Source: a virus. From it: a stretch of DNA of 46,428 nucleotides. This document shows positions 1 to 46,428 of this stretch, one piece after another (the first letter of the stretch is position 1; every line of letters starts with the position of its first letter). Both the position numbers and the translations under genes were made by a program. Where the stretch lies: positions 1 through 46,428 of IMG/VR virus record IMGVR_UViG_3300036790_000070; one strand, 5' to 3'. The notes beneath the pieces are model-generated. The model did not search any database. It was not told where the DNA came from and was given only the letters and a program-made list of their open reading frames with translations.

Positions 1-127
1 GGCGTCGCTCGGAGTGCTCGACTTGTCGTCGGTCATCACGATGCCGTTCTGGGCAAGTTCGTCTTCGTTCAGGCCGAAACCATCATGGAAGCTGCCCCAG
101 GTATACTTCGCTTGCTGCAACGTGCGC
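1..127. repeat. Terminal direct repeat, left copy (circular overlap)
   Basis: Bases 1..127 are identical to 46302..46428. The major capsid gene reads without interruption across the join when one copy is removed, so the molecule closes into a 46,301-bp circle. A length of exactly 127 is a common k-mer size in short-read assemblers. I therefore infer an assembly overlap rather than a genuine virion end repeat, although a circularly permuted or terminally redundant packaged genome would look the same. Confidence 0.95.
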
Positions 128-360
128 TTGCGGTTGTAGGTGACTTGGGTGTCACCGAAGTACGACTGGAAGTTGGAGTCATTGCCGTAACGCAACTGCT
201 CGACAACGTACTGAAGGCCGCCAACGTAGGGCTTCTTGCCCTCCATCAGCTTTTTGATCAAAGGGCGAGCGACGTTGACCTGATCGATCGGGTCGTTCTT
301 CAAGAAATAATTGATGACTGCGTTGCCGGCGTAGGCAAGCTGTTCGGTCGTAAAAGGCAT
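1..360 (-). CDS. Major capsid protein, N-terminal part (gene crosses the contig ends)
   Basis: Codons 1-120 of the coat protein. The start codon is at 360..358 and the protein begins MPFTTEQLAYAGNAV. The reading frame reaches base 1 exactly at a codon boundary and continues at 46301, giving a joined gene of 1071 nt (356 aa), a normal length for an HK97-fold podovirus coat protein. An AAGGAG-type ribosome site is not obvious; a weaker GGAG lies about 10 bases upstream. A near-consensus promoter (470..498) faces the gene, with about 110 bases of leader. The product would assemble around the scaffold protein (2347..3492) into the procapsid. Assignment rests on position (scaffold, capsid-associated protein, coat, decoration protein) and on the C-terminal features described in the other half. 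Confidence 0.85.
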   Translation of the reverse strand, partial: MPFTTEQLAYAGNAVINYFLKNDPIDQVNVARPLIKKLMEGKKPYVGGLQYVVEQLRYGNDSNFQSYFGDTQVTYNRKRTLQQAKYTWGSFHDGFGLNEDELAQNGIVMTDDKSSTPSDA

Positions 361-469
361 GATTGTACTCCGTGGTGAAAAACTACTGTTCTTCCCAGGA
401 GTGACGAGCCTAGAGTTTGGCGGGTGCCGAATCCGCCGAGATCACGAACGTACAGTCACTAACGCGCCA

Positions 470-498
470 ATATTATGCTAGTAGCAATACGATGTCAA
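470..498 (-). promoter_or_regulatory. Sigma70 promoter for the major capsid unit
   Basis: On the minus strand a perfect -35 TTGACA (498..493) is followed by a 17-base spacer and TAATAT (475..470); an overlapping CATAAT (477..472) matches the -10 consensus 5/6 but with a 15-base spacer. It lies immediately after the stop codon of 499..828 and fires into the coat gene, whose start is 110 bases downstream. With the terminator at 44390..44417 it defines a separate capsid transcription unit read by host RNA polymerase. Confidence 0.75.
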
Positions 499-828
499 TT
501 AACCCCTTTCCTGCCCTTCCGCCAGCGCCGTGTCCATTGCAGCCTTGGCACCATCGGCCGCGTCCGACTCTTTGCCCGGTACGCGGCCTTCTTTGCGCGA
601 GCCCGGCTTCATTTTCGTCAGCTCCAGGCCAACCGACTTGTTTCCGTCTCCGTGGTCCGCTACGGAGACCACTTTGCCATGGACGTGCATCTTCATGGTG
701 TCCCCGACGCTCGGGAGCTTCTTTTGCCCGAGCATCGCTAGGTGCTCCTCGTGCATATGCATCGTCGGCGCCATCTTCACGTCTTTGTCCGAAGGGTTCA
801 GCGTCGGAACCGTCTCTTTCTTCGCCAT
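499..828 (-). CDS. Small capsid-associated protein preceding the coat gene
   Basis: A 109-aa basic, His/Met-rich protein starting MAKKETVPTLNPSDK, with a core HMHEEHLAMLGQKKLPSVGD then MKMHVHGKVVSVADHGDG and VGLELTKM. The alternating pattern looks like a small beta-barrel with a C-terminal Ala/Lys-rich tail. Similar short proteins (HL..LG..K.P.vGd, then a hydrophobic strand, then a D-rich loop) sit next to coat genes in many podoviruses and siphoviruses and are usually annotated only as virion structural proteins; a capsid-stabilising role is possible but inferred. It lies 9 bases after the glycosyltransferase gene, and its stop codon abuts the coat promoter. Confidence 0.7.
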   Translation of the reverse strand: MAKKETVPTLNPSDKDVKMAPTMHMHEEHLAMLGQKKLPSVGDTMKMHVHGKVVSVADHGDGNKSVGLELTKMKPGSRKEGRVPGKESDAADGAKAAMDTALAEGQERG

Positions 829-837
829 GATCCTCTC

Positions 838-1728
838 CTAATATCGGTTCATTTCCATTCGCATCTGCAACTCATGTGCCTCCGCGAGCATACCATTCGC
901 GGTTCGGATACGCGCGGCAACCTCGTAGCGTGACCAGAGGAATTGCCGGATCATACCCTGCAACTCCGGCTTCAACGTGTCGAAATTGTCCGCTTTGGCG
1001 AAGAATCCGTAGGCCATGATCTCCAAGCCCCATCGGTACGCGTCGAACTCGGTGAGACATTGCATGTCCCCGAGCTTCTGGCGCGGGCCGACCGGATGGT
1101 TGGTGATATTCCGATAGTACGGCGTCTTTGCAAAATGCACTGGGCCGGCCGCGAGCGCGTTGCAGAGGTCCGGGAAGCACCAATACGCATTCAGCCGCGG
1201 CGAGAGCACCTTGTCGAGCCCCTTGCGCCGGTATATCGCATGCTCCGGCCACACGTGCTTGTGCATGACGAAGTTCCATAGCGCATCGGTACGGGTGAAC
1301 GTCTCATCGTTCGCCACGTAGAAGGCATCCCACGCGGGTTTGCCTTGCACTTCGTCATAAAGCTGGCACGGCGCGAAGTAAGCGCTCACTTCCGGGTTCG
1401 CCTCCAGGAAATCGACGCCCTTCTGCACTTCTTCCGGCACGAGGTAGTCGTCATCCCCGAGGAACACCGCATACTTGGTAGAACCCGCGAGGAGTGCTGC
1501 GCGCATGTTGGGGAACGCGCCGATGTTCTTCGACTGGCGGATGTAGCGGATATCTTTGCCATTCGCTTTCTTGGCGCTAATCATTCCATGAGTCGGGTCC
1601 GTCGAAGCGTTGTCAGACACCACGATCTTCGCGAACGGGAAGTCCGCGAGCGTACGCTCGATGGTCCAATCAAGGAAATTAACCCTGTTGAACGTCGGGA
1701 TGCAAATACTAAGCAGCGGGTTGGTCAT
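838..1728 (-). CDS. Family 2 (GT-A fold) glycosyltransferase
   Basis: A 296-aa protein with the family 2 pattern: SICIPTFNR at residues 7-15 (nucleotide-sugar binding), VVSDNASTD around 36-44, and FLGDDDYL with the acidic metal-binding triad at 91-94. It would transfer a sugar from a nucleotide donor to an unknown acceptor in the cytoplasm. I place the start at 1728, where GGGAGG precedes ATG by four bases; an upstream in-frame ATG at 1743 would extend the overlap with the previous glycosyltransferase. The two transferases are adjacent and both sit between scaffold and coat, so they are expressed with head proteins. The acceptor could be a virion protein or host surface glycan; sequence alone does not say. 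Confidence 0.85.
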   Translation of the reverse strand: MTNPLLSICIPTFNRVNFLDWTIERTLADFPFAKIVVSDNASTDPTHGMISAKKANGKDIRYIRQSKNIGAFPNMRAALLAGSTKYAVFLGDDDYLVPEEVQKGVDFLEANPEVSAYFAPCQLYDEVQGKPAWDAFYVANDETFTRTDALWNFVMHKHVWPEHAIYRRKGLDKVLSPRLNAYWCFPDLCNALAAGPVHFAKTPYYRNITNHPVGPRQKLGDMQCLTEFDAYRWGLEIMAYGFFAKADNFDTLKPELQGMIRQFLWSRYEVAARIRTANGMLAEAHELQMRMEMNRY

Positions 1729-2350
1729 ATGTCCTCCCGTCATGGTTCAAGCGAATGCCGCAGTCGATCCACCCTTGAAATCCAGCCTCTTTGGCAAGAA
1801 GCGAGAAGGAATAATCCTCCGAGAGAAGATTCTTGTTGTAGATGCGGCCGTTGTAGAACTGCCAGAACTTCGGCAGCACACCGACCCCACCGTACTCCGG
1901 CGCCAAGCCCTTGTCCACGATCGTCTGATAGACGATGCGATCGACTTTGAGGAAGCCGCCGGGTAGGAAGTTGCTCGCAACCATGCCGGTACCGGGGATA
2001 TCTGCATCCGGGATCGCTTCGCCCGTATCGTTGCGACAAAACGGCCGCGGGGGCTGGCACTTGTCGGTATAGAGCCCGCTGACGAGAGGCTCCGTCGATT
2101 CGAGCAGTTGAACCAGGTGCGCGCGAGTGAACCCGATATCGCTATCGATCCACACGCAGGTATCGAACGCTGCGTTTTGCAGGAATGCATTGGCGAGTGT
2201 GTTTCGCGCGACGTAGATATCCGACTGGCCTGCCATCGGCAGCCAGCCGCCGTGGAGACCATTCGATTGCAGGATGCCCGCGGTATACGTCGCATGGAAT
2301 TTGCCATCTCGGCACGGCGAGATGAGCATGACTTTCTTGAAGTCGATCAT
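1709..2350 (-). CDS. GT-A-type glycosyltransferase-like protein
   Basis: A 213-aa protein beginning MIDFKKVMLISPCRDGKFHA. It has the N-terminal strand and a VARNTLANAFL helix followed by CVWIDSDIGF, where D69-S70-D71 forms the DxD metal and nucleotide-sugar site of GT-A enzymes. A late His (IRLNHDG) is in the position of the third metal ligand in this fold. It resembles the short phage-borne glycosyltransferases that begin with a 'cannot forget where it was seen' style Arg-Asn helix before DxD. It overlaps the scaffold gene by four bases (ATGA) and overlaps the start of the second glycosyltransferase (838..1728), so the two are probably co-translated and may act in sequence on the same acceptor. 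Confidence 0.75.
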   Translation of the reverse strand: MIDFKKVMLISPCRDGKFHATYTAGILQSNGLHGGWLPMAGQSDIYVARNTLANAFLQNAAFDTCVWIDSDIGFTRAHLVQLLESTEPLVSGLYTDKCQPPRPFCRNDTGEAIPDADIPGTGMVASNFLPGGFLKVDRIVYQTIVDKGLAPEYGGVGVLPKFWQFYNGRIYNKNLLSEDYSFSLLAKEAGFQGWIDCGIRLNHDGRTYDQPAA

Positions 2351-3492
2351 TTCATGCCGCTCAGTGCGCCATTGAGCGCTTCGAGAGCATTGGCCGGCGC
2401 CCGCGTCTGCCCGCCCGCAGGCTGCTTGCCCGCGCGCATCGGCTGGTTCGCCGGCACGCGGGGTTGCGCCGTAGCAGCGATCGACGCGCGGCGGGACTTC
2501 TCCGCCTTATACGCGGCCGTAAACTTCTCCTGCCATTGCGCAGGATTTATCGCAGCCATGATCGGCTTCAATACCGGCACGATCGCCGCCTTGATCGACT
2601 CGTAATCGGAGTCCGTCGCGCGAAGGTTCCCCTCCAGCGCGGTGAGGTCCGCACGCGCCTGGGCCTCGACGCCCTTCGCTTGGTCCGCCTGCTGCTGGCG
2701 CTGCTGCGCTGAGGTGGTCAGCTCCGTGCGGAACGTCTGACCGTTGCGAGTGCGCGCGATTTCCTTCGCGTACTCTGCGGTGAGCTTGCCGGTGCGCACA
2801 GCCTCCTGCAAATCGGCGTGAACCTTGAGCGGATCGCCTACGGTACGCTCTTTGCCGAGCAACGTCGCAAGGCGCTCGCACACGGACTCCGCAAGCTCCA
2901 ACGCTTTTTCTTGCTGCGCCGGCACGCCACTATTGAATAACGCGGTCCACGACAGTAGCTCGCCGTATTGCTCCGGTGATGCGCCTGTGGCCTGAATACC
3001 GTTGACCATGTAATCGAAGTTCTGCTTCAACTCATCGCGCTCGGCCGTCACCGTCTTCGTGGTGTCGATCAGCGTGCGGATCCGATCCTGCGTGTCCTTC
3101 TTGACGTTGGTCGGGATTGGATCATTGATCGCGTCGGGTTTCTTCGGCTCGTTTTTCTTCCAGGTGCCGTCCGGGTTGCGCTCGCGTTCGCCGTTCGGTC
3201 CTTTCTCTACCGGCTTGCCAGTCTTCGGGTCGATTTCCGGCGCGGCAGCGGGAGGCTCTTTGTTTCCTTCGGCGCCGGGAACATCTCCAGTTCCCGCATC
3301 GCCGTCTCCATCTCCAATATCGCCTCCGGCATCATCCGATACCGTTTCCTCACGTCCCTCCTCACCAGTTTTCGGATGTACTTCTCCATCTCCGTCAGTC
3401 GTTTCGTCATTGGTGGTGGCTCCATCGGCATCGCCTGTCACAATGGGCGCAAGTGCTGCGTCCAACGCTTCCAGGGCTGTTTGTTCGGGCAT
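2347..3492 (-). CDS. Scaffolding protein (probable)
   Basis: A 381-aa, highly charged, low-hydrophobicity protein. Residues 20-75 are Asp/Gly/Thr-rich and acidic, followed by a Pro/Lys-rich linker, a long helical middle (residues about 125-330, rich in Gln, Ala, Glu and Arg, with RQQQADQAKG) and a basic C-terminus ending ALEALNGALSGMK. An acidic disordered N-terminus, coiled middle and short basic C-terminal helix is the usual layout of phage scaffold proteins, and the gene lies directly after the portal gene and upstream of the coat gene. No protease domain is visible. It would direct procapsid assembly and then leave. Confidence 0.75.
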   Translation of the reverse strand: MPEQTALEALDAALAPIVTGDADGATTNDETTDGDGEVHPKTGEEGREETVSDDAGGDIGDGDGDAGTGDVPGAEGNKEPPAAAPEIDPKTGKPVEKGPNGERERNPDGTWKKNEPKKPDAINDPIPTNVKKDTQDRIRTLIDTTKTVTAERDELKQNFDYMVNGIQATGASPEQYGELLSWTALFNSGVPAQQEKALELAESVCERLATLLGKERTVGDPLKVHADLQEAVRTGKLTAEYAKEIARTRNGQTFRTELTTSAQQRQQQADQAKGVEAQARADLTALEGNLRATDSDYESIKAAIVPVLKPIMAAINPAQWQEKFTAAYKAEKSRRASIAATAQPRVPANQPMRAGKQPAGGQTRAPANALEALNGALSGMK

Positions 3493-3524
3493 CGTCGTTC
3501 CTCAGTGGGGTTTATTTTCGAAAA

Positions 3525-5729
3525 TCAAATACCTGCGCCGGGAGGCCCCCCGGGGGCGGGTCCGGGTGATAATCCTGGAGGTTGGCCGGCTGCTCCGGGA
3601 CCTCCCGGCGCGGGTTCGGGCGGCGCGGGCGGCGGGGCGCTCGCAGCGTCGCGTGTGATCGCCGGCTGCACGAGCATCGCGGCAGCTTGCGGGCTCAATT
3701 CGCCCTTCAACGTCACACTCACATTTGGTTGGACCGGCGGCGGCGGTGCGCCGGAGCCCGGCGAGCCCGGCGGCGGCCGGTTCGGGATGAAACGGTCCGG
3801 GTCGCTCTCATCACCAAGACGGAGCATCGTCTCTTTGATCGTTTCGGTGAGCGCATTGGCGAGCGGAAGGTTCCCAGTCGCGAGCGCCGACTCGATTTCG
3901 CCTATCGTCTTCTGGATCAGCGGCAAAAGCGTTGTCCACGCCTGCAACTCGACCTGCTGCTTGGGCTTGCCGGTCGATCCCGCTTCTATCTCGATCTCAA
4001 GCATGGTGAACAGGTCTTCGATATCCATGCCGTAGGGCCAGAACGCCTTATCGCCAGCATATTTCTGCGCTTCGGGACCGGTGATGCACTGTAGAGCTTG
4101 CTGCGCGGTGTAGTTGGCGAGATCCGTGAGCATCTCTTCCATGTAATCGCGGTCGCTCGTGGTGCGCGCCTGCGTGCCGCTCTGCTGAATGTTCGCTTCG
4201 GTCGCCGTCTTCGGATTGCCCGGCCCGTTGATCGCCGCAGAGAGCGCTTCCTGTACGCCAGAGATGCGCTCCATGTCATTCAGGATCAACGTCGGGTCGT
4301 AGAGCCGCATATCGATTGATGCGACCGGCTTCGCGATGAAAATCTCGGAGAGCGGCGTCGCCGGATCGCTCGGGTTGACCGGCACGAACTCTTGGAGCTT
4401 GGAATCGGCGATCTTTTTCGCCGCGGCGTCGTCGATGGACGATGCGTTGAACAGGATGTTCGGAATCCCGCGCTCGCGCGAGAGGCGAAAGTTGCTGCGG
4501 CACGAGCTGTACTCGTCTTGCAGTTTGTATAGCCGCCAGGACAACGACTGTGGATGGCGCTCGCCGTCCACCTCGTAGAACGCGAAGTAAAAATACGGGT
4601 AGAAGCGCGACGCGGGGTACGGCGGCGAGTATGGTTCCTTCGCCCATTTCTTCACACCATCGATCATCGTGCGGATTTGCTTGTCGGTGCGGTCCCACAT
4701 CTCGACGACACGAAGGAATGCTTCCGACTCGGCCTCGCTCTGACTCGTTTGGAACGCCTGCGCGCTCTCCGCGGTGAGCATGCCTTGCGGCAACACGTTG
4801 TCGATATCGCGCGTCGTCTTCTCGCGCGGCGCGGTCTGGTAATACTTCTTCGCCTGCTTCAAACATTCCACATCGAGCCGCGGGAAGCGCGAGAGAGCAT
4901 CCTCTTCGTTGATGTAGATTTCGTTGGCGATCCAATCGGCGTCGAGATAGTCCTCGATCTTCCGCACGTCCATCGAAACCTGGATATCCTGAGTCTCAAC
5001 GAAGTCGATGACGAACATCTTGAGCACGGCGACTTCGAGTTTCTCTTCCAGCTCTTTGACCAGAGCTTCTTTCTCAGCCTTCTCGGCTTCGAGTGTCTCC
5101 GGGTCTTTGCCGTCCGGATCCTCGATCAATTCCTGCTGCGCTTGGATGCGCGCGAGAGTCTCCTGCGCGTCGTTGAGTGCTGTCTCGACTTCCGGCTGCG
5201 GCTTCTTGTCGGAACGGATGGTGCATTTCAGCCATCCTTCCGCATTGGTCAGCACCGAGCGGACGCCCTTGCGAGCGGCCTTCTTGAGGTTGCCTTTCTT
5301 CCAGAGCTTCGAGATGACGATTTCCAGCGTCTTCGCGAAAATCTCCATCGGCATGCGGGTGTTGGACTCGTCTACCTGCGCGGCTTTGCGAACACTAACG
5401 TCTGGATTGCGTGCATACAGGAGCGCAACGAGGATATCGATGAAAGCACCAATAAGATTCGTTGTGACCGCCCAAGATAGGTCGGAGGTCCCGGCCGCAT
5501 ACCTTCGGTCGATAGCAATCTGCTTACGGAAATTCTCATCGAACTTGCGAGCTTTATCATACTGCTTCCACTTCTTGGCGACGAGCGCCTCTTCCTTACG
5601 TTCGTCCTCTTTGCTCGGCGCTTCGTCCGGCGAGTTGGCACTCTGCATGCCCTGCACTTGCTGCGGGTCGGACAGAATGCCGGCGGCCGGTGGGCCGCTC
5701 GACTGAGCACCAGACGCGCCGGAAGTCAT
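3525..5729 (-). CDS. Portal protein
   Basis: A 734-aa protein forming the dodecameric DNA gate at the head vertex. The N-terminal part (residues 45-150) has a basic helical segment and TNLIGAFIDILVALLYARNP typical of portal wing regions. A charged coiled-coil insertion lies at about 180-240. Aromatic-rich FYPYFYFAFYEVDGE occurs in the middle, and TATEANIQQSGTQARTTSDRD (around 535-555) matches the pattern of the portal clip/stem helix in podovirus portals. The last 80 residues are Pro/Gly-rich and probably disordered. Length agrees with P22-like portals (about 725 aa). It sits three bases after a small gene and 32 bases before the scaffold gene, downstream of terminase. Confidence 0.88.
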   Translation of the reverse strand: MTSGASGAQSSGPPAAGILSDPQQVQGMQSANSPDEAPSKEDERKEEALVAKKWKQYDKARKFDENFRKQIAIDRRYAAGTSDLSWAVTTNLIGAFIDILVALLYARNPDVSVRKAAQVDESNTRMPMEIFAKTLEIVISKLWKKGNLKKAARKGVRSVLTNAEGWLKCTIRSDKKPQPEVETALNDAQETLARIQAQQELIEDPDGKDPETLEAEKAEKEALVKELEEKLEVAVLKMFVIDFVETQDIQVSMDVRKIEDYLDADWIANEIYINEEDALSRFPRLDVECLKQAKKYYQTAPREKTTRDIDNVLPQGMLTAESAQAFQTSQSEAESEAFLRVVEMWDRTDKQIRTMIDGVKKWAKEPYSPPYPASRFYPYFYFAFYEVDGERHPQSLSWRLYKLQDEYSSCRSNFRLSRERGIPNILFNASSIDDAAAKKIADSKLQEFVPVNPSDPATPLSEIFIAKPVASIDMRLYDPTLILNDMERISGVQEALSAAINGPGNPKTATEANIQQSGTQARTTSDRDYMEEMLTDLANYTAQQALQCITGPEAQKYAGDKAFWPYGMDIEDLFTMLEIEIEAGSTGKPKQQVELQAWTTLLPLIQKTIGEIESALATGNLPLANALTETIKETMLRLGDESDPDRFIPNRPPPGSPGSGAPPPPVQPNVSVTLKGELSPQAAAMLVQPAITRDAASAPPPAPPEPAPGGPGAAGQPPGLSPGPAPGGPPGAGI

Positions 5730-5732
5730 ACG

Positions 5733-6014
5733 CTACTTCCCCGGCTCCAACACAGAGGGCGTCGGGCTCGGATTCGGATTGACCAGGATATCCGGGCCGT
5801 CCTCCGCGCGCTGCGCCGCTGTGAGTATCGCGGCCGGAACTTCGATGGGCGCCGCGGGGCGCGCTTTCAGCTTTCGCTGCGAGAGATCGAGCGTGCGCGG
5901 CGCGTTGGCGTCCGCGGCCTTCCGGTTGATCGCCGGAATCATGTCGTCATTGAGCTTGGCCGGCGCAGGGTGGTCTCCGTGCATCGGCTTGTATCCAGGT
6001 CGCGAGTGAATCAT
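5733..6014 (-). CDS. Small late protein of unknown function
   Basis: A 93-aa hydrophilic protein beginning MIHSRPGYKPMHGDHPAPAK, rich in Pro, Ala and Lys, ending PNPSPTPSVLEPGK. No membrane segment or known motif is visible. It starts within the stop codon of 6011..6280 (ATGA) and ends three bases before the portal start, so it is translated with the head genes. It may be a minor virion or packaging accessory protein; that is only a positional guess. Confidence 0.6.
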   Translation of the reverse strand: MIHSRPGYKPMHGDHPAPAKLNDDMIPAINRKAADANAPRTLDLSQRKLKARPAAPIEVPAAILTAAQRAEDGPDILVNPNPSPTPSVLEPGK

Positions 6015-6280
6015 GTCTGTGCTCCGAATTTCGCTCCGCTGAAAACTGCGGGGCCTAATACGATGGGCGTCGAGCTGTGAGCCGGCGCGATCTTCGCCGA
6101 TGCTGCAAGCGCTTGCGCCCAGATGTTGGTTGTTTCCGTGGTGAACTCTGCGAGGCTCGTGATGCTTCCGGTCCCGGTAAGCGCGCTTGGTCCGACGAGG
6201 ATCGGCGTCGCGGATGACAGTGCAACAGTCGCCAGGAGTGCCGGGTTCGGCACCCCCGGCGTACTGTTCACTTGGGTCAT
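6011..6280 (-). CDS. Small Ala/Thr-rich late protein, QVNSTPG paralogue
   Basis: An 89-aa protein starting MTQVNSTPGVPNPALLATVA, rich in Ala, Ser and Thr and mildly hydrophobic. The first nine residues match those of its neighbour 6282..6458 (MAQVNSTPG), pointing to duplication of at least the 5' end. It begins one base after the stop of 6282..6458 and overlaps the next gene by four bases. Function is unknown; its location between terminase and portal suggests a virion or assembly role. Confidence 0.6.
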   Translation of the reverse strand: MTQVNSTPGVPNPALLATVALSSATPILVGPSALTGTGSITSLAEFTTETTNIWAQALAASAKIAPAHSSTPIVLGPAVFSGAKFGAQT

Positions 6281-6281
6281 G

Positions 6282-6458
6282 TCACATCCGCTTCGCGTTC
6301 GTCACCGTGCTCTTGCCGGGCTCGCTCTGCGCGTACGGCACGACGGTTGCGGCGGCAGCGGCCTTCGTGGAGGTCACGCCGGTCTCAGACTGCGCGGGCG
6401 CAACCGCGAGGTTGGCCGCGATCTGATTCTTGCCCGGCGTGCTGTTGACCTGCGCCAT
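6282..6458 (-). CDS. Very small late protein, QVNSTPG paralogue
   Basis: A 58-aa ORF read from ATG at 6458 to TGA at 6284..6282. It begins MAQVNSTPGKNQIAANLAV and ends STVTNAKRM. Its ATG overlaps the stop of 6458..6655 by one base (TGATG), and the next gene starts one base after its stop, which supports it as a real gene despite its size. The N-terminal QVNSTPG is shared with 6011..6280. Composition is Ala/Val/Thr-rich; no function can be assigned. Confidence 0.55.
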   Translation of the reverse strand: MAQVNSTPGKNQIAANLAVAPAQSETGVTSTKAAAAATVVPYAQSEPGKSTVTNAKRM

Positions 6459-6655
6459 CAGAGCAGCTTGATCAGGAGGTTCGCGAGGTGGAGCTGGCCC
6501 ACCGCGAAGCCGGCGCCGGCCGCAATCGCTTTGCTCGCATGCGTCTTGATGAAGGTCACGGCCTTCGATTCCTGCGCAGAAATGTCGGTCTTGACCACCG
6601 AAACGACGGTGGGCTCTACGGGAGCAGCGGCAGTCGAGACAATTGCATCAGCCAT
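6458..6655 (-). CDS. Small late protein with hydrophobic C-terminus
   Basis: A 65-aa ORF starting MADAIVSTAAAPVEPTVVSV. The C-terminal half (KAIAAGAGFAVGQLHLANLL) is hydrophobic and could be a membrane or amphipathic helix. The start at 6655 is favoured because it overlaps the stop of the terminase nuclease gene by one base (TGATG); an upstream in-frame ATG at 6799 would run deep into that gene. Function unknown. The shared Ala/Val/Thr-rich style suggests relatedness to the two following small genes. Confidence 0.55.
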   Translation of the reverse strand: MADAIVSTAAAPVEPTVVSVVKTDISAQESKAVTFIKTHASKAIAAGAGFAVGQLHLANLLIKLL

Positions 6656-7308
6656 CAGAAGTACCTCACTTTTGGTTTGCTCGCCTGGTCGTTGTATTCC
6701 AACCAGGCTTCGGTGAACGGCACAAGAATACGCTTCGTATCCTTGGTTGGCAACTGGGCATCGAACATCTTGTCGATTCCCCGGCCAATCAAGCCGCAAA
6801 CGTCCGCGGCGTCATCCCATCGGCCCGCAGGGAACTTGATCAATTGCTCGACTACCCGCTCCGCCCACGGCGTCATTGGAAAGTGAACCGCCTTCGCCGT
6901 TGCCATGGCGTGGAACGCCTGGAGCTTGATGGCTTTGTCCTGGAGCGAGGGGAGCGACTCGATCGCGACGAATGCCCGCGCATCGCGCATTGACTTTCGG
7001 ATCGAGGGGCCGATCGCCTTGTCAATCAGGCCGCCTTCGTTGAAATGCTTGATGGGCTTCCACTTGCGCACGAGCCGGATGAATTGCGCAATCCCCTTGT
7101 CGGTCTCGACCTGTCCATTCCACCAGTCGAGCGCCCAGAGTTCGCTCTTGGCCGATAACCCGAACACCGCATGTTCCGTAAAATCCGGCTCCTTTTTCCC
7201 CGCGCGCGGCTCCATTGTCGCGAAGTCACTGGCCGAATAAATACGAAGCGATGCGGGTCGCGCGATCTGCATGTACTCTTCGAGGTTAGCGTGTGCTATG
7301 AATCGCAT
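6655..7308 (-). CDS. Large terminase, nuclease domain (separate ORF)
   Basis: A 217-aa protein corresponding to the C-terminal RNase H-like nuclease of large terminases. LRIYSASDFAT carries the first catalytic Asp (D28), PDFT a second acidic residue (D42), LWALDWWNGQ is the strand that follows, and GRWDDAADV (D165, D166, D169) supplies the late acidic cluster. It would cut concatemeric DNA at the start and end of packaging. It lacks the ATPase domain, which is encoded by the overlapping upstream ORF 7296..8339 in another frame. The first 19 residues before ASLRIY do not resemble the usual junction and may come from an insertion. The start ATG lies inside the end of the ATPase gene with no clear ribosome site, so expression may depend on coupling or frameshifting. 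Confidence 0.85.
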   Translation of the reverse strand: MRFIAHANLEEYMQIARPASLRIYSASDFATMEPRAGKKEPDFTEHAVFGLSAKSELWALDWWNGQVETDKGIAQFIRLVRKWKPIKHFNEGGLIDKAIGPSIRKSMRDARAFVAIESLPSLQDKAIKLQAFHAMATAKAVHFPMTPWAERVVEQLIKFPAGRWDDAADVCGLIGRGIDKMFDAQLPTKDTKRILVPFTEAWLEYNDQASKPKVRYF

Positions 7309-8339
7309 GCGGGAAGTGCCGGGTTATACCAGCCGAACATTTCGGCGTTGAAGTGGATGCCAACGTCCGGCGCTGGCCGCTGCTGGTAGAGCGCGCCCCA
7401 GGTGCGAGCGGCGCGCGGGTTCTTCTCCCAGGTCCACCAATGCTCTGGCGGGAACCACTCGGGCCAAAGGTACTCGCCGACCTTTCGGCCAAGGGGGTCG
7501 CCCTCACGCTCCGATTTTGCCTGTAAACACAGGACTTCCCACGTTTGGTTGTCGCGGCACTTGATTAGCCCGCTCTCCCCCGCATAGTCGAGCGGGAGAA
7601 TCGAGCCAGAGAGATCCTCTTCGTGCCATCGAGTCTGAATGATGATCACCCACATCTTCGGCTTCGCGCGAGTCATCGCGGTGTCGATGTACTCGTTGTA
7701 GGTTTTCTCCCGGATCGTCGCCGAGTCGGCCTGCTCGCGGTTGGCTACCGGATCATCGATGATAACGCCATCAGCCCTATTCCCGGTGATGCCCGCGAGC
7801 AGACCGGCTGCCATCATGCTACTTCCGTTCGACAATTGCCAGTCGTCCACCGCGCGCTGGTCATCGTTCAGCGTCGGCCGCTCCTGCCAGAGCGAGGTGT
7901 AGCGCGGATCCTTGCAGATGGTACGGACTTTGCGCGACTGCTTGGCCGCAATTCCTGTGCCATAGGAGGCGAGAATGATCTGCGTGCCTGGGTTTCGCCC
8001 CATGATCCAGGCCGGCGCAACGACCGACGCGTAGGTTGACTTGGCCGAGCCCGGCGGCGCGAAGATCATGAGCCGCCCGCGAGCCGTCTCGATGCAGCGC
8101 TGAATTGCCTGCATCATCAGGAGGTGGTGCGGGGCCACCCGCGTCTCAATCGGCGTGAACGCGACGGGCATGCGCTCGATCGGGTCGATTAGTTTCCCGG
8201 TAACTGGATCCTCCAGGTCCGGCGCGTCGGTCATCGGGATCGCCGGTATGTCGATTGCCTGCGAGAACTCCGCAAGTGATGTGCGGGCTCGACGACGGCG
8301 TTGCAGCTCGCTCGCGAGATGCTGATGGGTGGGCTCCAT
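7296..8339 (-). CDS. Large terminase, ATPase domain (separate ORF)
   Basis: A 347-aa protein with the packaging-motor ATPase. Walker A FAPPGSAKST is at residues 93-102, Walker B GVIIDDPVAN at 191-200 and the coupling motif QTRWHEEDLSG at about 237-247. The adenine-binding and arginine-finger region precedes these with HHLLMMQAIQRCIE. The protein ends HFNAEMFGWYNPALPACDS, which is the linker that in full-length terminases continues directly into the nuclease domain, so the gene is cut at that linker. It overlaps the nuclease ORF by 13 bases (7296..7308). Upstream is the small-terminase candidate. Confidence 0.92.
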   Translation of the reverse strand: MEPTHQHLASELQRRRRARTSLAEFSQAIDIPAIPMTDAPDLEDPVTGKLIDPIERMPVAFTPIETRVAPHHLLMMQAIQRCIETARGRLMIFAPPGSAKSTYASVVAPAWIMGRNPGTQIILASYGTGIAAKQSRKVRTICKDPRYTSLWQERPTLNDDQRAVDDWQLSNGSSMMAAGLLAGITGNRADGVIIDDPVANREQADSATIREKTYNEYIDTAMTRAKPKMWVIIIQTRWHEEDLSGSILPLDYAGESGLIKCRDNQTWEVLCLQAKSEREGDPLGRKVGEYLWPEWFPPEHWWTWEKNPRAARTWGALYQQRPAPDVGIHFNAEMFGWYNPALPACDS

Positions 8340-8343
8340 CAGC

Positions 8344-8667
8344 TCAGTCTAGCAGAGGGTCATGCTCCGGCTCAACATCGGTGTATACCTGGAGTGCGAG
8401 GCGCGGCAAGGGGGCGGCCATGATCTGCGCTTCGATCTCCTCGTCGGAGAGCGCGGCTAGCTGCCGCTGCATCTGTCTATTCGCCGGCACTTGGATGATG
8501 GAGTTGACCGGCTTGCCGTGGCCCCGGTCCAGGAGTGCATTCGCCGCGGCGATCCGATCGCGATCCTCCGCGCACCAATCGTTCATCACGTTCGCGATGG
8601 TCTTAATCGCCCGTTCGGTGTGCTCGCGGGCGAGGTTGTCGGCGGCGCGGTAGAGCGTGCCCTTCAC
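8344..8667 (-). CDS. Probable small terminase subunit
   Basis: A 107-aa protein starting at GTG 8667, which overlaps the stop of the PagL-like gene by four bases (GTGA). The segment LAREHTERAIKTIANVMNDW followed by RIAAANALLDRGHGKPVNSI is an all-helical pattern often seen in short proteins encoded just before large terminases. The C-terminus (SDEEIEAQIMAA) is acidic and helical. As small terminase it would recognise phage DNA and load the packaging motor. The assignment rests mainly on gene order and the ALLDRGxGKP pattern; no obvious HTH is present. A longer reading in the same frame exists but lies over the PagL-like gene. Confidence 0.6.
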   Translation of the reverse strand: MKGTLYRAADNLAREHTERAIKTIANVMNDWCAEDRDRIAAANALLDRGHGKPVNSIIQVPANRQMQRQLAALSDEEIEAQIMAAPLPRLALQVYTDVEPEHDPLLD

Positions 8668-9179
8668 TGGAGCTTGTACTCCAGCATTAGGGCCTGGCGC
8701 CCTACGTTCGGCGAGGACGTGCCGGCATCCGAGATGTGCGCAAGGTTCAGCCGCAGTCGCTTGGTGAGATGGAACTCGAAACCAAGGTGGAAGTTTGTGT
8801 GGGCACCGTTGATTGCGTCCACTCGCTGAACGAAAGCTGGACCGATATAGGCGCATACAAACGAACGGCACGTTTCGATTCCGGCGTGCCAGTCCCAATT
8901 GTTGGGGACGTTGGCTCCGTGATACGTCGTAGAGCCCCAAAGATCGGTTCCCCCGAAAACATACAGTCCGGGGTTTTCTGATAGCTCATGCTTCACTTCC
9001 AATCCGAGTGTGGGGCCGTAGCCCTCTGTGCCGAACGATGAACCAACCTCCACATCAACCTCGGCCGCATGGCAGCGGGCGAAGAGCGCGCAGAGGATCA
9101 CGATGAACGCGAAGATGCCGACGGTGGCGGCGCGGCCGTTGCCGACGAGCTGACGAATATAGGCCCACGCACTTTGCAT
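8664..9179 (-). CDS. PagL-like lipid A 3-O-deacylase / outer-membrane barrel protein
   Basis: A 171-aa protein with an N-terminal export signal (a basic start, hydrophobic core ATVGIFAFIVILCALF, then ARCHA before AEVDVEVG). The mature part alternates polar and hydrophobic residues with many aromatics, as in an eight-stranded outer-membrane barrel. Near the C-terminus RLNLAHISDAGTSSPNVG matches the PagL signature HxSNAG, with catalytic-type His and Ser conserved and Asn replaced by Asp. It ends with aromatic-rich MLEYKLQ like barrel proteins. PagL removes the 3-O acyl chain from lipid A. Start at 9179 is fixed by CAGGAG seven bases upstream. It is the first gene of the late unit. The Asn-to-Asp change leaves activity uncertain; an inert receptor-masking barrel is the main alternative. 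Confidence 0.65.
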   Translation of the reverse strand: MQSAWAYIRQLVGNGRAATVGIFAFIVILCALFARCHAAEVDVEVGSSFGTEGYGPTLGLEVKHELSENPGLYVFGGTDLWGSTTYHGANVPNNWDWHAGIETCRSFVCAYIGPAFVQRVDAINGAHTNFHLGFEFHLTKRLRLNLAHISDAGTSSPNVGRQALMLEYKLQ

Positions 9180-9252
9180 TTCGAGACTCCTGGTTGGGTC
9201 CCCCGGAAATATACAGGGGGTGGGTCGCCAATAGCAACTCGAATGGGTCCCT

Positions 9253-9267
9253 CGCAATTAGCATGCC
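9253..9267. repeat. 15-bp direct repeat, copy 1
   Basis: CGCAATTAGCATGCC at this position recurs at 9482..9496 as CGCAATTAGCGTGCC (14/15 identical). The copies bracket the GC-rich left part of the control region, 229 bases apart. They may be protein-binding sites or traces of duplication. Confidence 0.6.
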
Positions 9268-9481
9268 TGATCGTCTCCCGGGCCTAGCATGTTTCATGCC
9301 GCTAAAAGCATGCCGCGGATAGCCGTTGAGGTTGCAACAAAGCGCCCCGCCGCTACTGGCGTCATGGGTCCCCCGAAAGGGCCTCTCACCCCCTTCCCTC
9401 ACTTCCAGCGTAATGCGGCGTGCCCATCCCGGCGCGCAACACACCCATCCAGGAGCAGGGCGCGATTGGTGCGATGCGATA

Positions 9482-9496
9482 CGCAATTAGCGTGCC
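9482..9496. repeat. 15-bp direct repeat, copy 2
   Basis: Second copy (CGCAATTAGCGTGCC) of the repeat at 9253..9267, ten bases before the first TTAGACA site. Confidence 0.6.
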
Positions 9497-9505
9497 AAAC
9501 AGCGA

Positions 9506-9961
9506 TTTAGACATGCGTTATGTAGTGTCTAAAGTTTTGTCTAAGTGTAAGCCATTGATCGGCTTGCCGAAAAATGCCCTTTAGACAACTTAGACACTTT
9601 AGACACTTAAAATATACCTATCCCATGCAGGTGCGCGCACACGCACATGCGCGCACGCACACATGCGCACGCACACACGCAATACCGGGTTGACTTTTGA
9701 CCGTCCAATCTGTCTAAAGTGTCTAAAAGTATTTTTTCGCTATACGAATCATCGACTTGCACTTAGACACTTATTTAGACACCTCGTGTAAAAACACCTA
9801 AAAGTGTTAAATAGTTTGTCTAAAACGAATACAGTTCTTGCATATTTGGAACTATTCCATGTAATATCGCTCGGTTTCACCAACCAGGAGCTGCCATGAA
9901 CGATAATGTAGGCTACGACATCCGCACCGAGATCCAATCTGCAACCGAGAATTTGTCTAAA
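9506..9961. repeat. Array of twelve TTAGACA sites with dyad organisation
   Basis: TTAGACA (or its complement TGTCTAA), mostly with an extra flanking T/A, occurs at 9506, 9526, 9538, 9580, 9589, 9598, 9711, 9720, 9762, 9774, 9817 and 9954. In order the orientations are: forward; reverse, reverse; forward x3; reverse x2; forward x2; reverse; reverse. Within groups the spacing is 12 (9526/9538), 9 and 9 (9580/9589/9598), 9 (9711/9720) and 12 bases (9762/9774), so the left and right halves mirror each other about a centre near 9654-9658. The last site is inside the coding sequence of 9896..10321. This is typical of cooperative protein-binding sites or iterons. Confidence 0.88.
9631..9681. repeat. 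51-base alternating purine-pyrimidine tract (Z-DNA potential)
   Basis: Every base from 9631 to 9681 alternates purine and pyrimidine, made of GC, AC, GT and AT steps (for example GTGCGCGCACACGCACATGC at its start). Such tracts can adopt left-handed Z-DNA under negative supercoiling. Its centre (9656) coincides with the symmetry centre of the TTAGACA array, and AT-rich AAAATATACC lies just to its left. Confidence 0.85.
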
Positions 9962-10321
9962 GAAGTACGTAGGCGCTTCCGGAGCCGCGCGATACGTGCC
10001 GTCGTCCGCCAGAACGAGCATGTGTCTCTGGACAAAATCACTCCGCTATTCGATATCTCCAGGGCCACCTACTACAACCTGATGGCCGAACTCGAAGCGT
10101 GGGAAGAGAAGCAATCAGGCGACACTGAGGCGCGCGAGATATCCACCCTTGGTATGTACCGTGGCAGCGTGTGGAAACTCGTCTCGGGCCGGCTCCTGCT
10201 GGCGTATGCCAGGAATCTGCTCGACTCCGAGACTGAAGCCCTCATCGAAAGGCGCAACGCGGAATGCGACACCCTATTAGACGTGGCGCCGGAACGGATA
10301 GTAGATCCGCTATTGCAATAG
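9896..10321 (+). CDS. First early gene: putative HTH DNA-binding protein
   Basis: A 141-aa protein with a basic N-terminal region (EVRRRFRSRAIRAVVRQNEH) and a possible helix-turn-helix at about residues 44-64 (VSLDKITPLFDISRATYYNL, where DISRATYYNL would be the recognition helix). The second half is helical and acidic. Start at 9896 follows CCAGGAG six bases upstream. It is the first gene rightward of the control region, and its codons 20-22 contain a TTAGACA-type site, so autoregulation or a role as the site-binding protein is an attractive inference. I do not recognise a specific family. The left arm of the 52-bp inverted repeat begins seven bases after its stop. Confidence 0.75.
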   Translation: MNDNVGYDIRTEIQSATENLSKEVRRRFRSRAIRAVVRQNEHVSLDKITPLFDISRATYYNLMAELEAWEEKQSGDTEAREISTLGMYRGSVWKLVSGRLLLAYARNLLDSETEALIERRNAECDTLLDVAPERIVDPLLQ

Positions 10322-10327
10322 CCAGGC

Positions 10328-10379
10328 CTATTTAACCTGTAATTTCGGCGGCTGAAAGATTATGCTCGTTGTTATTATG
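10328..10379. repeat. 52-bp inverted repeat, left arm
   Basis: This segment is the reverse complement of 10886..10937 with 51 of 52 positions matching (the exception pairs T10373 with C10892). It contains a run of TTTAACCTGTAATTTCGGCG and then GCTGAAAGATTATGC. It starts just after the stop of 9896..10321 and is separated from its partner by 506 bases. No coding role is evident for this arm as it stands. Confidence 0.93.
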
Positions 10380-10383
10380 TAAA

Positions 10384-10433
10384 TGACAATTTGTGTCACT
10401 TTGTGACCGTCACATTGTGACCAGAATTGTCAC
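10384..10433. promoter_or_regulatory. Tandem GTCAC/GTGAC dyads (operator-like)
   Basis: Two adjacent 13-bp palindromes, GTCACTTTGTGAC (10395..10407) and GTCACATTGTGAC (10409..10421), form a 14-bp tandem repeat. They are preceded by TGACA-ATTTG-TGTCA (10384..10398) and followed by a half-site GTCACC (10429..10434). Regularly phased short dyads of this kind are typical repressor sites. They lie 115-150 bases upstream of 10536 and just inside the left arm of the inverted repeat. The Cro-like protein at 15765..15989 or the protein at 9896..10321 are possible binders. Confidence 0.65.
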
Positions 10434-10535
10434 CGTGCGGCGCGTCAAGAGCTAGCCAGCCTGCCAGTTGACCGATTCGCCGGTGGCACGGCCCGTGCAT
10501 ATACCTAATTGTCAGCAACAAACCGGAGATTTCAA

Positions 10536-10703
10536 ATGAGCGGCAAGAAACCGACCTACAAGGAGCTAGCAGATACGATCAGACACGTGCAAATAATTCT
10601 AGGTAGAGCGCCCCAGAGCCCTGGACTGATTGGTCCCGGTGAATTGTCGCCTACCGCGGTTATAAATGCGATCAAAGTAGCGGTCGCTACGGTGCGTGTA
10701 TGA
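10536..10703 (+). CDS. Small early protein inside the inverted repeat
   Basis: A 55-aa protein beginning MSGKKPTYKELADTIRHVQI and ending VINAIKVAVATVRV. I start it at 10536 because GGAGA lies six bases upstream; a TTG at 10509 would add nine residues without a ribosome site. It is mostly helical with a Gly/Pro loop (APQSPGLIGPGE). It overlaps the next gene by four bases. No family is recognised; it and its neighbour are the only genes enclosed by the 52-bp arms. Confidence 0.6.
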   Translation: MSGKKPTYKELADTIRHVQIILGRAPQSPGLIGPGELSPTAVINAIKVAVATVRV

Positions 10704-10933
10704 TGCGCATCGAGTTACAGGAAGCGTTCCCTGGGTCCAACGGGGGGCGCGGCGGCTGGCACTGGAGATTAGTAATAAATCGCGGGGGGCTTGAGCAAGT
10801 ATTAGCTAAAGGGTTTGCAGAAACAGCAGATGGCGCGTTATATGCGGTAGTTATGGAAGCGCGCTTGTACCGAAAAGATATTTTCCATAATCACAACGAG
10901 CATAATCTTTCAGCCGCCGAAATTACAGGTTAA
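10700..10933 (+). CDS. Small early protein ending in the right arm of the inverted repeat
   Basis: A 77-aa protein (MMRIELQEAFPGSNGGRGGW...). It has a Gly/Trp-rich start followed by an alternating pattern (HWRLVINRGGLEQVLAKGFA) and a helix, then an Asn/His-rich stretch FHNHNEHNLSAAEITG coded partly by the repeat arm. It starts by ATGA overlap with 10536..10703. Codon use contains more A/T-ending codons (TTA, ATA, TAT) than the replication genes. Function unknown. Confidence 0.6.
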   Translation: MMRIELQEAFPGSNGGRGGWHWRLVINRGGLEQVLAKGFAETADGALYAVVMEARLYRKDIFHNHNEHNLSAAEITG

Positions 10934-10937
10934 ATAG
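10886..10937. repeat. 52-bp inverted repeat, right arm
   Basis: Partner of 10328..10379. It includes the last codons of 10700..10933 (ending LSAAEITG and TAA) plus four bases. Because the arms are inverted copies, flipping the segment between them would leave that C-terminus intact. Confidence 0.93.
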
Positions 10938-10947
10938 AGGAGCATTT

Positions 10948-11361
10948 ATGAACGGCACGAAACCGACTAACATCGTAACCCGCGAGTTTCGCGGCGCACG
11001 TCTCTATCTGCAATCGAACAATCGCGCAGCTCGCTACTGGTCATGGACCGCGGACAAAGCCAAAGCGATGCGCTTATTCATGAACGATGCGCTTGATTCG
11101 AGCGAACGCGCGGCGCGTGAATGGGGCGCGAAATGCGCGGTCATCGATGCGCAAGGGAATCTCGCGGCATCCGATGCGCAAGCCGGGCAGCCCCTCATCA
11201 TTGGCACACGCAAAATCACCGAGCTTGGAACCAACGACTATGCGGTGGGTTGCGCGACGTGCGGCTTCGCATCGAGCAAAGCGCTGACCATGGCACACGC
11301 AGTGCGCATTGCCACGCGCGATTCTAAGAAGAGCTGCAAGGCTTGCGGAGCGCAATCATGA
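10948..11361 (+). CDS. Early protein with a C-terminal zinc-ribbon-like motif
   Basis: A 137-aa protein with GCATCGF and SCKACG near the C-terminus, two CxxC pairs about 34 residues apart that would fit a zinc ribbon. The N-terminal two thirds are mixed alpha/beta with an Ala/Arg-rich helix. RBS is AGAGGAG five bases before ATG. It may contact nucleic acid or host RNA polymerase like other small phage zinc proteins, but this is inference. It overlaps 11358..11606 by four bases. Confidence 0.65.
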   Translation: MNGTKPTNIVTREFRGARLYLQSNNRAARYWSWTADKAKAMRLFMNDALDSSERAAREWGAKCAVIDAQGNLAASDAQAGQPLIIGTRKITELGTNDYAVGCATCGFASSKALTMAHAVRIATRDSKKSCKACGAQS

Positions 11362-11606
11362 ACGCAATACGCCAAGAAGACATTGACGCGATTGGCAGCG
11401 CGATATACAACGCGCGCATCTTGACCAACAAGCAAGCCGGCTATGCAATAAACGCGGTACAACAGTACGGGGCGCTGGCGGAGACGCGCGATGCGCTAGT
11501 GGAGGCACTCGCACACGTCTTGGTAGAAAGTCAGACTGTTGTATTTAGCAATGCGACAGTAGATTCCGTTCGCCGTGCGCAAGCGCTCGCCAAGGTGCAA
11601 TCATGA
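11358..11606 (+). CDS. Small helical early protein
   Basis: An 82-aa protein (MNAIRQEDIDAIGSAIYNAR...), nearly all alpha-helical by composition. Start at 11358 is set by ATGA overlap with the preceding stop; an in-frame start at 11343 lies further into the upstream gene. It overlaps the next gene by four bases. Unknown function. Confidence 0.6.
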   Translation: MNAIRQEDIDAIGSAIYNARILTNKQAGYAINAVQQYGALAETRDALVEALAHVLVESQTVVFSNATVDSVRRAQALAKVQS

Positions 11607-11776
11607 GCAGCTTTCAGTTACCGGATACTAACTCCCCGCATCGCGCTATGTCGGTGCGATCATCGGACGCAGCATGCTTCCGTGTGAACCGCGAGCTGCA
11701 AGCCATCGTCCGCATCATGCGCTGGCGCTATGGCCTACGCTGGCAGTTGCGCCCCTTCCTCTCGAATCCCTTTTAG
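11603..11776 (+). CDS. Very small basic early protein
   Basis: A 57-aa ORF from ATG 11603 to TAG 11776, beginning MSSFQLPDTNSPHRAMSVRS and ending with the Trp/Arg-rich RIMRWRYGLRWQLRPFLSNP. It overlaps the preceding stop (ATGA), and its own stop is part of the ribosome site (TTTTAGGAG) of the next gene. The concentration of Arg and Trp is unusual and would suit nucleic-acid or membrane contact. Confidence 0.5.
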   Translation: MSSFQLPDTNSPHRAMSVRSSDAACFRVNRELQAIVRIMRWRYGLRWQLRPFLSNPF

Positions 11777-11786
11777 GAGCATCACC

Positions 11787-12227
11787 ATGAGCAAAAAACA
11801 TCAAGACAAGGTAGTCGCGATCCTTGCGAGACTTGGAACCGCGTTTGAGATAGTGCAGAAACCCGATAGCGTTGACGCCAAGATCAAACGCGGAAATTGG
11901 GAATGCTACGCTTGGCGCTTACGGTTTCGCCGATCGCGGATATCGGAAGAGTTCGACTACTTCACCGGAACGGGGCGCGTTAAAACTACCGGCCGTCACG
12001 TTTCCCTTTTAGCGCCAACGCCAGCCGATTTGCTTTATTCGCTGCAACTCGACGGAGCCGCGTTGGACCTACCATTTCAACATCGGTGTGAGGAGTACAA
12101 TGGGGACTCAGATAGCATCAAGGATTTTGACACGTATCGCAAATGTTGCGAGATAGGAACGCAGTTGAGCCGACTATTTAGTCGGGCAGAGCGCGACGAA
12201 TTAGCGGAAACGTTGGAGGGATTCTAA
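11787..12227 (+). CDS. Early protein of unknown function
   Basis: A 146-aa protein starting MSKKHQDKVVAILARLGTAF, chosen because AGGAG lies seven bases before this ATG. The sequence includes YAWRLRFRRSRISEEFDYFT and GTGRVKTTGRHV, followed by LLAPTPADLLYSLQLDG and a cysteine-containing helical end. This arrangement (a short beta sheet followed by 'PT..DLL.sL..D..' ) is common in phage hypothetical proteins near early promoters. No catalytic motif is visible. Confidence 0.7.
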   Translation: MSKKHQDKVVAILARLGTAFEIVQKPDSVDAKIKRGNWECYAWRLRFRRSRISEEFDYFTGTGRVKTTGRHVSLLAPTPADLLYSLQLDGAALDLPFQHRCEEYNGDSDSIKDFDTYRKCCEIGTQLSRLFSRAERDELAETLEGF

Positions 12228-12362
12228 ATGCGTTACACCGTCAAAGAGCATTGCGGCGCATCGTGCGTATTTTACGGCCCTCAGCTTGTGTGCGCGGCAA
12301 CCACTATTGAGTTCGCGGAGCTGATCGCAAAATTACTCAACGCCGAAGGAGCCCAAGAATGA
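12228..12362 (+). CDS. Very small early protein
   Basis: A 44-aa ORF starting one base after the preceding TAA and overlapping the next gene by four bases (ATGA). It reads MRYTVKEHCGASCVFYGPQL then VCAATTIEFAELIAKLLNAE, a small sheet followed by a helix with three Cys. Tight packing at both ends supports it being real. Unknown function. Confidence 0.5.
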   Translation: MRYTVKEHCGASCVFYGPQLVCAATTIEFAELIAKLLNAEGAQE

Positions 12363-12961
12363 TATCCCTCATCGCATTAGCCGTAGCGCTTCAAGGCGCG
12401 CCGTGCATGGCGCCACCGATCGCGCCGCGCAAAGCCCATCACCACAAAGCGTTGCCGTTTGCACCGTTGCCCATCCCGCAATGCGAAACGGTCATCATGC
12501 CGGCGCCGGCCGATGATATCGAGCCCATCCCTACCCCTGGAGTGTATTCGTATTATGTTTGGGCTGAGCCGACACCCGATATGGCCGCCGTAGAGGCCGC
12601 CTATGCGCCGACCTTCGTAGCAGGTGGCGGAGCCTACATCGTCCAAGGATCGGCTGGCACGCGTGGAGCCAATGGCGCCAGCGGTACGCCTGGAGTCAAC
12701 GGCCGTAGTGGGACTAACGGCACAAACGGAGCCAATGGCGCCAGCGGTACGCCTGGAGCGAATGGCACCAACGGTGCGCCTGGAGCGAATGGCGCTCCGG
12801 GTCCCGCTGGCCCTACAGGGCCAATCGGTCCGCAAGGCCCTAGCGCGCCACCCGTTGCGCATCATCACCATGAAGCGCCCGAGATAGATACAGGCAGCGG
12901 CATATCCGCATTGATGCTGCTATTGGGACTGCTGGCCGTCCTATCCGGGAGGCGCAAATGA
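12359..12961 (+). CDS. Secreted collagen-like protein with C-terminal membrane anchor
   Basis: A 200-aa protein with four parts: a short hydrophobic N-terminus resembling a signal peptide (MISLIALAVALQGAPC); a His/Pro-rich region (residues 20-95); an uninterrupted collagen-like Gly-X-Y region (about 97-163, rich in GANGASGTPG and GTNG units); and a His-rich spacer leading to a C-terminal hydrophobic helix with basic tail, GISALMLLLGLLAVLSGRRK. The last part resembles the tripartite C-terminal sorting or anchor signals of exported Gram-negative proteins. It sits among early genes, not with the tail fibre, so it probably acts in the infected cell envelope. Function unknown; adhesion, receptor masking or superinfection exclusion are guesses. 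Confidence 0.75.
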   Translation: MISLIALAVALQGAPCMAPPIAPRKAHHHKALPFAPLPIPQCETVIMPAPADDIEPIPTPGVYSYYVWAEPTPDMAAVEAAYAPTFVAGGGAYIVQGSAGTRGANGASGTPGVNGRSGTNGTNGANGASGTPGANGTNGAPGANGAPGPAGPTGPIGPQGPSAPPVAHHHHEAPEIDTGSGISALMLLLGLLAVLSGRRK

Positions 12962-13065
12962 GTAAGCTCAATACCGTTGTATGGCTAACTGCGCGCAATC
13001 AACTGCGCATAGCGCAAGGCTCGCAGTATAGATTGTTCCGAATCATTGAGGAGCTGTACGGATGA
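12958..13065 (+). CDS. Very small early protein
   Basis: A 35-aa ORF (MSKLNTVVWLTARNQLRIAQ...) with a strong GGGAGG ribosome site five bases upstream. It overlaps both neighbours by four bases (ATGA at each end). Basic, helical, ending RIIEELYG. Unknown function. Confidence 0.5.
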   Translation: MSKLNTVVWLTARNQLRIAQGSQYRLFRIIEELYG

Positions 13066-13334
13066 GCACTGAACCAGAAGGCTATTTCATTGCCGGAGTG
13101 GGCGTATTGATTGTGCTGCTTATAGTCGGCATGGGCTGGTTGTTGGTAGCGGACGCTAATCGATGGGCCGAGTTCAGCACAATGCACCATTGTCGCATCA
13201 CTGCGCACATGTCCGGCGATGTATTCACAACGGTGGGTGCTACGAGCAACGGCGGAATCGCCGTAGGCGTAGGCTCTACGGCCGACAAAACAGGGTATTT
13301 GTGCGACGATGGGGTTACTTACTGGCGCGAGTAG
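13062..13334 (+). CDS. Small inner-membrane-anchored protein
   Basis: A 90-aa protein with one strong transmembrane helix near the N-terminus (IAGVGVLIVLLIVGMGWLLV) and a mostly polar remainder containing HCRI and a second Cys (YLCDDGVTYWRE), placed outside the cytoplasm if the short N-terminus stays in. Two Cys could form a disulfide in the periplasm. The closing GYLCDDGVTYWR pattern is frequent in small phage membrane proteins. It is the last gene before a 108-base gap. Confidence 0.65.
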   Translation: MSTEPEGYFIAGVGVLIVLLIVGMGWLLVADANRWAEFSTMHHCRITAHMSGDVFTTVGATSNGGIAVGVGSTADKTGYLCDDGVTYWRE

Positions 13335-13367
13335 TCCGACAGTCTAATCCTACATAATCATCGGTGT

Positions 13368-13404
13368 TTGTCTTATTTCTTAGGTGTAGCACCTGCTATG
13401 TAAT
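13368..13404 (+). promoter_or_regulatory. Dyad AGGTG-TAG-CACCT in a possible promoter
   Basis: The gap 13335..13442 contains a perfect 5-bp-arm dyad at 13382..13394. TGTAAT (13399..13404) is a 5/6 match to a -10 box, and the dyad would lie in its spacer, but no good -35 is found (TTTCTT at 13376..13381). It could be an operator in a regulated promoter for 13443..14171, or simply an RNA hairpin. Confidence 0.3.
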
Positions 13405-13442
13405 AGCTCCGTACGATAAACAAAGTATAGGAGTTCACGCAC

Positions 13443-14171
13443 ATGGCAACATTGGAATCGAAAGGCTACATCGCGTCGGACGCGGACATTGCAACCCTCG
13501 CCCGATCGATCATAGTCGGAGTTTTGCAGGCAGAAGGGGGCAGGCGGGATTATCTGAAAGTCCTGCTTGCCTCCACCATAGACGCGCTAGGCGAGAAGCC
13601 GCGTGTACGAGCCGGCCGCCCTGGCAAGCTCGATGAAGCGCAAGCCGCCAAGCAGATGGAAACGCTCGAAGCAACACACGCGCGCTTCTACGCAATCATC
13701 CTCAAGGAAACAACCGACGCGATTCCTGCGGGCAAGGATAAGGCGAACGAAGCTAACCGCCGCACGGCGTACGCTCGCGTCGCCATGTCGCGGCTCCGTG
13801 CATATGCGCGCGAGGGGCACGACCTAACGGTGCTCCCTCCCTCTCGCGTTACGCGCGATATGCTCGCCGTTAAGGCGTCGGCCAAACCACGCGCCGTCTC
13901 GGGGAACCGGCTTAAGGCTAGGGCGGAGCGCGAATCGAAGACGCTGATTGCCACCCTCCTGGGGCTTGCCGATGCGGACAAAGCTGCGGCGGTCGCCGAG
14001 CTGCAACTAATCATGGGCCAGTTGTCAAGCCAGCTTGTGGAGCTTGGTACGGTGGCGAGCACTAAGGATGCGGAGCAAGCCGCGCGTGAGCACATACCGC
14101 TCCGCATCGGCAAGACGCTATTCGTGCCGACAGAGACGCAAGTGATTCGCCAGGCGAGCCGGCCGTCATGA
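13443..14171 (+). CDS. Early helical basic protein of unknown function
   Basis: A 242-aa, strongly alpha-helical protein rich in Ala, Lys, Arg and Glu. It has a basic middle (PSRVTRDMLAVKASAKPRAV then SGNRLKARAERESKTLIATL) and a C-terminal stretch with IPLRIGKTLFVPTETQVIRQ. The ribosome site AGGAG lies nine bases before ATG. The charge pattern would suit DNA binding or an assembly role, but no known domain is recognised. It overlaps 14168..14407 by four bases. Confidence 0.7.
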   Translation: MATLESKGYIASDADIATLARSIIVGVLQAEGGRRDYLKVLLASTIDALGEKPRVRAGRPGKLDEAQAAKQMETLEATHARFYAIILKETTDAIPAGKDKANEANRRTAYARVAMSRLRAYAREGHDLTVLPPSRVTRDMLAVKASAKPRAVSGNRLKARAERESKTLIATLLGLADADKAAAVAELQLIMGQLSSQLVELGTVASTKDAEQAAREHIPLRIGKTLFVPTETQVIRQASRPS

Positions 14172-14407
14172 GCGTTCCCCCGATCGCGGATAAGGACAAG
14201 CTGACCGTGCTGGAGCTTGAGCATCTGATCGGCATCATGCGCGCAGCCAAGGCACGCATGGTGGCCGAGCGCATCGCTCTCGAAGAGCGCACCCGCGCAT
14301 CGGTAGATGGGCATATCCAGGAAGCACTGTTGGCGGTCACGAACGAGCTGTACCTCATGACGGAGATCATCCGCAAGCTCTGGCTATTGCGGGGCACGCG
14401 CCCCTAG
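14168..14407 (+). CDS. Small coiled-coil-like protein
   Basis: A 79-aa helical protein (MSVPPIADKDKLTVLELEHL...) with heptad-like leucines and charged residues throughout. ATGA overlap couples it to 13443..14171, suggesting the two products act together. It is the last gene before the terminator 14473..14502. Confidence 0.6.
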   Translation: MSVPPIADKDKLTVLELEHLIGIMRAAKARMVAERIALEERTRASVDGHIQEALLAVTNELYLMTEIIRKLWLLRGTRP

Positions 14408-14472
14408 TAACCCGGAAACTTGACAACGCGGCCGGCAAAGCGCAAAGTCCGGTTCGCGTAACTCCCTTACTC

Positions 14473-14502
14473 AGCCCGCCCTAAAAAGCGGGCTTTCTTT
14501 TT
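14473..14502 (+). terminator. Rho-independent terminator
   Basis: AGCCCGC (14473..14479) pairs perfectly with GCGGGCT (14488..14494), with an eight-base A-rich loop, followed by TTTCTTTTT. It closes the first early transcription block (9896..14407) and separates it from the membrane-protein and replication genes. Confidence 0.85.
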
Positions 14503-14526
14503 GCCCTACCATGTGCTAGCCTTCCA

Positions 14527-14544
14527 TTCCGAACTGATTCGGAA
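14527..14544. promoter_or_regulatory. Perfect inverted repeat TTCCGAA-CTGA-TTCGGAA
   Basis: Seven-base arms with a four-base centre, lying between the terminator and the ATG at 14562, with the ribosome site AGGGGG directly after. It may be an operator or a 5' hairpin limiting translation of the next gene. No convincing -35/-10 pair was found nearby. Confidence 0.45.
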
Positions 14545-14561
14545 ACAAAAGGGGGAATTAC

Positions 14562-14711
14562 ATGGAGCGCGCGCTAATGGTCATTTTCAAAGTTCTGCTT
14601 GCCGTCTGCCTGGTGCCGCTGGTCGCCTTTTTAGGCTGCCTAGCACTCGGCTATCTCATCGTCGATGTGTTCCACCCCGCGTGCGATTGCCATAGGTGCC
14701 GCGGATTGTGA
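14562..14711 (+). CDS. Small membrane protein with cysteine-rich tail
   Basis: A 49-aa ORF with one long hydrophobic segment (VLLAVCLVPLVAFLGCLALG) and a C-terminal CDCHRCRGL cluster. ATG follows AGGGGG by six bases. The tail with three Cys in six residues could bind metal or be oxidised outside the membrane. The next gene starts at a GTG overlapping the stop (GTGA). Confidence 0.55.
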   Translation: MERALMVIFKVLLAVCLVPLVAFLGCLALGYLIVDVFHPACDCHRCRGL

Positions 14712-14953
14712 GCCGCATTATCGAAGCCTTGGTAGTTCTCGGAATCCTATTCATAGGCTTCGCCAGCGTGCAGGTATTGCTCAATCGCGCGGACGATGAC
14801 GCGCTATCCTTGATCCCCGAAACGCATCACATGCTGTACTCTCGACCAAGGCAACAGTCTTGGGATCAGGAAAATTTACACAACCTCTCACGCGGCCGGC
14901 CGTGTGAGGCTGTTTACGATGCGCCCGGCGGTAACCTGAGGGAGTGTTTATGA
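14708..14953 (+). CDS. Small N-terminally anchored membrane protein
   Basis: An 81-aa protein starting at GTG 14708 (overlapping the previous stop); a second possible GTG lies at 14696. Residues 4-25 (IIEALVVLGILFIGFASVQV) form a membrane helix and the rest is polar. A near-palindrome (CCTCTCACGCGGCC / GGCCGTGTGAGG, 14885..14910) lies inside the coding sequence and could form an RNA hairpin. It overlaps the next gene by four bases. Unknown function. Confidence 0.5.
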   Translation: MSRIIEALVVLGILFIGFASVQVLLNRADDDALSLIPETHHMLYSRPRQQSWDQENLHNLSRGRPCEAVYDAPGGNLRECL

Positions 14954-15255
14954 GATCTATTGCAAATGTTACTGGTTTTGCCTTCGGCCTTGTCATTGCA
15001 GCATTGCTGTTCCTAGCGATGTTGCCGCGCGCGCATGCCGAGGACGGCTTGAAGGTGCCGGACTACATGGCGGTGCTGTTTGCCGTCAAAGACAATACGA
15101 TCATCGGCGCGAAGATCATAGGCTTGGCCGATACGTTGGAAGGATGCGAGCATGGCATAGCGGCCGACGCAGGCAACGCAGCGCAGATGCAGATACCCCA
15201 AGGCGTGACGCTTCGAACTGCGTGCATCCAGTTGCACAACACAACGACGACCTGA
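14950..15255 (+). CDS. Small secreted periplasmic protein
   Basis: A 101-aa protein with a textbook signal peptide: MRSIANV, hydrophobic core FAFGLVIAALLFLAML, then PRAHA before EDGLKVPDYM. The mature part (about 70 aa) holds two Cys (GCEHG and TACIQ) that could form a disulfide, and resembles small phage periplasmic proteins with a repeated Ala/Gly helix. GGAG five bases upstream supports the ATG at 14950 over the GTG at 14944. Role unknown. Confidence 0.7.
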   Translation: MRSIANVTGFAFGLVIAALLFLAMLPRAHAEDGLKVPDYMAVLFAVKDNTIIGAKIIGLADTLEGCEHGIAADAGNAAQMQIPQGVTLRTACIQLHNTTTT

Positions 15256-15459
15256 TTGGACAAGATCCTAACGCAGCGGGAATTGACTGTTAGCCTATCG
15301 TTACCGGCGATGCGCATCATCGCCGTAACGATGGGCAACATGGGTGCGCCCGAGCACGTCTGCTGCGAGATAGAGAACTTCCGCAACGAACTACTGAACA
15401 TGATCGAGCGCGGCGTTGATTGCGCCAGCCGCAAAACAGATGCGGAGTTATGCGCGTGA
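15256..15459 (+). CDS. Small early protein, uncertain start
   Basis: A 67-aa reading starting at TTG 15256 directly after the previous TGA; no ribosome site is visible. An internal ATG at 15310 would give a 49-aa product. It contains VCCEIENFRNELLNMIERGV and two further Cys. It overlaps the next ORF by four bases (GTGA). Confidence 0.4.
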   Translation: MDKILTQRELTVSLSLPAMRIIAVTMGNMGAPEHVCCEIENFRNELLNMIERGVDCASRKTDAELCA

Positions 15460-15569
15460 TAGTTATAAAACTACCGGATTTTGAGGCGCGCGTCAGCGTA
15501 TTTTGGCGTTTTTTGTGGGTAGGGTATTTCGGATTCCTGTTTGGCTGTGCTATGGGCTTTGCGTTTTGA
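15456..15569 (+). CDS. Very small membrane protein
   Basis: A 37-aa ORF starting at GTG 15456 (GTGA overlap), dominated by aromatic hydrophobic residues: VFWRFLWVGYFGFLFGCAMG. A single membrane helix is likely. It is the last of a run of envelope-targeted small products in this area. Confidence 0.4.
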   Translation: MIVIKLPDFEARVSVFWRFLWVGYFGFLFGCAMGFAF

Positions 15570-15589
15570 TAGTACCTATCGTTTCTCTC

Positions 15590-15820
15590 ATGCCCCGAGG
15601 CGCGAAGCCCCACCACAAGCACTCGCAAAAACGCACGCACTGCAAGCGTGGGCACGCGCTGACTGATGCCAATGTCTATGTCAGCGGCCCGAGCCGCAAG
15701 TGTCGTGCTTGCGCATTGATGCGCGCAAGCGCTACACTTCGCCCCTTAACGATAGGAGTTCCACGTGTCCAAATCCAATCAGGTCATCAAGCGATGGCTA
15801 AAGCAAGTCACCCCCGATGA
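15590..15820 (+). CDS. Small zinc-finger-like protein
   Basis: A 76-aa basic protein with CKRGHALTDANVYV and then GPSRKCRACALMR. This C-x3-H ... C-x2-C pattern occurs as a small zinc knuckle in phage HNH-associated and DNA-binding proteins, but the HNH catalytic residues themselves are absent. ATG 15590 lacks a good ribosome site; a TTG at 15566 overlapping the previous stop is an alternative start. Its end overlaps the next gene by 56 bases in another frame. Confidence 0.5.
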   Translation: MPRGAKPHHKHSQKRTHCKRGHALTDANVYVSGPSRKCRACALMRASATLRPLTIGVPRVQIQSGHQAMAKASHPR

Positions 15821-15989
15821 AGCTCGCAAAGCCGCCCAGATCGCCAAGACCTCAGTGGCACACCTTCGCCACATTGCCGCTGGCCGGCGCGGCATGACAG
15901 CCGAGATGGCGCAGCGCGTAGCGCACGCCACCGGCCTCAAACAAAAGGATCTCTGCGCAGCCTGCGCGGCCTGTCCGATAGCCAAGTGA
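15765..15989 (+). CDS. Cro/YdaS-like transcriptional regulator
   Basis: A 74-aa protein with the helix-turn-helix arrangement of small Cro-type repressors: VTPDEARKAAQIAKTSVAHL followed by RHIAAGRRGMTAEMAQRVAH and ATGL. 'A..A..s...LR.IA.G.R..t.e.A.rv..aTG' is the usual pattern for this group. It ends CAACAACPIAK, with four Cys in all. GTG 15765 is preceded by TAGGAG. A regulator immediately upstream of the replication genes suggests control of its own unit; the dyads at 10384..10433 and 14527..14544 are possible targets. No CI partner or integrase is present. Confidence 0.7.
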   Translation: MSKSNQVIKRWLKQVTPDEARKAAQIAKTSVAHLRHIAAGRRGMTAEMAQRVAHATGLKQKDLCAACAACPIAK

Positions 15990-18133
15990 CCGAGTTCGAA
16001 GAATACGTCGCGGAGGGCTGGAAGCTCTGCGCGATCGAGCGCGGGCAGAAACTGCCCCACTACCTCAAGTGGAACGTCAAGCCGATCCCCGACGATGCGG
16101 TAGGCGGCTTGGAGGGCGCGGGGCTATTGCACGCTCTTAGCGGAACGTGCGCGTTGGACCTTGATAATTTGGAATTAGCAAGACCATGGCTCGCGGAGAG
16201 AGGAGTTGATGTAGATGTACTTCTGTCTGACGTATCGGCAGTGCGTATCGATTCTGGGCGCGACGGCCGTGCCAAATTGCTCTATACCATGCGGAGGCCC
16301 CTGCGTACGCTTAAGCCATCTGGGAGTGGTTGTGAACTACGTTGCGCAACGGCAAGCGGAACTTCAACGCAAGACGTTCTTCCCCCTACGGTCCATCCAG
16401 TAACGAAGCGCCCTTATCAGTGGCTTTACCCCGAGCCCCTTATCGGAGATTGGCGAAACCTCCCACCAATCCCGGCGGCGCTACTCGCGTGCTGGCGCTC
16501 GCTGATCGCTGATGGCGAAGACGCACCCGCTATACCCAAGGCTGACAATGCACCGAAAACCCCGCTCGACAAGCTCCGCAAAGCCGCGTTCCGCCATGAC
16601 CCAGACTGCGAGTATGACGAGTGGATCAAAGTCGGCATGCAATTGCACGACGGTACGGGCGGCGCGCAGGAGGGCTTCGATATCTGGGAAGAATGGTCGC
16701 AAGGCATCAAGCGCGCCGCATATCCCGGCGAAGTGGTGCTCAAAAGCCATTGGCTATCGTTCGGTGCTGGCAGTGGAAAGCACCTTGCGTCGGGTGAGTC
16801 GCTTGCAGCAGAGCTACCAGCGGAAGCTGAAGACTTCCCCATCGAAGAGCCCGACCAGGAGCCGGCCACGGCCAACGGCAAAGAACTAGAGCGGAAGAAT
16901 GCGCTCGATGCGTTGATACAGCGCTTCGTCTTCGTCATCTGGGAGCAGGAGTATTTCGACACCGAGCGTAACGTCATCATCGGTGACAAAGCTATTCGGC
17001 ATTTGCTCACGCCCTACATGCCGCGGAAAAGCGGCAAAGAAATCGATCCGATAGACAAGCTGATGCGCTCGAAGCAGAAGGATGCGGTAGAGGCACTCGC
17101 GTTCCATCCCGGCGAGAAGCCGATATTCACCTACAACAGGAGGCGCTATGCGAACACTTACTACAACCAAGCGCCGGAGCCGCTCGAACCGACAGCCGAA
17201 GAGCTTGAGAAAATCAATTGGCTCTTCGACCGCATCGACGATCCGATGTACCGCGAATGGCTCCAACAGTTCTACGCGCACATGGTGCAACAACCGGGCA
17301 CCAAGATTCGAAGCGCTCCACTAATCTGGTCGAGGACTCAAGGCAATGGCAAATCTACGCTCGTGGGCACGATACCTAAGCTGCTTGTTTCAGAGGCATA
17401 CTACGTGGAAGTTACCAGTGGAATGCTCAATTCAGATCACAACGACTACCTTATCGGCAAATGGCACGTCACCCTTGCTGAGTTTAGAGCCGGAACTCGG
17501 GGAGAGCGTGAATCTATTAGTAAAAAAGTCGAGAACTGGATCGCTGACGATGTATTGTCGATCCACCCCAAGGGTACTAAAGGTTATTCAATCCCAAATC
17601 ATCTAATTGTCACGGCGAGCACCAACAAAGAAGACGCGGCGAGCATAGACGAGAACGATCGCAAGTGGGCGATCCACGAGCTGCACGCGCCGAAGATGAC
17701 GGCAAGCGAAAAGCTCTGGCTCTTTCGTGATTATCTCAACGGCCCGCGCGCCGCGGCGACGCTACGTCATTACTTCACGCACTTACCGCTCGGCAATTTC
17801 GATGCGAATGCCGATGCGCCGCGCACAGCGGCGCGCGCCGCGATGATCGATGCGTCCGCCTCTGGCGACTTCGAGCTATTGCAGCGTGCTTGGGAGGAAC
17901 GCTCCGAGCCGCTCGCGAAGAACGTGGTGATTACGGGCGAAGTCGCCGATTATGTGCGCATCCACAGTCCGGTAAAACCCTCCAACGACCGCATTGGCAA
18001 GCTTCTTGCAGTCCCCCCGTTCAATGGCAGCGCGATCAAGTTTCACCTCGGCGAATCTTGGTACCGTGCCGCGGTGTTGCGCGGACCAGGGCGGAAGCAT
18101 ATTCGAGGTGATGATATTGACTTGATTGCCTGA
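15986..18133 (+). CDS. Primase-helicase (PriCT-type and SF3-like ATPase domains)
   Basis: A 715-aa replication protein. The N-terminal 190 residues resemble the primase/polymerase-like domain (LHALSGTCALDLDNLELARP has the acidic strand; VSAVRIDSGRDGRAKLLYT follows). Residues 200-240 (FRHDPDCEYDEWIKVGMQLH) match the primase C-terminal 2 (PriCT-2) helix bundle. The helicase part starts near 420; Walker A SRTQGNGKST is at about 450 and NHLIVTASTNKEDAA at about 540 is the sensor-1-type strand of viral superfamily 3 helicases. It would unwind the fork and prime lagging-strand synthesis with the family A polymerase (22823..24895). GTG start overlaps the regulator's stop (GTGA). Confidence 0.85.
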   Translation: MTEFEEYVAEGWKLCAIERGQKLPHYLKWNVKPIPDDAVGGLEGAGLLHALSGTCALDLDNLELARPWLAERGVDVDVLLSDVSAVRIDSGRDGRAKLLYTMRRPLRTLKPSGSGCELRCATASGTSTQDVLPPTVHPVTKRPYQWLYPEPLIGDWRNLPPIPAALLACWRSLIADGEDAPAIPKADNAPKTPLDKLRKAAFRHDPDCEYDEWIKVGMQLHDGTGGAQEGFDIWEEWSQGIKRAAYPGEVVLKSHWLSFGAGSGKHLASGESLAAELPAEAEDFPIEEPDQEPATANGKELERKNALDALIQRFVFVIWEQEYFDTERNVIIGDKAIRHLLTPYMPRKSGKEIDPIDKLMRSKQKDAVEALAFHPGEKPIFTYNRRRYANTYYNQAPEPLEPTAEELEKINWLFDRIDDPMYREWLQQFYAHMVQQPGTKIRSAPLIWSRTQGNGKSTLVGTIPKLLVSEAYYVEVTSGMLNSDHNDYLIGKWHVTLAEFRAGTRGERESISKKVENWIADDVLSIHPKGTKGYSIPNHLIVTASTNKEDAASIDENDRKWAIHELHAPKMTASEKLWLFRDYLNGPRAAATLRHYFTHLPLGNFDANADAPRTAARAAMIDASASGDFELLQRAWEERSEPLAKNVVITGEVADYVRIHSPVKPSNDRIGKLLAVPPFNGSAIKFHLGESWYRAAVLRGPGRKHIRGDDIDLIA

Positions 18134-18144
18134 TGGTGTATCAT
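18117..18144 (+). promoter_or_regulatory. Probable sigma70 promoter
   Basis: TTGACT (18117..18122) and TATCAT (18139..18144), each 5/6 to consensus, with a 16-base spacer, overlap the last codons of the primase-helicase gene. Transcription would start about 35 bases before the next ATG (18185), giving replication genes extra expression. Confidence 0.5.
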
Positions 18145-18184
18145 CCGCTACGCAATTGCTTTAACCAACTAGTTAGGAGTCCCA

Positions 18185-18646
18185 ATGTCTGAAAACAATC
18201 GCGCCCAAGCTCTCGCGGGCGCCGTATCAATAGGCGGCAACGGGGATACCGTAGTGGCTAACGCCGCCGCGTTCCTCGCCTTCCTGGAGGGATCGGCGAG
18301 CCCAAAAGCACCGAAAGCCCAAGTTGCTACTTCCGCGACGGCAGCGGCTACTACAAAGGCTACCTCCACCCCGTCTACCACGGAACCGAAGAGCAGCGCG
18401 AAGCCCGCGAAGCCCGCAGCCAAGGAAGCGGCGCCCAAGGCCCCCGATAGCAAGAAGATCGTGGGCGACAAGGTGAATGAGCTGCTCAAGGCCAACCAGC
18501 GCGACGCGGCTGTCAAGCTGCTCGATAGCTTCGACGGCGCGCAGAGCGCTTCGGGCATCGTGAGCCAAGGTCAGGAAGTGATCGACGCGTTCATGGCCGG
18601 AGCCGATGAGATCCTCGCCTCTGCGGAAGGTGGATTGGCCGACTAG
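18185..18646 (+). CDS. Ala/Lys/Thr-linker protein of the replication module
   Basis: A 153-aa protein with a short N-terminal helix (VVANAAAFLAFLEGSAS), a long low-complexity Ala/Lys/Pro/Thr linker (residues 40-95, with repeated KPAKPAAKE-type units), and a C-terminal helical domain (GDKVNELLKANQRDAAVKLL then SGIVSQGQEVIDAFMAGADE). This two-domain-and-tether design suits a protein that bridges partners at the fork. TTAGGAG precedes ATG. No family is recognised. Confidence 0.7.
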   Translation: MSENNRAQALAGAVSIGGNGDTVVANAAAFLAFLEGSASPKAPKAQVATSATAAATTKATSTPSTTEPKSSAKPAKPAAKEAAPKAPDSKKIVGDKVNELLKANQRDAAVKLLDSFDGAQSASGIVSQGQEVIDAFMAGADEILASAEGGLAD

Positions 18647-18731
18647 CAACCGAGTCCCGCCCGCGCGTCGCTACGGCCTGCACCGATAAAGCAGATACCC
18701 GCGGCGCGCGGGAGATGGGCTAAGGAGAGTT

Positions 18732-18992
18732 ATGAGTACCATTCGACTACTTGATAAGATCAACCATAGCCTCGCTCGCGATCGGCGCCGCCAGGTGCTT
18801 GCGCAAGTGATGACAGCTTCCCCGCACTCGCGGCTCGGCGCAACAGCGCCCACGCTGCATGCGATTCACCATTCGCCCGCCATGACCGGCGAACAGAAGA
18901 CGCAGCGGTTTATGAACGTCCTGCAATGGGCGAACAGCTGGCGCAACGAGAACAAGACTCTGAGGACCCGCGTGCAGAGCAAGCGCGGATGA
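18732..18992 (+). CDS. Small basic protein
   Basis: An 86-aa Arg/Lys-rich helical protein (MSTIRLLDKINHSLARDRRR...). TAAGGAG lies five bases upstream. In the gap before it (18647..18731) CCCGCG-GCG-CGCGGG (18698..18712) can form a tight hairpin. It overlaps the DUF2800 gene by four bases. Confidence 0.6.
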   Translation: MSTIRLLDKINHSLARDRRRQVLAQVMTASPHSRLGATAPTLHAIHHSPAMTGEQKTQRFMNVLQWANSWRNENKTLRTRVQSKRG

Positions 18993-20287
18993 GCGAGCAC
19001 AAACTCTTCTCGCCGTCGAAGTCGGGCATGTGGATCAACTGCCCAGGCTCGATGAGCTTCCCGGAAAACCAAGAAACGGACGGCGGAAGCTCAAGCTACG
19101 CCGACGACGGTTCTGCTACCCACCACTGGGGCGCCGAAGCGCTCCGCGACCGGGAGCTAGTTACCGGGGAAACTATCACCATCAACGGAACGGAGTACAC
19201 CCTTGACGAAGAGCGACGCGCCCGAGTGGAGGCGTATGCGGATGATGTGCGTAGACGCGCAATCGGCGGATATCTTCACGTCGAGCGGTTCGTCGATCTG
19301 GATCACGTTCTCGGAGAAGGCCAAGGCGGGACTTCCGATGCTGCTATTGTGCTCCCGGAGAAATCCCTCGGAATTGTCGAGGATCTTAAAGACGGAAGCG
19401 GCGAAAGAGTTTATGCGTCTTATATCGTCGAGCCAGCAACGGATACGACGCCAGAAGTACGTGCGCCGAACCCGCAGCTCGCCCTCTACGCCCTAGCATG
19501 GCTCCCCATGTGGGATCTGTTTTGCCACATCGAGGAGATAACCCTTGTCATCTTCCAACCGAAGCTCAACGTCATCGACGAGTTTACGCTCACTCGTGAT
19601 GAGCTACTTGCATTTGGGCGTAAAGCTCAGACTGCGGTGGAACTCGCAGGCGCAGCGATGGTCAGTGGCCCAAATAGCCTCACAACAGCGGGCTATTTAC
19701 ACGCAGGCGTCAAGCAATGCCGTTGGTGCCGCGCTGCCGCCCGATGCCCGGAGTTGCAAGCCGTGACCGAGGAGGCTACCCGTATGGACTTCGAGGATGA
19801 TACAGCGCAACCCGCGGAGCCCACGCTTGACGCGAGCCCCGCGTTGGGCAAACTCTATTCCCAAGTGCCGCTCGTCGAACTCTGGTGCAAAGCCGTGAAG
19901 ACCGAACTCTCGAAGCGCGTGCTTGAAGGCGAAGCTATCAACGGGCCAGACGGCAAGCCCTACAAATTCGTCGAGGGCGAAGAGGGCAAGCGCGGGTGGG
20001 ACAAGGCGCAGCTCGAAGCGGCTGAGGCTGCGGTCGTCGGCCAGCTCGGCCCTGACGCGTATTCGAAGCCGGTACTGCTGACGGCGCCCGCTGCGGAGAA
20101 AGCGCTGATCAAGAAGTTCGGCGGCAAAAAGAAGATCGAGAACATATGGCTCGATGTGTTCACCCCGCTGATCAAGCGCCCGCGCGGCCAGCCGATCCTC
20201 ACCTTGGGCTCGGACCCGCGGCCGGCGTTTACCGGCTCGGGCAAAGCGGATGATTTCGCGGATGAACAGGAGGACTTGAGCGCATGA
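18989..20287 (+). CDS. DUF2800 family protein (probable exonuclease)
   Basis: A 432-aa protein beginning MSEHKLFSPSKSGMWINCPG, the hallmark opening of DUF2800 proteins (serine, then a Trp and Cys-Pro-Gly). It shares the layout of the PD-(D/E)XK/RecB nuclease group: GGTSDAAIVLPEKSLGIVED with LKDGSGERV supplies Asp and Lys positions of the catalytic site, and QCRWCRAAARCPEL near residue 245 gives the cysteine cluster seen in RecB/AddB/Cas4-like nucleases. In phages this family is paired with DUF2815, as here. It likely processes DNA ends in recombination or replication. Start at 18989 is set by the ATGA overlap. Confidence 0.8.
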   Translation: MSEHKLFSPSKSGMWINCPGSMSFPENQETDGGSSSYADDGSATHHWGAEALRDRELVTGETITINGTEYTLDEERRARVEAYADDVRRRAIGGYLHVERFVDLDHVLGEGQGGTSDAAIVLPEKSLGIVEDLKDGSGERVYASYIVEPATDTTPEVRAPNPQLALYALAWLPMWDLFCHIEEITLVIFQPKLNVIDEFTLTRDELLAFGRKAQTAVELAGAAMVSGPNSLTTAGYLHAGVKQCRWCRAAARCPELQAVTEEATRMDFEDDTAQPAEPTLDASPALGKLYSQVPLVELWCKAVKTELSKRVLEGEAINGPDGKPYKFVEGEEGKRGWDKAQLEAAEAAVVGQLGPDAYSKPVLLTAPAAEKALIKKFGGKKKIENIWLDVFTPLIKRPRGQPILTLGSDPRPAFTGSGKADDFADEQEDLSA

Positions 20288-20718
20288 CCTCAAATCTTAG
20301 CAGCCAGCTAGACATGCCGAGTCTGCTGAAGCTCCTGCGCGACCAGGACAAATTCCATATGGGGTACGCGCGCCAAGCGGCCGACGAGATCGAGCGGCTA
20401 CAAGCGATGATCCGTGCCGGCGCTTATTCCATAGAGTCTGCCGACCATCTGCGCGATGAAATCGCTACCCTGAAGCGGGAACTGAGTAGCCGGCGATGGC
20501 AACCGATTGAAACGGCTCCCCAAGACGGTACGTCCCTCCTGGGCTGGTGGTCGCACGAGGAGAAGGTGCTGCATACGCACTGGCTGGACAATTCAAAGAC
20601 TGCGTGGCCGTGGTGCGGTTGGAAAGCGCCATCTCTACAGGTAAGCCATCCGAAGGCTAAGCCTACTCACTGGATGCCATTGCCAGTGAGACCTGCTGAC
20701 GAGGAGTCAGGACAATGA
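20284..20718 (+). CDS. Coiled coil plus DUF551-like domain protein
   Basis: A 144-aa protein. The N-terminal 70 residues form a helical coil (MPSLLKLLRDQDKFHMGYAR through HLRDEIATLKREL). The rest, RRWQPIETAPQDGTSLLGWW ... PTHWMPLPVRP, matches the short WxPIETAPxDG ... THWMPLP module (DUF551-like) found in many phage and prophage proteins of unknown function. ATGA overlaps at both ends. Confidence 0.7.
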   Translation: MTSNLSSQLDMPSLLKLLRDQDKFHMGYARQAADEIERLQAMIRAGAYSIESADHLRDEIATLKRELSSRRWQPIETAPQDGTSLLGWWSHEEKVLHTHWLDNSKTAWPWCGWKAPSLQVSHPKAKPTHWMPLPVRPADEESGQ

Positions 20719-20882
20719 AAAATTGTGTCGGAACGTATGGCGAGGGCTGCACCGAGCGGCGTCCCGCGGGCAGCCACATCCAATGCACGAAACATCGTGT
20801 AGCATCTGGTGGCTACCTGCGCTACAATCCGCATCCGGCTTCGAAAAGCCGGACACAAAACAGCAGCAACAAGCAGGAGTGA
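20715..20882 (+). CDS. Small Cys/His-containing protein
   Basis: A 55-aa ORF starting MKNCVGTYGEGCTERRPAGS and continuing HIQCTKHR, with C-x7-C-x10-C-x2-H spacing that might bind zinc. It starts by ATGA overlap and its stop lies inside the leader of the single-stranded DNA-binding protein gene (CAGGAGTGA). The coding sequence includes a CCGGCTT/AAGCCGG hairpin. Confidence 0.5.
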   Translation: MKNCVGTYGEGCTERRPAGSHIQCTKHRVASGGYLRYNPHPASKSRTQNSSNKQE

Positions 20883-20884
20883 AT

Positions 20885-21472
20885 ATGCCTTTAGGTAATA
20901 ACGAAATCCGCCTGGAGAACGTGCGACTAGCTTTCCCAAAGCTCTGGACGCCCGAGCCCTTCCCCGGCGGCACTGATCCGACTCCGTACTTCTCCGCAAG
21001 CTTCATTCTTCCCAAAGACCATCCGCAGTGTGCGGCTTTGGACAAGCTGATGAAGGACATTGCAATCGCCAAGTGGGGGCCGCAGAAGGGTCCGCTGATT
21101 CTCAAGTCAGCCAAGGCGATCGGCAAGGTCTTCTACCGCGACGGCGACTCCAAAGCCGAGTACGAGGGTTTCGAGGGCAACATGTTCGTAGCCGCGCGCT
21201 CGAAGACGCGACCGAACACCTTTGACGGCATGCGCAACACGGTCACAGAAGCGGACGGCACCATCTTCGGCGGCTGTTACGTGAACGCGATCATCAGCGC
21301 GTATGCCTACACAAAGGGCAACAATGGACTCGGCGCCGGGCTCAAGGGCGTTCAGTTCAAGCGCAAGGGTGATGCTTTCGGAGGCGGCGGTGCGCCGGCC
21401 GACAGCGAGGACTTCGACGAACTGGGAGCCCCAGACGACGGAGAAAGCGGCGACGATCCGTTAGCCGCGTAG
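20885..21472 (+). CDS. DUF2815 single-stranded DNA-binding protein
   Basis: A 195-aa protein beginning MPLGNNEIRLENVRLAFPKL, typical of DUF2815 and related gp2.5-like single-stranded DNA-binding proteins. The OB-fold-like core includes YFSASFILPKDHPQ, GKVFYRDGDSKAEYEGF, and GCYVNAIISAYAY. The C-terminus is very acidic (SEDFDELGAPDDGESGDDPL), as in proteins that recruit replication partners through an acidic tail. Start at 20885 is fixed by CAGGAG; an upstream in-frame reading to 20723 overlaps the previous gene. It acts with the DUF2800 nuclease, primase-helicase and polymerase. Confidence 0.85.
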   Translation: MPLGNNEIRLENVRLAFPKLWTPEPFPGGTDPTPYFSASFILPKDHPQCAALDKLMKDIAIAKWGPQKGPLILKSAKAIGKVFYRDGDSKAEYEGFEGNMFVAARSKTRPNTFDGMRNTVTEADGTIFGGCYVNAIISAYAYTKGNNGLGAGLKGVQFKRKGDAFGGGGAPADSEDFDELGAPDDGESGDDPLAA

Positions 21473-21482
21473 GAAGTGCCCT

Positions 21483-21528
21483 GGCAGACGGCTGTACCGC
21501 GGAGCGGGCCAATAGTCTGCCGCCTTCT
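21483..21528 (+). terminator. Possible terminator after the ssDNA-binding gene
   Basis: GGCAGAC (21483..21489) pairs with GTCTGCC (21515..21521), followed by GCCTTCTTTTC. The 25-base loop is long for a rho-independent terminator and the T-run is broken, so attenuation or an RNA stability element is equally possible. Confidence 0.4.
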
Positions 21529-21543
21529 TTTCTAGGAGCCCAC

Positions 21544-21861
21544 ATGAGCAACTTTGACGACTTGCAAGACGAGCTAGGGTTCTGTGCATGTGGTGCGCCT
21601 GAGCTTAGCGCGGCGTACATTCGCGACGGCCTGACTCTTATAGACCATCCTCCGGCTCCAGAGGGCCGGGAAGCTTTTGAGGCGTGGTACAAAGTTCATA
21701 AAGCGGCATGCGATCTGCATTTTAAATCGTCCGGGGCCGAGTACTTTTTTTATTACTGGTTCGATAAGGAAGGGCTCACGGAGCATGGGGGTAGCGTACC
21801 CGGCTGGCTTCTTCCCAAGGGCGAAGACCTTTTACGCCAACTTAGGGAGTTATTGCCATGA
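21544..21861 (+). CDS. Small protein of unknown function
   Basis: A 105-aa acidic protein (MSNFDDLQDELGFCACGAPE...) with CAC near the N-terminus and an aromatic-rich stretch, AEYFFYYWFDKEGLTEHGGS, that ends GWLLPKGEDLLRQL. Such 'YWFDkeGLtEHGgSvPGWL' endings are recurrent in phage replication-module hypothetical proteins. TAGGAG precedes ATG by seven bases. Confidence 0.65.
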   Translation: MSNFDDLQDELGFCACGAPELSAAYIRDGLTLIDHPPAPEGREAFEAWYKVHKAACDLHFKSSGAEYFFYYWFDKEGLTEHGGSVPGWLLPKGEDLLRQLRELLP

Positions 21862-22124
21862 TCGAGTTTAACGACAGTATCGACAACAATATCGAGGTTA
21901 TTACTGAGCTGCTCCGCGGCGTGCCGCCGCAGCATCGCCGACAGGCCATGATGGCCGCCGTGCAACTCGAAAACATCTTCACGCGGCTCCAGAAGGACAA
22001 CCCGAAGAACAATTGGGTTGCGCTCGGAGCGGCGTTCGCGGTGTTCAAGTTGGCAGAGCGCATAATCCAAGCGCCGAAGCAAGGCGACGGCGAGCAGCGC
22101 GGACTGATCCAACTGCTATCGTGA
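21858..22124 (+). CDS. Small helical protein
   Basis: An 88-aa helical protein (MIEFNDSIDNNIEVITELLR...) coupled by ATGA to 21544..21861. It contains a hydrophobic stretch, NNWVALGAAFAVFKLAERII, that is more likely a buried helix than a membrane segment. Function unknown. Confidence 0.6.
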   Translation: MIEFNDSIDNNIEVITELLRGVPPQHRRQAMMAAVQLENIFTRLQKDNPKNNWVALGAAFAVFKLAERIIQAPKQGDGEQRGLIQLLS

Positions 22125-22145
22125 TACGACGACTGCGGAGCCGAA

Positions 22146-22313
22146 ATGATTTTATGCCGGGTTAGCTCAGGTGGGGGCATTGGCGGGGGTGATATCGCCG
22201 CTGGTGTGGCCCACGCCATCCTAACGGAAGTGGAAGAGCGGTTGCTTTATAAGCGAACGGTCGGTGGTTCGAGTCCATCACCCGGCCCCTATTACGGTTT
22301 TAGTTCATCATGA
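22146..22313 (+). CDS. Possible small ORF overlapping the tRNA-like gene
   Basis: A 55-aa reading frame starting ATG 22146 with CGGAG seven bases upstream, and ending TGA 22313. Its middle, GGGIGGGDIAAGVAHAILTE, is read from the extra D-loop sequence of the tRNA-like gene and looks helical and protein-like. Its end (GGSSPSPGPYYGFSSS) is the usual false translation of a tRNA T-arm. It may be a true small gene that absorbed tRNA sequence, or a chance ORF. Confidence 0.3.
   Translation: MILCRVSSGGGIGGGDIAAGVAHAILTEVEERLLYKRTVGGSSPSPGPYYGFSSS
22156..22287 (+). tRNA. tRNA-Ile-like (anticodon UAU) with a large D-loop insertion
   Basis: Acceptor arms GCCGGGT (22156..22162) and ACCCGGC (22280..22286) pair perfectly. 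D stem GCTC/GAGC is 22165..22168 with 22236..22239. The anticodon arm is 22241..22257 with loop TTTATAA and anticodon TAT at 22248..22250 (stem has one G-A mismatch and one G-T pair). The variable loop is five bases. The T arm GGTGG-TTCGAGT-CCATC is canonical. The D-loop is 67 bases instead of about 8; removing 22175..22233 (59 bases, ending in the same GTGG that precedes it) restores AGGTGGAA, a normal D-loop. CCA is not encoded. Whether the extra segment is removed, tolerated or makes this a pseudogene is unknown. Confidence 0.6.
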
Positions 22314-22327
22314 AAGGAGGCGGCGGA

Positions 22328-22660
22328 ATGAGTGAGATTGAGGAACTCAAGGCGCTTAACGCTGAACTTGCGGAAGCCAATCGGAACTATGCCTTGGCCG
22401 AAGCCAAGACGCGAACCGGCTGGTATTTGGAAACGATCCGCGCCGCCCAAGGCGCGATGACGGCAGAAAAACTTTGTAGTTTCGCCGATAGAATGGAGTA
22501 TGCGGCGGAGGCGGAGATCGACGCATTGCGCGAGGCGCTTGCAGGTTTGAGGGACCTATGCGAGGCAGCTGGCATGCCTTGCGATCGAGCCAACAAATTA
22601 CTATTTGGCACACCATACGCTGCCGCCGGAACAGGAGAGCCGAATGCCGATGCCAAATGA
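22328..22660 (+). CDS. Coiled-coil protein
   Basis: A 110-aa protein with a long helical N-terminal part (MSEIEELKALNAELAEANRN through EYAAEAEIDALREALAGLRD) showing heptads, and a short C-terminus with AAGMPCDRANKLLFG. The ATG at 22328 follows AAAGGAGG by seven bases; an ATG at 22310 inside that ribosome site is less likely. Possibly a scaffold for replication-protein interaction; unknown. Confidence 0.65.
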   Translation: MSEIEELKALNAELAEANRNYALAEAKTRTGWYLETIRAAQGAMTAEKLCSFADRMEYAAEAEIDALREALAGLRDLCEAAGMPCDRANKLLFGTPYAAAGTGEPNADAK

Positions 22661-22826
22661 AGCCGTGCGCTTAGTGCTCGATAAGTTCGAGGAGTACGTA
22701 GTATCACGACACAATGCCTCCAGCTGGTGGAACGATTCATACGCCTACACCACGATTCAGTTTCTCAAGGCCACGAGAAAAGAATTGGAGGCGATTGCGG
22801 TCAATGACTCACATGACAGCGCATGA
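22644..22826 (+). CDS. Small protein upstream of DNA polymerase
   Basis: A 60-aa protein (MPMPNEAVRLVLDKFEEYVV...) with Trp-rich SSWWNDSYAYTTIQFLKATR. AGGAG lies seven bases before ATG 22644. It overlaps the end of 22328..22660 by 17 bases and the polymerase gene by four (ATGA). Unknown function. Confidence 0.55.
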   Translation: MPMPNEAVRLVLDKFEEYVVSRHNASSWWNDSYAYTTIQFLKATRKELEAIAVNDSHDSA

Positions 22827-24895
22827 GGTTATGGCTCGACACTGAGACGCGCGGGAAGAACTTCAGGTACGGCAATGCGAAGTATTCGCAGACCGTTGAA
22901 GTAATCATGGCGCAATTCGCGATCGACGATGACCCTGTGACGATCATCGATCTGACGAACCCCAATGCGTTCAACGTTTTTAGGCTCAAGGGGTTAGTCG
23001 CTGCCGCGGCGCGCGCTACCGAAATATGGGCACACCAAGCCGACTTCGATCGCACGATGCTTGAGACTACGGAATGGTGGCCGCTCGTGCCCTGGGAGAA
23101 GTGGCGTTGCACCGCGGCTATGGCCCGCATGCACGGACTTCCCGGCGGGCTCGACAAGCTCTGTACGATCTTCAAGATCCCGGCCGACGAGGCCAAAGAC
23201 AAGCGCGGCAGAGAGCTTATTAAACTCTTCTGCCAACCCAAGTCACCTATGAAAACTTGGGACGGTACATTTAACGATCGCCACTCGCATCCCGCCGAAT
23301 GGGCCGAGTTTCTGTCCTACGGCGGCACGGACATTACCGCGATGCGCGCCGTCTGGCGCCAATGTCCGAAGTGGAATGCGACGCCCAAGATGTGGTCCGT
23401 ATGGCACTTGGACCAGCGCATGAACAAGCGCGGTGTGGGCATCGACGTGAAGCTCTGCGAGGGCGCCATTGAAGCCACCGCTGCCGCCAAGGTGCGCATG
23501 AAGGCGAAGACCGCAGACTTGACGCTTGGCGAGGTCGAGAGCACCACGCAGCGGAACCGGCTGCTAGCCTACATGTCAGAGTTTGGTGTTACACTCCCGG
23601 ATCTCACGGCAGATACCGTCGAGCGCCGGCTCGAAGATGAATCTCTTCCCGAACACATCAAGGAACTACTCCGTGTCCGACAACAAGCGAGCAAAGCTTC
23701 TACTGCAAAATACCAACGGGCAATTAATCAGCACGTTGCTGAGCGACTCCGAAATTTACTCGTGTTTTGCGGCGCTGCTAGAACTGGGCGGTGGGCGGGT
23801 CGCACGCTCCAACCTCAGAATCTCCCTCGACCTAAGCATAAGCAATGGGAGATTGACCTCGCGATTGACCTCTTCCGCAACGGAGGAATCGACCTCTACG
23901 ATCCAGATTCCGTGCCCGGCTTGGCATCATCTTGTCTCAGAGGCATTATCGTTGCGGGAAAGGACCATAAACTAGTCGTCGCTGACCTCGCGAACATCGA
24001 AGGCCGGTTCATGGCCTGGATCGCGGGCGAGCACTGGAAGCTGGAGGCGTTTGCTGCGTATGATCGGAAAGAAGGCCCGGACCTCTACAAAATCGCCTAC
24101 GCTCGTGCTTTCGACATTGATCCGAGTGAGATCGGAGATGACGACTGGCGCCGGCAAATCGGCAAGGTTATGGAACTCGCGCTCCAATACTACGGTGGTG
24201 TGGGCGCGTTTTGCGCCATGGCTGAGACATACGGACTTCGCTTGGAGGTACTGGCTGTATCAGCATGGCCTGTTATTCCCGATCAGTTCAAGCGACGCGC
24301 CGTTTCGGATTGGGCGCGTGCGGTCAAGCGGCGACGAACTTACGGTTTGGCTGAGCGCGTATGGCAGGTTTGCCATGCGCTTGTCCTCATGTGGCGTGAT
24401 GCACACCCCGCCATCGTGGCGTTCTGGGCCGAGTTGGACCAAGCCTGCAAAATGGCAATCAAGGTAAAAGACAAGGAGTATCCCGTTGGCGAACACATCT
24501 CAGTCTCCCGATCCGCGAACTGGCTTCGCGTCCGTCTCCCAAGCGGACGCTACCTTTGCTATCCTTCGCCGCGCGGAGATGATTACACAAGCTCTTTCCT
24601 TGGGATCGACCCACACACGAAACAGTGGAAACGCCTATCGACGTATTCTGGCAAACGAGCTGAGAACATCGTTCAAGGCGGATCGGCTGACATTCTCATG
24701 GACGGGATGTTGGCCGCGGATCGAGCAGGATATAATCCGGTCCTTAGCGTCCATGACGAAGTTATCTCGGAACCCCTAGATTCGGAACTATACAACGATG
24801 AACATCTTTCGCAACTGCTGGCAACGTCTTCGCCATGGACGGTGGGGCTACCTCTCTCGGCTAAAGGATTTACGAGTTATCGATATCGCAAATGA
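22823..24895 (+). CDS. DNA polymerase, family A (with 3'-5' exonuclease domain)
   Basis: A 690-aa replicative polymerase. MRLWLDTETRG carries the first exonuclease motif (Asp6, Glu8); EIWAHQADFDRTML (around 72-85) is the second and YGGTDITAMRAVW (around 168-180) the third. Polymerase motif A is VVADLANIEGRFMAW (about 384-398), the O-helix region is FKRRAVSDWARAVKRRR and KVMELALQYYGG, and motif C is VHDEVISEP (about 642-650). Length and domain order match short family A enzymes of phages that pair with DUF2800/DUF2815 and a VRR-NUC protein. It overlaps both its neighbours. Confidence 0.93.
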   Translation: MRLWLDTETRGKNFRYGNAKYSQTVEVIMAQFAIDDDPVTIIDLTNPNAFNVFRLKGLVAAAARATEIWAHQADFDRTMLETTEWWPLVPWEKWRCTAAMARMHGLPGGLDKLCTIFKIPADEAKDKRGRELIKLFCQPKSPMKTWDGTFNDRHSHPAEWAEFLSYGGTDITAMRAVWRQCPKWNATPKMWSVWHLDQRMNKRGVGIDVKLCEGAIEATAAAKVRMKAKTADLTLGEVESTTQRNRLLAYMSEFGVTLPDLTADTVERRLEDESLPEHIKELLRVRQQASKASTAKYQRAINQHVAERLRNLLVFCGAARTGRWAGRTLQPQNLPRPKHKQWEIDLAIDLFRNGGIDLYDPDSVPGLASSCLRGIIVAGKDHKLVVADLANIEGRFMAWIAGEHWKLEAFAAYDRKEGPDLYKIAYARAFDIDPSEIGDDDWRRQIGKVMELALQYYGGVGAFCAMAETYGLRLEVLAVSAWPVIPDQFKRRAVSDWARAVKRRRTYGLAERVWQVCHALVLMWRDAHPAIVAFWAELDQACKMAIKVKDKEYPVGEHISVSRSANWLRVRLPSGRYLCYPSPRGDDYTSSFLGIDPHTKQWKRLSTYSGKRAENIVQGGSADILMDGMLAADRAGYNPVLSVHDEVISEPLDSELYNDEHLSQLLATSSPWTVGLPLSAKGFTSYRYRK

Positions 24896-25124
24896 GCGCA
24901 GGCACATCGCGCATCTCAACAGAGAGTTCGCGTATCTCAACAGAGAGGTGTCGCTCGCACATCGCAATCAGTTCAAAGCGGAAGCTGCAAACGTCGAGCT
25001 GCATCGCCAAATGTCCAACCGCGCGCAGGCCGAGTGCAAGTTCATAGTCAAGCGGGACAACCGCGAGCTGACGGTGCTGGCGGTCAAGAGAGGGCCGGAA
25101 GGCACCATAGTCTTGGTCCGATGA
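24798..25124 (+). CDS. Small basic helical protein overlapping the polymerase end
   Basis: A 108-aa protein with a duplicated stretch HIAHLNREF-AYLNREV and an Arg-rich N-terminus, followed by KFIVKRDNRELTVLAVKRGP. The frame has no start codon after ATG 24798, so it must overlap the polymerase gene by 98 bases if real; the following gene starts by ATGA overlap with its stop. The ribosome site is weak. Function unknown. Confidence 0.55.
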   Translation: MNIFRNCWQRLRHGRWGYLSRLKDLRVIDIANERRHIAHLNREFAYLNREVSLAHRNQFKAEAANVELHRQMSNRAQAECKFIVKRDNRELTVLAVKRGPEGTIVLVR

Positions 25125-25456
25125 GCGCTTCCAAAGTCAAACGTCATACGCTCGAAGTCGAGGTAGAAAGCTATTTCGTCAAGCAAGTGGAATTGCATAG
25201 CGGGCTATGCGAGAAGTTCGATCCGCGAGGCGCAAAGGGGAGACCGGATCGCGTAGTCACTTGGCCTGCTTACGGATTCGCGCGCATCCATTTCGTGGAA
25301 CTCAAGACTATCGGCGGTAAGCTCGAATCGTGGCAGCTCAGAGATCACGCGCGCCGCCGGAAACTTGGTTGCCACGTATTCGTCCTGTGGACCAAAACGC
25401 AGGTTGATGAGTACGTGAACCGTTTCGCGCTTCGGGTAACTGATACGGACGTATGA
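25121..25456 (+). CDS. VRR-NUC domain nuclease
   Basis: A 111-aa protein with the full VRR-NUC pattern: a Glu in the first helix (EVEVESYFVKQV), a Lys-Phe then GAKGRPDRVV (catalytic Asp in GxPDR), IHFVELKTIGGKLESWQLRD (E-x-K with following Gln), and GCHVFVLWT. Stand-alone VRR-NUC proteins are structure-specific endonucleases acting on branched DNA. Its place between polymerase and SF2 helicase is standard for this replication module. Confidence 0.9.
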   Translation: MSASKVKRHTLEVEVESYFVKQVELHSGLCEKFDPRGAKGRPDRVVTWPAYGFARIHFVELKTIGGKLESWQLRDHARRRKLGCHVFVLWTKTQVDEYVNRFALRVTDTDV

Positions 25457-26865
25457 AGCCCCTAGCCCTACGCCCCATCCAGGAACCCATGATCGACTGG
25501 GCGCGCGAACACAAGCGCTGCCAGATATGGGGCGGCACCGGCATCGGTAAGACCTCCGCCATGGAGTTCTACATTTGCCTATTGAAGATGCTCGGGGAGA
25601 TCGGCGATGACCCAGTGTTGGTGCTCGCGCCCGCGAACGTAGCGCGCGACACCTGGCCGGAGGATATCGCTCGGTGGGAGCAGTTCAAAGACATGACCAT
25701 AATGCCGCTTACCGGCGAGCCCCACGCGCGGCGCGACAAGCTCAAGTGCCGAGCGGATATCTTCACCTGCTCCTATAACCTCGCTCCCTGGCTCGTCGAG
25801 CAATACATGGACCGTTGGCCGTTTCGCACCGTAATAGCCGATGAGAGCGATCAGCTCGCGAGCTTTCGCGAGAAGCGAGGCGGCGTCGGGCTCAACACCA
25901 AGAAGGCTGCGAAGGCCGGCAAGCGCGCGCACCATCTCGGCATGGTGGCGCACAACCTCTGCGACCGCTGGATTAATCTCACCGGCACACCGAGCGGCGC
26001 GGGCTACCATTCGCTCTGGGGGCCGCAATGGTTCATTGATCGCGGCGCCGCGCTCGGCCGCACGTATAGCGCCTACATGCAGCGCTGGTTCAAGCCGAAG
26101 TGGTCTGGGTACGGCACCGAGCTGATGCCCTACTCCGAGCAGCAAATACTAGAGGCGCTCCGCGACACATGCATAACCGTGGATCCGCGCGACTACTACG
26201 ACCTCAAAGAGCCAATCGTCACGCCGATCAAGGTGAAGCTCCCGCCGGCCGCTCGCAAAATCTACAACGAGCTTGAGAAAGAACTCTTCGCCGAACTCGA
26301 AGACGGTTGGGAAGTCGAAGTCAATGACGAAGGCTCGCTCACCAACAAATGCTTGCAGATAGCCAACGGGGCGATCTACACTGAGCACCCGAACTGGAGT
26401 CCCATCCATGACGCTAAACTCGAAGCTCTCGGTTCAATTGTTCGTGAGTCTGGCGGCACACCGATTCTTGTCGCGTACTCGTTTAAATTCGACATACCAA
26501 GAATCAAGAAAGCTTTTCCTGGCGCTGTCGAACTTAGCCGACCTGACGGAATGCGGGCTTTCAAAAGCGGCAATGCACAAGTGGGTATCGCTCATCCTGA
26601 GAGCGTGGGCTACGGAACTGATGGTCTCCAGAATGTTACAAACATACTCGTGCGCTACGGTCACAACTGGAAGCGCAACCCCCGCACCCAAATGCTCGAA
26701 CGCATCGGCCCGATGCGTCAGCTCCAGGCAGGCCTCGACCGCCCCGTCTGGGTCTACGACCTGATAGCGGAAGATACAGTCGATGAGGCTGTGATATCGG
26801 CGCACGCCGCAAGTTGGGTCGCGCAGGATGCCCTAATGAACTACATGAAGAGGAAGAAAGCATGA
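25453..26865 (+). CDS. SF2 (SNF2-like) DNA helicase
   Basis: A 470-aa ATPase. Motif I (Walker A) is GGTGIGKTSA (about 26-35), motif Ia VLVLAPANVARDTWPEDIAR (53-72), motif II VIADESDQLA (about 128-137, DESD rather than DEAH), motif III NLTGTPSGAG (175-184), and the C-terminal RecA-like domain has PILVAYSFKFDIPRIKKAFP and a late GTDGLQNV / DLIAEDTVDEAVI motif V/VI region. This group occurs next to VRR-NUC nucleases in phages and probably remodels forks or recombination intermediates. ATGA overlaps at both ends. Confidence 0.9.
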   Translation: MKPLALRPIQEPMIDWAREHKRCQIWGGTGIGKTSAMEFYICLLKMLGEIGDDPVLVLAPANVARDTWPEDIARWEQFKDMTIMPLTGEPHARRDKLKCRADIFTCSYNLAPWLVEQYMDRWPFRTVIADESDQLASFREKRGGVGLNTKKAAKAGKRAHHLGMVAHNLCDRWINLTGTPSGAGYHSLWGPQWFIDRGAALGRTYSAYMQRWFKPKWSGYGTELMPYSEQQILEALRDTCITVDPRDYYDLKEPIVTPIKVKLPPAARKIYNELEKELFAELEDGWEVEVNDEGSLTNKCLQIANGAIYTEHPNWSPIHDAKLEALGSIVRESGGTPILVAYSFKFDIPRIKKAFPGAVELSRPDGMRAFKSGNAQVGIAHPESVGYGTDGLQNVTNILVRYGHNWKRNPRTQMLERIGPMRQLQAGLDRPVWVYDLIAEDTVDEAVISAHAASWVAQDALMNYMKRKKA

Positions 26866-27089
26866 GCCAAACCAAACTCGGATCTATATCGGAAGCCTGG
26901 GCGAATATCGCTGTCGGCTTTACCATCAACTACATTGCCAACCTGATCATCCTGCCCCTGTTCGGCTTCCATACGCTGACCATGTGGAAGAACTTCGAGA
27001 TCGGGTTGCTGTACACCGTCATCTCGCTGGCGCGCAGCTATGCCCTGCGCCGCTGGTTCAATGGCCTCAAATTTGGGAACACCAAATGA
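26862..27089 (+). CDS. Small two-helix membrane protein
   Basis: A 75-aa protein with two hydrophobic segments (WANIAVGFTINYIANLIILP and IGLLYTVISLARSYALRRWF). A Gly-Phe-x-Ile-Asn-Tyr-Ile-x-Asn pattern in the first helix recurs in small phage membrane proteins next to replication genes. Start at 26862 is set by ATGA overlap. Its role is unknown. Confidence 0.7.
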   Translation: MSQTKLGSISEAWANIAVGFTINYIANLIILPLFGFHTLTMWKNFEIGLLYTVISLARSYALRRWFNGLKFGNTK

Positions 27090-27568
27090 GCCTCTTCCCC
27101 GCCGACGATAAGGGTCGCAAAATGCTTCCTATTTTCGCCATGCTCACTGGGTACTTTCCCAAAGCGATGCGCGAAATCACCAAGGTATGCGTCGCCAACA
27201 ACGTCCGGTACAATCCCGGCCGCGACCCCGCCGATATCAACTGGGCGCGCGGCAAGAGCCCGGACCAGTTGGGTAGCGCATTCCGCCACATGTTGGAACG
27301 CACGGTGGACAACCGGGTATTTGAGCCCGTATCGGCCGAAGTCGAAAAGGCCACTGGGATCACGAGTGTCTACGTCCTGGCGGAAGCTGCATGGCGCCTG
27401 TGCGCTGCCCTGGAGCTTGAGATCGAGCGTTGTGAGCGGCCGATCGAAAGCGTACAATCTCAGGGGTTCGCAGAACAGGGGTTAGCAAATGTCAATAGGA
27501 CCGATCAAAAAGGGTGCAATGCACAGAGACCTGGGAAAGAAGCCTGGGTCACCCATCACCCAGTCTGA
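27086..27568 (+). CDS. Probable dATP/dGTP diphosphohydrolase family protein (DUF5664-like)
   Basis: A 160-aa protein. MLTGYFPKAMREITKVCVAN then NNVRYNPGRDPADINWARGK and QLGSAFRHMLERTV follow the DUF5664/phage nucleotide diphosphohydrolase pattern (P.a..Ei.kV...g..kY...NW..g........ RH). The His and acidic residues in helices after NW are metal-site candidates. Such enzymes alter the dNTP pool; one branch (MazZ) serves phages with modified adenine, but no PurZ homologue is visible here, so that use is not supported. The last about 27 codons overlap the next ORF in another frame. Confidence 0.6.
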   Translation: MSLFPADDKGRKMLPIFAMLTGYFPKAMREITKVCVANNVRYNPGRDPADINWARGKSPDQLGSAFRHMLERTVDNRVFEPVSAEVEKATGITSVYVLAEAAWRLCAALELEIERCERPIESVQSQGFAEQGLANVNRTDQKGCNAQRPGKEAWVTHHPV

Positions 27569-27668
27569 TATCAAGAAGGAAGCGGCCAAGGGGCCGCTCG
27601 GCGCAAAACGCGCCAACTTCGCCCGTATGGCGAAGCGGCATTTCAAACCGTTGGGAGAGGAATTTTAG
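27489..27668 (+). CDS. Small basic protein
   Basis: A 59-aa Lys/Arg-rich ORF (MSIGPIKKGAMHRDLGKKPG...) ending HFKPLGEEF. CAGGGG lies seven bases upstream. It overlaps the previous gene by 80 bases in another frame, and its end sits two bases before the next ATG. The pattern GAMHRDLGKK then a mid Ala/Lys helix is found in tiny conserved phage proteins. Unknown function. Confidence 0.55.
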   Translation: MSIGPIKKGAMHRDLGKKPGSPITQSDIKKEAAKGPLGAKRANFARMAKRHFKPLGEEF

Positions 27669-27670
27669 TC

Positions 27671-27907
27671 ATGGCTGATCCAGTGCAATACCAGTCGGGC
27701 ACGCCCGGCTTCTCCGGCGCCATCATGGACCTCATGAAAGCGCTCGCATCGAGCTTCGCCCCGCGGAGCATCGTTGACCGCGGGCGCGCCATCAATGGCG
27801 CCGTCGAGCAGCCGCCCGCCTCCGGCGGTCCGCCCCCGATGATCAACAACCCGCAGCCGCCCGGCGGACTCGGCAATCAGTCGCCCGGCTTGGGCAACTC
27901 GTTTTGA
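27671..27907 (+). CDS. Small Pro/Gly-rich protein
   Basis: A 78-aa protein with a helical start (GAIMDLMKALASSFAPRSIV) and a disordered Pro/Gly/Asn-rich tail (PPPMINNPQPPGGLGNQSPG). GAGAGG precedes ATG. The next gene begins at a TTG overlapping the stop. It resembles tail regions of virion proteins in composition, yet is transcribed with the early genes. Unknown function. Confidence 0.55.
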   Translation: MADPVQYQSGTPGFSGAIMDLMKALASSFAPRSIVDRGRAINGAVEQPPASGGPPPMINNPQPPGGLGNQSPGLGNSF

Positions 27908-28482
27908 TTCCGTTCACTCAGCGCGTGCGGGCGCACTCCGGGCGGCAAATCGACAAGTGGGCTCACTACGGGCGCATCTACGATTTCCACTTCGGACACC
28001 TCTGGACCAGCGTCAAGCGGGTGTTAGAGATCGGCGTGGACCATGGCGGGTCGCTCCAGCTCTGGAAGCAATACTTCCCGAGCGCAGAGATTGTCGGGCT
28101 CGATATCAACCCGGCCGCTGCTTTCGAGGAAGAACGAATCAAGGTCGTCATCGGCGATCAGACTGACGCGAAGCTCCTGGAGTCGCTCGGCGAATTCGAC
28201 ATTGTGATCGACGATGGCTCACATGTCCTGCACCACCAGTCCACCTCATTTACGCACCTCTGGCCGAAGACCAAATCGGTATATCTGATCGAGGACTGCC
28301 ATAGCGGCTCCCCATCGCTCATCACCACCGAGAAGGGCATCGTGTATCAGTATCCCTGGGTGGTAGTGGTGGAGCGCCCGGAGCGCATCATCCGCGGTAC
28401 GCCATCGCGCGATCTGCGGCCAGACGAGATCGAGGCGCGAGAGAAGTTCGGTGGGATCGGCGGCCAAATCAAGGAAGCGTAG
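27904..28482 (+). CDS. Class I SAM-dependent methyltransferase
   Basis: A 192-aa protein with motif I VLEIGVDHGGSLQLW (Glu-x-Gly-x3-Gly), motif II acidic end IVGLDINP, VVIGDQTD as motif III, and FDIVIDDGSHVLHHQ as the post-I catalytic/metal region. This arrangement with DDGSH is found in the metal-dependent O-methyltransferase/cephalosporin-hydroxylase-like group that acts on sugars or small molecules rather than on DNA bases (no DPPY motif). TTG start overlaps the previous stop (TTGA). The substrate is unknown; a sugar made by the late glycosyltransferases is one speculative link. Confidence 0.75.
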   Translation: MIPFTQRVRAHSGRQIDKWAHYGRIYDFHFGHLWTSVKRVLEIGVDHGGSLQLWKQYFPSAEIVGLDINPAAAFEEERIKVVIGDQTDAKLLESLGEFDIVIDDGSHVLHHQSTSFTHLWPKTKSVYLIEDCHSGSPSLITTEKGIVYQYPWVVVVERPERIIRGTPSRDLRPDEIEAREKFGGIGGQIKEA

Positions 28483-29705
28483 TGGAACAGAAATTGTCAT
28501 TGGATGAGCTTGCAGAGATGCACGCAGCGGGAATGTCGCAGCGTGAGATCGCTCGGCTAACTGGATTGAACGATCGCACAGTTACCCGGAAACTAAAGCG
28601 CCTGAAACGGCGACTCTCAATCCCTCCCACCTCCAACCCTGTGCCGGAAGGCTTCACGGTAACGAAGCTTTCAACTACGGTGGATGCGAACGGGGTGACC
28701 AAAAGCCAAAGCGTTCAGGCCAAGCCGGAGCCTGATGAGGACCACGAGCTGGTACCCGCGGGGCATATCGTCAAGGGCCTCTCGACGCTGACCGACTCTA
28801 CCGGGCAAATCGTCGCGACGTGGACCAAGACCAAGATCGACGAGCAGAAGGCCGCGCTCGCGCAGCTTGCCGCGCTCGAAGCGATGAAGGCGGCTATAGT
28901 GCCGTTCCCCCTCATCGCCGCTCCCCCCGATCCGGCATTCTCGCTGCTCTCGCTCTACACACTTACCGACTGCCATGTTGGTATGTTGGCTTGGTCGAAA
29001 GAGACTCGTGACGAGCCTTGGGACCTGGAAATCGCAGAGAGGACACTGCTGAGTACCTTCTCGCGTATGGTCGAGTCCTCGCCGGGCTCGGTATGCGCCA
29101 TATTGAATCAGCTCGGCGACTTCCTGCATTTCGATGGGCTCGTGCCCATGACGCCGACGAGCGGCCACATCCTGGACGCGGACAGCCGCTACCAGAAGGT
29201 GGTGCAGGTTGCCGTGCGAATCCTGATCCGATGCATCGGCATGCTGCTCCAGAAGCACGCGGAGGTCCACGTCTTCATGCACGAGGGCAACCACGACCCC
29301 GCGGGCTCGGTGTGGCTCCGGGTGATGTTCGCAGAGCTGTTCCGCGACAACCCGCGGGTGACGGTCGAACTCAGCCCGAACCCCTATCAGGCATTCCAGC
29401 ACGGCCGTACCGCGCTTTTCTTCCACCATGGGCATCTCGCCAAGAAGGAAAAGCTACCGATCGTCTTCGCCTCCCACTACCCCAAGATGTGGGGAGACAC
29501 CGACTTCCGGTACGGCCATACGGGCCACCTGCACAACGAGGAGCAGACAGAGCACCCAGGGGTGAAGCTACTCCAGCACCCCACCCTCTCGGCGCCTGAC
29601 GCCTATGCGGCCCGTAATGGCTGGCTCTCGAAGCGCCAGGCCATGCGGATCGACTATAGCGACACGAAGGGTGAGATCGGCCGCGCAATTTTCATCCCGG
29701 AGTGA
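28482..29705 (+). CDS. HTH plus calcineurin-like metallophosphoesterase
   Basis: A 407-aa fusion. Residues 5-45 form a resolvase-type helix-turn-helix (LDELAEMHAAGMSQREIARL then TGLNDRTVTRKL). After a linker, the phosphoesterase motifs appear in order: TDCHVGM (about 162; unusual Cys between Asp and His), LGDFLHFD (about 211), HEGNHDPAG (about 266), FFHHGHLAKK (about 312) and YGHTGHLHNE (about 344). These bind two metals. Proteins of this shape in phages may process DNA or cyclic nucleotides; an SbcD-like exonuclease role is possible. GTG start overlaps the previous TAG. It is the last large early gene. Confidence 0.8.
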   Translation: MEQKLSLDELAEMHAAGMSQREIARLTGLNDRTVTRKLKRLKRRLSIPPTSNPVPEGFTVTKLSTTVDANGVTKSQSVQAKPEPDEDHELVPAGHIVKGLSTLTDSTGQIVATWTKTKIDEQKAALAQLAALEAMKAAIVPFPLIAAPPDPAFSLLSLYTLTDCHVGMLAWSKETRDEPWDLEIAERTLLSTFSRMVESSPGSVCAILNQLGDFLHFDGLVPMTPTSGHILDADSRYQKVVQVAVRILIRCIGMLLQKHAEVHVFMHEGNHDPAGSVWLRVMFAELFRDNPRVTVELSPNPYQAFQHGRTALFFHHGHLAKKEKLPIVFASHYPKMWGDTDFRYGHTGHLHNEEQTEHPGVKLLQHPTLSAPDAYAARNGWLSKRQAMRIDYSDTKGEIGRAIFIPE

Positions 29706-29709
29706 TGTT

Positions 29710-29722
29710 AAGTACGGTACTT
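29710..29722. promoter_or_regulatory. 13-bp palindrome AAGTAC-G-GTACTT
   Basis: Perfect six-base arms around a central G, just after the metallophosphoesterase stop. It could be an operator or a weak RNA hairpin; no T-run follows. Confidence 0.3.
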
Positions 29723-29767
29723 GATGCAGCGCGGAGCGCCTAGAGTGGTCTCAACCCAGGAGGCCAC

Positions 29768-29878
29768 GTGTATAAGACATATTGCGCACCCGACGCCGAT
29801 TGGCACGCCTACGATGAGATCGACGATGATACGGACGGCCCCTCGCTTGAGGGGTCAGGCGACGGCGACGACTACTGA
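29768..29878 (+). CDS. Tiny acidic ORF at the convergence point
   Basis: A 36-aa ORF starting at GTG 29768, preceded by a full AGGAGG at 29758..29763 and ending TGA 29878. The product (VYKTYCAPDADWHAYDEIDD then DTDGPSLEGSGDGDDY) has a strongly acidic C-terminus. It runs against the lysozyme gene and overlaps its end by seven bases. The perfect ribosome site is the main support. Confidence 0.5.
   Translation: MYKTYCAPDADWHAYDEIDDDTDGPSLEGSGDGDDY
29839..29854. terminator. Possible bidirectional hairpin between convergent units
   Basis: CCCCTC-GCTT-GAGGGG forms a six-bp GC-rich stem at the meeting point of the early and late transcripts. Neither side has a T-run, so intrinsic termination is doubtful; it could still stall or stabilise both messages. 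Confidence 0.3.
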
Positions 29879-30303
29879 GCCAGGAACAACTGGCGCTCCG
29901 CCTGCCGGCGCCGTAGCAAGCCGGCGTTCTCGACGCCGTTGACCTTGTCCCATACGAGGAACTGATCGGCCGCCATGAAGATGTTGTGCGCGTTCAGGTA
30001 GCGCACTAGCGTCGAGTGGGCCTCAGAACCCACCCCCACGTTGAACGTAAAGCTCACCAGGGCGTCGAACTCATTCTGGGTGATGGCGATATCGACCGTG
30101 CGGGTAACGCCTGCCTCAGCCCAATGGAGATCAACGGCGAGCTGCGCATCGGCCTGGTCCTGCGTCCAGACGAGCCCCTGAACGACTTCCGGGCCTGTGT
30201 GGCCCCAACCCACGGTCCAGACACCGCGCGGGTCCGGGTAGGCTTCTAGCTTGCAGGTCTCGAAGCTCTTGATCAGCGAGATCCCGGCGAGCCCGGTTCG
30301 CAC
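29872..30303 (-). CDS. Endolysin, GH24 lysozyme (T4 type)
   Basis: A 143-aa muramidase that cleaves the N-acetylmuramic acid to N-acetylglucosamine bond of peptidoglycan. The catalytic triad follows T4 lysozyme spacing: Glu15, Asp24 and Thr30 within SFETCKLEAYPDPRGVWTVG then WGHTG. Downstream AITQNEFDALVSFTFNVGVG and LLRRRQAERQLFL are typical. There is no signal peptide, so release depends on a holin. Translation starts at GTG 30303, two bases before the previous stop region ends. It is the last gene of the late unit. Confidence 0.93.
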   Translation of the reverse strand: MRTGLAGISLIKSFETCKLEAYPDPRGVWTVGWGHTGPEVVQGLVWTQDQADAQLAVDLHWAEAGVTRTVDIAITQNEFDALVSFTFNVGVGSEAHSTLVRYLNAHNIFMAADQFLVWDKVNGVENAGLLRRRQAERQLFLAQ

Positions 30304-30306
30304 TGC

Positions 30307-30456
30307 CTACTTCTTTCTGCTGGACAGAAGGGAACGAACCGCGGCAACTATAGACACAACTACAGCGATGAATTGGAGGTACGGCATGGCGTGGTCAACA
30401 AAGCTGGCGACGCACGATCCTATGCTGACGCAGGCCCATGTGGTGTGGTCTTTCAT
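30307..30456 (-). CDS. Putative holin (49 aa)
   Basis: A 49-aa ORF from ATG 30456 (ATGA overlap with the Rz stop) to TAG 30307. It reads MKDHTTWACVSIGSCVASFV then a clear membrane helix MPYLQFIAVVVSIVAAVRSL and ends LLSSRKK. Small size, one or two membrane segments, charged C-terminus and position directly before the lysozyme fit a holin that permeabilises the inner membrane at lysis. Confidence 0.65.
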   Translation of the reverse strand: MKDHTTWACVSIGSCVASFVDHAMPYLQFIAVVVSIVAAVRSLLSSRKK

Positions 30457-30962
30457 CGCGATTGGTACTCTCGGAGTTGTGAACTTACTTGGTCTGCGCG
30501 GGCTGCAAGAAGGTCGAGCATGCCGGCGAGATCTGGGCCTGCCGCCCCTGCCCCACCGCTATGATCTCCCGCAGGCATTGGCTGAACAGGTTTGGCGGCG
30601 GCGCTGGTTGGCGCATTTCCGGCGACAGGGGTGCCGGCTTTGGGCACGACGCCACCGCTATTGTGTGTGTCGAGGCACAGCCGCACAGGCTGGATAGGGT
30701 TAGCATCGCGATACTGAGTATTCGCAGTTTTCTCGTGGTCATAGGCTTGCTCCGCCATAGTGGCTCGTGCTTGTAGGTCCGCGGTTTCAGCCGCAGTCTT
30801 TTTCTCAAGGGCGGCTGACACGCGAGCGTCGGCCACTTGCTGATCGTGGATCCCGTCTTCCAGCGTCGCGTGATGCCAGTAGGCACCCCCGATGAGAATC
30901 GCTGCAATGATGCCGGTATAGATCCAATCCTTGAGCGGGATCAAGCCGAGTAAAGCGATCAT
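30453..30962 (-). CDS. Rz: Inner-membrane spanin (Rz-like)
   Basis: A 169-aa protein with an N-terminal membrane anchor (DWIYTGIIAAILIGGAYWHH) and a long periplasmic helical region (QQVADARVSAALEKKTAAET through EKTANTQYRDAN), then a Pro/Ala/Gly-rich section and a second helix (AGMLDLLAARADQVSSQLRE). This matches i-spanins, which span the periplasm and join with Rz1 to fuse inner and outer membranes. A complete Rz1 lies inside it in another frame. It overlaps genes at both ends (ATGA). Confidence 0.85.
   Translation of the reverse strand: MIALLGLIPLKDWIYTGIIAAILIGGAYWHHATLEDGIHDQQVADARVSAALEKKTAAETADLQARATMAEQAYDHEKTANTQYRDANPIQPVRLCLDTHNSGGVVPKAGTPVAGNAPTSAAAKPVQPMPAGDHSGGAGAAGPDLAGMLDLLAARADQVSSQLREYQSR
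30485..30742 (-). CDS. Rz1: Outer-membrane lipoprotein spanin (Rz1-like), embedded in Rz
   Basis: An 85-aa protein starting at ATG 30742 in a different frame within Rz. MTTRKLRILSIAMLTLSSLC then GC supplies a lipoprotein signal whose box L-C-G-C puts the lipidated residue at Cys22. The mature part is Pro-rich (CPKPAPLSPEMRQPAPPPNL), as in known o-spanins. It would be anchored in the outer membrane and bind Rz. The fully nested arrangement is a well-known spanin gene layout. Confidence 0.85.
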   Translation of the reverse strand: MTTRKLRILSIAMLTLSSLCGCASTHTIAVASCPKPAPLSPEMRQPAPPPNLFSQCLREIIAVGQGRQAQISPACSTFLQPAQTK

Positions 30963-31138
30963 GCGTCGGGCACCTTCTGGTCCCGTAGGGTGAACCAGTG
31001 ATAGAGACCAAGGATGGTCGGCACCGCCGCGCAGACGGCGCCCACGATGACTGGATCAGGGTGTTTGAATGCAAGCAAAATGAGCAGCCAAAGCGCGCCG
31101 CCCACATGCAACACGATGAACCAGTCGATGAACTTCAT
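30959..31138 (-). CDS. Small two-helix membrane protein (second holin/antiholin candidate)
   Basis: A 59-aa ORF from ATG 31138 (TGATG overlap with the previous stop) to TGA 30959. It has two hydrophobic helices, WFIVLHVGGALWLLILLAF and PVIVGAVCAAVPTILGLYHW, with a short turn HPD between, and a charged C-terminus TLRDQKVPDA. Two-helix proteins of this size near lysozyme genes are often holins or antiholins. Which of the two membrane proteins is the main holin cannot be told from sequence. Confidence 0.65.
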   Translation of the reverse strand: MKFIDWFIVLHVGGALWLLILLAFKHPDPVIVGAVCAAVPTILGLYHWFTLRDQKVPDA

Positions 31139-31488
31139 CAGGCATTCGCAGTCGTGAAGACAGCATATTGCTTGAGCGCGAGCACTTCGCCAATGACGAC
31201 CGCCTGCGACTGATACGGCACGCGCCGCACGATCCGCTCGTTTGTCTCAAGCCGGCAATCGTTGAGCGTCGCCGTCCCGCCGCTTGAAAGATCGATGCGG
31301 AATGAGCATGTGGTGTCACAGCTCAACTCGACGAACTTGGTTGCTGCGTTGAGCGGGGGGCCTTCGCTCACGCCACCAGACACCACGACGGTGTAGGATG
31401 CGAGCGCCGGCACCGCGAGGATGGGAACCGAGTCGCCTTGGTCTGTACCGGCGAGTCCGGGAAATTCCGAAACGTATACGAGGCTCAT
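31138..31488 (-). CDS. Small beta-rich tail-associated protein
   Basis: A 116-aa protein (MSLVYVSEFPGLAGTDQGDS...) of mostly beta character with VPILAVPALASYTVVVSGG and VELSCDTTCSFRIDLSSGGT. Length and style resemble small virion proteins in this position of podovirus genomes, between fibre and lysis genes. ATGA overlap with 31485..31877 suggests they work together. Confidence 0.6.
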   Translation of the reverse strand: MSLVYVSEFPGLAGTDQGDSVPILAVPALASYTVVVSGGVSEGPPLNAATKFVELSCDTTCSFRIDLSSGGTATLNDCRLETNERIVRRVPYQSQAVVIGEVLALKQYAVFTTANA

Positions 31489-31877
31489 GCGAGTCCAATC
31501 TCCCCGTCCATGTTGATCACCGCGGCGTTCGGCAGATTGCAGAACCCGGTCATGTAGTCGGTCGCATCAAAGCGGTGCTGTCCGTACCAATCAAGGTAGG
31601 ACTGCGCCGGGATGGATACGCTCGAAAACTGAAACTGCGTGCCCGAAGCGCTTGCAAGCGTCGCGCCCTTATAGAGCGTCACGTTGATAGCGACCGTGGT
31701 TAGCGTGTTGTTGATGTGGATGTGCTTCAGGATTGCGTACGGCTGCGACGCGACGAAGCCTACCCCTTGGGGCGACAAGGTTGTCACCGAGCAGTTGAGC
31801 AGATTCGCCCCGAGCGTAGCGAGCGCAGCGGTAGCAAGCACCGCCGGTTCGCTGTTGAAAATCTTATTCTGAGCCAT
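31485..31877 (-). CDS. Small beta-rich tail-associated protein
   Basis: A 130-aa protein beginning MAQNKIFNSEPAVLATAALA, with alternating strands (YAILKHIHINNTLTTVAINV, QFQFSSVSIPAQSYLDWYGQ). The pattern 'lkhIhi.N.t...v.vtLy.g..........v.iPa.s..dw.g...' is typical of phage tail or fibre-chaperone accessory proteins. TAGGAG precedes the ATG at 31877. It lies just after the tail fibre gene, so it may cap or help fold the fibre. Confidence 0.65.
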   Translation of the reverse strand: MAQNKIFNSEPAVLATAALATLGANLLNCSVTTLSPQGVGFVASQPYAILKHIHINNTLTTVAINVTLYKGATLASASGTQFQFSSVSIPAQSYLDWYGQHRFDATDYMTGFCNLPNAAVINMDGEIGLA

Positions 31878-31907
31878 GATCGAATACTCCTATTGACAAA
31901 TGGTAAC

Positions 31908-33893
31908 TTATTTAAGCATGTAAGTGAAGGTTGTAGAATTGAGACCCTTTTGACCTGTTGCCGTGAACCCTGTAGCGCTGTATGCAGTTCGAAGCGTAGC
32001 TGTCGAAATAACCTCAGAAAAGAAAGATATCGTCCCGCTGTTCTGCACCAAGGCGGCGCCGGATATGTTGATACCGTTGTCCTCCAGCACACAGGGACAG
32101 AATTGGCCAGCTGAGGACGCTCGAAGCGCGACGGGTAATCCGGTCAAAGTCAATGCGGTGCTGTTAGACGTGGAGGTTATGGTTCCTGCGCCGCCCACTC
32201 GCATCGTGACGAGGTTCCCCATCTTGCACCACGTCATGGTGCCAGTCGTTACGATCGCGACGCCCGTTATGGTGCCGATGAAGCTGCCGGTATCTGGGGT
32301 CATGTCAACGAGCGCCGCGGCTGTTGGTCCGAGCCCTTGGATGGAGTTCGTCGCGAGGACCATCGTCGCAGCATCGTTCACTATCAACGACAGGGGCGTG
32401 TTGCTGAACGCTCCCATTGATATGCCGCCTGTGGTGTCGATCGCTAGTAGGCCAGTGCCTACGCTGTTTTCCCATTCAAGCGCGGTGTACGCCACGTTTG
32501 AAGTTTGGGACAAGGAGATCGCCACGTCATGCGCTTGGGGGAACAGCAATCCCTGATAGCCGCTCGCGTAGCTCACCGTCATTGCCGCGGAAGGACCGCC
32601 GACGTTGATGCTCGCCGGGCCGTTGAAACGCGCAGGGCCGAAGTTGCCGGGGATCGGATAGCACATCCCGTCGTCGTTTGTCGTATCATCCGCCGCTAGG
32701 TAGGCGCCGAGTGGAAGAGTGCTGCTAAGCGGCACCTTATTGATGTAGTAACCAGCGCCGACGTTTATAGTTCCGGGGCCCATCGCGCCGGGCGAAGCTG
32801 CCGTGGAAACCACGAAGCTGCCGTCTTGGTATAACCCCATCAACGGCCCTAAGCTTGAGCTAGTCCATTGAGATTGGAAGGTTGTACCGTCGCCGTTTCC
32901 GGCGGCTATCTTCAGCCCTTGGAGATGCGCGCCAGCGGGAGACAGCGAGAGAACGGGCCCCGCTGTGGCGCCTAGCATCGTCACGTTCCCGCCGCTCTGG
33001 ATGATTATATTTTGAGAGGTGGCCCCCACCCCTAACGCTATGCTGTTGTTGGCTTGAATCTGTAGCCCAGAGGTGTTGCCTGTAGCTATTATGCTTGCGT
33101 TTGTGCCCCCAATGTACAGAGTACCTAGGGTTGCCCCCACCGTCGCTATCGTCATGGTGGTTTGAACAGTCGCGGCGTGGAAAGCCGCGTTCTGCCACGC
33201 CAAGCTGCCAGCCGGAACAATTATATCTTCTGGATATCCATAATCCTCGGGAAACAGCACTACCGCGGGGCCTCCCCCTCCGCCAGTGCCCGCAGGGCCC
33301 TGCGGACCTTGGGGGCCGGTATTACCCGTCGCTCCGAGCGGACCCGGAGGACCCGGCGGCCCGAGATCACCATCCGCGCCGTCGTCCGCCAAGAAGAACA
33401 CGACAGGCCCCGCGGGACCTACGCCCCCCGGAACGCCGGCATTGCCTTGGGGCCCGGTAGCGCCAAGCGGTCCCGGGGGACCCGGCGGCCCGAGATCGCC
33501 ATCCGCGCCGTCATCGGCCAAGAAGAACAATCCGGGTCCCTGCGGGCCGGCCGCGCCCGCGACGCCCCGCTGCCCCGGCGGACCCGGGGGCCCGTCATCG
33601 CCCGGAGGCCCGTCTTCGCCCGATAGGCCGATGGGAGCCGTCAGCCGGATCTCGATCGTGCCTACGAGCGTGCCGCCGCCGGAGAGCCCCGGTCCTAAGG
33701 TGATGACGGGATTGTCACCGTTGCCGATGTTCCCACCGCCGTTGTTGGTGTTCAAGCCGAGCAGGCTTGCGAGCTGCGTCAGTGTGAGGGTCGTCCCTTC
33801 GAGCCCTGTGATGGTGGTCCCGCTCGATGTAGAGGCGCCTACCTGGATGACCTTGCGGAGACCGCCCAGGACGGGGACTTGGACTTTCTTCAC
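31908..33893 (-). CDS. Collagen-like tail fibre/receptor-binding protein
   Basis: A 661-aa protein starting at GTG 33893. Residues 1-90 form a virion-attachment region ([13 protein letters not shown] and [13 protein letters not shown]). Residues 92-210 contain three collagen-like Gly-X-Y blocks, with a near-identical duplicated segment [20 protein letters not shown] at about 123 and 166. The remaining 440 residues are glycine/serine/threonine-rich beta structure, consistent with a trimeric shaft and tip, ending STTFTYMLK. Collagen-like blocks often trimerise phage fibres. It would bind the host surface. No chaperone domain is visible at its C-terminus. GTGA overlap with the preceding gene. 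Confidence 0.8.
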
Positions 33894-36157
33894 GGCGTCG
33901 CGAACTCTTGGCCGAGCGGCGTCGCGCCATGCAGCGCTTTCCAGCGCGCCAGGAGACCCCTGGCCTGCAACGCCGAGAGGTTGCCGCGATCGGCGATCTG
34001 CCCGGTATCGGCGTTGATGATTACTTCGCCCCGGCCGGGGCTCCGGTCAGCCTGCGTCACGTCGCGCATTACCGGCTCCGGCATGCCCTCGCCGCTATAG
34101 CGCACCAGATTCTTGGTGCCGCGGTTGATGGCCTCCAAGCTCGCCGCAGATTCGCCGGAGGCGTTGTTCGCGGCCCGGCTTGGCGTCTCAGTGCCCGAGG
34201 GGAAATCTACCGTCTGCTGCGTGCCCTTGGGCTTCGACGGGGTGCGCGTCATGATGCCTTCCGGCACGCCCTGGCTCCGGACGCCCGCCACGTCGCTGTT
34301 GTTCTCCAGGAAGTGGTTGAGCCAATCGCCGGGGCTCACTTCGAGCCCGCCGGCAGCGTGCTCGACATTCTGGCTGAACGGAATGCCCTGGGGCGCAGGG
34401 GAGCCCATAGGCCCCGCAGAGAGGCCCGGAGGCGGGCTCTGCTCGACGCCGTGCGAGAGTAGATCCGCCAACGGGATGGAGCCCTGCGGCGCGCCGGGCG
34501 CCGTCGGCGGGGCACTCGGAGGGCCGGCCGTCAAGCCGCCCCCCGTCGGGGATACACGGCCGTCTCCGGGCGGCAGAGTCAGCGGGCGCTGTACCGGCGC
34601 ATTGCCGACCGATCCGGGCGGCGGCTGGAGGGCCAGGGGCCCCGGCTGGAGCGGCCCGAACTCATCCCCCAAGCGGCCAGGGAACTGGCTACGGGCGCCC
34701 TGGACGGCTTCCGCGGTATCCCCGGTGAGTACCCGACGCGCCCCGGCCTGTCCGCCCGCTATGCGGCTCCAGAATGACGGGGAGAGCAGGCTTTCGAGGT
34801 TCCCGCCGGACGCCTTGCCCACATCGTTGGCGAAACTCGGCGGCACTTCGATGCGGTTCGCGAGGCCCGTCACTCCCGGGTGCTCGTTGGCGAAATCGCC
34901 GATGACCTTGAGGCCGCCGGTCAAGAGGTCCGGGTCCTGCCGCGACATGCGCGCGATAGCCGGCATGCTGACGTTGGAGCCCTGCATGGCGCCCTGAACC
35001 GCATAGTTCTTAGCGAGTGCGGTGCGCGCGTCTTGGAACTGCGGCAGCGAGACGGTGCCGTTCTGCGGTAGGTTCCGGCCGACATGCCCCTCGATAGCGC
35101 GAGCCATGTCGAGCTGAGCACTGCCGAGCTGCTGATTGCTCACATCGTCACTCGCGACGTTTTTGTAGCCCTCCTGGCGAAGCCCACGCATCTCGTTAAT
35201 AACCTGATCGCCAGTGAACTGGCGCTGCGGATCCAGTAATTGAGATTTGAGTGCATCAGTCTGGGGTTGCGCCTGCGGCGATCCCGCGGTTATGCGCCCG
35301 CCCGCGGGCTGTCCCGCAGCGCCAATGCCAGCCGCGGCTTGCTGGTCGAGCGGACCTGTCGGAAGCGATTGCGCAGCGCGCGCATAGACAGAGTTTGGCG
35401 CTTCGTTCGCGGCTTCCAAGCTCGTCGGGTTAAGCGGGCTATCATGCGGCACGCCGGCATCAGCATGCGACAACGTATTGCCGATCTGTTGGTTATGCAG
35501 CGTGAGCGCATCGTGCCCAGAGCTTCCGGCAACGCCCGCAGCTATTGGGTGATCGGCAGCGGTGCGAAACCCCGCCTGCTTGCCTACAGAGGTCGCTGCC
35601 GACTCGGCCGCGCCGGCCGCGGCACTCGGGAGTTGGTCGAGCACGCCACCAAGCGCTTCTGCTCCCGCCGTTGCGCCAGGGATGGCCGGGACGACTGCCG
35701 CGGCGTCGTTTAGCCCGCGTAGAGCCTGGTGGACTACTGCTTGCCCTGTCGGACTCGCGGTGCCGAGCGCGGCATCCGCGCTGTGTAATCCGGTGGAAAG
35801 CAAATCAGTTACGGGAGCGTAGGCCGCGCGTTGCCCCGCCATGAACTCGTTTCCGGCCGGTGTGTTTTGGACTTGGGGTAGGATTTTGTCAATCACCGAG
35901 GGGGCGCCGGCTGGCGTTCCCGTCGCGCTTCGAATGGCATCGAGAATGCCGTGTGCCGCGGCGTGCGGCGCGTTCGCGAGGCCCGTCAGGAGCGTATCGA
36001 GGAACCCGCCGCCCGGCGTGGATTCGTCTGGGATCTTCGGCGCGGCCGGTTTTGCCGCCTTACCCTTCGGCTGATCCGGGACGACGGGACTACTCATCCA
36101 AGCGGGTTGTACGCTCGGAGCGCCAGCCTGCACTACAGGGTCATCTTGCCAGCCCAT
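33890..36157 (-). CDS. Large internal virion/DNA-ejection protein
   Basis: A 755-aa protein starting [20 protein letters not shown]. 'W..DPvV' openings are seen in podovirus internal or ejected proteins. It has an Ala/Gly/Pro-rich N-terminal third, a helical middle ([40 protein letters not shown]) and a Pro/Gly-rich disordered C-terminal half ending [19 protein letters not shown]. No lytic transglycosylase motif is seen. It would be packaged in the head and ejected with the DNA to form a conduit through the envelope. TAATG overlap with 36157..37563. Confidence 0.65.
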
Positions 36158-37563
36158 TATTGCTTGCGCCGAGTGTGACCGTCAGGACCGATGAACAATG
36201 CCCCGGAAGGCAGCTTATTGTAGTCGTCGTCATTACGAATCTGTACCGGCGCCGCGGGTTGGGCCGGAGCGGCCGGCGTGGACGAAGCGCCGCCCGGTGC
36301 GGGCGTCGGGCCAGGTTGAAGCGCCGGAGCATTCTGCGGAGCGATATCCAGGTATTGGGCTACGTCGGGCGCCACGTAGCGAGATGCGAAGTCGCTTCGC
36401 CCTGTCGCACCGTGATATTGCAGGGCCATGTCGGTCATCTGACGACCCAACATGCCCTTCAAGGTGTTGATAGCCCCTGCGGTCTGCTCTGGCGAGTTAG
36501 CGAGATTCGCCGCGGTGTTGGCAAACTCCTGCCGCTCCTCGGCCGTACCGGTGCTGCCGTTGGACGACAGGATCTTCGTGAGTTCGGGACCGATGAAGCT
36601 CGACGCTGTTTGAATGTCGGTCGGGACGGGACTACCGAAAGCCTTGGTCCACGCATTGCCCACCTTGTTGGCTATTTGCGTATCGCCGTTTTGCAGCCCA
36701 CTGAAGAGATTCTCCATTAGCTGGAGATGGCCCACAACGTTGTTGATGGAGCGTGTCTGGTTCCCGAGCGGGCCGCCCGCGAAGCCGCCAAGGGCGCGGC
36801 CCGCAGCGGTGTAGTCTTGACCGTTGGATATAGCGGTGTCGTACCCCTGATTGGTGATCGGCTGCCCGTTGGCTTCCGCCTGCGAGAGTTGCGCCGCGTG
36901 GGCGATGATTGCCGAGCGCGCCGCGCCGCCGCCCATGCCCATCGCGGGCATTTTGCCCGTCTTGTAAAGCATGTAACCGCCGAAGTCCACCATAGCGGGG
37001 TCGAGCGGGCCGCCCTGTCCACCAGCGTGGGGATTGAAGCCGCCCGCGGCGGTCTGCGCATTGCGTAGCGCGGTCTGCGATTGCACGTCCGCAGTCTGCG
37101 CAGCGCCCTGCGGGGACTGCTGGACATTCGGCTGCGGTGCGCCGGGCGCCACCGCGAAGTTGTTTGGAACACTTTCGAGCGGCGCTATTTTTCCTTGCAC
37201 CATCTGTTGATCCGCGGTTTGCGTCGGTTGGCCCATCGTAGAGGTGTTGCCCAAACCAAATTTGCCGACCGCATCCGCTGCATCCTTTGCATTACCGAGC
37301 CCGGCTATCATCAAGTTGGTGGCGGCATCGGCTTTGGACTGATCGTTCGGCCCAAACAATTTACCAATGTTTTCGCGCAATTGACTCTTGGCGGTGGCTT
37401 GCTCGGTAAGCTCCTGAGCTTTCAGCAACGCATCTTCGGTCTGCGCCGAGCGCAGACCATTGATCGCTTGGGAATTCGCGACGTATGCATTCAACTGCGG
37501 GCGGTTGATGTTCGCTCCGCCAATTCCTGCGAGCGCATCGAAAAGACCTTGAGTATCAGCCAT
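36157..37563 (-). CDS. Internal virion/DNA-ejection protein
   Basis: A 468-aa protein that I start at MADTQGLFDAL (37563); an in-frame ATG at 37629 would extend it into the previous gene. The middle contains RSINNVVGHLQLMENLFSGL then NGDTQIANKVGNAWTKAFGS, PTDIQTASSFIGPELTKIL, and a helical run to FASRYV; the C-terminus IRNDDDYNKLPSGALFIGPD with GHTRRKQ is a recurrent ending of podovirus ejection proteins. It acts with 33890..36157 and 37571..38278. Confidence 0.65.
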   Translation of the reverse strand: MADTQGLFDALAGIGGANINRPQLNAYVANSQAINGLRSAQTEDALLKAQELTEQATAKSQLRENIGKLFGPNDQSKADAATNLMIAGLGNAKDAADAVGKFGLGNTSTMGQPTQTADQQMVQGKIAPLESVPNNFAVAPGAPQPNVQQSPQGAAQTADVQSQTALRNAQTAAGGFNPHAGGQGGPLDPAMVDFGGYMLYKTGKMPAMGMGGGAARSAIIAHAAQLSQAEANGQPITNQGYDTAISNGQDYTAAGRALGGFAGGPLGNQTRSINNVVGHLQLMENLFSGLQNGDTQIANKVGNAWTKAFGSPVPTDIQTASSFIGPELTKILSSNGSTGTAEERQEFANTAANLANSPEQTAGAINTLKGMLGRQMTDMALQYHGATGRSDFASRYVAPDVAQYLDIAPQNAPALQPGPTPAPGGASSTPAAPAQPAAPVQIRNDDDYNKLPSGALFIGPDGHTRRKQ

Positions 37564-37570
37564 GGTTATC

Positions 37571-38278
37571 TCACTGAATGATGTCGGGGCTGCCGCCGGG
37601 GTCGGTAAGACCGCCGGAATATTGTCCATAATACGACGACGGCCCGCCTAGCGGGTTTTTGCTGTAATAGCTCGCGGCGTTCTGCGCCAAGTTGGAGAAC
37701 AGCCCAACCCAAGGGCTCTGCTGCCCGGCGGTTTGCGCGCGAAGCTGATCCACGAAGTTCTTCGTATACGACTGTGCACCGAGCCCGTTAAGCCCTGTGC
37801 CCAACGTCTGCATCGCGAGCCCTTCGTTCTGCCGCTGGCGGACCGCCGCGTCCACCGAAGCCATTTCGCCCGCATTGGTGTTGCCGAACTGCTCGACCTG
37901 TTTCTGCGAAGCTGCGGTGCCTGCTTTGTACCGCGAGCTTCCCACCGTGCTCGGCGCAAGCGCCGACACCGATGCGCCGAAGTTGGTGCTGCCGGGAGCG
38001 GTGTTGCCACCCTGTGTCGAGCCCGCGGCGTTCTGCCGGAGGGCGTTGACGAAGGACGTTTCCGCCTGATCCTTGAGCGCGTTCGGATTGTTGCCCGCGA
38101 TTTGCTTCGTCAACTGTTGGACTTGTCCATTAGCCTGATTGCGGATCTGCCCTTGGTCGATGATGCTCTGCGTCTCGCCGTTATTCGCGCGGCTCGCGGC
38201 GTTACTGGCGTTGGCATACTGCCCGCCAGCGCTGACCGCTGCGAGAACTGCCGGGACCCAAAATGCTTCTGTACCCAT
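37571..38278 (-). CDS. MGT-family small internal virion protein 1 (235 aa)
   Basis: A 235-aa protein starting MGTEAFWVPAVLAAVSAGGQ, with a hydrophobic start followed by Asn/Gln/Ala-rich helices (NQANGQVQQLTKQIAGNNPN, VDAAVRQRQNEGLAMQTLGT) and a Tyr/Gly-rich end. This hydrophobic N-terminus plus Gln-rich helical body resembles T7 gp14-type internal core proteins. It shares the opening Met-Gly-Thr with the three genes just upstream. Confidence 0.65.
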   Translation of the reverse strand: MGTEAFWVPAVLAAVSAGGQYANASNAASRANNGETQSIIDQGQIRNQANGQVQQLTKQIAGNNPNALKDQAETSFVNALRQNAAGSTQGGNTAPGSTNFGASVSALAPSTVGSSRYKAGTAASQKQVEQFGNTNAGEMASVDAAVRQRQNEGLAMQTLGTGLNGLGAQSYTKNFVDQLRAQTAGQQSPWVGLFSNLAQNAASYYSKNPLGGPSSYYGQYSGGLTDPGGSPDIIQ

Positions 38279-38280
38279 GG

Positions 38281-38481
38281 CTACACCTTCGGACCTTTCG
38301 GATACGCGCTGCTGCCCTTGGTTTGCTTGACGGCTTTCAGGAAGCCGTTAGCGGCGCCAAGATCCTTCTGCGCTCCAACCGCATCGCCGCGACCCGCATA
38401 CGCAGCCGAGCCCATCGCACGAGACTCCAGGTTCATGTTGCTAGGCCCAACCTTCGGCGCCTTGAAAAAGTGCGTGCCCAT
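38281..38481 (-). CDS. MGT-family small virion protein 2 (66 aa)
   Basis: A 66-aa basic protein beginning MGTHFFKAPKVGPSNMNLES and ending SSAYPKGPKV, rich in Gly, Ala and Lys. Its start overlaps the stop of 38481..38846 as TAATG. It is probably a minor internal virion component by context only. Confidence 0.55.
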   Translation of the reverse strand: MGTHFFKAPKVGPSNMNLESRAMGSAAYAGRGDAVGAQKDLGAANGFLKAVKQTKGSSAYPKGPKV

Positions 38482-38846
38482 TAGAACGCTCCCGGCGCGG
38501 CTGGCTTGGTCGGGTTGGTGCCTGCGTCACCGCCGGCCGACTGATTGGGGTACGGGTTAGGCGTATTCTGCGCCGACCATGAAGCGAAGCGGTTGAAGAA
38601 GCCGCCCGGTGCACTCGGGGTGAACGGACGCCATCCGGCTTGCGCTCCGGGACCTCCCGCGGCGTAGCCAGCATTGGCGCCAGCCAATGTCGGCGCGACA
38701 CCTTGGTACGGGCCGGCGTTGATCGCGGAGCTGCCGGCATTGGCGCTCGCCTGCTGTTGGCGATACTTGTCCGCGCCGGGCAGATGCAATGCATTTGCCA
38801 GCGGGTCCATGCTCGCCACTTTCGAGAAGAACGTTCCTGTACCCAT
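38481..38846 (-). CDS. MGT-family small virion protein 3 (121 aa)
   Basis: A 121-aa protein beginning MGTGTFFSKVASMDPLANAL, then Gln/Ala-rich DKYRQQQASANAGSSAI, and a Pro/Gly/Asn-rich end. Both this start and that of 38281..38481 sit in the same junction sequence TTCTAATGGG, hinting at duplication of the gene start. Function inferred only from its place among ejection proteins. Confidence 0.55.
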   Translation of the reverse strand: MGTGTFFSKVASMDPLANALHLPGADKYRQQQASANAGSSAINAGPYQGVAPTLAGANAGYAAGGPGAQAGWRPFTPSAPGGFFNRFASWSAQNTPNPYPNQSAGGDAGTNPTKPAAPGAF

Positions 38847-39439
38847 TAGAATCCACCTGTGCCGTAGAGACTGCCGATCGGGGAGGTCTGCGCTTTGCGA
38901 TTCGCCGCAGCAGTCTGCTCGTTATTGTACGTATTCGCCGTCGCCGAGAACAAATTGCCGAGCCCGTTGGCGTTGAACGCATTCTGCGCAGCGCCCAAGT
39001 TGGCGCTGTTCGACTGCGCTATCTGCGTCGGAATGGCGCCAGTGAAGTTGCCCTGCTGCGCGAGCGAGATCATCTGGTTCTTTGAGTTGATATCCGCCTG
39101 CTCCAGTGCGGACGTGCCGGCCTGCGCCTGCTGCGACGCTTGGAGCAACCCTTGGGTGTAGTCCTTCTGGAGCTGAGTGTTGGCATCCGTCGCCGCCGAG
39201 CCCCCCGTCAAGCCGCTCCGCGCCATGGCGAATTTCAGGTTGCGTGCGTTGGTGGCTTCCTGGTTGTTTACCTGACCGGTTAGGTAACTGCCAAGGTTCT
39301 GGCCGTACTGCTGGTACTGCGACTGCCGGTTGGGGCTGCCATAGGCATTATTGATCTGCGCAACGGATTGCGAGATCTGCTGTTGCTGCTGTTGATTTGC
39401 AGCATTGGCCGCATTGGCGGCGCTTGAACCAGTACCCAT
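38846..39439 (-). CDS. MGT-family internal virion protein 4 (197 aa)
   Basis: A 197-aa protein beginning MGTGSSAANAANAANQQQQQ, extremely rich in Asn, Gln and Ala. The body is helical, with SLYGTGGF at the end. Similar Gln/Asn/Ala-rich proteins in podoviruses sit next to gp13- and gp14-like genes and are internal virion components. It overlaps the next gene by TAATG and begins one base before the upstream stop. Confidence 0.6.
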   Translation of the reverse strand: MGTGSSAANAANAANQQQQQQISQSVAQINNAYGSPNRQSQYQQYGQNLGSYLTGQVNNQEATNARNLKFAMARSGLTGGSAATDANTQLQKDYTQGLLQASQQAQAGTSALEQADINSKNQMISLAQQGNFTGAIPTQIAQSNSANLGAAQNAFNANGLGNLFSATANTYNNEQTAAANRKAQTSPIGSLYGTGGF

Positions 39440-39440
39440 C

Positions 39441-39926
39441 TCAGTGCCTCACTCGCGAAAAAATCACGGCATCGCTACCGTCAGCGCAATATCTCCAGAG
39501 TGTGGCCTCGCGAGTATACCCCAAAAAGCCATACCATTTCTCGATCTCCGGCCGGGCCGCGAGCCGCGCCGCCGGGACGATGCACTCCAGCCGGTGCGCC
39601 TCGCCGCTCGATAGCATGGCGTCCATGGCACGTCTGCATACGCGGGTGACGCTGAACCAGTGGGTCGTCCACGCGCTCGGCGTCGTGAGGAGGAAGTCTC
39701 GCCATACGCCCCGGCGCTGCGGGACGAAGCCGCCGATAACGATTGGCTCGTTGCCTTCTTTCACTACCCACTTCGGGCCGGCCACTTCGTAGTTGCCAAC
39801 CGCCGCGCGATCAATATCGTAAGCCTCGCCGACGAACGATTCGATCTGCCGCTGTTCATCAAGCGGCATGGCAGCGCACACCTTGATGAAATCGAGCATG
39901 AAGGGATTGGTGTAAACCTTGATCAT
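39441..39926 (-). CDS. GNAT-fold virion-assembly protein (T7 gp13-like, DUF2833)
   Basis: A 161-aa protein starting at ATG 39926 by ATGA overlap. The acetyltransferase-like fold can be traced through PIVIGGFVPQRRGVWRDFLL, WFSVTRVCRRAMDAML, HRLECIVPAARL and IEKWYGFLGYTREATLWRYC then DGSDAVIFSRV. Podoviruses often carry such a DUF2833 protein beside internal-core genes (T7 gp13), where acetyltransferase activity is unproven. Here it lies between the gp10-like protein and the ejection proteins. Confidence 0.75.
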   Translation of the reverse strand: MIKVYTNPFMLDFIKVCAAMPLDEQRQIESFVGEAYDIDRAAVGNYEVAGPKWVVKEGNEPIVIGGFVPQRRGVWRDFLLTTPSAWTTHWFSVTRVCRRAMDAMLSSGEAHRLECIVPAARLAARPEIEKWYGFLGYTREATLWRYCADGSDAVIFSRVRH

Positions 39927-42679
39927 CCGGTGGCTCCAGCGCCGCCCTGCGGGGCGACGTAAAGATTGGCGGCTTCCCACGTCCATGCGTTCGCACTCGA
40001 CGAGCTGCCGGCGAAAGTGAGGATCAGCGAATAGCTCGGCGCGTTGCAGGGAATCGGGATCGGTTCGCCCGGCACGGTGTCGGCAATCGTTACGAGATAG
40101 GGTGCCGTGACGCTCGTCGAAGTGGTGAACGTCGGCGCGTCATTGAACGAAGATTTGTCGGACTGGTTGAAACCGACCTGAATTGACACACTTCCGTCAC
40201 CTACGATATCGATGCCTACCAGCATTTTGTTAAGGCCAAGCACGCCGGCATTTAAGTACGGCCACTGCATGATGCCGTTGAACGGAATATTCTCGGCGCC
40301 GGCCGAGCCAGGCGCGTCGTCGCAGCCCACCACTTGATCGGTGAAGCTCCACACCAGATTGCCGAGCGTACGCACGTAGAGCGTGCCGCCGTTCAGTGTC
40401 CAGTCGGTGATTTGATCCGGGAAGAGGTAGCGGCTCCACGCTTTGATGCCTTGCCCGTTGATGGTGAGAACGAACGCCTGCGCGCCGAAGATGAGCCAAT
40501 ATTGACCGCGACCGGGGTAATACAGGGAGAGCGGATCATAGGTTCCCGCGTTCAACTGCGCCTTGACAAGCGGGTCTACCGGCTGTCCAAGGCTGCCGAT
40601 AGCCATGTTGGCGGTAGCACCTATGGTGCCGATATCGCGCACGCCGACTTCGGTGAGCAGCAAGAGGTTGTTCGCAACGGACTGCGCGGCGCGCGGCCAC
40701 GTCGAGCCAATGGGCTGCGCGTCCAGGATAGCCATGTTGGCCGGATCCGGGTCGATCTGCCACATCTGATAGCCGCCCGCGTTGAAAGCCATCAGGTTGG
40801 AGCGGTATAGCGCGAGCATCGCGACCGGGTTGTCGCCGTAATTGTTGAGCCCGGTCGGCAAATAGCCAGCGTTGTCCGGCGTGGTGAAGTCCGTGGGATT
40901 CACCGCGGCCGAATACGACACGATATCCTTGTTGCCCTTGAACACATGCGACGCGCCGAGCGCAGTCGGGATGGTCTGCGGGTCATTGATGTCAGAGATG
41001 ACGCGACTAACGCATTCCCAGGACATGCTGCACGCGCTGGTAATGGAGCCGTTCGCGTCGGTGAATGTGCTCGGGTCTTGCACCGAGTTGCCGACGACGG
41101 TGGAGAATACCGGCTCCGTCGCGCCGGACTGCATTAGCGGGATCGCCTCCCACGTAATGATCGACGTGCCTATCGCCTCCCACGTCACCTTGCCATCTAT
41201 CACGGTATCGCCCGCGATCGTCGGCCACACTGGCTGCGCGGTGCCCGAACTGGCCGGCGCGGACTGCACCGCTTCGTACAGGAAGTTGCTGATCGCGGCC
41301 GGCGTCTCCAAGCTCCATTCGCAAAGGTCCGCGAAGCCGGTGTTGCGGGAGTCGGTGCCGCTGCCGGCGCCAATCGCGAGCTTTACCTGCGTCGCGCCAG
41401 AGGGCGCCGTTCCGGTCACCGATACTTTCCGGTAGCCGCCGTTCTCTGCGTGCGTAGAGACCGACGCGCTGATGAACGTGCCGGTAGAGGTGTACCAGTT
41501 GAGTTGAATCCAAAGGTCCAAATTCGCGCCGCTGTTGGCCGGGTTCAGGTAGGCCGACGCTGTCACCGACTGGCCCGGCGTGCAGGCGCCGAACGTGTTC
41601 ATGATGGCAAAGTCACCGCCCGCCTGCGTTGCGCCGGTCGGGAACGATATGCACCATGCGCCCTGGTACGCTCCGGTCTCCGAGTACGCCCAGTTGGTAG
41701 CGGATGATACGAAGTCCCAACTGCCATCGTCCCCGTCTTCGAAGTCGCCATTGGGAATCGCGTTGGTGAAAGCGCCTTGGGTGTTGGTCGGCATGACGAC
41801 GGCGCCTGGCGCGTACAGCGTCCCCGCTTTCCATGTCGTAACCTTGGTTGAGGCAGTCGTCGGGAGCGTCAAGCTACTCGAAGCCGGCGTGCCCTGCCCC
41901 GCTATCGTCGAAGAATCACCGTAGCGATCAGTGATATTGCCGCCAAGGTTCTGAGCGCTCGTCGTCGTAGTCGCTTGCGTAGTGCCCGCATCGCTCGATG
42001 AGGTATCAAAGTCGCCGAACTCCTGGATCTGCCCCGCCGATACTGTAGGCCATACGGGTTCGCTCGCGCCAGTGTGAGGATTCGTTCCTGCGACGGAGAT
42101 CGCTTTGTAGGCGTACCCGGTGTATTCATTCGGCTCGATGATAGTGGCAGACGTGATCGTCGTGTCCGCGGTCCAGAGCGGATTCTGCGGGAAGTTCCGC
42201 ACCGCGAGATACGCGAGCCCGTTCGGCACGTCCGGCGTGACGATGCTCCCGGTGGTGTACACGGTCTCCGAAGTCCACGCGCCATTCGATTGGAGCCAGT
42301 AATCGAACACCAGGCCGTCGCTGAACTGCGCGGTGACGAAGGGAAAACCCATGAACGGCTTCGCAAACCAAATCTTGGTCGGCGTCGCCGTCGAGTTGAC
42401 CGGGCTTATCAGAAGGTTCAACTGGTACCCATCCGGCACCGTTGCGGTGGACGTGGTGTATGTTCCGCCGAAGATGTTGAACACACCATCGACCGCCATG
42501 AGCCCGACGCTATTCGTATCGAGCGTAGCGGCGCGCAGCGTCCCCTCGCGGGGCACCGTCGAGCCATCGTTGGTGATGTAGGCATTCACCAAATCGTACA
42601 GACGGTTCGCCGATGCCGCGCCCTTAACGGTGAGCCGGTTGATGCCGCCTTGCAGGGTGGTGAGCGCGATCGGTTGCAT
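39923..42679 (-). CDS. P22 gp10-like tail/DNA-stabilisation protein with inserted carbohydrate-binding-type modules
   Basis: A 918-aa protein. The start (MQPIALTTLQGGINRLTVKG then NRLYDLVNAYITNDGSTVPR) and the end (DPDPANMAILDAQPIGSTWP ... SVANNLLLLTEVGVRDIGTI, and WSRYLFPDQITDWTLNGGTL) follow the P22 gp10 packaged-DNA stabilisation family. Inserted between are repeated short modules ending 'G.sEPVWPT..G...DG.vtWeai' (around residues 205, 490 and 530) and a jelly-roll-like domain (about 310-460) beginning NAIPNGDFEDGDDGSWDFVS, similar to CBM4/9-type carbohydrate-binding modules. The family's usual length is about 470 aa, so half the protein is insertion. It would cap the portal and perhaps touch the cell surface. 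Confidence 0.75.
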   Translation of the reverse strand: MQPIALTTLQGGINRLTVKGAASANRLYDLVNAYITNDGSTVPREGTLRAATLDTNSVGLMAVDGVFNIFGGTYTTSTATVPDGYQLNLLISPVNSTATPTKIWFAKPFMGFPFVTAQFSDGLVFDYWLQSNGAWTSETVYTTGSIVTPDVPNGLAYLAVRNFPQNPLWTADTTITSATIIEPNEYTGYAYKAISVAGTNPHTGASEPVWPTVSAGQIQEFGDFDTSSSDAGTTQATTTTSAQNLGGNITDRYGDSSTIAGQGTPASSSLTLPTTASTKVTTWKAGTLYAPGAVVMPTNTQGAFTNAIPNGDFEDGDDGSWDFVSSATNWAYSETGAYQGAWCISFPTGATQAGGDFAIMNTFGACTPGQSVTASAYLNPANSGANLDLWIQLNWYTSTGTFISASVSTHAENGGYRKVSVTGTAPSGATQVKLAIGAGSGTDSRNTGFADLCEWSLETPAAISNFLYEAVQSAPASSGTAQPVWPTIAGDTVIDGKVTWEAIGTSIITWEAIPLMQSGATEPVFSTVVGNSVQDPSTFTDANGSITSACSMSWECVSRVISDINDPQTIPTALGASHVFKGNKDIVSYSAAVNPTDFTTPDNAGYLPTGLNNYGDNPVAMLALYRSNLMAFNAGGYQMWQIDPDPANMAILDAQPIGSTWPRAAQSVANNLLLLTEVGVRDIGTIGATANMAIGSLGQPVDPLVKAQLNAGTYDPLSLYYPGRGQYWLIFGAQAFVLTINGQGIKAWSRYLFPDQITDWTLNGGTLYVRTLGNLVWSFTDQVVGCDDAPGSAGAENIPFNGIMQWPYLNAGVLGLNKMLVGIDIVGDGSVSIQVGFNQSDKSSFNDAPTFTTSTSVTAPYLVTIADTVPGEPIPIPCNAPSYSLILTFAGSSSSANAWTWEAANLYVAPQGGAGATG

Positions 42680-44370
42680 CAGCCGCCCTGATTATCCTGG
42701 TACTGGATCAGCGTCGGCCGCACAGCCGGCGGGACCGCAATAGTTCCGGGGATGTAGCTCGCCGTCTGGTGCGTGCCGGCGATCAACTCCAAGCGGTAGG
42801 CATTCGCCTGCGCCTCTATGTTGTTCGCATCCGGCTGGCCGTAGTGCGCCTTCGAGTTTGCGAGCGCGTGCAGAAACACCAGTTCCGCGTCGAGAGTCGT
42901 CGAGCTTGTATCAAGCGCGAAGCTCATCAAACCAAAGTGGCCCTTCATCCACATCCAATAGGTCTGATCGGGCGCCGGGTAGACTTCGATCGCCTGCCGG
43001 ATCTCGTAGCGCGCCGGGCGCCACGGCTTTGAGATCATCGTGTAGAGCTGCGGCGGAATACCCTGAATAAGTGGATACCAGACGTTCCGCGAGTCTTGGA
43101 TGCCAGCCCACTCGATCGTCTTGTTCGGGTCCATATTGAACCCGGACAGCACGTTCTCATCGTTGTCGAGCAGCGAGTAGAAACGCTGCCCCGGACTGAT
43201 CTTCCAGCGGAACATGTGCGTCGTGTGGAGCTGCTTGTAGCGCCGATAGAGATACTTCTGCGCACTCTGCAAGAAGTCGTTCACGAGCGCCGCCATGCCC
43301 GGCGGCGGGTTCGCCGCGGAGGTCCCGAAGCCCAAGCGGACCAGGATGCGCTGCCGGAGGTTGGCGAGCGTATCGGTCTGCACCGAATTGTCGGTGTACG
43401 CCGCATTGTAGCCGATCGGATCAAACGGGTCCGGGTAGTCCCACGCGAGCGTCTCGTTGATGTTCCGGGTGATCGAGACCGCGACTTGCGAGAGCGCGGC
43501 GGTGCTGCTCGGCGTTCCGCCTTGCGCATACACCTGGACTTGGAACGTCGTCGCACCGATCAGATTCACATCGACGACGCCGTTCTGCAAGCCGCTCAAC
43601 TGGGTTTGCGGCAGAAGCGTCGCGGTAGTCCATGTCGCGCCGTCGGTAGAGTAGGCGAGGATCGCGCCGCTGCCGTCCGTCGCAGTCGAGGTCACGCTCC
43701 ATTGCAAGCTCGCGATGCCGGTGTAGTACGCGGGATCACCGATGAAGGTGATCGGACTGCCGGAGTCCGCAGTGAAAGCGTTGACGTTGAACCAATACCG
43801 CCCGTCGCCGTTCTGCGGGTAGTTCGTGTCTTCCGGCACTTGGTCGAACTCACTCGGCGGTTGATTGCCGAGAGCATCCTGCCATGCGCGGGGATCGGTG
43901 ATATCCCCTTTGCCCTGCGGCGCTATGGGCGGCGGGATGATCCACGTCAGATTCGTTGTAGAGCCCGACGTGAACTCCAGCGCGGTATCCGGCCAGAGCC
44001 AGAACGGCGCCGTGGTGTCGGATCCGATCGGCTGACCTTCGATCGTGCTGGTACCGGTCGGGTAGAAATCCGCTGCGGTGGTGAGGTACGTCTGCACCGA
44101 TCCGGCCGGAAGCTTCTGTACTTGAACCTGCGTGAAGAACGTCGCGGTATCGACGGTCGAGTCGAACCCTATCATCAGGTAGTTCGTACCGTCGATGTTG
44201 CAGACTCCCGCCGCTTGGAGCGCGGAGCCATTCAGATTGATGTTGCTCGCGGTGCCAATGAGCCCGGTAGGCGTGCCGGTCGAGTCCGCGATGTACCCGG
44301 TGAATACAGACTCCCACGTTCCGCCGAAGGGGCCGGAGCCAGCGCGACTGGAGATCACGGAAGTCGTCAT
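42679..44370 (-). CDS. Head-tail adaptor with N-terminal extension
   Basis: A 563-aa protein. The C-terminal 250 residues (LRQRILVRLGFGTSAANPPP, LVNDFLQSAQKYLYRRYKQL, MFRWKISPGQRFYSLLDND, MWMKGHFGLMSFALD) match the podovirus tail adaptor/tubular protein A-type fold that sits under the portal. The N-terminal 310 residues are Ser/Thr/Gly-rich beta structure with 'ilaYStDGaTWttAtllpq' style discoidin or sugar-binding-like motifs and would project outward. Adaptors are usually about 200 aa, so this is a fusion. TAGGAG precedes the ATG at 44370; the start is 20 bases after the terminator. Confidence 0.75.
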   Translation of the reverse strand: MTTSVISSRAGSGPFGGTWESVFTGYIADSTGTPTGLIGTASNINLNGSALQAAGVCNIDGTNYLMIGFDSTVDTATFFTQVQVQKLPAGSVQTYLTTAADFYPTGTSTIEGQPIGSDTTAPFWLWPDTALEFTSGSTTNLTWIIPPPIAPQGKGDITDPRAWQDALGNQPPSEFDQVPEDTNYPQNGDGRYWFNVNAFTADSGSPITFIGDPAYYTGIASLQWSVTSTATDGSGAILAYSTDGATWTTATLLPQTQLSGLQNGVVDVNLIGATTFQVQVYAQGGTPSSTAALSQVAVSITRNINETLAWDYPDPFDPIGYNAAYTDNSVQTDTLANLRQRILVRLGFGTSAANPPPGMAALVNDFLQSAQKYLYRRYKQLHTTHMFRWKISPGQRFYSLLDNDENVLSGFNMDPNKTIEWAGIQDSRNVWYPLIQGIPPQLYTMISKPWRPARYEIRQAIEVYPAPDQTYWMWMKGHFGLMSFALDTSSTTLDAELVFLHALANSKAHYGQPDANNIEAQANAYRLELIAGTHQTASYIPGTIAVPPAVRPTLIQYQDNQGG

Positions 44371-44389
44371 GCAATTCTCCTAAACAAAA

Positions 44390-44417
44390 ATGGCTCCGAG
44401 CTTGCGCCCGGAGCCAT
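44390..44417 (-). terminator. Rho-independent terminator of the capsid unit
   Basis: On the minus strand, ATGGCTCCG (44417..44409) and CGGAGCCAT (44398..44390) form a perfect nine-bp stem with a ten-base loop, followed by TTTTTG. Just upstream (44438..44421) a second perfect hairpin, CTATCGC-GCGT-GCGATAG, precedes it. Together they end the coat/decoration transcript, leaving downstream tail genes to read-through. Confidence 0.88.
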
Positions 44418-44447
44418 GAACTATCGCACGCGCGATAGGAGCCCCAC

Positions 44448-44855
44448 TCAACTCAGCAGGCTGTCGTTGACGGCGGGCTCGTAAGCCTCTCGTCGCGCAC
44501 GTTTGGCGGGTTTGGGAGCTGCCTTCCCTGCCGCAGCCTCGGCCGCTTGCGCGGCGTCAATCAACTTCCTCAACTCGGTCACACCGCGGCGTCCATTGCC
44601 GAACACCGAATTGGCATGTGCAATGCCGCTCTTCGGGTCGGCGCCATACGCCTTCGTCAACCGGGCCAATTCCGCCGTCGCATCGGGGTATTCCGCCGGA
44701 TGGGCGGGCGTCCCTTCGACCTTCACGAACTCATCCGTGGGCTCCACGTTACCTGGATCGAACAGAAACTCCAGGACCGGGATTTCCCAGGGCGGGACGG
44801 CACGGTTATGGACCGTGTTTCCGTCCCGCGTCACTTTCACTATCTCATGTCGCAT
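44448..44855 (-). CDS. Small head protein of unknown function
   Basis: A 135-aa protein beginning MRHEIVKVTRDGNTVHNRAV followed by PPWEIPVLEFLFDPGNVEPT. The middle (ATAELARLTKAYGADPKSGI, FGNGRRGVTELRKLIDAAQA) is helical and the tail Ala/Lys-rich (GKAAPKPAKRARREAYEPAV). Proteins of this type often follow the coat gene in podoviruses. It is the last gene before the terminator. Confidence 0.65.
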   Translation of the reverse strand: MRHEIVKVTRDGNTVHNRAVPPWEIPVLEFLFDPGNVEPTDEFVKVEGTPAHPAEYPDATAELARLTKAYGADPKSGIAHANSVFGNGRRGVTELRKLIDAAQAAEAAAGKAAPKPAKRARREAYEPAVNDSLLS

Positions 44856-44885
44856 TGTGGCTCACTCAATGACGATCGTTTCCGA

Positions 44886-45551
44886 TCAATTTTGTATCAA
44901 TACCAGAGTCGAGGTGCTGCCCGACGCTACGATCCAGTCGTATGCCAGCGAGCAGATGATTGGCGCGCTCCCGCCGATCGTCGCAATGACGTTCCAAGTT
45001 CCCGGCCCGATCGGGTTGCCGTAGACAGTCGTCTTGTCCGCCGCCCCGAAGAGCGTGATCGGAAGAGACGATAGGCCCGTACCAGACACCGCGCCGTAGT
45101 TCTCGGCGACCACGGAGTACCCCGGTTTGAAGGGGAGAACCGTGCCGTCAATCTGATTCGACAGCAAGTGGACGATCGGCTGCCCGGCCTGGGTCGCCAG
45201 CGTGTTGCCCAACGTGCTCCACGAAGCCAGCGAAGAGACAGAGGCTCCCTTCGATGTGCTCACGGTGAACGTGTTGGTAGCGCTGATGCCCGACACGTAA
45301 TACGTGGTGGACAGAGCGATGACCCCTGCGCCGGCATTCTGGGTCGTCTGCGCCGGATTGGCGAAACCTTCGACGGTGAACGATACCGCATCATTCAGCG
45401 ACGGGGTGTATCCCGGCACCGAGATGATGGACGGCGTCGCGGCTGTCAAGGTCGCAGCCAGGGGGTCGCCGAAAGGAACCGGCGCCTTGTCGTAGGGAAG
45501 ATAGATCGGCTGCGTGCCGGCGGCGGTCGCAGTGGTGATCAGGATTTGCAT
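44886..45551 (-). CDS. Head decoration-like protein
   Basis: A 221-aa Ser/Thr/Ala/Gly-rich beta protein (MQILITTATAAGTQPIYLPY...). Features such as SVPGYTPSLNDAVSFTVEGF and PGTWNVIATIGGSAPIICSL suggest Ig-like or jelly-roll strands. It is coded just downstream of the coat gene, where cement or decoration proteins usually lie. The sequence does not fix its exact attachment site. Confidence 0.65.
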   Translation of the reverse strand: MQILITTATAAGTQPIYLPYDKAPVPFGDPLAATLTAATPSIISVPGYTPSLNDAVSFTVEGFANPAQTTQNAGAGVIALSTTYYVSGISATNTFTVSTSKGASVSSLASWSTLGNTLATQAGQPIVHLLSNQIDGTVLPFKPGYSVVAENYGAVSGTGLSSLPITLFGAADKTTVYGNPIGPGTWNVIATIGGSAPIICSLAYDWIVASGSTSTLVLIQN

Positions 45552-45590
45552 GTCAGTATGTCCTCTGAGAAATGGATGTCAATGGATGGA

Positions 45591-46428
45591 TTACTGGGTG
45601 CTGAGCACGGCGTGCGCGTTGCGCTTGCCGGTCGTCAGTGCCGCTTTCGCGGTCAGCGCGAAGTAATGCACGTAGCGATCGTACACACGCGGGGGCGTGC
45701 GGTTGATCATCCAGTGACCCTGGAGCGGGCGCAGCTTCAAGAAGCTCGTGTTCAAGAAGTAGCAACGCTTCTCCCAGGGAATGGTCGGAGCGTAGAGCCC
45801 ATCGAGCACGGTCATTACCGGATCCCAGATGAGTTCGACATTCTTGAAGTACAGGCCGGTGCGCGTACCCTCGCCAACCGAGCCGTCCAGCTTGGTGGGT
45901 TCCGCATTGTCCTTCATGTAGACCGTGCGGTTGATGGTGTTCTTCGCATCGAGGCGATACGCATCGAGGAAAAGCTCACCGCAGAGGATGTAATCCGGGG
46001 CCTTGCCGCCGTACCGGGTGCAATCGCGCCACGCGATTTCCATCTGCTGCGTCAGATTGCCCGACGTGCCGGTATTGATCCCGGTGATCGCCGTATTCTG
46101 CCACCAGGTAAAGACCGACTGATCGAGGCCGCCGACTACCTGCGAGACGGTGGGCGTGGTGCTCACCAACAGGTCAAGGCCGGGAATGTTCGTCGGGGAC
46201 TGCGTGCCGTCCAAGTGCAGCATGTAGTCGAAGTTTTCCTGGAAGCCGAGTTTCAGCGTTTCGCTATTCTCGGACAGGAGGTTGGTCAACTGCACCTTCT
46301 CGGCGTCGCTCGGAGTGCTCGACTTGTCGTCGGTCATCACGATGCCGTTCTGGGCAAGTTCGTCTTCGTTCAGGCCGAAACCATCATGGAAGCTGCCCCA
46401 GGTATACTTCGCTTGCTGCAACGTGCGC
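45591..46428 (-). CDS. Major capsid protein, C-terminal part (gene crosses the contig ends)
   Basis: The remainder of the 356-aa coat protein, with the first 127 bases duplicated at the contig start; unique codons 121-356 run 46301..45594 and the TAA stop is 45593..45591. The C-terminal stretch contains WEKRCYFLNTSFLKLRPLQG followed by HWM, then TPPRVYDRYVHY and a tail rich in small residues. This resembles a group of podovirus major capsid proteins in which a Leu-Arg-Pro near the C-terminus precedes a Tyr-Asp-Arg motif. The gene heads a short unit with 44886..45551 and 44448..44855 that ends at the terminator 44390..44417, consistent with the high expression needed for the most abundant virion protein. 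Confidence 0.85.
   Translation of the reverse strand, partial: RTLQQAKYTWGSFHDGFGLNEDELAQNGIVMTDDKSSTPSDAEKVQLTNLLSENSETLKLGFQENFDYMLHLDGTQSPTNIPGLDLLVSTTPTVSQVVGGLDQSVFTWWQNTAITGINTGTSGNLTQQMEIAWRDCTRYGGKAPDYILCGELFLDAYRLDAKNTINRTVYMKDNAEPTKLDGSVGEGTRTGLYFKNVELIWDPVMTVLDGLYAPTIPWEKRCYFLNTSFLKLRPLQGHWMINRTPPRVYDRYVHYFALTAKAALTTGKRNAHAVLSTQ
46302..46428. repeat. Terminal direct repeat, right copy (circular overlap)
   Basis: This is the exact second copy of bases 1..127, lying inside the major capsid coding sequence. It shows that the contig is complete and circular. Confidence 0.95.

Follow-up and report, generated by a model that had tools for sequence, protein, structure and literature searches.

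An iteron array of conserved geometry is a candidate replication origin in an uncultured phage family

Main

Here we describe an ordered array of short repeats at the early/late gene divide of an uncultured phage, which we favour, with moderate confidence, as an iteron-type phage replication origin, probably a bidirectional one fired by a PrimPol–SF3 primase-helicase. The window, that is, the whole stretch of 46,428 bases analysed, is the IMG/VR virus record IMGVR_UViG_3300036790_000070, a circular-type assembly with an exact 127-base terminal repeat. Within it, the array sits between leftward TerS, TerL and structural genes and rightward early and replication genes. A preliminary description of this DNA, made from the letters alone, had proposed a replication origin, a Z-DNA-prone centre and binding by the 9896–10321 protein; the first of these is now the best-supported reading, backed by conserved geometry, an A+T-rich or (TA)n neighbour, a helicase candidate, a GC-skew minimum and a parallel with P4, whereas the other two are weakened.

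Twelve heptads form a partly mirrored array

Exact counting of TTAGACA and its complement TGTCTAA on both strands returned exactly 12 matches in the window, all within 9507–9960, against a chance expectation of 1.73; none of 100 shuffles reached 12. The preliminary description had likewise reported twelve sites and no copies elsewhere in the genome, and it had correctly placed the array between the divergent early and late units with one site inside the first early gene. Its minus-strand starts are right, but its plus-strand starts are one base low (true starts 9507, 9581, 9590, 9599, 9763 and 9775). The sites, all located by exact count, and the central elements are as follows.

9507..9823, no strand assigned: core iteron array holding 11 of the 12 sites, delimited by exact count and mirror test
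9507..9513, plus strand: outer single site, 9 bases from a late sigma54-type element (9482–9497)
9526..9544, minus strand: left inverted pair (9526, 9538), 12 bases apart
9581..9605, plus strand: left tandem triplet (9581, 9590, 9599), 9-base period
9606..9619, no strand assigned: A+T-rich stretch CTTAAAATATACCT adjoining the triplet, a candidate unwinding element
9631..9681, no strand assigned: strictly alternating purine–pyrimidine tract, 51 bases
9711..9726, minus strand: right tandem pair, 9-base period
9763..9781, plus strand: right inverted pair (9763, 9775), 12 bases apart
9817..9823, minus strand: early-side outer single site
9954..9960, minus strand: twelfth site, within the first early gene (ORF 9896–10321)

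The mirror symmetry that had been described for the whole array holds for part of it. At zero tolerance, 8 of the 12 sites pair with an oppositely oriented partner about position 9653.5, and random arrays (n = 300) never gave more than 6 such sites; the remaining four, namely the outer sites 9507, 9817 and 9954 together with a member of the triplet, lack an exact partner. The mirror order is thus genuine without being complete, and an 88-nt imperfect inverted repeat (70%) spans the array. Spelt as TTAGACA and read in the TerL direction on a 6-base core, with arrowheads giving orientation, the array runs > 41 < 12 < 44 > 9 > 111 < 9 < 9 < 44 > 12 > 18 <. Because spacings were measured on this core, gaps to inverted sites are one base off the heptad values, and the tandem-to-inverted gap of 43 bases on both sides appears as 44.

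The mirror centre falls within the 51-base alternating tract, whose reported limits are exact and which is by far the longest of its kind in the window (next longest, 16). Alternating CA/CG tracts of 33–48 bases, like that of the window, occupy the centres of four relatives (L007, L022, L040 and L048), but three others (L140, L141 and L144) have a (TA)n tract that abuts the tandem iterons and the rest have plain A+T-rich DNA. Z-DNA was accordingly rejected as an essential feature. The position of CTTAAAATATACCT is likewise A+T-rich or (TA)n in relatives, and the property common to the centres, as judged from their sequence, is easy opening rather than Z-DNA.

Relatives keep the layout while the heptad changes

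Relatives were collected by a scan with TerL, which yielded 80 viral loci, and complete relative genomes were also retrieved and compared. At this early/late gene divide, an array is also present in approximately 25 related viral contigs; among the TerL-scan loci with enough upstream sequence, many have it at the same place with another heptad, and complete relatives have one array each wherever it is recognisable. The heptads include TGGGACA (L014, L066), CGGGACA (L030, L031, L064, L051), CGGTACA (L056), AGGAACA (L058), TGAGACA (L022, G003) and AGGCACA (L027/G004), among others, and shorter units occur as TGAACA (L005) and GTTACA (L011). None of these heptads resembles TTGACA, and a reading of TTAGACA as a sigma70 −35 variant was rejected on that ground. 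The closest cultured phages share mainly TerL with the window, and the phage collection searched held no close cultured relative.

The layout kept in relatives is a tandem cluster, then an inverted pair 11–13 bases apart (in 15 of 15 arrays measured), then a single site. The tandem step is 8–9 bases, rarely 10, and the inverted site follows the tandem cluster at a gap of 33–35 or 43–45 bases in 11 of 17 cases, the rest being 37–50 with one of 76. The two gap clusters differ by one helical turn, and in a phase test the distance between tandem cluster and outer pair kept helical phase (R 0.48, p about 0.02). Three examples, read in the TerL direction, are given below.

L066: < 10 < 8 < 75 > 8 > 8 > 44 < 12 < 30 >
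L058: < 9 < 76 > 9 > 9 > 33 < 11 < 31 >
L056: < 8 < 8 < 73 > 9 > 9 > 34 < 12 < 26 >

Among these arrays that of the window comes closest to mirror symmetry, as it has the outer pair on both sides. In the window, L022 and L011, the iterons point the other way with respect to the centre than they do in most relatives, which counts against the origin reading; the sites are close to TG-N3-CA, so that strand naming is ambiguous. Loss of spacing in relatives had been named beforehand as an outcome that would speak against the array, and spacing proved to be conserved. Because relatives keep the layout while spelling the sites differently, the sequence comparison identifies the layout itself as the conserved signal. 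The clearest case is G003 (L148) compared with L131/L028, in which all heptads have been replaced together and the unique spacers are conserved.

Tandem and inverted short repeats of fast-changing sequence are also characteristic of incompatibility determinants, and the array resembles them in these respects. That an episomal phage uses the array for partition or incompatibility (parS/ParR-type or plasmid-like iterons) is nevertheless very improbable: the proteins scanned, a subset of the ORFs, included no recognisable partition gene, and we found no evidence of lysogeny.

A primase-helicase accompanies the array

Two replication proteins are encoded in the rightward unit.

15986..18133, plus strand: PrimPol–PriCT2–SF3 (DUF5906/VapE-like) primase-helicase with a C-terminal winged helix, the proposed initiator
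20723..21472, plus strand: Enc34-type ssDNA-binding protein, start codon uncertain

The 15986–18133 product matches Pfam Prim-Pol, PriCT_2 and DUF5906, which identifies an SF3/D5-type helicase fused to a primase. In Foldseek searches its AF2 model matched the NrS-1 CTR (6k9c, E 4e-19) and also the SaPI5 primase-helicase (7ola, 7pds). The C-terminal 115 residues form a winged helix in the model (H-E-H-H-E-E, pLDDT about 80–90 over the fold), with weak Foldseek matches for this domain. Primase searches gave few matches with a single-sequence query and more with an alignment query. Directly upstream of the gene lies a small Cro-like HTH protein (15765–15989, plus strand), which among the complete genomes compared has a counterpart in G006 only (46% identical).

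With the same detector, an array was found in none of six TerL relatives that lack the primase-helicase (G010, G011, G012, G032, G033 and G034), whereas most TerL relatives that encode it have one; G005, with a helicase and no recognised array, is the exception. This association is confounded by kinship, because array and helicase are inherited together. Winged helix and heptad did not covary (Mantel r 0.21 across the domain and −0.03 across the recognition helix, with partial values of 0.02 and −0.09). The helicase C termini of G003 and L131 are identical, but their heptads differ. The idea that the recognition helix sets specificity was rejected; an apparent link between His and GGGACA in three genomes failed the Mantel test.

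The same relatives bear on whether the heptads could instead be a cosB- or pac-like region recognised by the terminase, where TerS or a TerS partner would bind to mark the packaging start by the terminase genes. The array does lie upstream of terS–terL, with a separate conserved element, GAGGGACCC, between it and terS, and TerS and the HTH protein described below have a common C-terminal D-x-L-L-x peptide. However, the array is missing from those TerL relatives without the primase-helicase, is kept approximately 4 kb away from TerL in G009, and combines iterons with an A+T centre in a manner not typical of cosB; the GAGGGACCC boxes would be the better cos/pac candidate, as far as sequence can tell. 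We therefore regard a packaging role for the heptads as improbable. In the window, GAGGGACCC occurs at 9196–9203, 9245–9252 and 9366–9373 (minus strand), and most relatives have two or three copies between array and terS (GGGAGCCCCTTTTGAGGGACCC...CGGCGCTTTGTTGCA). An ORF at 8664–9257 (minus strand), between array and TerL, overlaps the TerS reading and has a Pfam match to PagL (lipid A deacylase).

On both sides of the array the genes point away from it, and the two sets meet roughly opposite (approximately 29.8 kb in the window, against an antipode at 32.9 kb). In six genomes, the window, G001, G002, G003, G006 and G009, detrended GC skew reaches its minimum no more than about 1.6 kb from the array; the cumulative-skew check suggested in the preliminary description thus places the minimum at the array, although gene orientation alone could produce the same pattern.

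An adjacent HTH-like protein and sigma54-type elements

The position of the array between divergent units also speaks for an operator, and three nearby elements bear on that reading.

9482..9497, minus strand: sigma54-type −24/−12 element TGGCACGCTAATTGCG directed toward the late genes, a TGGCAYG-N4-TTGC match
9896..10321, plus strand: first early gene, encoding a 141-aa helix-turn-helix-like protein that ends in DPLLQ
10484..10499, plus strand: sigma54-type element TGGCACGGCCCGTGCA preceding early gene 2, a TGGCAYG-N4-TTGC match

TGGCAYG-N4-TTGC fits the layout of the sigma54 −24/−12 consensus. Across 53 non-redundant loci it gave 49 matches at the 4-base spacer and 0–1 at each of the other spacer lengths between 0 and 12, an unexpected and strong enrichment near the arrays. 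Such elements also lie upstream of TerL in L005, L014, L028, L050–L060 and others, some of them in closely spaced convergent pairs; in the literature searched, we found none on sigma54-driven phage genes. A palindromic GTCACA/TGTGAC operator-like block precedes early gene 2 (10384–10432) and is repeated in G002, G004 and G017, adjoining sigma54-type elements. Because sigma54-type elements adjoin the array, the role in bidirectional transcription that had also been suggested for it is possible.

In its fullest form, the operator or enhancer reading would have the 141-aa protein, or a non-homologous HTH substitute in relatives, bind the heptads and switch divergent early and late promoters, some of them sigma54-like. 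In many relatives the first divergent gene is indeed a small one of HTH type whose product has a D-x-L-L-x tail, and only 9 bases separate site 9507 from the late sigma54-type element. The arrays of L022, L048, L016 and L028/G003 have homologues of the 141-aa protein encoded beside them, and L011 has one in the same record. Homologues are absent, however, from the complete array-bearing genomes G001, G002, G004 and G006 and the near-complete G007, and many relatives have no recognised HTH gene beside the array. DNA and protein searches of phages and viral contigs gave no match to the protein. As it is missing from many array-bearing genomes, we rejected it as a universal reader. The comparison of G003 with L131/L028, where the middle of the HTH gene has diverged and both its ends are conserved while the helicase C terminus is unchanged, favours the HTH protein as the heptad reader, but because L131 and G003 are mosaic elsewhere too, this divergence is not unique. 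The outer spacing and the A+T or (TA)n neighbours suit an origin better, and we consider the operator reading unlikely, though it is the main rival. A compromise may be that a universal initiator reads a short core plus spacing, that the array is homogenised within each genome, and that the HTH protein, where present, is an extra regulator.

At its start the G003 contig has AAGCAGTGGTATCAACGCAGAGTAC, which is a cDNA/template-switch adaptor sequence, and its HTH gene contains apparent frameshifts. In the window, a C-terminal D-[PSDE]-L-L-x peptide is found on ORFs 8344–8940 (minus strand), 9896–10321 (plus strand) and 44448–44855 (minus strand). It is common to TerS (in most relatives), the HTH protein and a capsid-adjacent protein, and in relatives it also occurs on SSB, primase-helicase and small early proteins; its sharing suggests a common binding partner.

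Comparison with characterized origins

The alpha protein of satellite phage P4, which binds the type I iterons of the P4 replicator (ori plus crr), is a primase-helicase initiator with a C-terminal origin-binding winged helix. With the P4 iteron GGTGAACA taken as forward, the ori type 1 repeats of the annotated P4 replicator read as follows.

crr sites: < 9 < 43 > 18 > 14 < (twice)
ori sites: > 10 > 11 > 22 < 43 > 10 >

The late-side half of the window array, < 9 < 9 < 44 > 12 > 18 < in the TerL direction, is near P4 crr in both spacing and polarity. Common to the two are short iterons ending in ACA, direct and inverted, with a tandem step of 9–11 bases, a gap of approximately 43 bases to the inverted site, a re-inverted single site and A+T-rich DNA by the tandem iterons; in P4, TTTTTTATTAA directly precedes tandem GGTGAACA. 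The two systems differ in that GGTGAACA and TTAGACA have only the final ACA in common (the heptad itself varying among the relatives of the window), P4 has separate ori and crr where the window has a single array, and the window initiator has a PrimPol rather than the primase domain of alpha. Comparison of P4 alpha with the window initiator by hhalign gave a probability of 1.2% and an E value of 0.046, in the P-loop region only, and profile comparison of the helicase C-terminal domain with alpha gave no match; sequence homology to alpha was rejected. Because the initiators have no detectable sequence homology, the likeness to P4 is one of working alike, not of membership.

SV40 and papillomavirus origins load two SF3 hexamers at short, inverted binding sites that adjoin A+T DNA, and their initiators bind DNA through an N-terminal domain; we claim no relationship between these and the window initiator. 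Loading of this type has been compared with that by SaPI Rep, which, like Cch2, binds short iterons via its C-terminal domain and apparently acts as two hexamers (PMC7581432). The window resembles SaPI Rep/PriRep and SCCmec Cch2 in the helicase fold match to SaPI5, the short iterons and the putative C-terminal DNA-binding domain, but SaPI origins lie directly downstream of the helicase gene, whereas the window array is 6.2 kb upstream of it, at the early/late divide. Among solved structures, the NrS-1 phage polymerase, a PrimPol-helicase, comes nearest in both sequence and fold; in place of an iteron array, NrS-1 has an 8-nt recognition sequence in just two copies, which is a priming site (PMC7102993).

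Discussion

From the layout of the array and the fold of the helicase, we infer how a putative initiator would act on an origin of this kind. Two clusters of short iterons in opposite orientation would flank an easily opened centre, formed in the window phage by the alternating CA/CG tract and a TATA-like stretch. The initiator, most likely the PrimPol–SF3 primase-helicase acting through its C-terminal winged helix, would bind the iterons, assemble as two oppositely directed hexamers and melt the centre, and forks would then set out in both directions, to the right through the early genes and to the left through the late ones. Because the outer sites lie by or within the divergent promoter regions, binding of the initiator could additionally adjust early and late transcription. 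A stronger version, which we think doubtful, is that the region couples replication to expression: early and late promoters would be sigma54-dependent, the iteron-bound initiator would sit by the −24/−12 elements, firing would act as an on/off switch for late transcription, and the iteron alphabet would be free to change while the geometry is kept. The sigma54-type elements near the array, if they are real promoters, would be unusual for phages.

The array supplies a candidate origin for an uncultured phage family, one in which a spacing grammar is kept across genomes while every iteron changes together. It may thereby separate what the initiator complex reads, the layout and a short core, from what drifts, and the P4-like spacing, in phages whose initiator is unrelated in sequence, suggests that the loading of SF3 helicases follows shared mechanical rules.

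Follow-up and report, generated by a model that had tools for sequence, protein, structure and literature searches.

Background

Two phage segments known to be invertible are the G segment of Mu, with Gin, and the C segment of P1, with Cin. The locus described here resembles them in that inverted repeats surround a gene-bearing segment. However, the Mu and P1 segments come with a serine recombinase and with crossover sites that are short and defined, and they enclose tail-fibre genes, whereas in our locus no serine recombinase was detected and a predicted promoter is enclosed instead.

A second point of comparison is the bacterial sigma54 promoter with an upstream enhancer, whose consensus is TGGCAC-N7-GC. 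Our locus shares this motif, and has an array of dyads at a fixed position about 100 nt upstream. It differs in that the sites are predicted ones in phages, and in that the sigma54 activator domain (PF00158) was detected in none of the eight records searched, some of them fragments, so that an activator would have to come from the host.

A third comparison is with DNA produced by template switching. Template switching between inverted repeats, with homogenisation of the arms and inversion of the spacer, is described in yeast genes (PMC8604942), template switching is presented as a source of RNA hairpins (PMC8794818), and quasipalindrome mutations in Escherichia coli are traced to it (PMC7202029). 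Events of the quasipalindrome type are like the one that we propose in that a short stretch is copied from the nearby opposite strand, the inverted arms are near-perfect and the neighbouring sequence can form a hairpin. They differ in scale: our arms are 56 nt long with a spacer of 498 nt, as against arms from 7 bp and spacers of up to 70 in the yeast study (PMC8604942).

We conclude that the repeat in our locus is real, that it is probably an inverted duplication of an incidental nature, and that it lies next to a conserved sigma54-type control element.

The inverted repeat and its surroundings

The window, by which we mean the whole stretch of DNA analysed, is a virus record 46,428 bases long, whose two ends carry a 127-bp direct repeat. 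The terminase large subunit is encoded on the minus strand (7296-8339), while gene A and, further on, a primase and a DNA polymerase are encoded on the plus strand. We refer to the sequence between the minus-strand terminase and the plus-strand genes as the control region. The inverted repeat sits between gene A (9896-10321, plus strand) and gene D (10948-11361, plus strand). Gene A encodes 141 aa with a weak resemblance to helix-turn-helix proteins, below the Pfam cut-offs, and has relatives in other phages of the group. Gene D encodes 137 aa.

A first-pass annotation of this DNA had reported arms at 10328-10379 and 10886-10937 that are reverse complements at 51 of 52 positions. This is borne out, and the match even grows to 54 of 56 positions when the left arm is taken as 10328-10383 (plus strand) and the right arm as 10882-10937 (minus strand). 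The two differences are 10373 versus 10892 and 10380 versus 10885. Self-comparison of the window gives the repeat an E-value of 1.8e-19, and no other separated inverted pair of at least 30 nt is present in the window; the other inverted pair of at least this length is an overlapping palindrome at 17810-17859, with 75% identity. A search with a 21-nt piece of the arm, allowing two mismatches, finds two sites in the record and no more. The existence of the inverted repeat is thereby confirmed.

The contents of the segment were also described largely correctly. GTCAC dyads are present between the arms (10395-10421), and the two open reading frames that had been taken for small genes exist on the plus strand: ORF B (10536-10703; 55 aa) and ORF C (10700-10933; 77 aa). 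That they are genes is plausible but unproven, as neither matches any family. The 3' end of ORF C lies inside the right arm, with its stop codon at the last-but-four bases, and it is true that inverting the segment would keep ORF C intact; this follows automatically whenever one arm of an inverted repeat extends over the end of a gene. Both arms have close neighbours: the 5' edge of the palindrome that contains the dyads adjoins the left arm, and the AGGAG ribosome-binding motif of gene D begins directly after the 3' border of the right arm.

Searches for the arms in other genomes

We fetched 90 loci, two of which are the window itself; the part of this set found through the terminase consists of the best 80 of 183 matches. 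A search with the DNA polymerase added two loci, one of them in a 47-kb record (G001) whose terminase is 70% identical to the window's. Neither arm matched outside the window in the 90 fetched loci (blastn, E 0.1; terminase part the best 80 of 183), and the left arm had no match in any of the 88 other loci. A scan of the window and these 88 loci for inverted repeats (870 kb, in which some loci overlap, L003-L006 are unrelated and the terminase part is again the best 80 of 183) returned one pair only, namely the arms. An exact 23-mer of the arm was found 0 times in viral_contigs and 0 times in genome_contigs, and a distant blastn comparison of the region with phages and plasmids gave no match. 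Copies in other phages and hosts, for which the first-pass annotation had suggested looking, were thus not found at the sensitivities used among relatives, phage and plasmid records, viral contigs and bacterial genomes. These comparisons support the view that the arms are private to this phage.

An arm that is seen in a single metagenome-derived record, with no second genome over the site, might have been added by a chimeric molecule or by an error of the assembler. Inverted chimeras are known to arise from amplification, which lends this explanation some plausibility. However, an insert of 56 nt needs two separate junctions, and the arms differ at two positions, unlike a fresh copy. We therefore consider an artefact very unlikely.

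A conserved sigma54-type module between the arms

A 50-bp palindrome of GTCAC/GTGAC dyads (10384-10433), which we presume to be an enhancer, starts at the first base past the left arm. A sigma54-type -24/-12 site (TGGCACGGCCCGTGCA, 10484-10499) lies on the plus strand, 100 nt downstream of this start. As DNA, the palindrome folds into a hairpin of -14 kcal/mol (z -4.5). In blastn searches it was recovered without the arms in six relatives (L014, L015, L017, L023, L031 and L035), and the alignments of L014, L023 and L035 start at 10384, exactly where the left arm has ended. The distance from the start of the palindrome to the TGGCAC-N7-GC site is the same, 98-100 nt, in seven distinct phages: the window, L014, L015, L023, L031, L035 and L091. 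L017 was left out of the seven, as it ends ahead of the expected site. Averaged across all 21 pairwise comparisons, identity is 72% for the palindrome and 77% for the 17-nt site, as against 39% and 38% for the 40 nt that precede and follow the site, respectively; these values are ungapped, and L015, which is one base shorter, pulls down the figure for the palindrome. The -24 GG and -12 GC elements with exact spacing, the conserved surroundings and the upstream presumed enhancer, found together in these seven phages, are what is expected of a sigma54 promoter.

The module is not confined to phages with this terminase. L091 carries it in a record without a detectable relative of the terminase, and in G004, which likewise has no detectable terminase relative, such a site also follows the palindrome, but farther away. 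A scan of viral sequences for the GTCAC pattern gave nine stretches. Four of them (L092, L093, L095 and L097) have a common sequence type that lacks a sigma54-type site, and we treated them as a different kind of element; two (L094 and L098) were dropped, being on the same contigs as L035 and L031. L096 is short, and a wider piece of it (L110) has the palindrome and then TGGCAC-N7-GC at a longer distance, which places it outside the seven. The same scan of bacterial genomes gave three stretches.

On the strength of these sequence patterns, we infer that the enclosed module may be a sigma54-dependent operon that an enhancer-binding protein from the host would activate. In the explanation that we prefer, the working unit is this enclosed module, i.e., the GTCAC dyads, the -24/-12 site and the genes behind it. 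The first-pass annotation had noticed the dyads but not that they belong to a conserved sigma54-type promoter module, one that exists independently of the arms. In our opinion this control element deserves more attention than the repeat: its conservation in a group of uncultured phages suggests that their gene expression is tied to a host regulator.

The position of the module in the relatives also bears on the idea that the segment is a small mobile element that carries ORFs B and C between terminal inverted repeats. The long repeats at the ends, and the two ORFs of obscure origin, would fit such an element. However, the enhancer and promoter enclosed here occupy the matching place in relatives without arms, there is no further copy in the genome or in the collections searched, and inspection of the flanks by eye revealed no target-site duplication. 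We found no support for this idea, and regard it as extremely improbable.

Possible inversion of the segment

The segment had also been proposed to be invertible. Recombination or annealing of the arms would flip it, so that the sigma54-type promoter would no longer face gene D and the genes that follow. Arms of 52-56 nt do flank a putative promoter, and inverted repeats can undergo inversion of the spacer through template switching, according to the yeast study (PMC8604942). However, neither PF00239 nor PF00589 matched in G000 or in five other records, in searches whose controls worked; no tyrosine or serine recombinase is thus detectable in the record, although an enzyme of the host or one of an unfamiliar kind might still act on the arms. 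In addition, the promoter is directed away from the terminase in all five terminase relatives inspected, as it is in the window, although these relatives lack the arms, and the repeat itself is not conserved. A switch of this kind is therefore quite unlikely, and the notion of a dedicated one is unsupported.

Inversion retains some probability because genes for an exonuclease (phrog_69) and a Gp2.5-like annealing protein (phrog_112) are present in the phage. It is conceivable, if highly improbable, that these two proteins occasionally flip the module by annealing, such that part of the population keeps the operon silent. In that case, a sigma54 promoter would undergo phase variation in a phage that has no dedicated recombinase.

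Possible function at the RNA level

Another suggestion was that the arms form the stem of an RNA. In RNA that reads through from gene A they could pair as a long duplex enclosing ORFs B and C and be cut by RNase III, or RNA of the left arm could act as antisense on the C-D junction of transcripts begun at the sigma54-type site. A 646-nt stretch does fold with the arms paired (-262 kcal/mol, z -7.9 versus 20 shuffles), although such folding is expected of any long inverted repeat, and the arms alone fold no more than usual. No terminator-like site was found on the plus strand between gene A and the left arm, and the last base of the right arm directly precedes the AGGAG motif of gene D, both of which would suit a function in RNA. 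However, a transcript begun at the sigma54-type site does not contain the left arm, and relatives with the same promoter module lack such arms.

Compensatory changes would be a sign of a conserved RNA stem. No relative among the 88 other loci has the arms, and both differences between them place a U opposite a C, so neither is a wobble pair that keeps a stem. Thus, the proposed stem would form in read-through RNA, while no sign of selection for it was found, and a function in RNA is in our estimation unlikely.

Origin of the repeat

Given these observations, we favour the explanation that the repeat is a recent, private inverted duplication that arose by a template switch during replication, beside a hairpin-forming enhancer, and that it has no dedicated function (probability roughly 0.6). 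A replication template switch would have duplicated a 56-bp stretch, inverted, about 500 bp away. The source was likely the right arm, at the 3' end of ORF C, and the copy is likely the left arm, which came to lie between gene A and the conserved sigma54-type enhancer. This enhancer is a palindrome that adjoins the left arm, and it probably helped, in that its hairpin would stall the polymerase.

As would be expected after a template switch, the inverted arms are near-identical and have no counterpart in relatives (88 other loci, the terminase part being the best 80 of 183). The first-pass annotation had listed a duplicated element among its possibilities, and this one gains support, since the arms are private and relatives have the enclosed GTCAC module without them; overall, its interpretation is partly supported. 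Arms that are both private and nearly identical must be either young or kept alike.

The ORFs that precede the palindrome in other phages suggest that it was the left arm that was inserted. Both L023 and L015 have an ORF that continues straight into the palindrome and leaves no room for an arm (L033, L034 and L048, where the site is near the start of the contig, were ignored in this reading). The L023 ORF has no detectable similarity to gene A, so the parallel is one of position only. In addition, ORF C is without relatives, and the right arm could for this reason be the copy. Both the direction of copying and the ancestral state have to be inferred, because no sister genome covers the site; the closest species, that of L011 (92% in the terminase), is represented by a contig that ends before reaching it.

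It is important to consider two observations that fit a template switch less well. The nine bases that separate the arm from the stop region of gene A (10319-10327) are unaccounted for by it, and the arms end near functional borders, namely the start of the palindrome and the ribosome-binding motif of gene D, which is what a functional explanation would predict. Taken by itself, the repeat looks like an evolutionary accident, although it does capture a fresh inverted duplication with an enhancer palindrome at its edge.

Sigma54-type sites across the phage group

We surveyed terminase-related loci (L011-L088, from the best 80 of 183 matches) for additional sites. There are 81 occurrences of the pattern TGGCACG-N4-[TG]TGC across 78 loci (726 kb), whereas the reversed pattern occurs 2 times and ten dinucleotide shuffles gave 0-4; the count of 81 is inflated by overlapping or near-identical loci that were kept, e.g., L059/L060/L062 and L061/L064. 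For the 59 loci with a terminase position entered, 56 of 72 sites lie at most 2.6 kb upstream of the terminase, a stretch that makes up 118 of 525 kb; overlap inflates these counts as well. The wider surprise is this concentration of sigma54-type sites in the control region of the group, and the phages concerned may depend widely on host sigma54. In a literature search on sigma54/RpoN and phages, of partial coverage, the titles and opening lines of abstracts mentioned no sigma54 promoters in phage genomes. A putative sigma54-like factor is reported to be encoded by a Pectobacterium phage (PMC7693777).

Sigma54-type sites occur on both strands in the terminase-related loci. The window itself has a second one on the minus strand (TGGCACGCTAATTGCG, 9482-9497), directed to the terminase side. 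Also in the control region, an array of TTAGACA/TGTCTAA motifs at 9524-9823 forms an inverted repeat of 88 nt with 70% identity, and by eye the relatives have other repeated motifs at the corresponding place. Such arrays are possible operators or an origin.

Enclosed ORFs and other repeats

Scans with single proteins found no relatives of gene D or gene A, while a profile search with gene A found six loci, of which five are on contigs of loci already in the set and one is new (L105). For ORF C, a single-protein scan gave matches in four loci that we attribute to chance, the frames around the match being filled with stops in L003 and L006. The predicted fold of ORF C is too poor for use (mean pLDDT 50), and a search against PDB sequences gave only matches with E-values of 0.5 and 1.3. 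Rfam and tRNA searches of the window found none.

The starts of ORF B (10536-10560) and gene D (10948-10972) share a direct repeat of 25 nt with 84% identity. G001 contains the start of a relative of gene D, and a gene in G001 begins in a similar way. An insertion ahead of gene D may have brought in ORFs B and C. Elsewhere in the window, repeats at 12656-12820 and 33325-33566 fall inside ORFs with collagen-like Gly-X-Y stretches (12359-12961, plus strand, and 31908-33893, minus strand).
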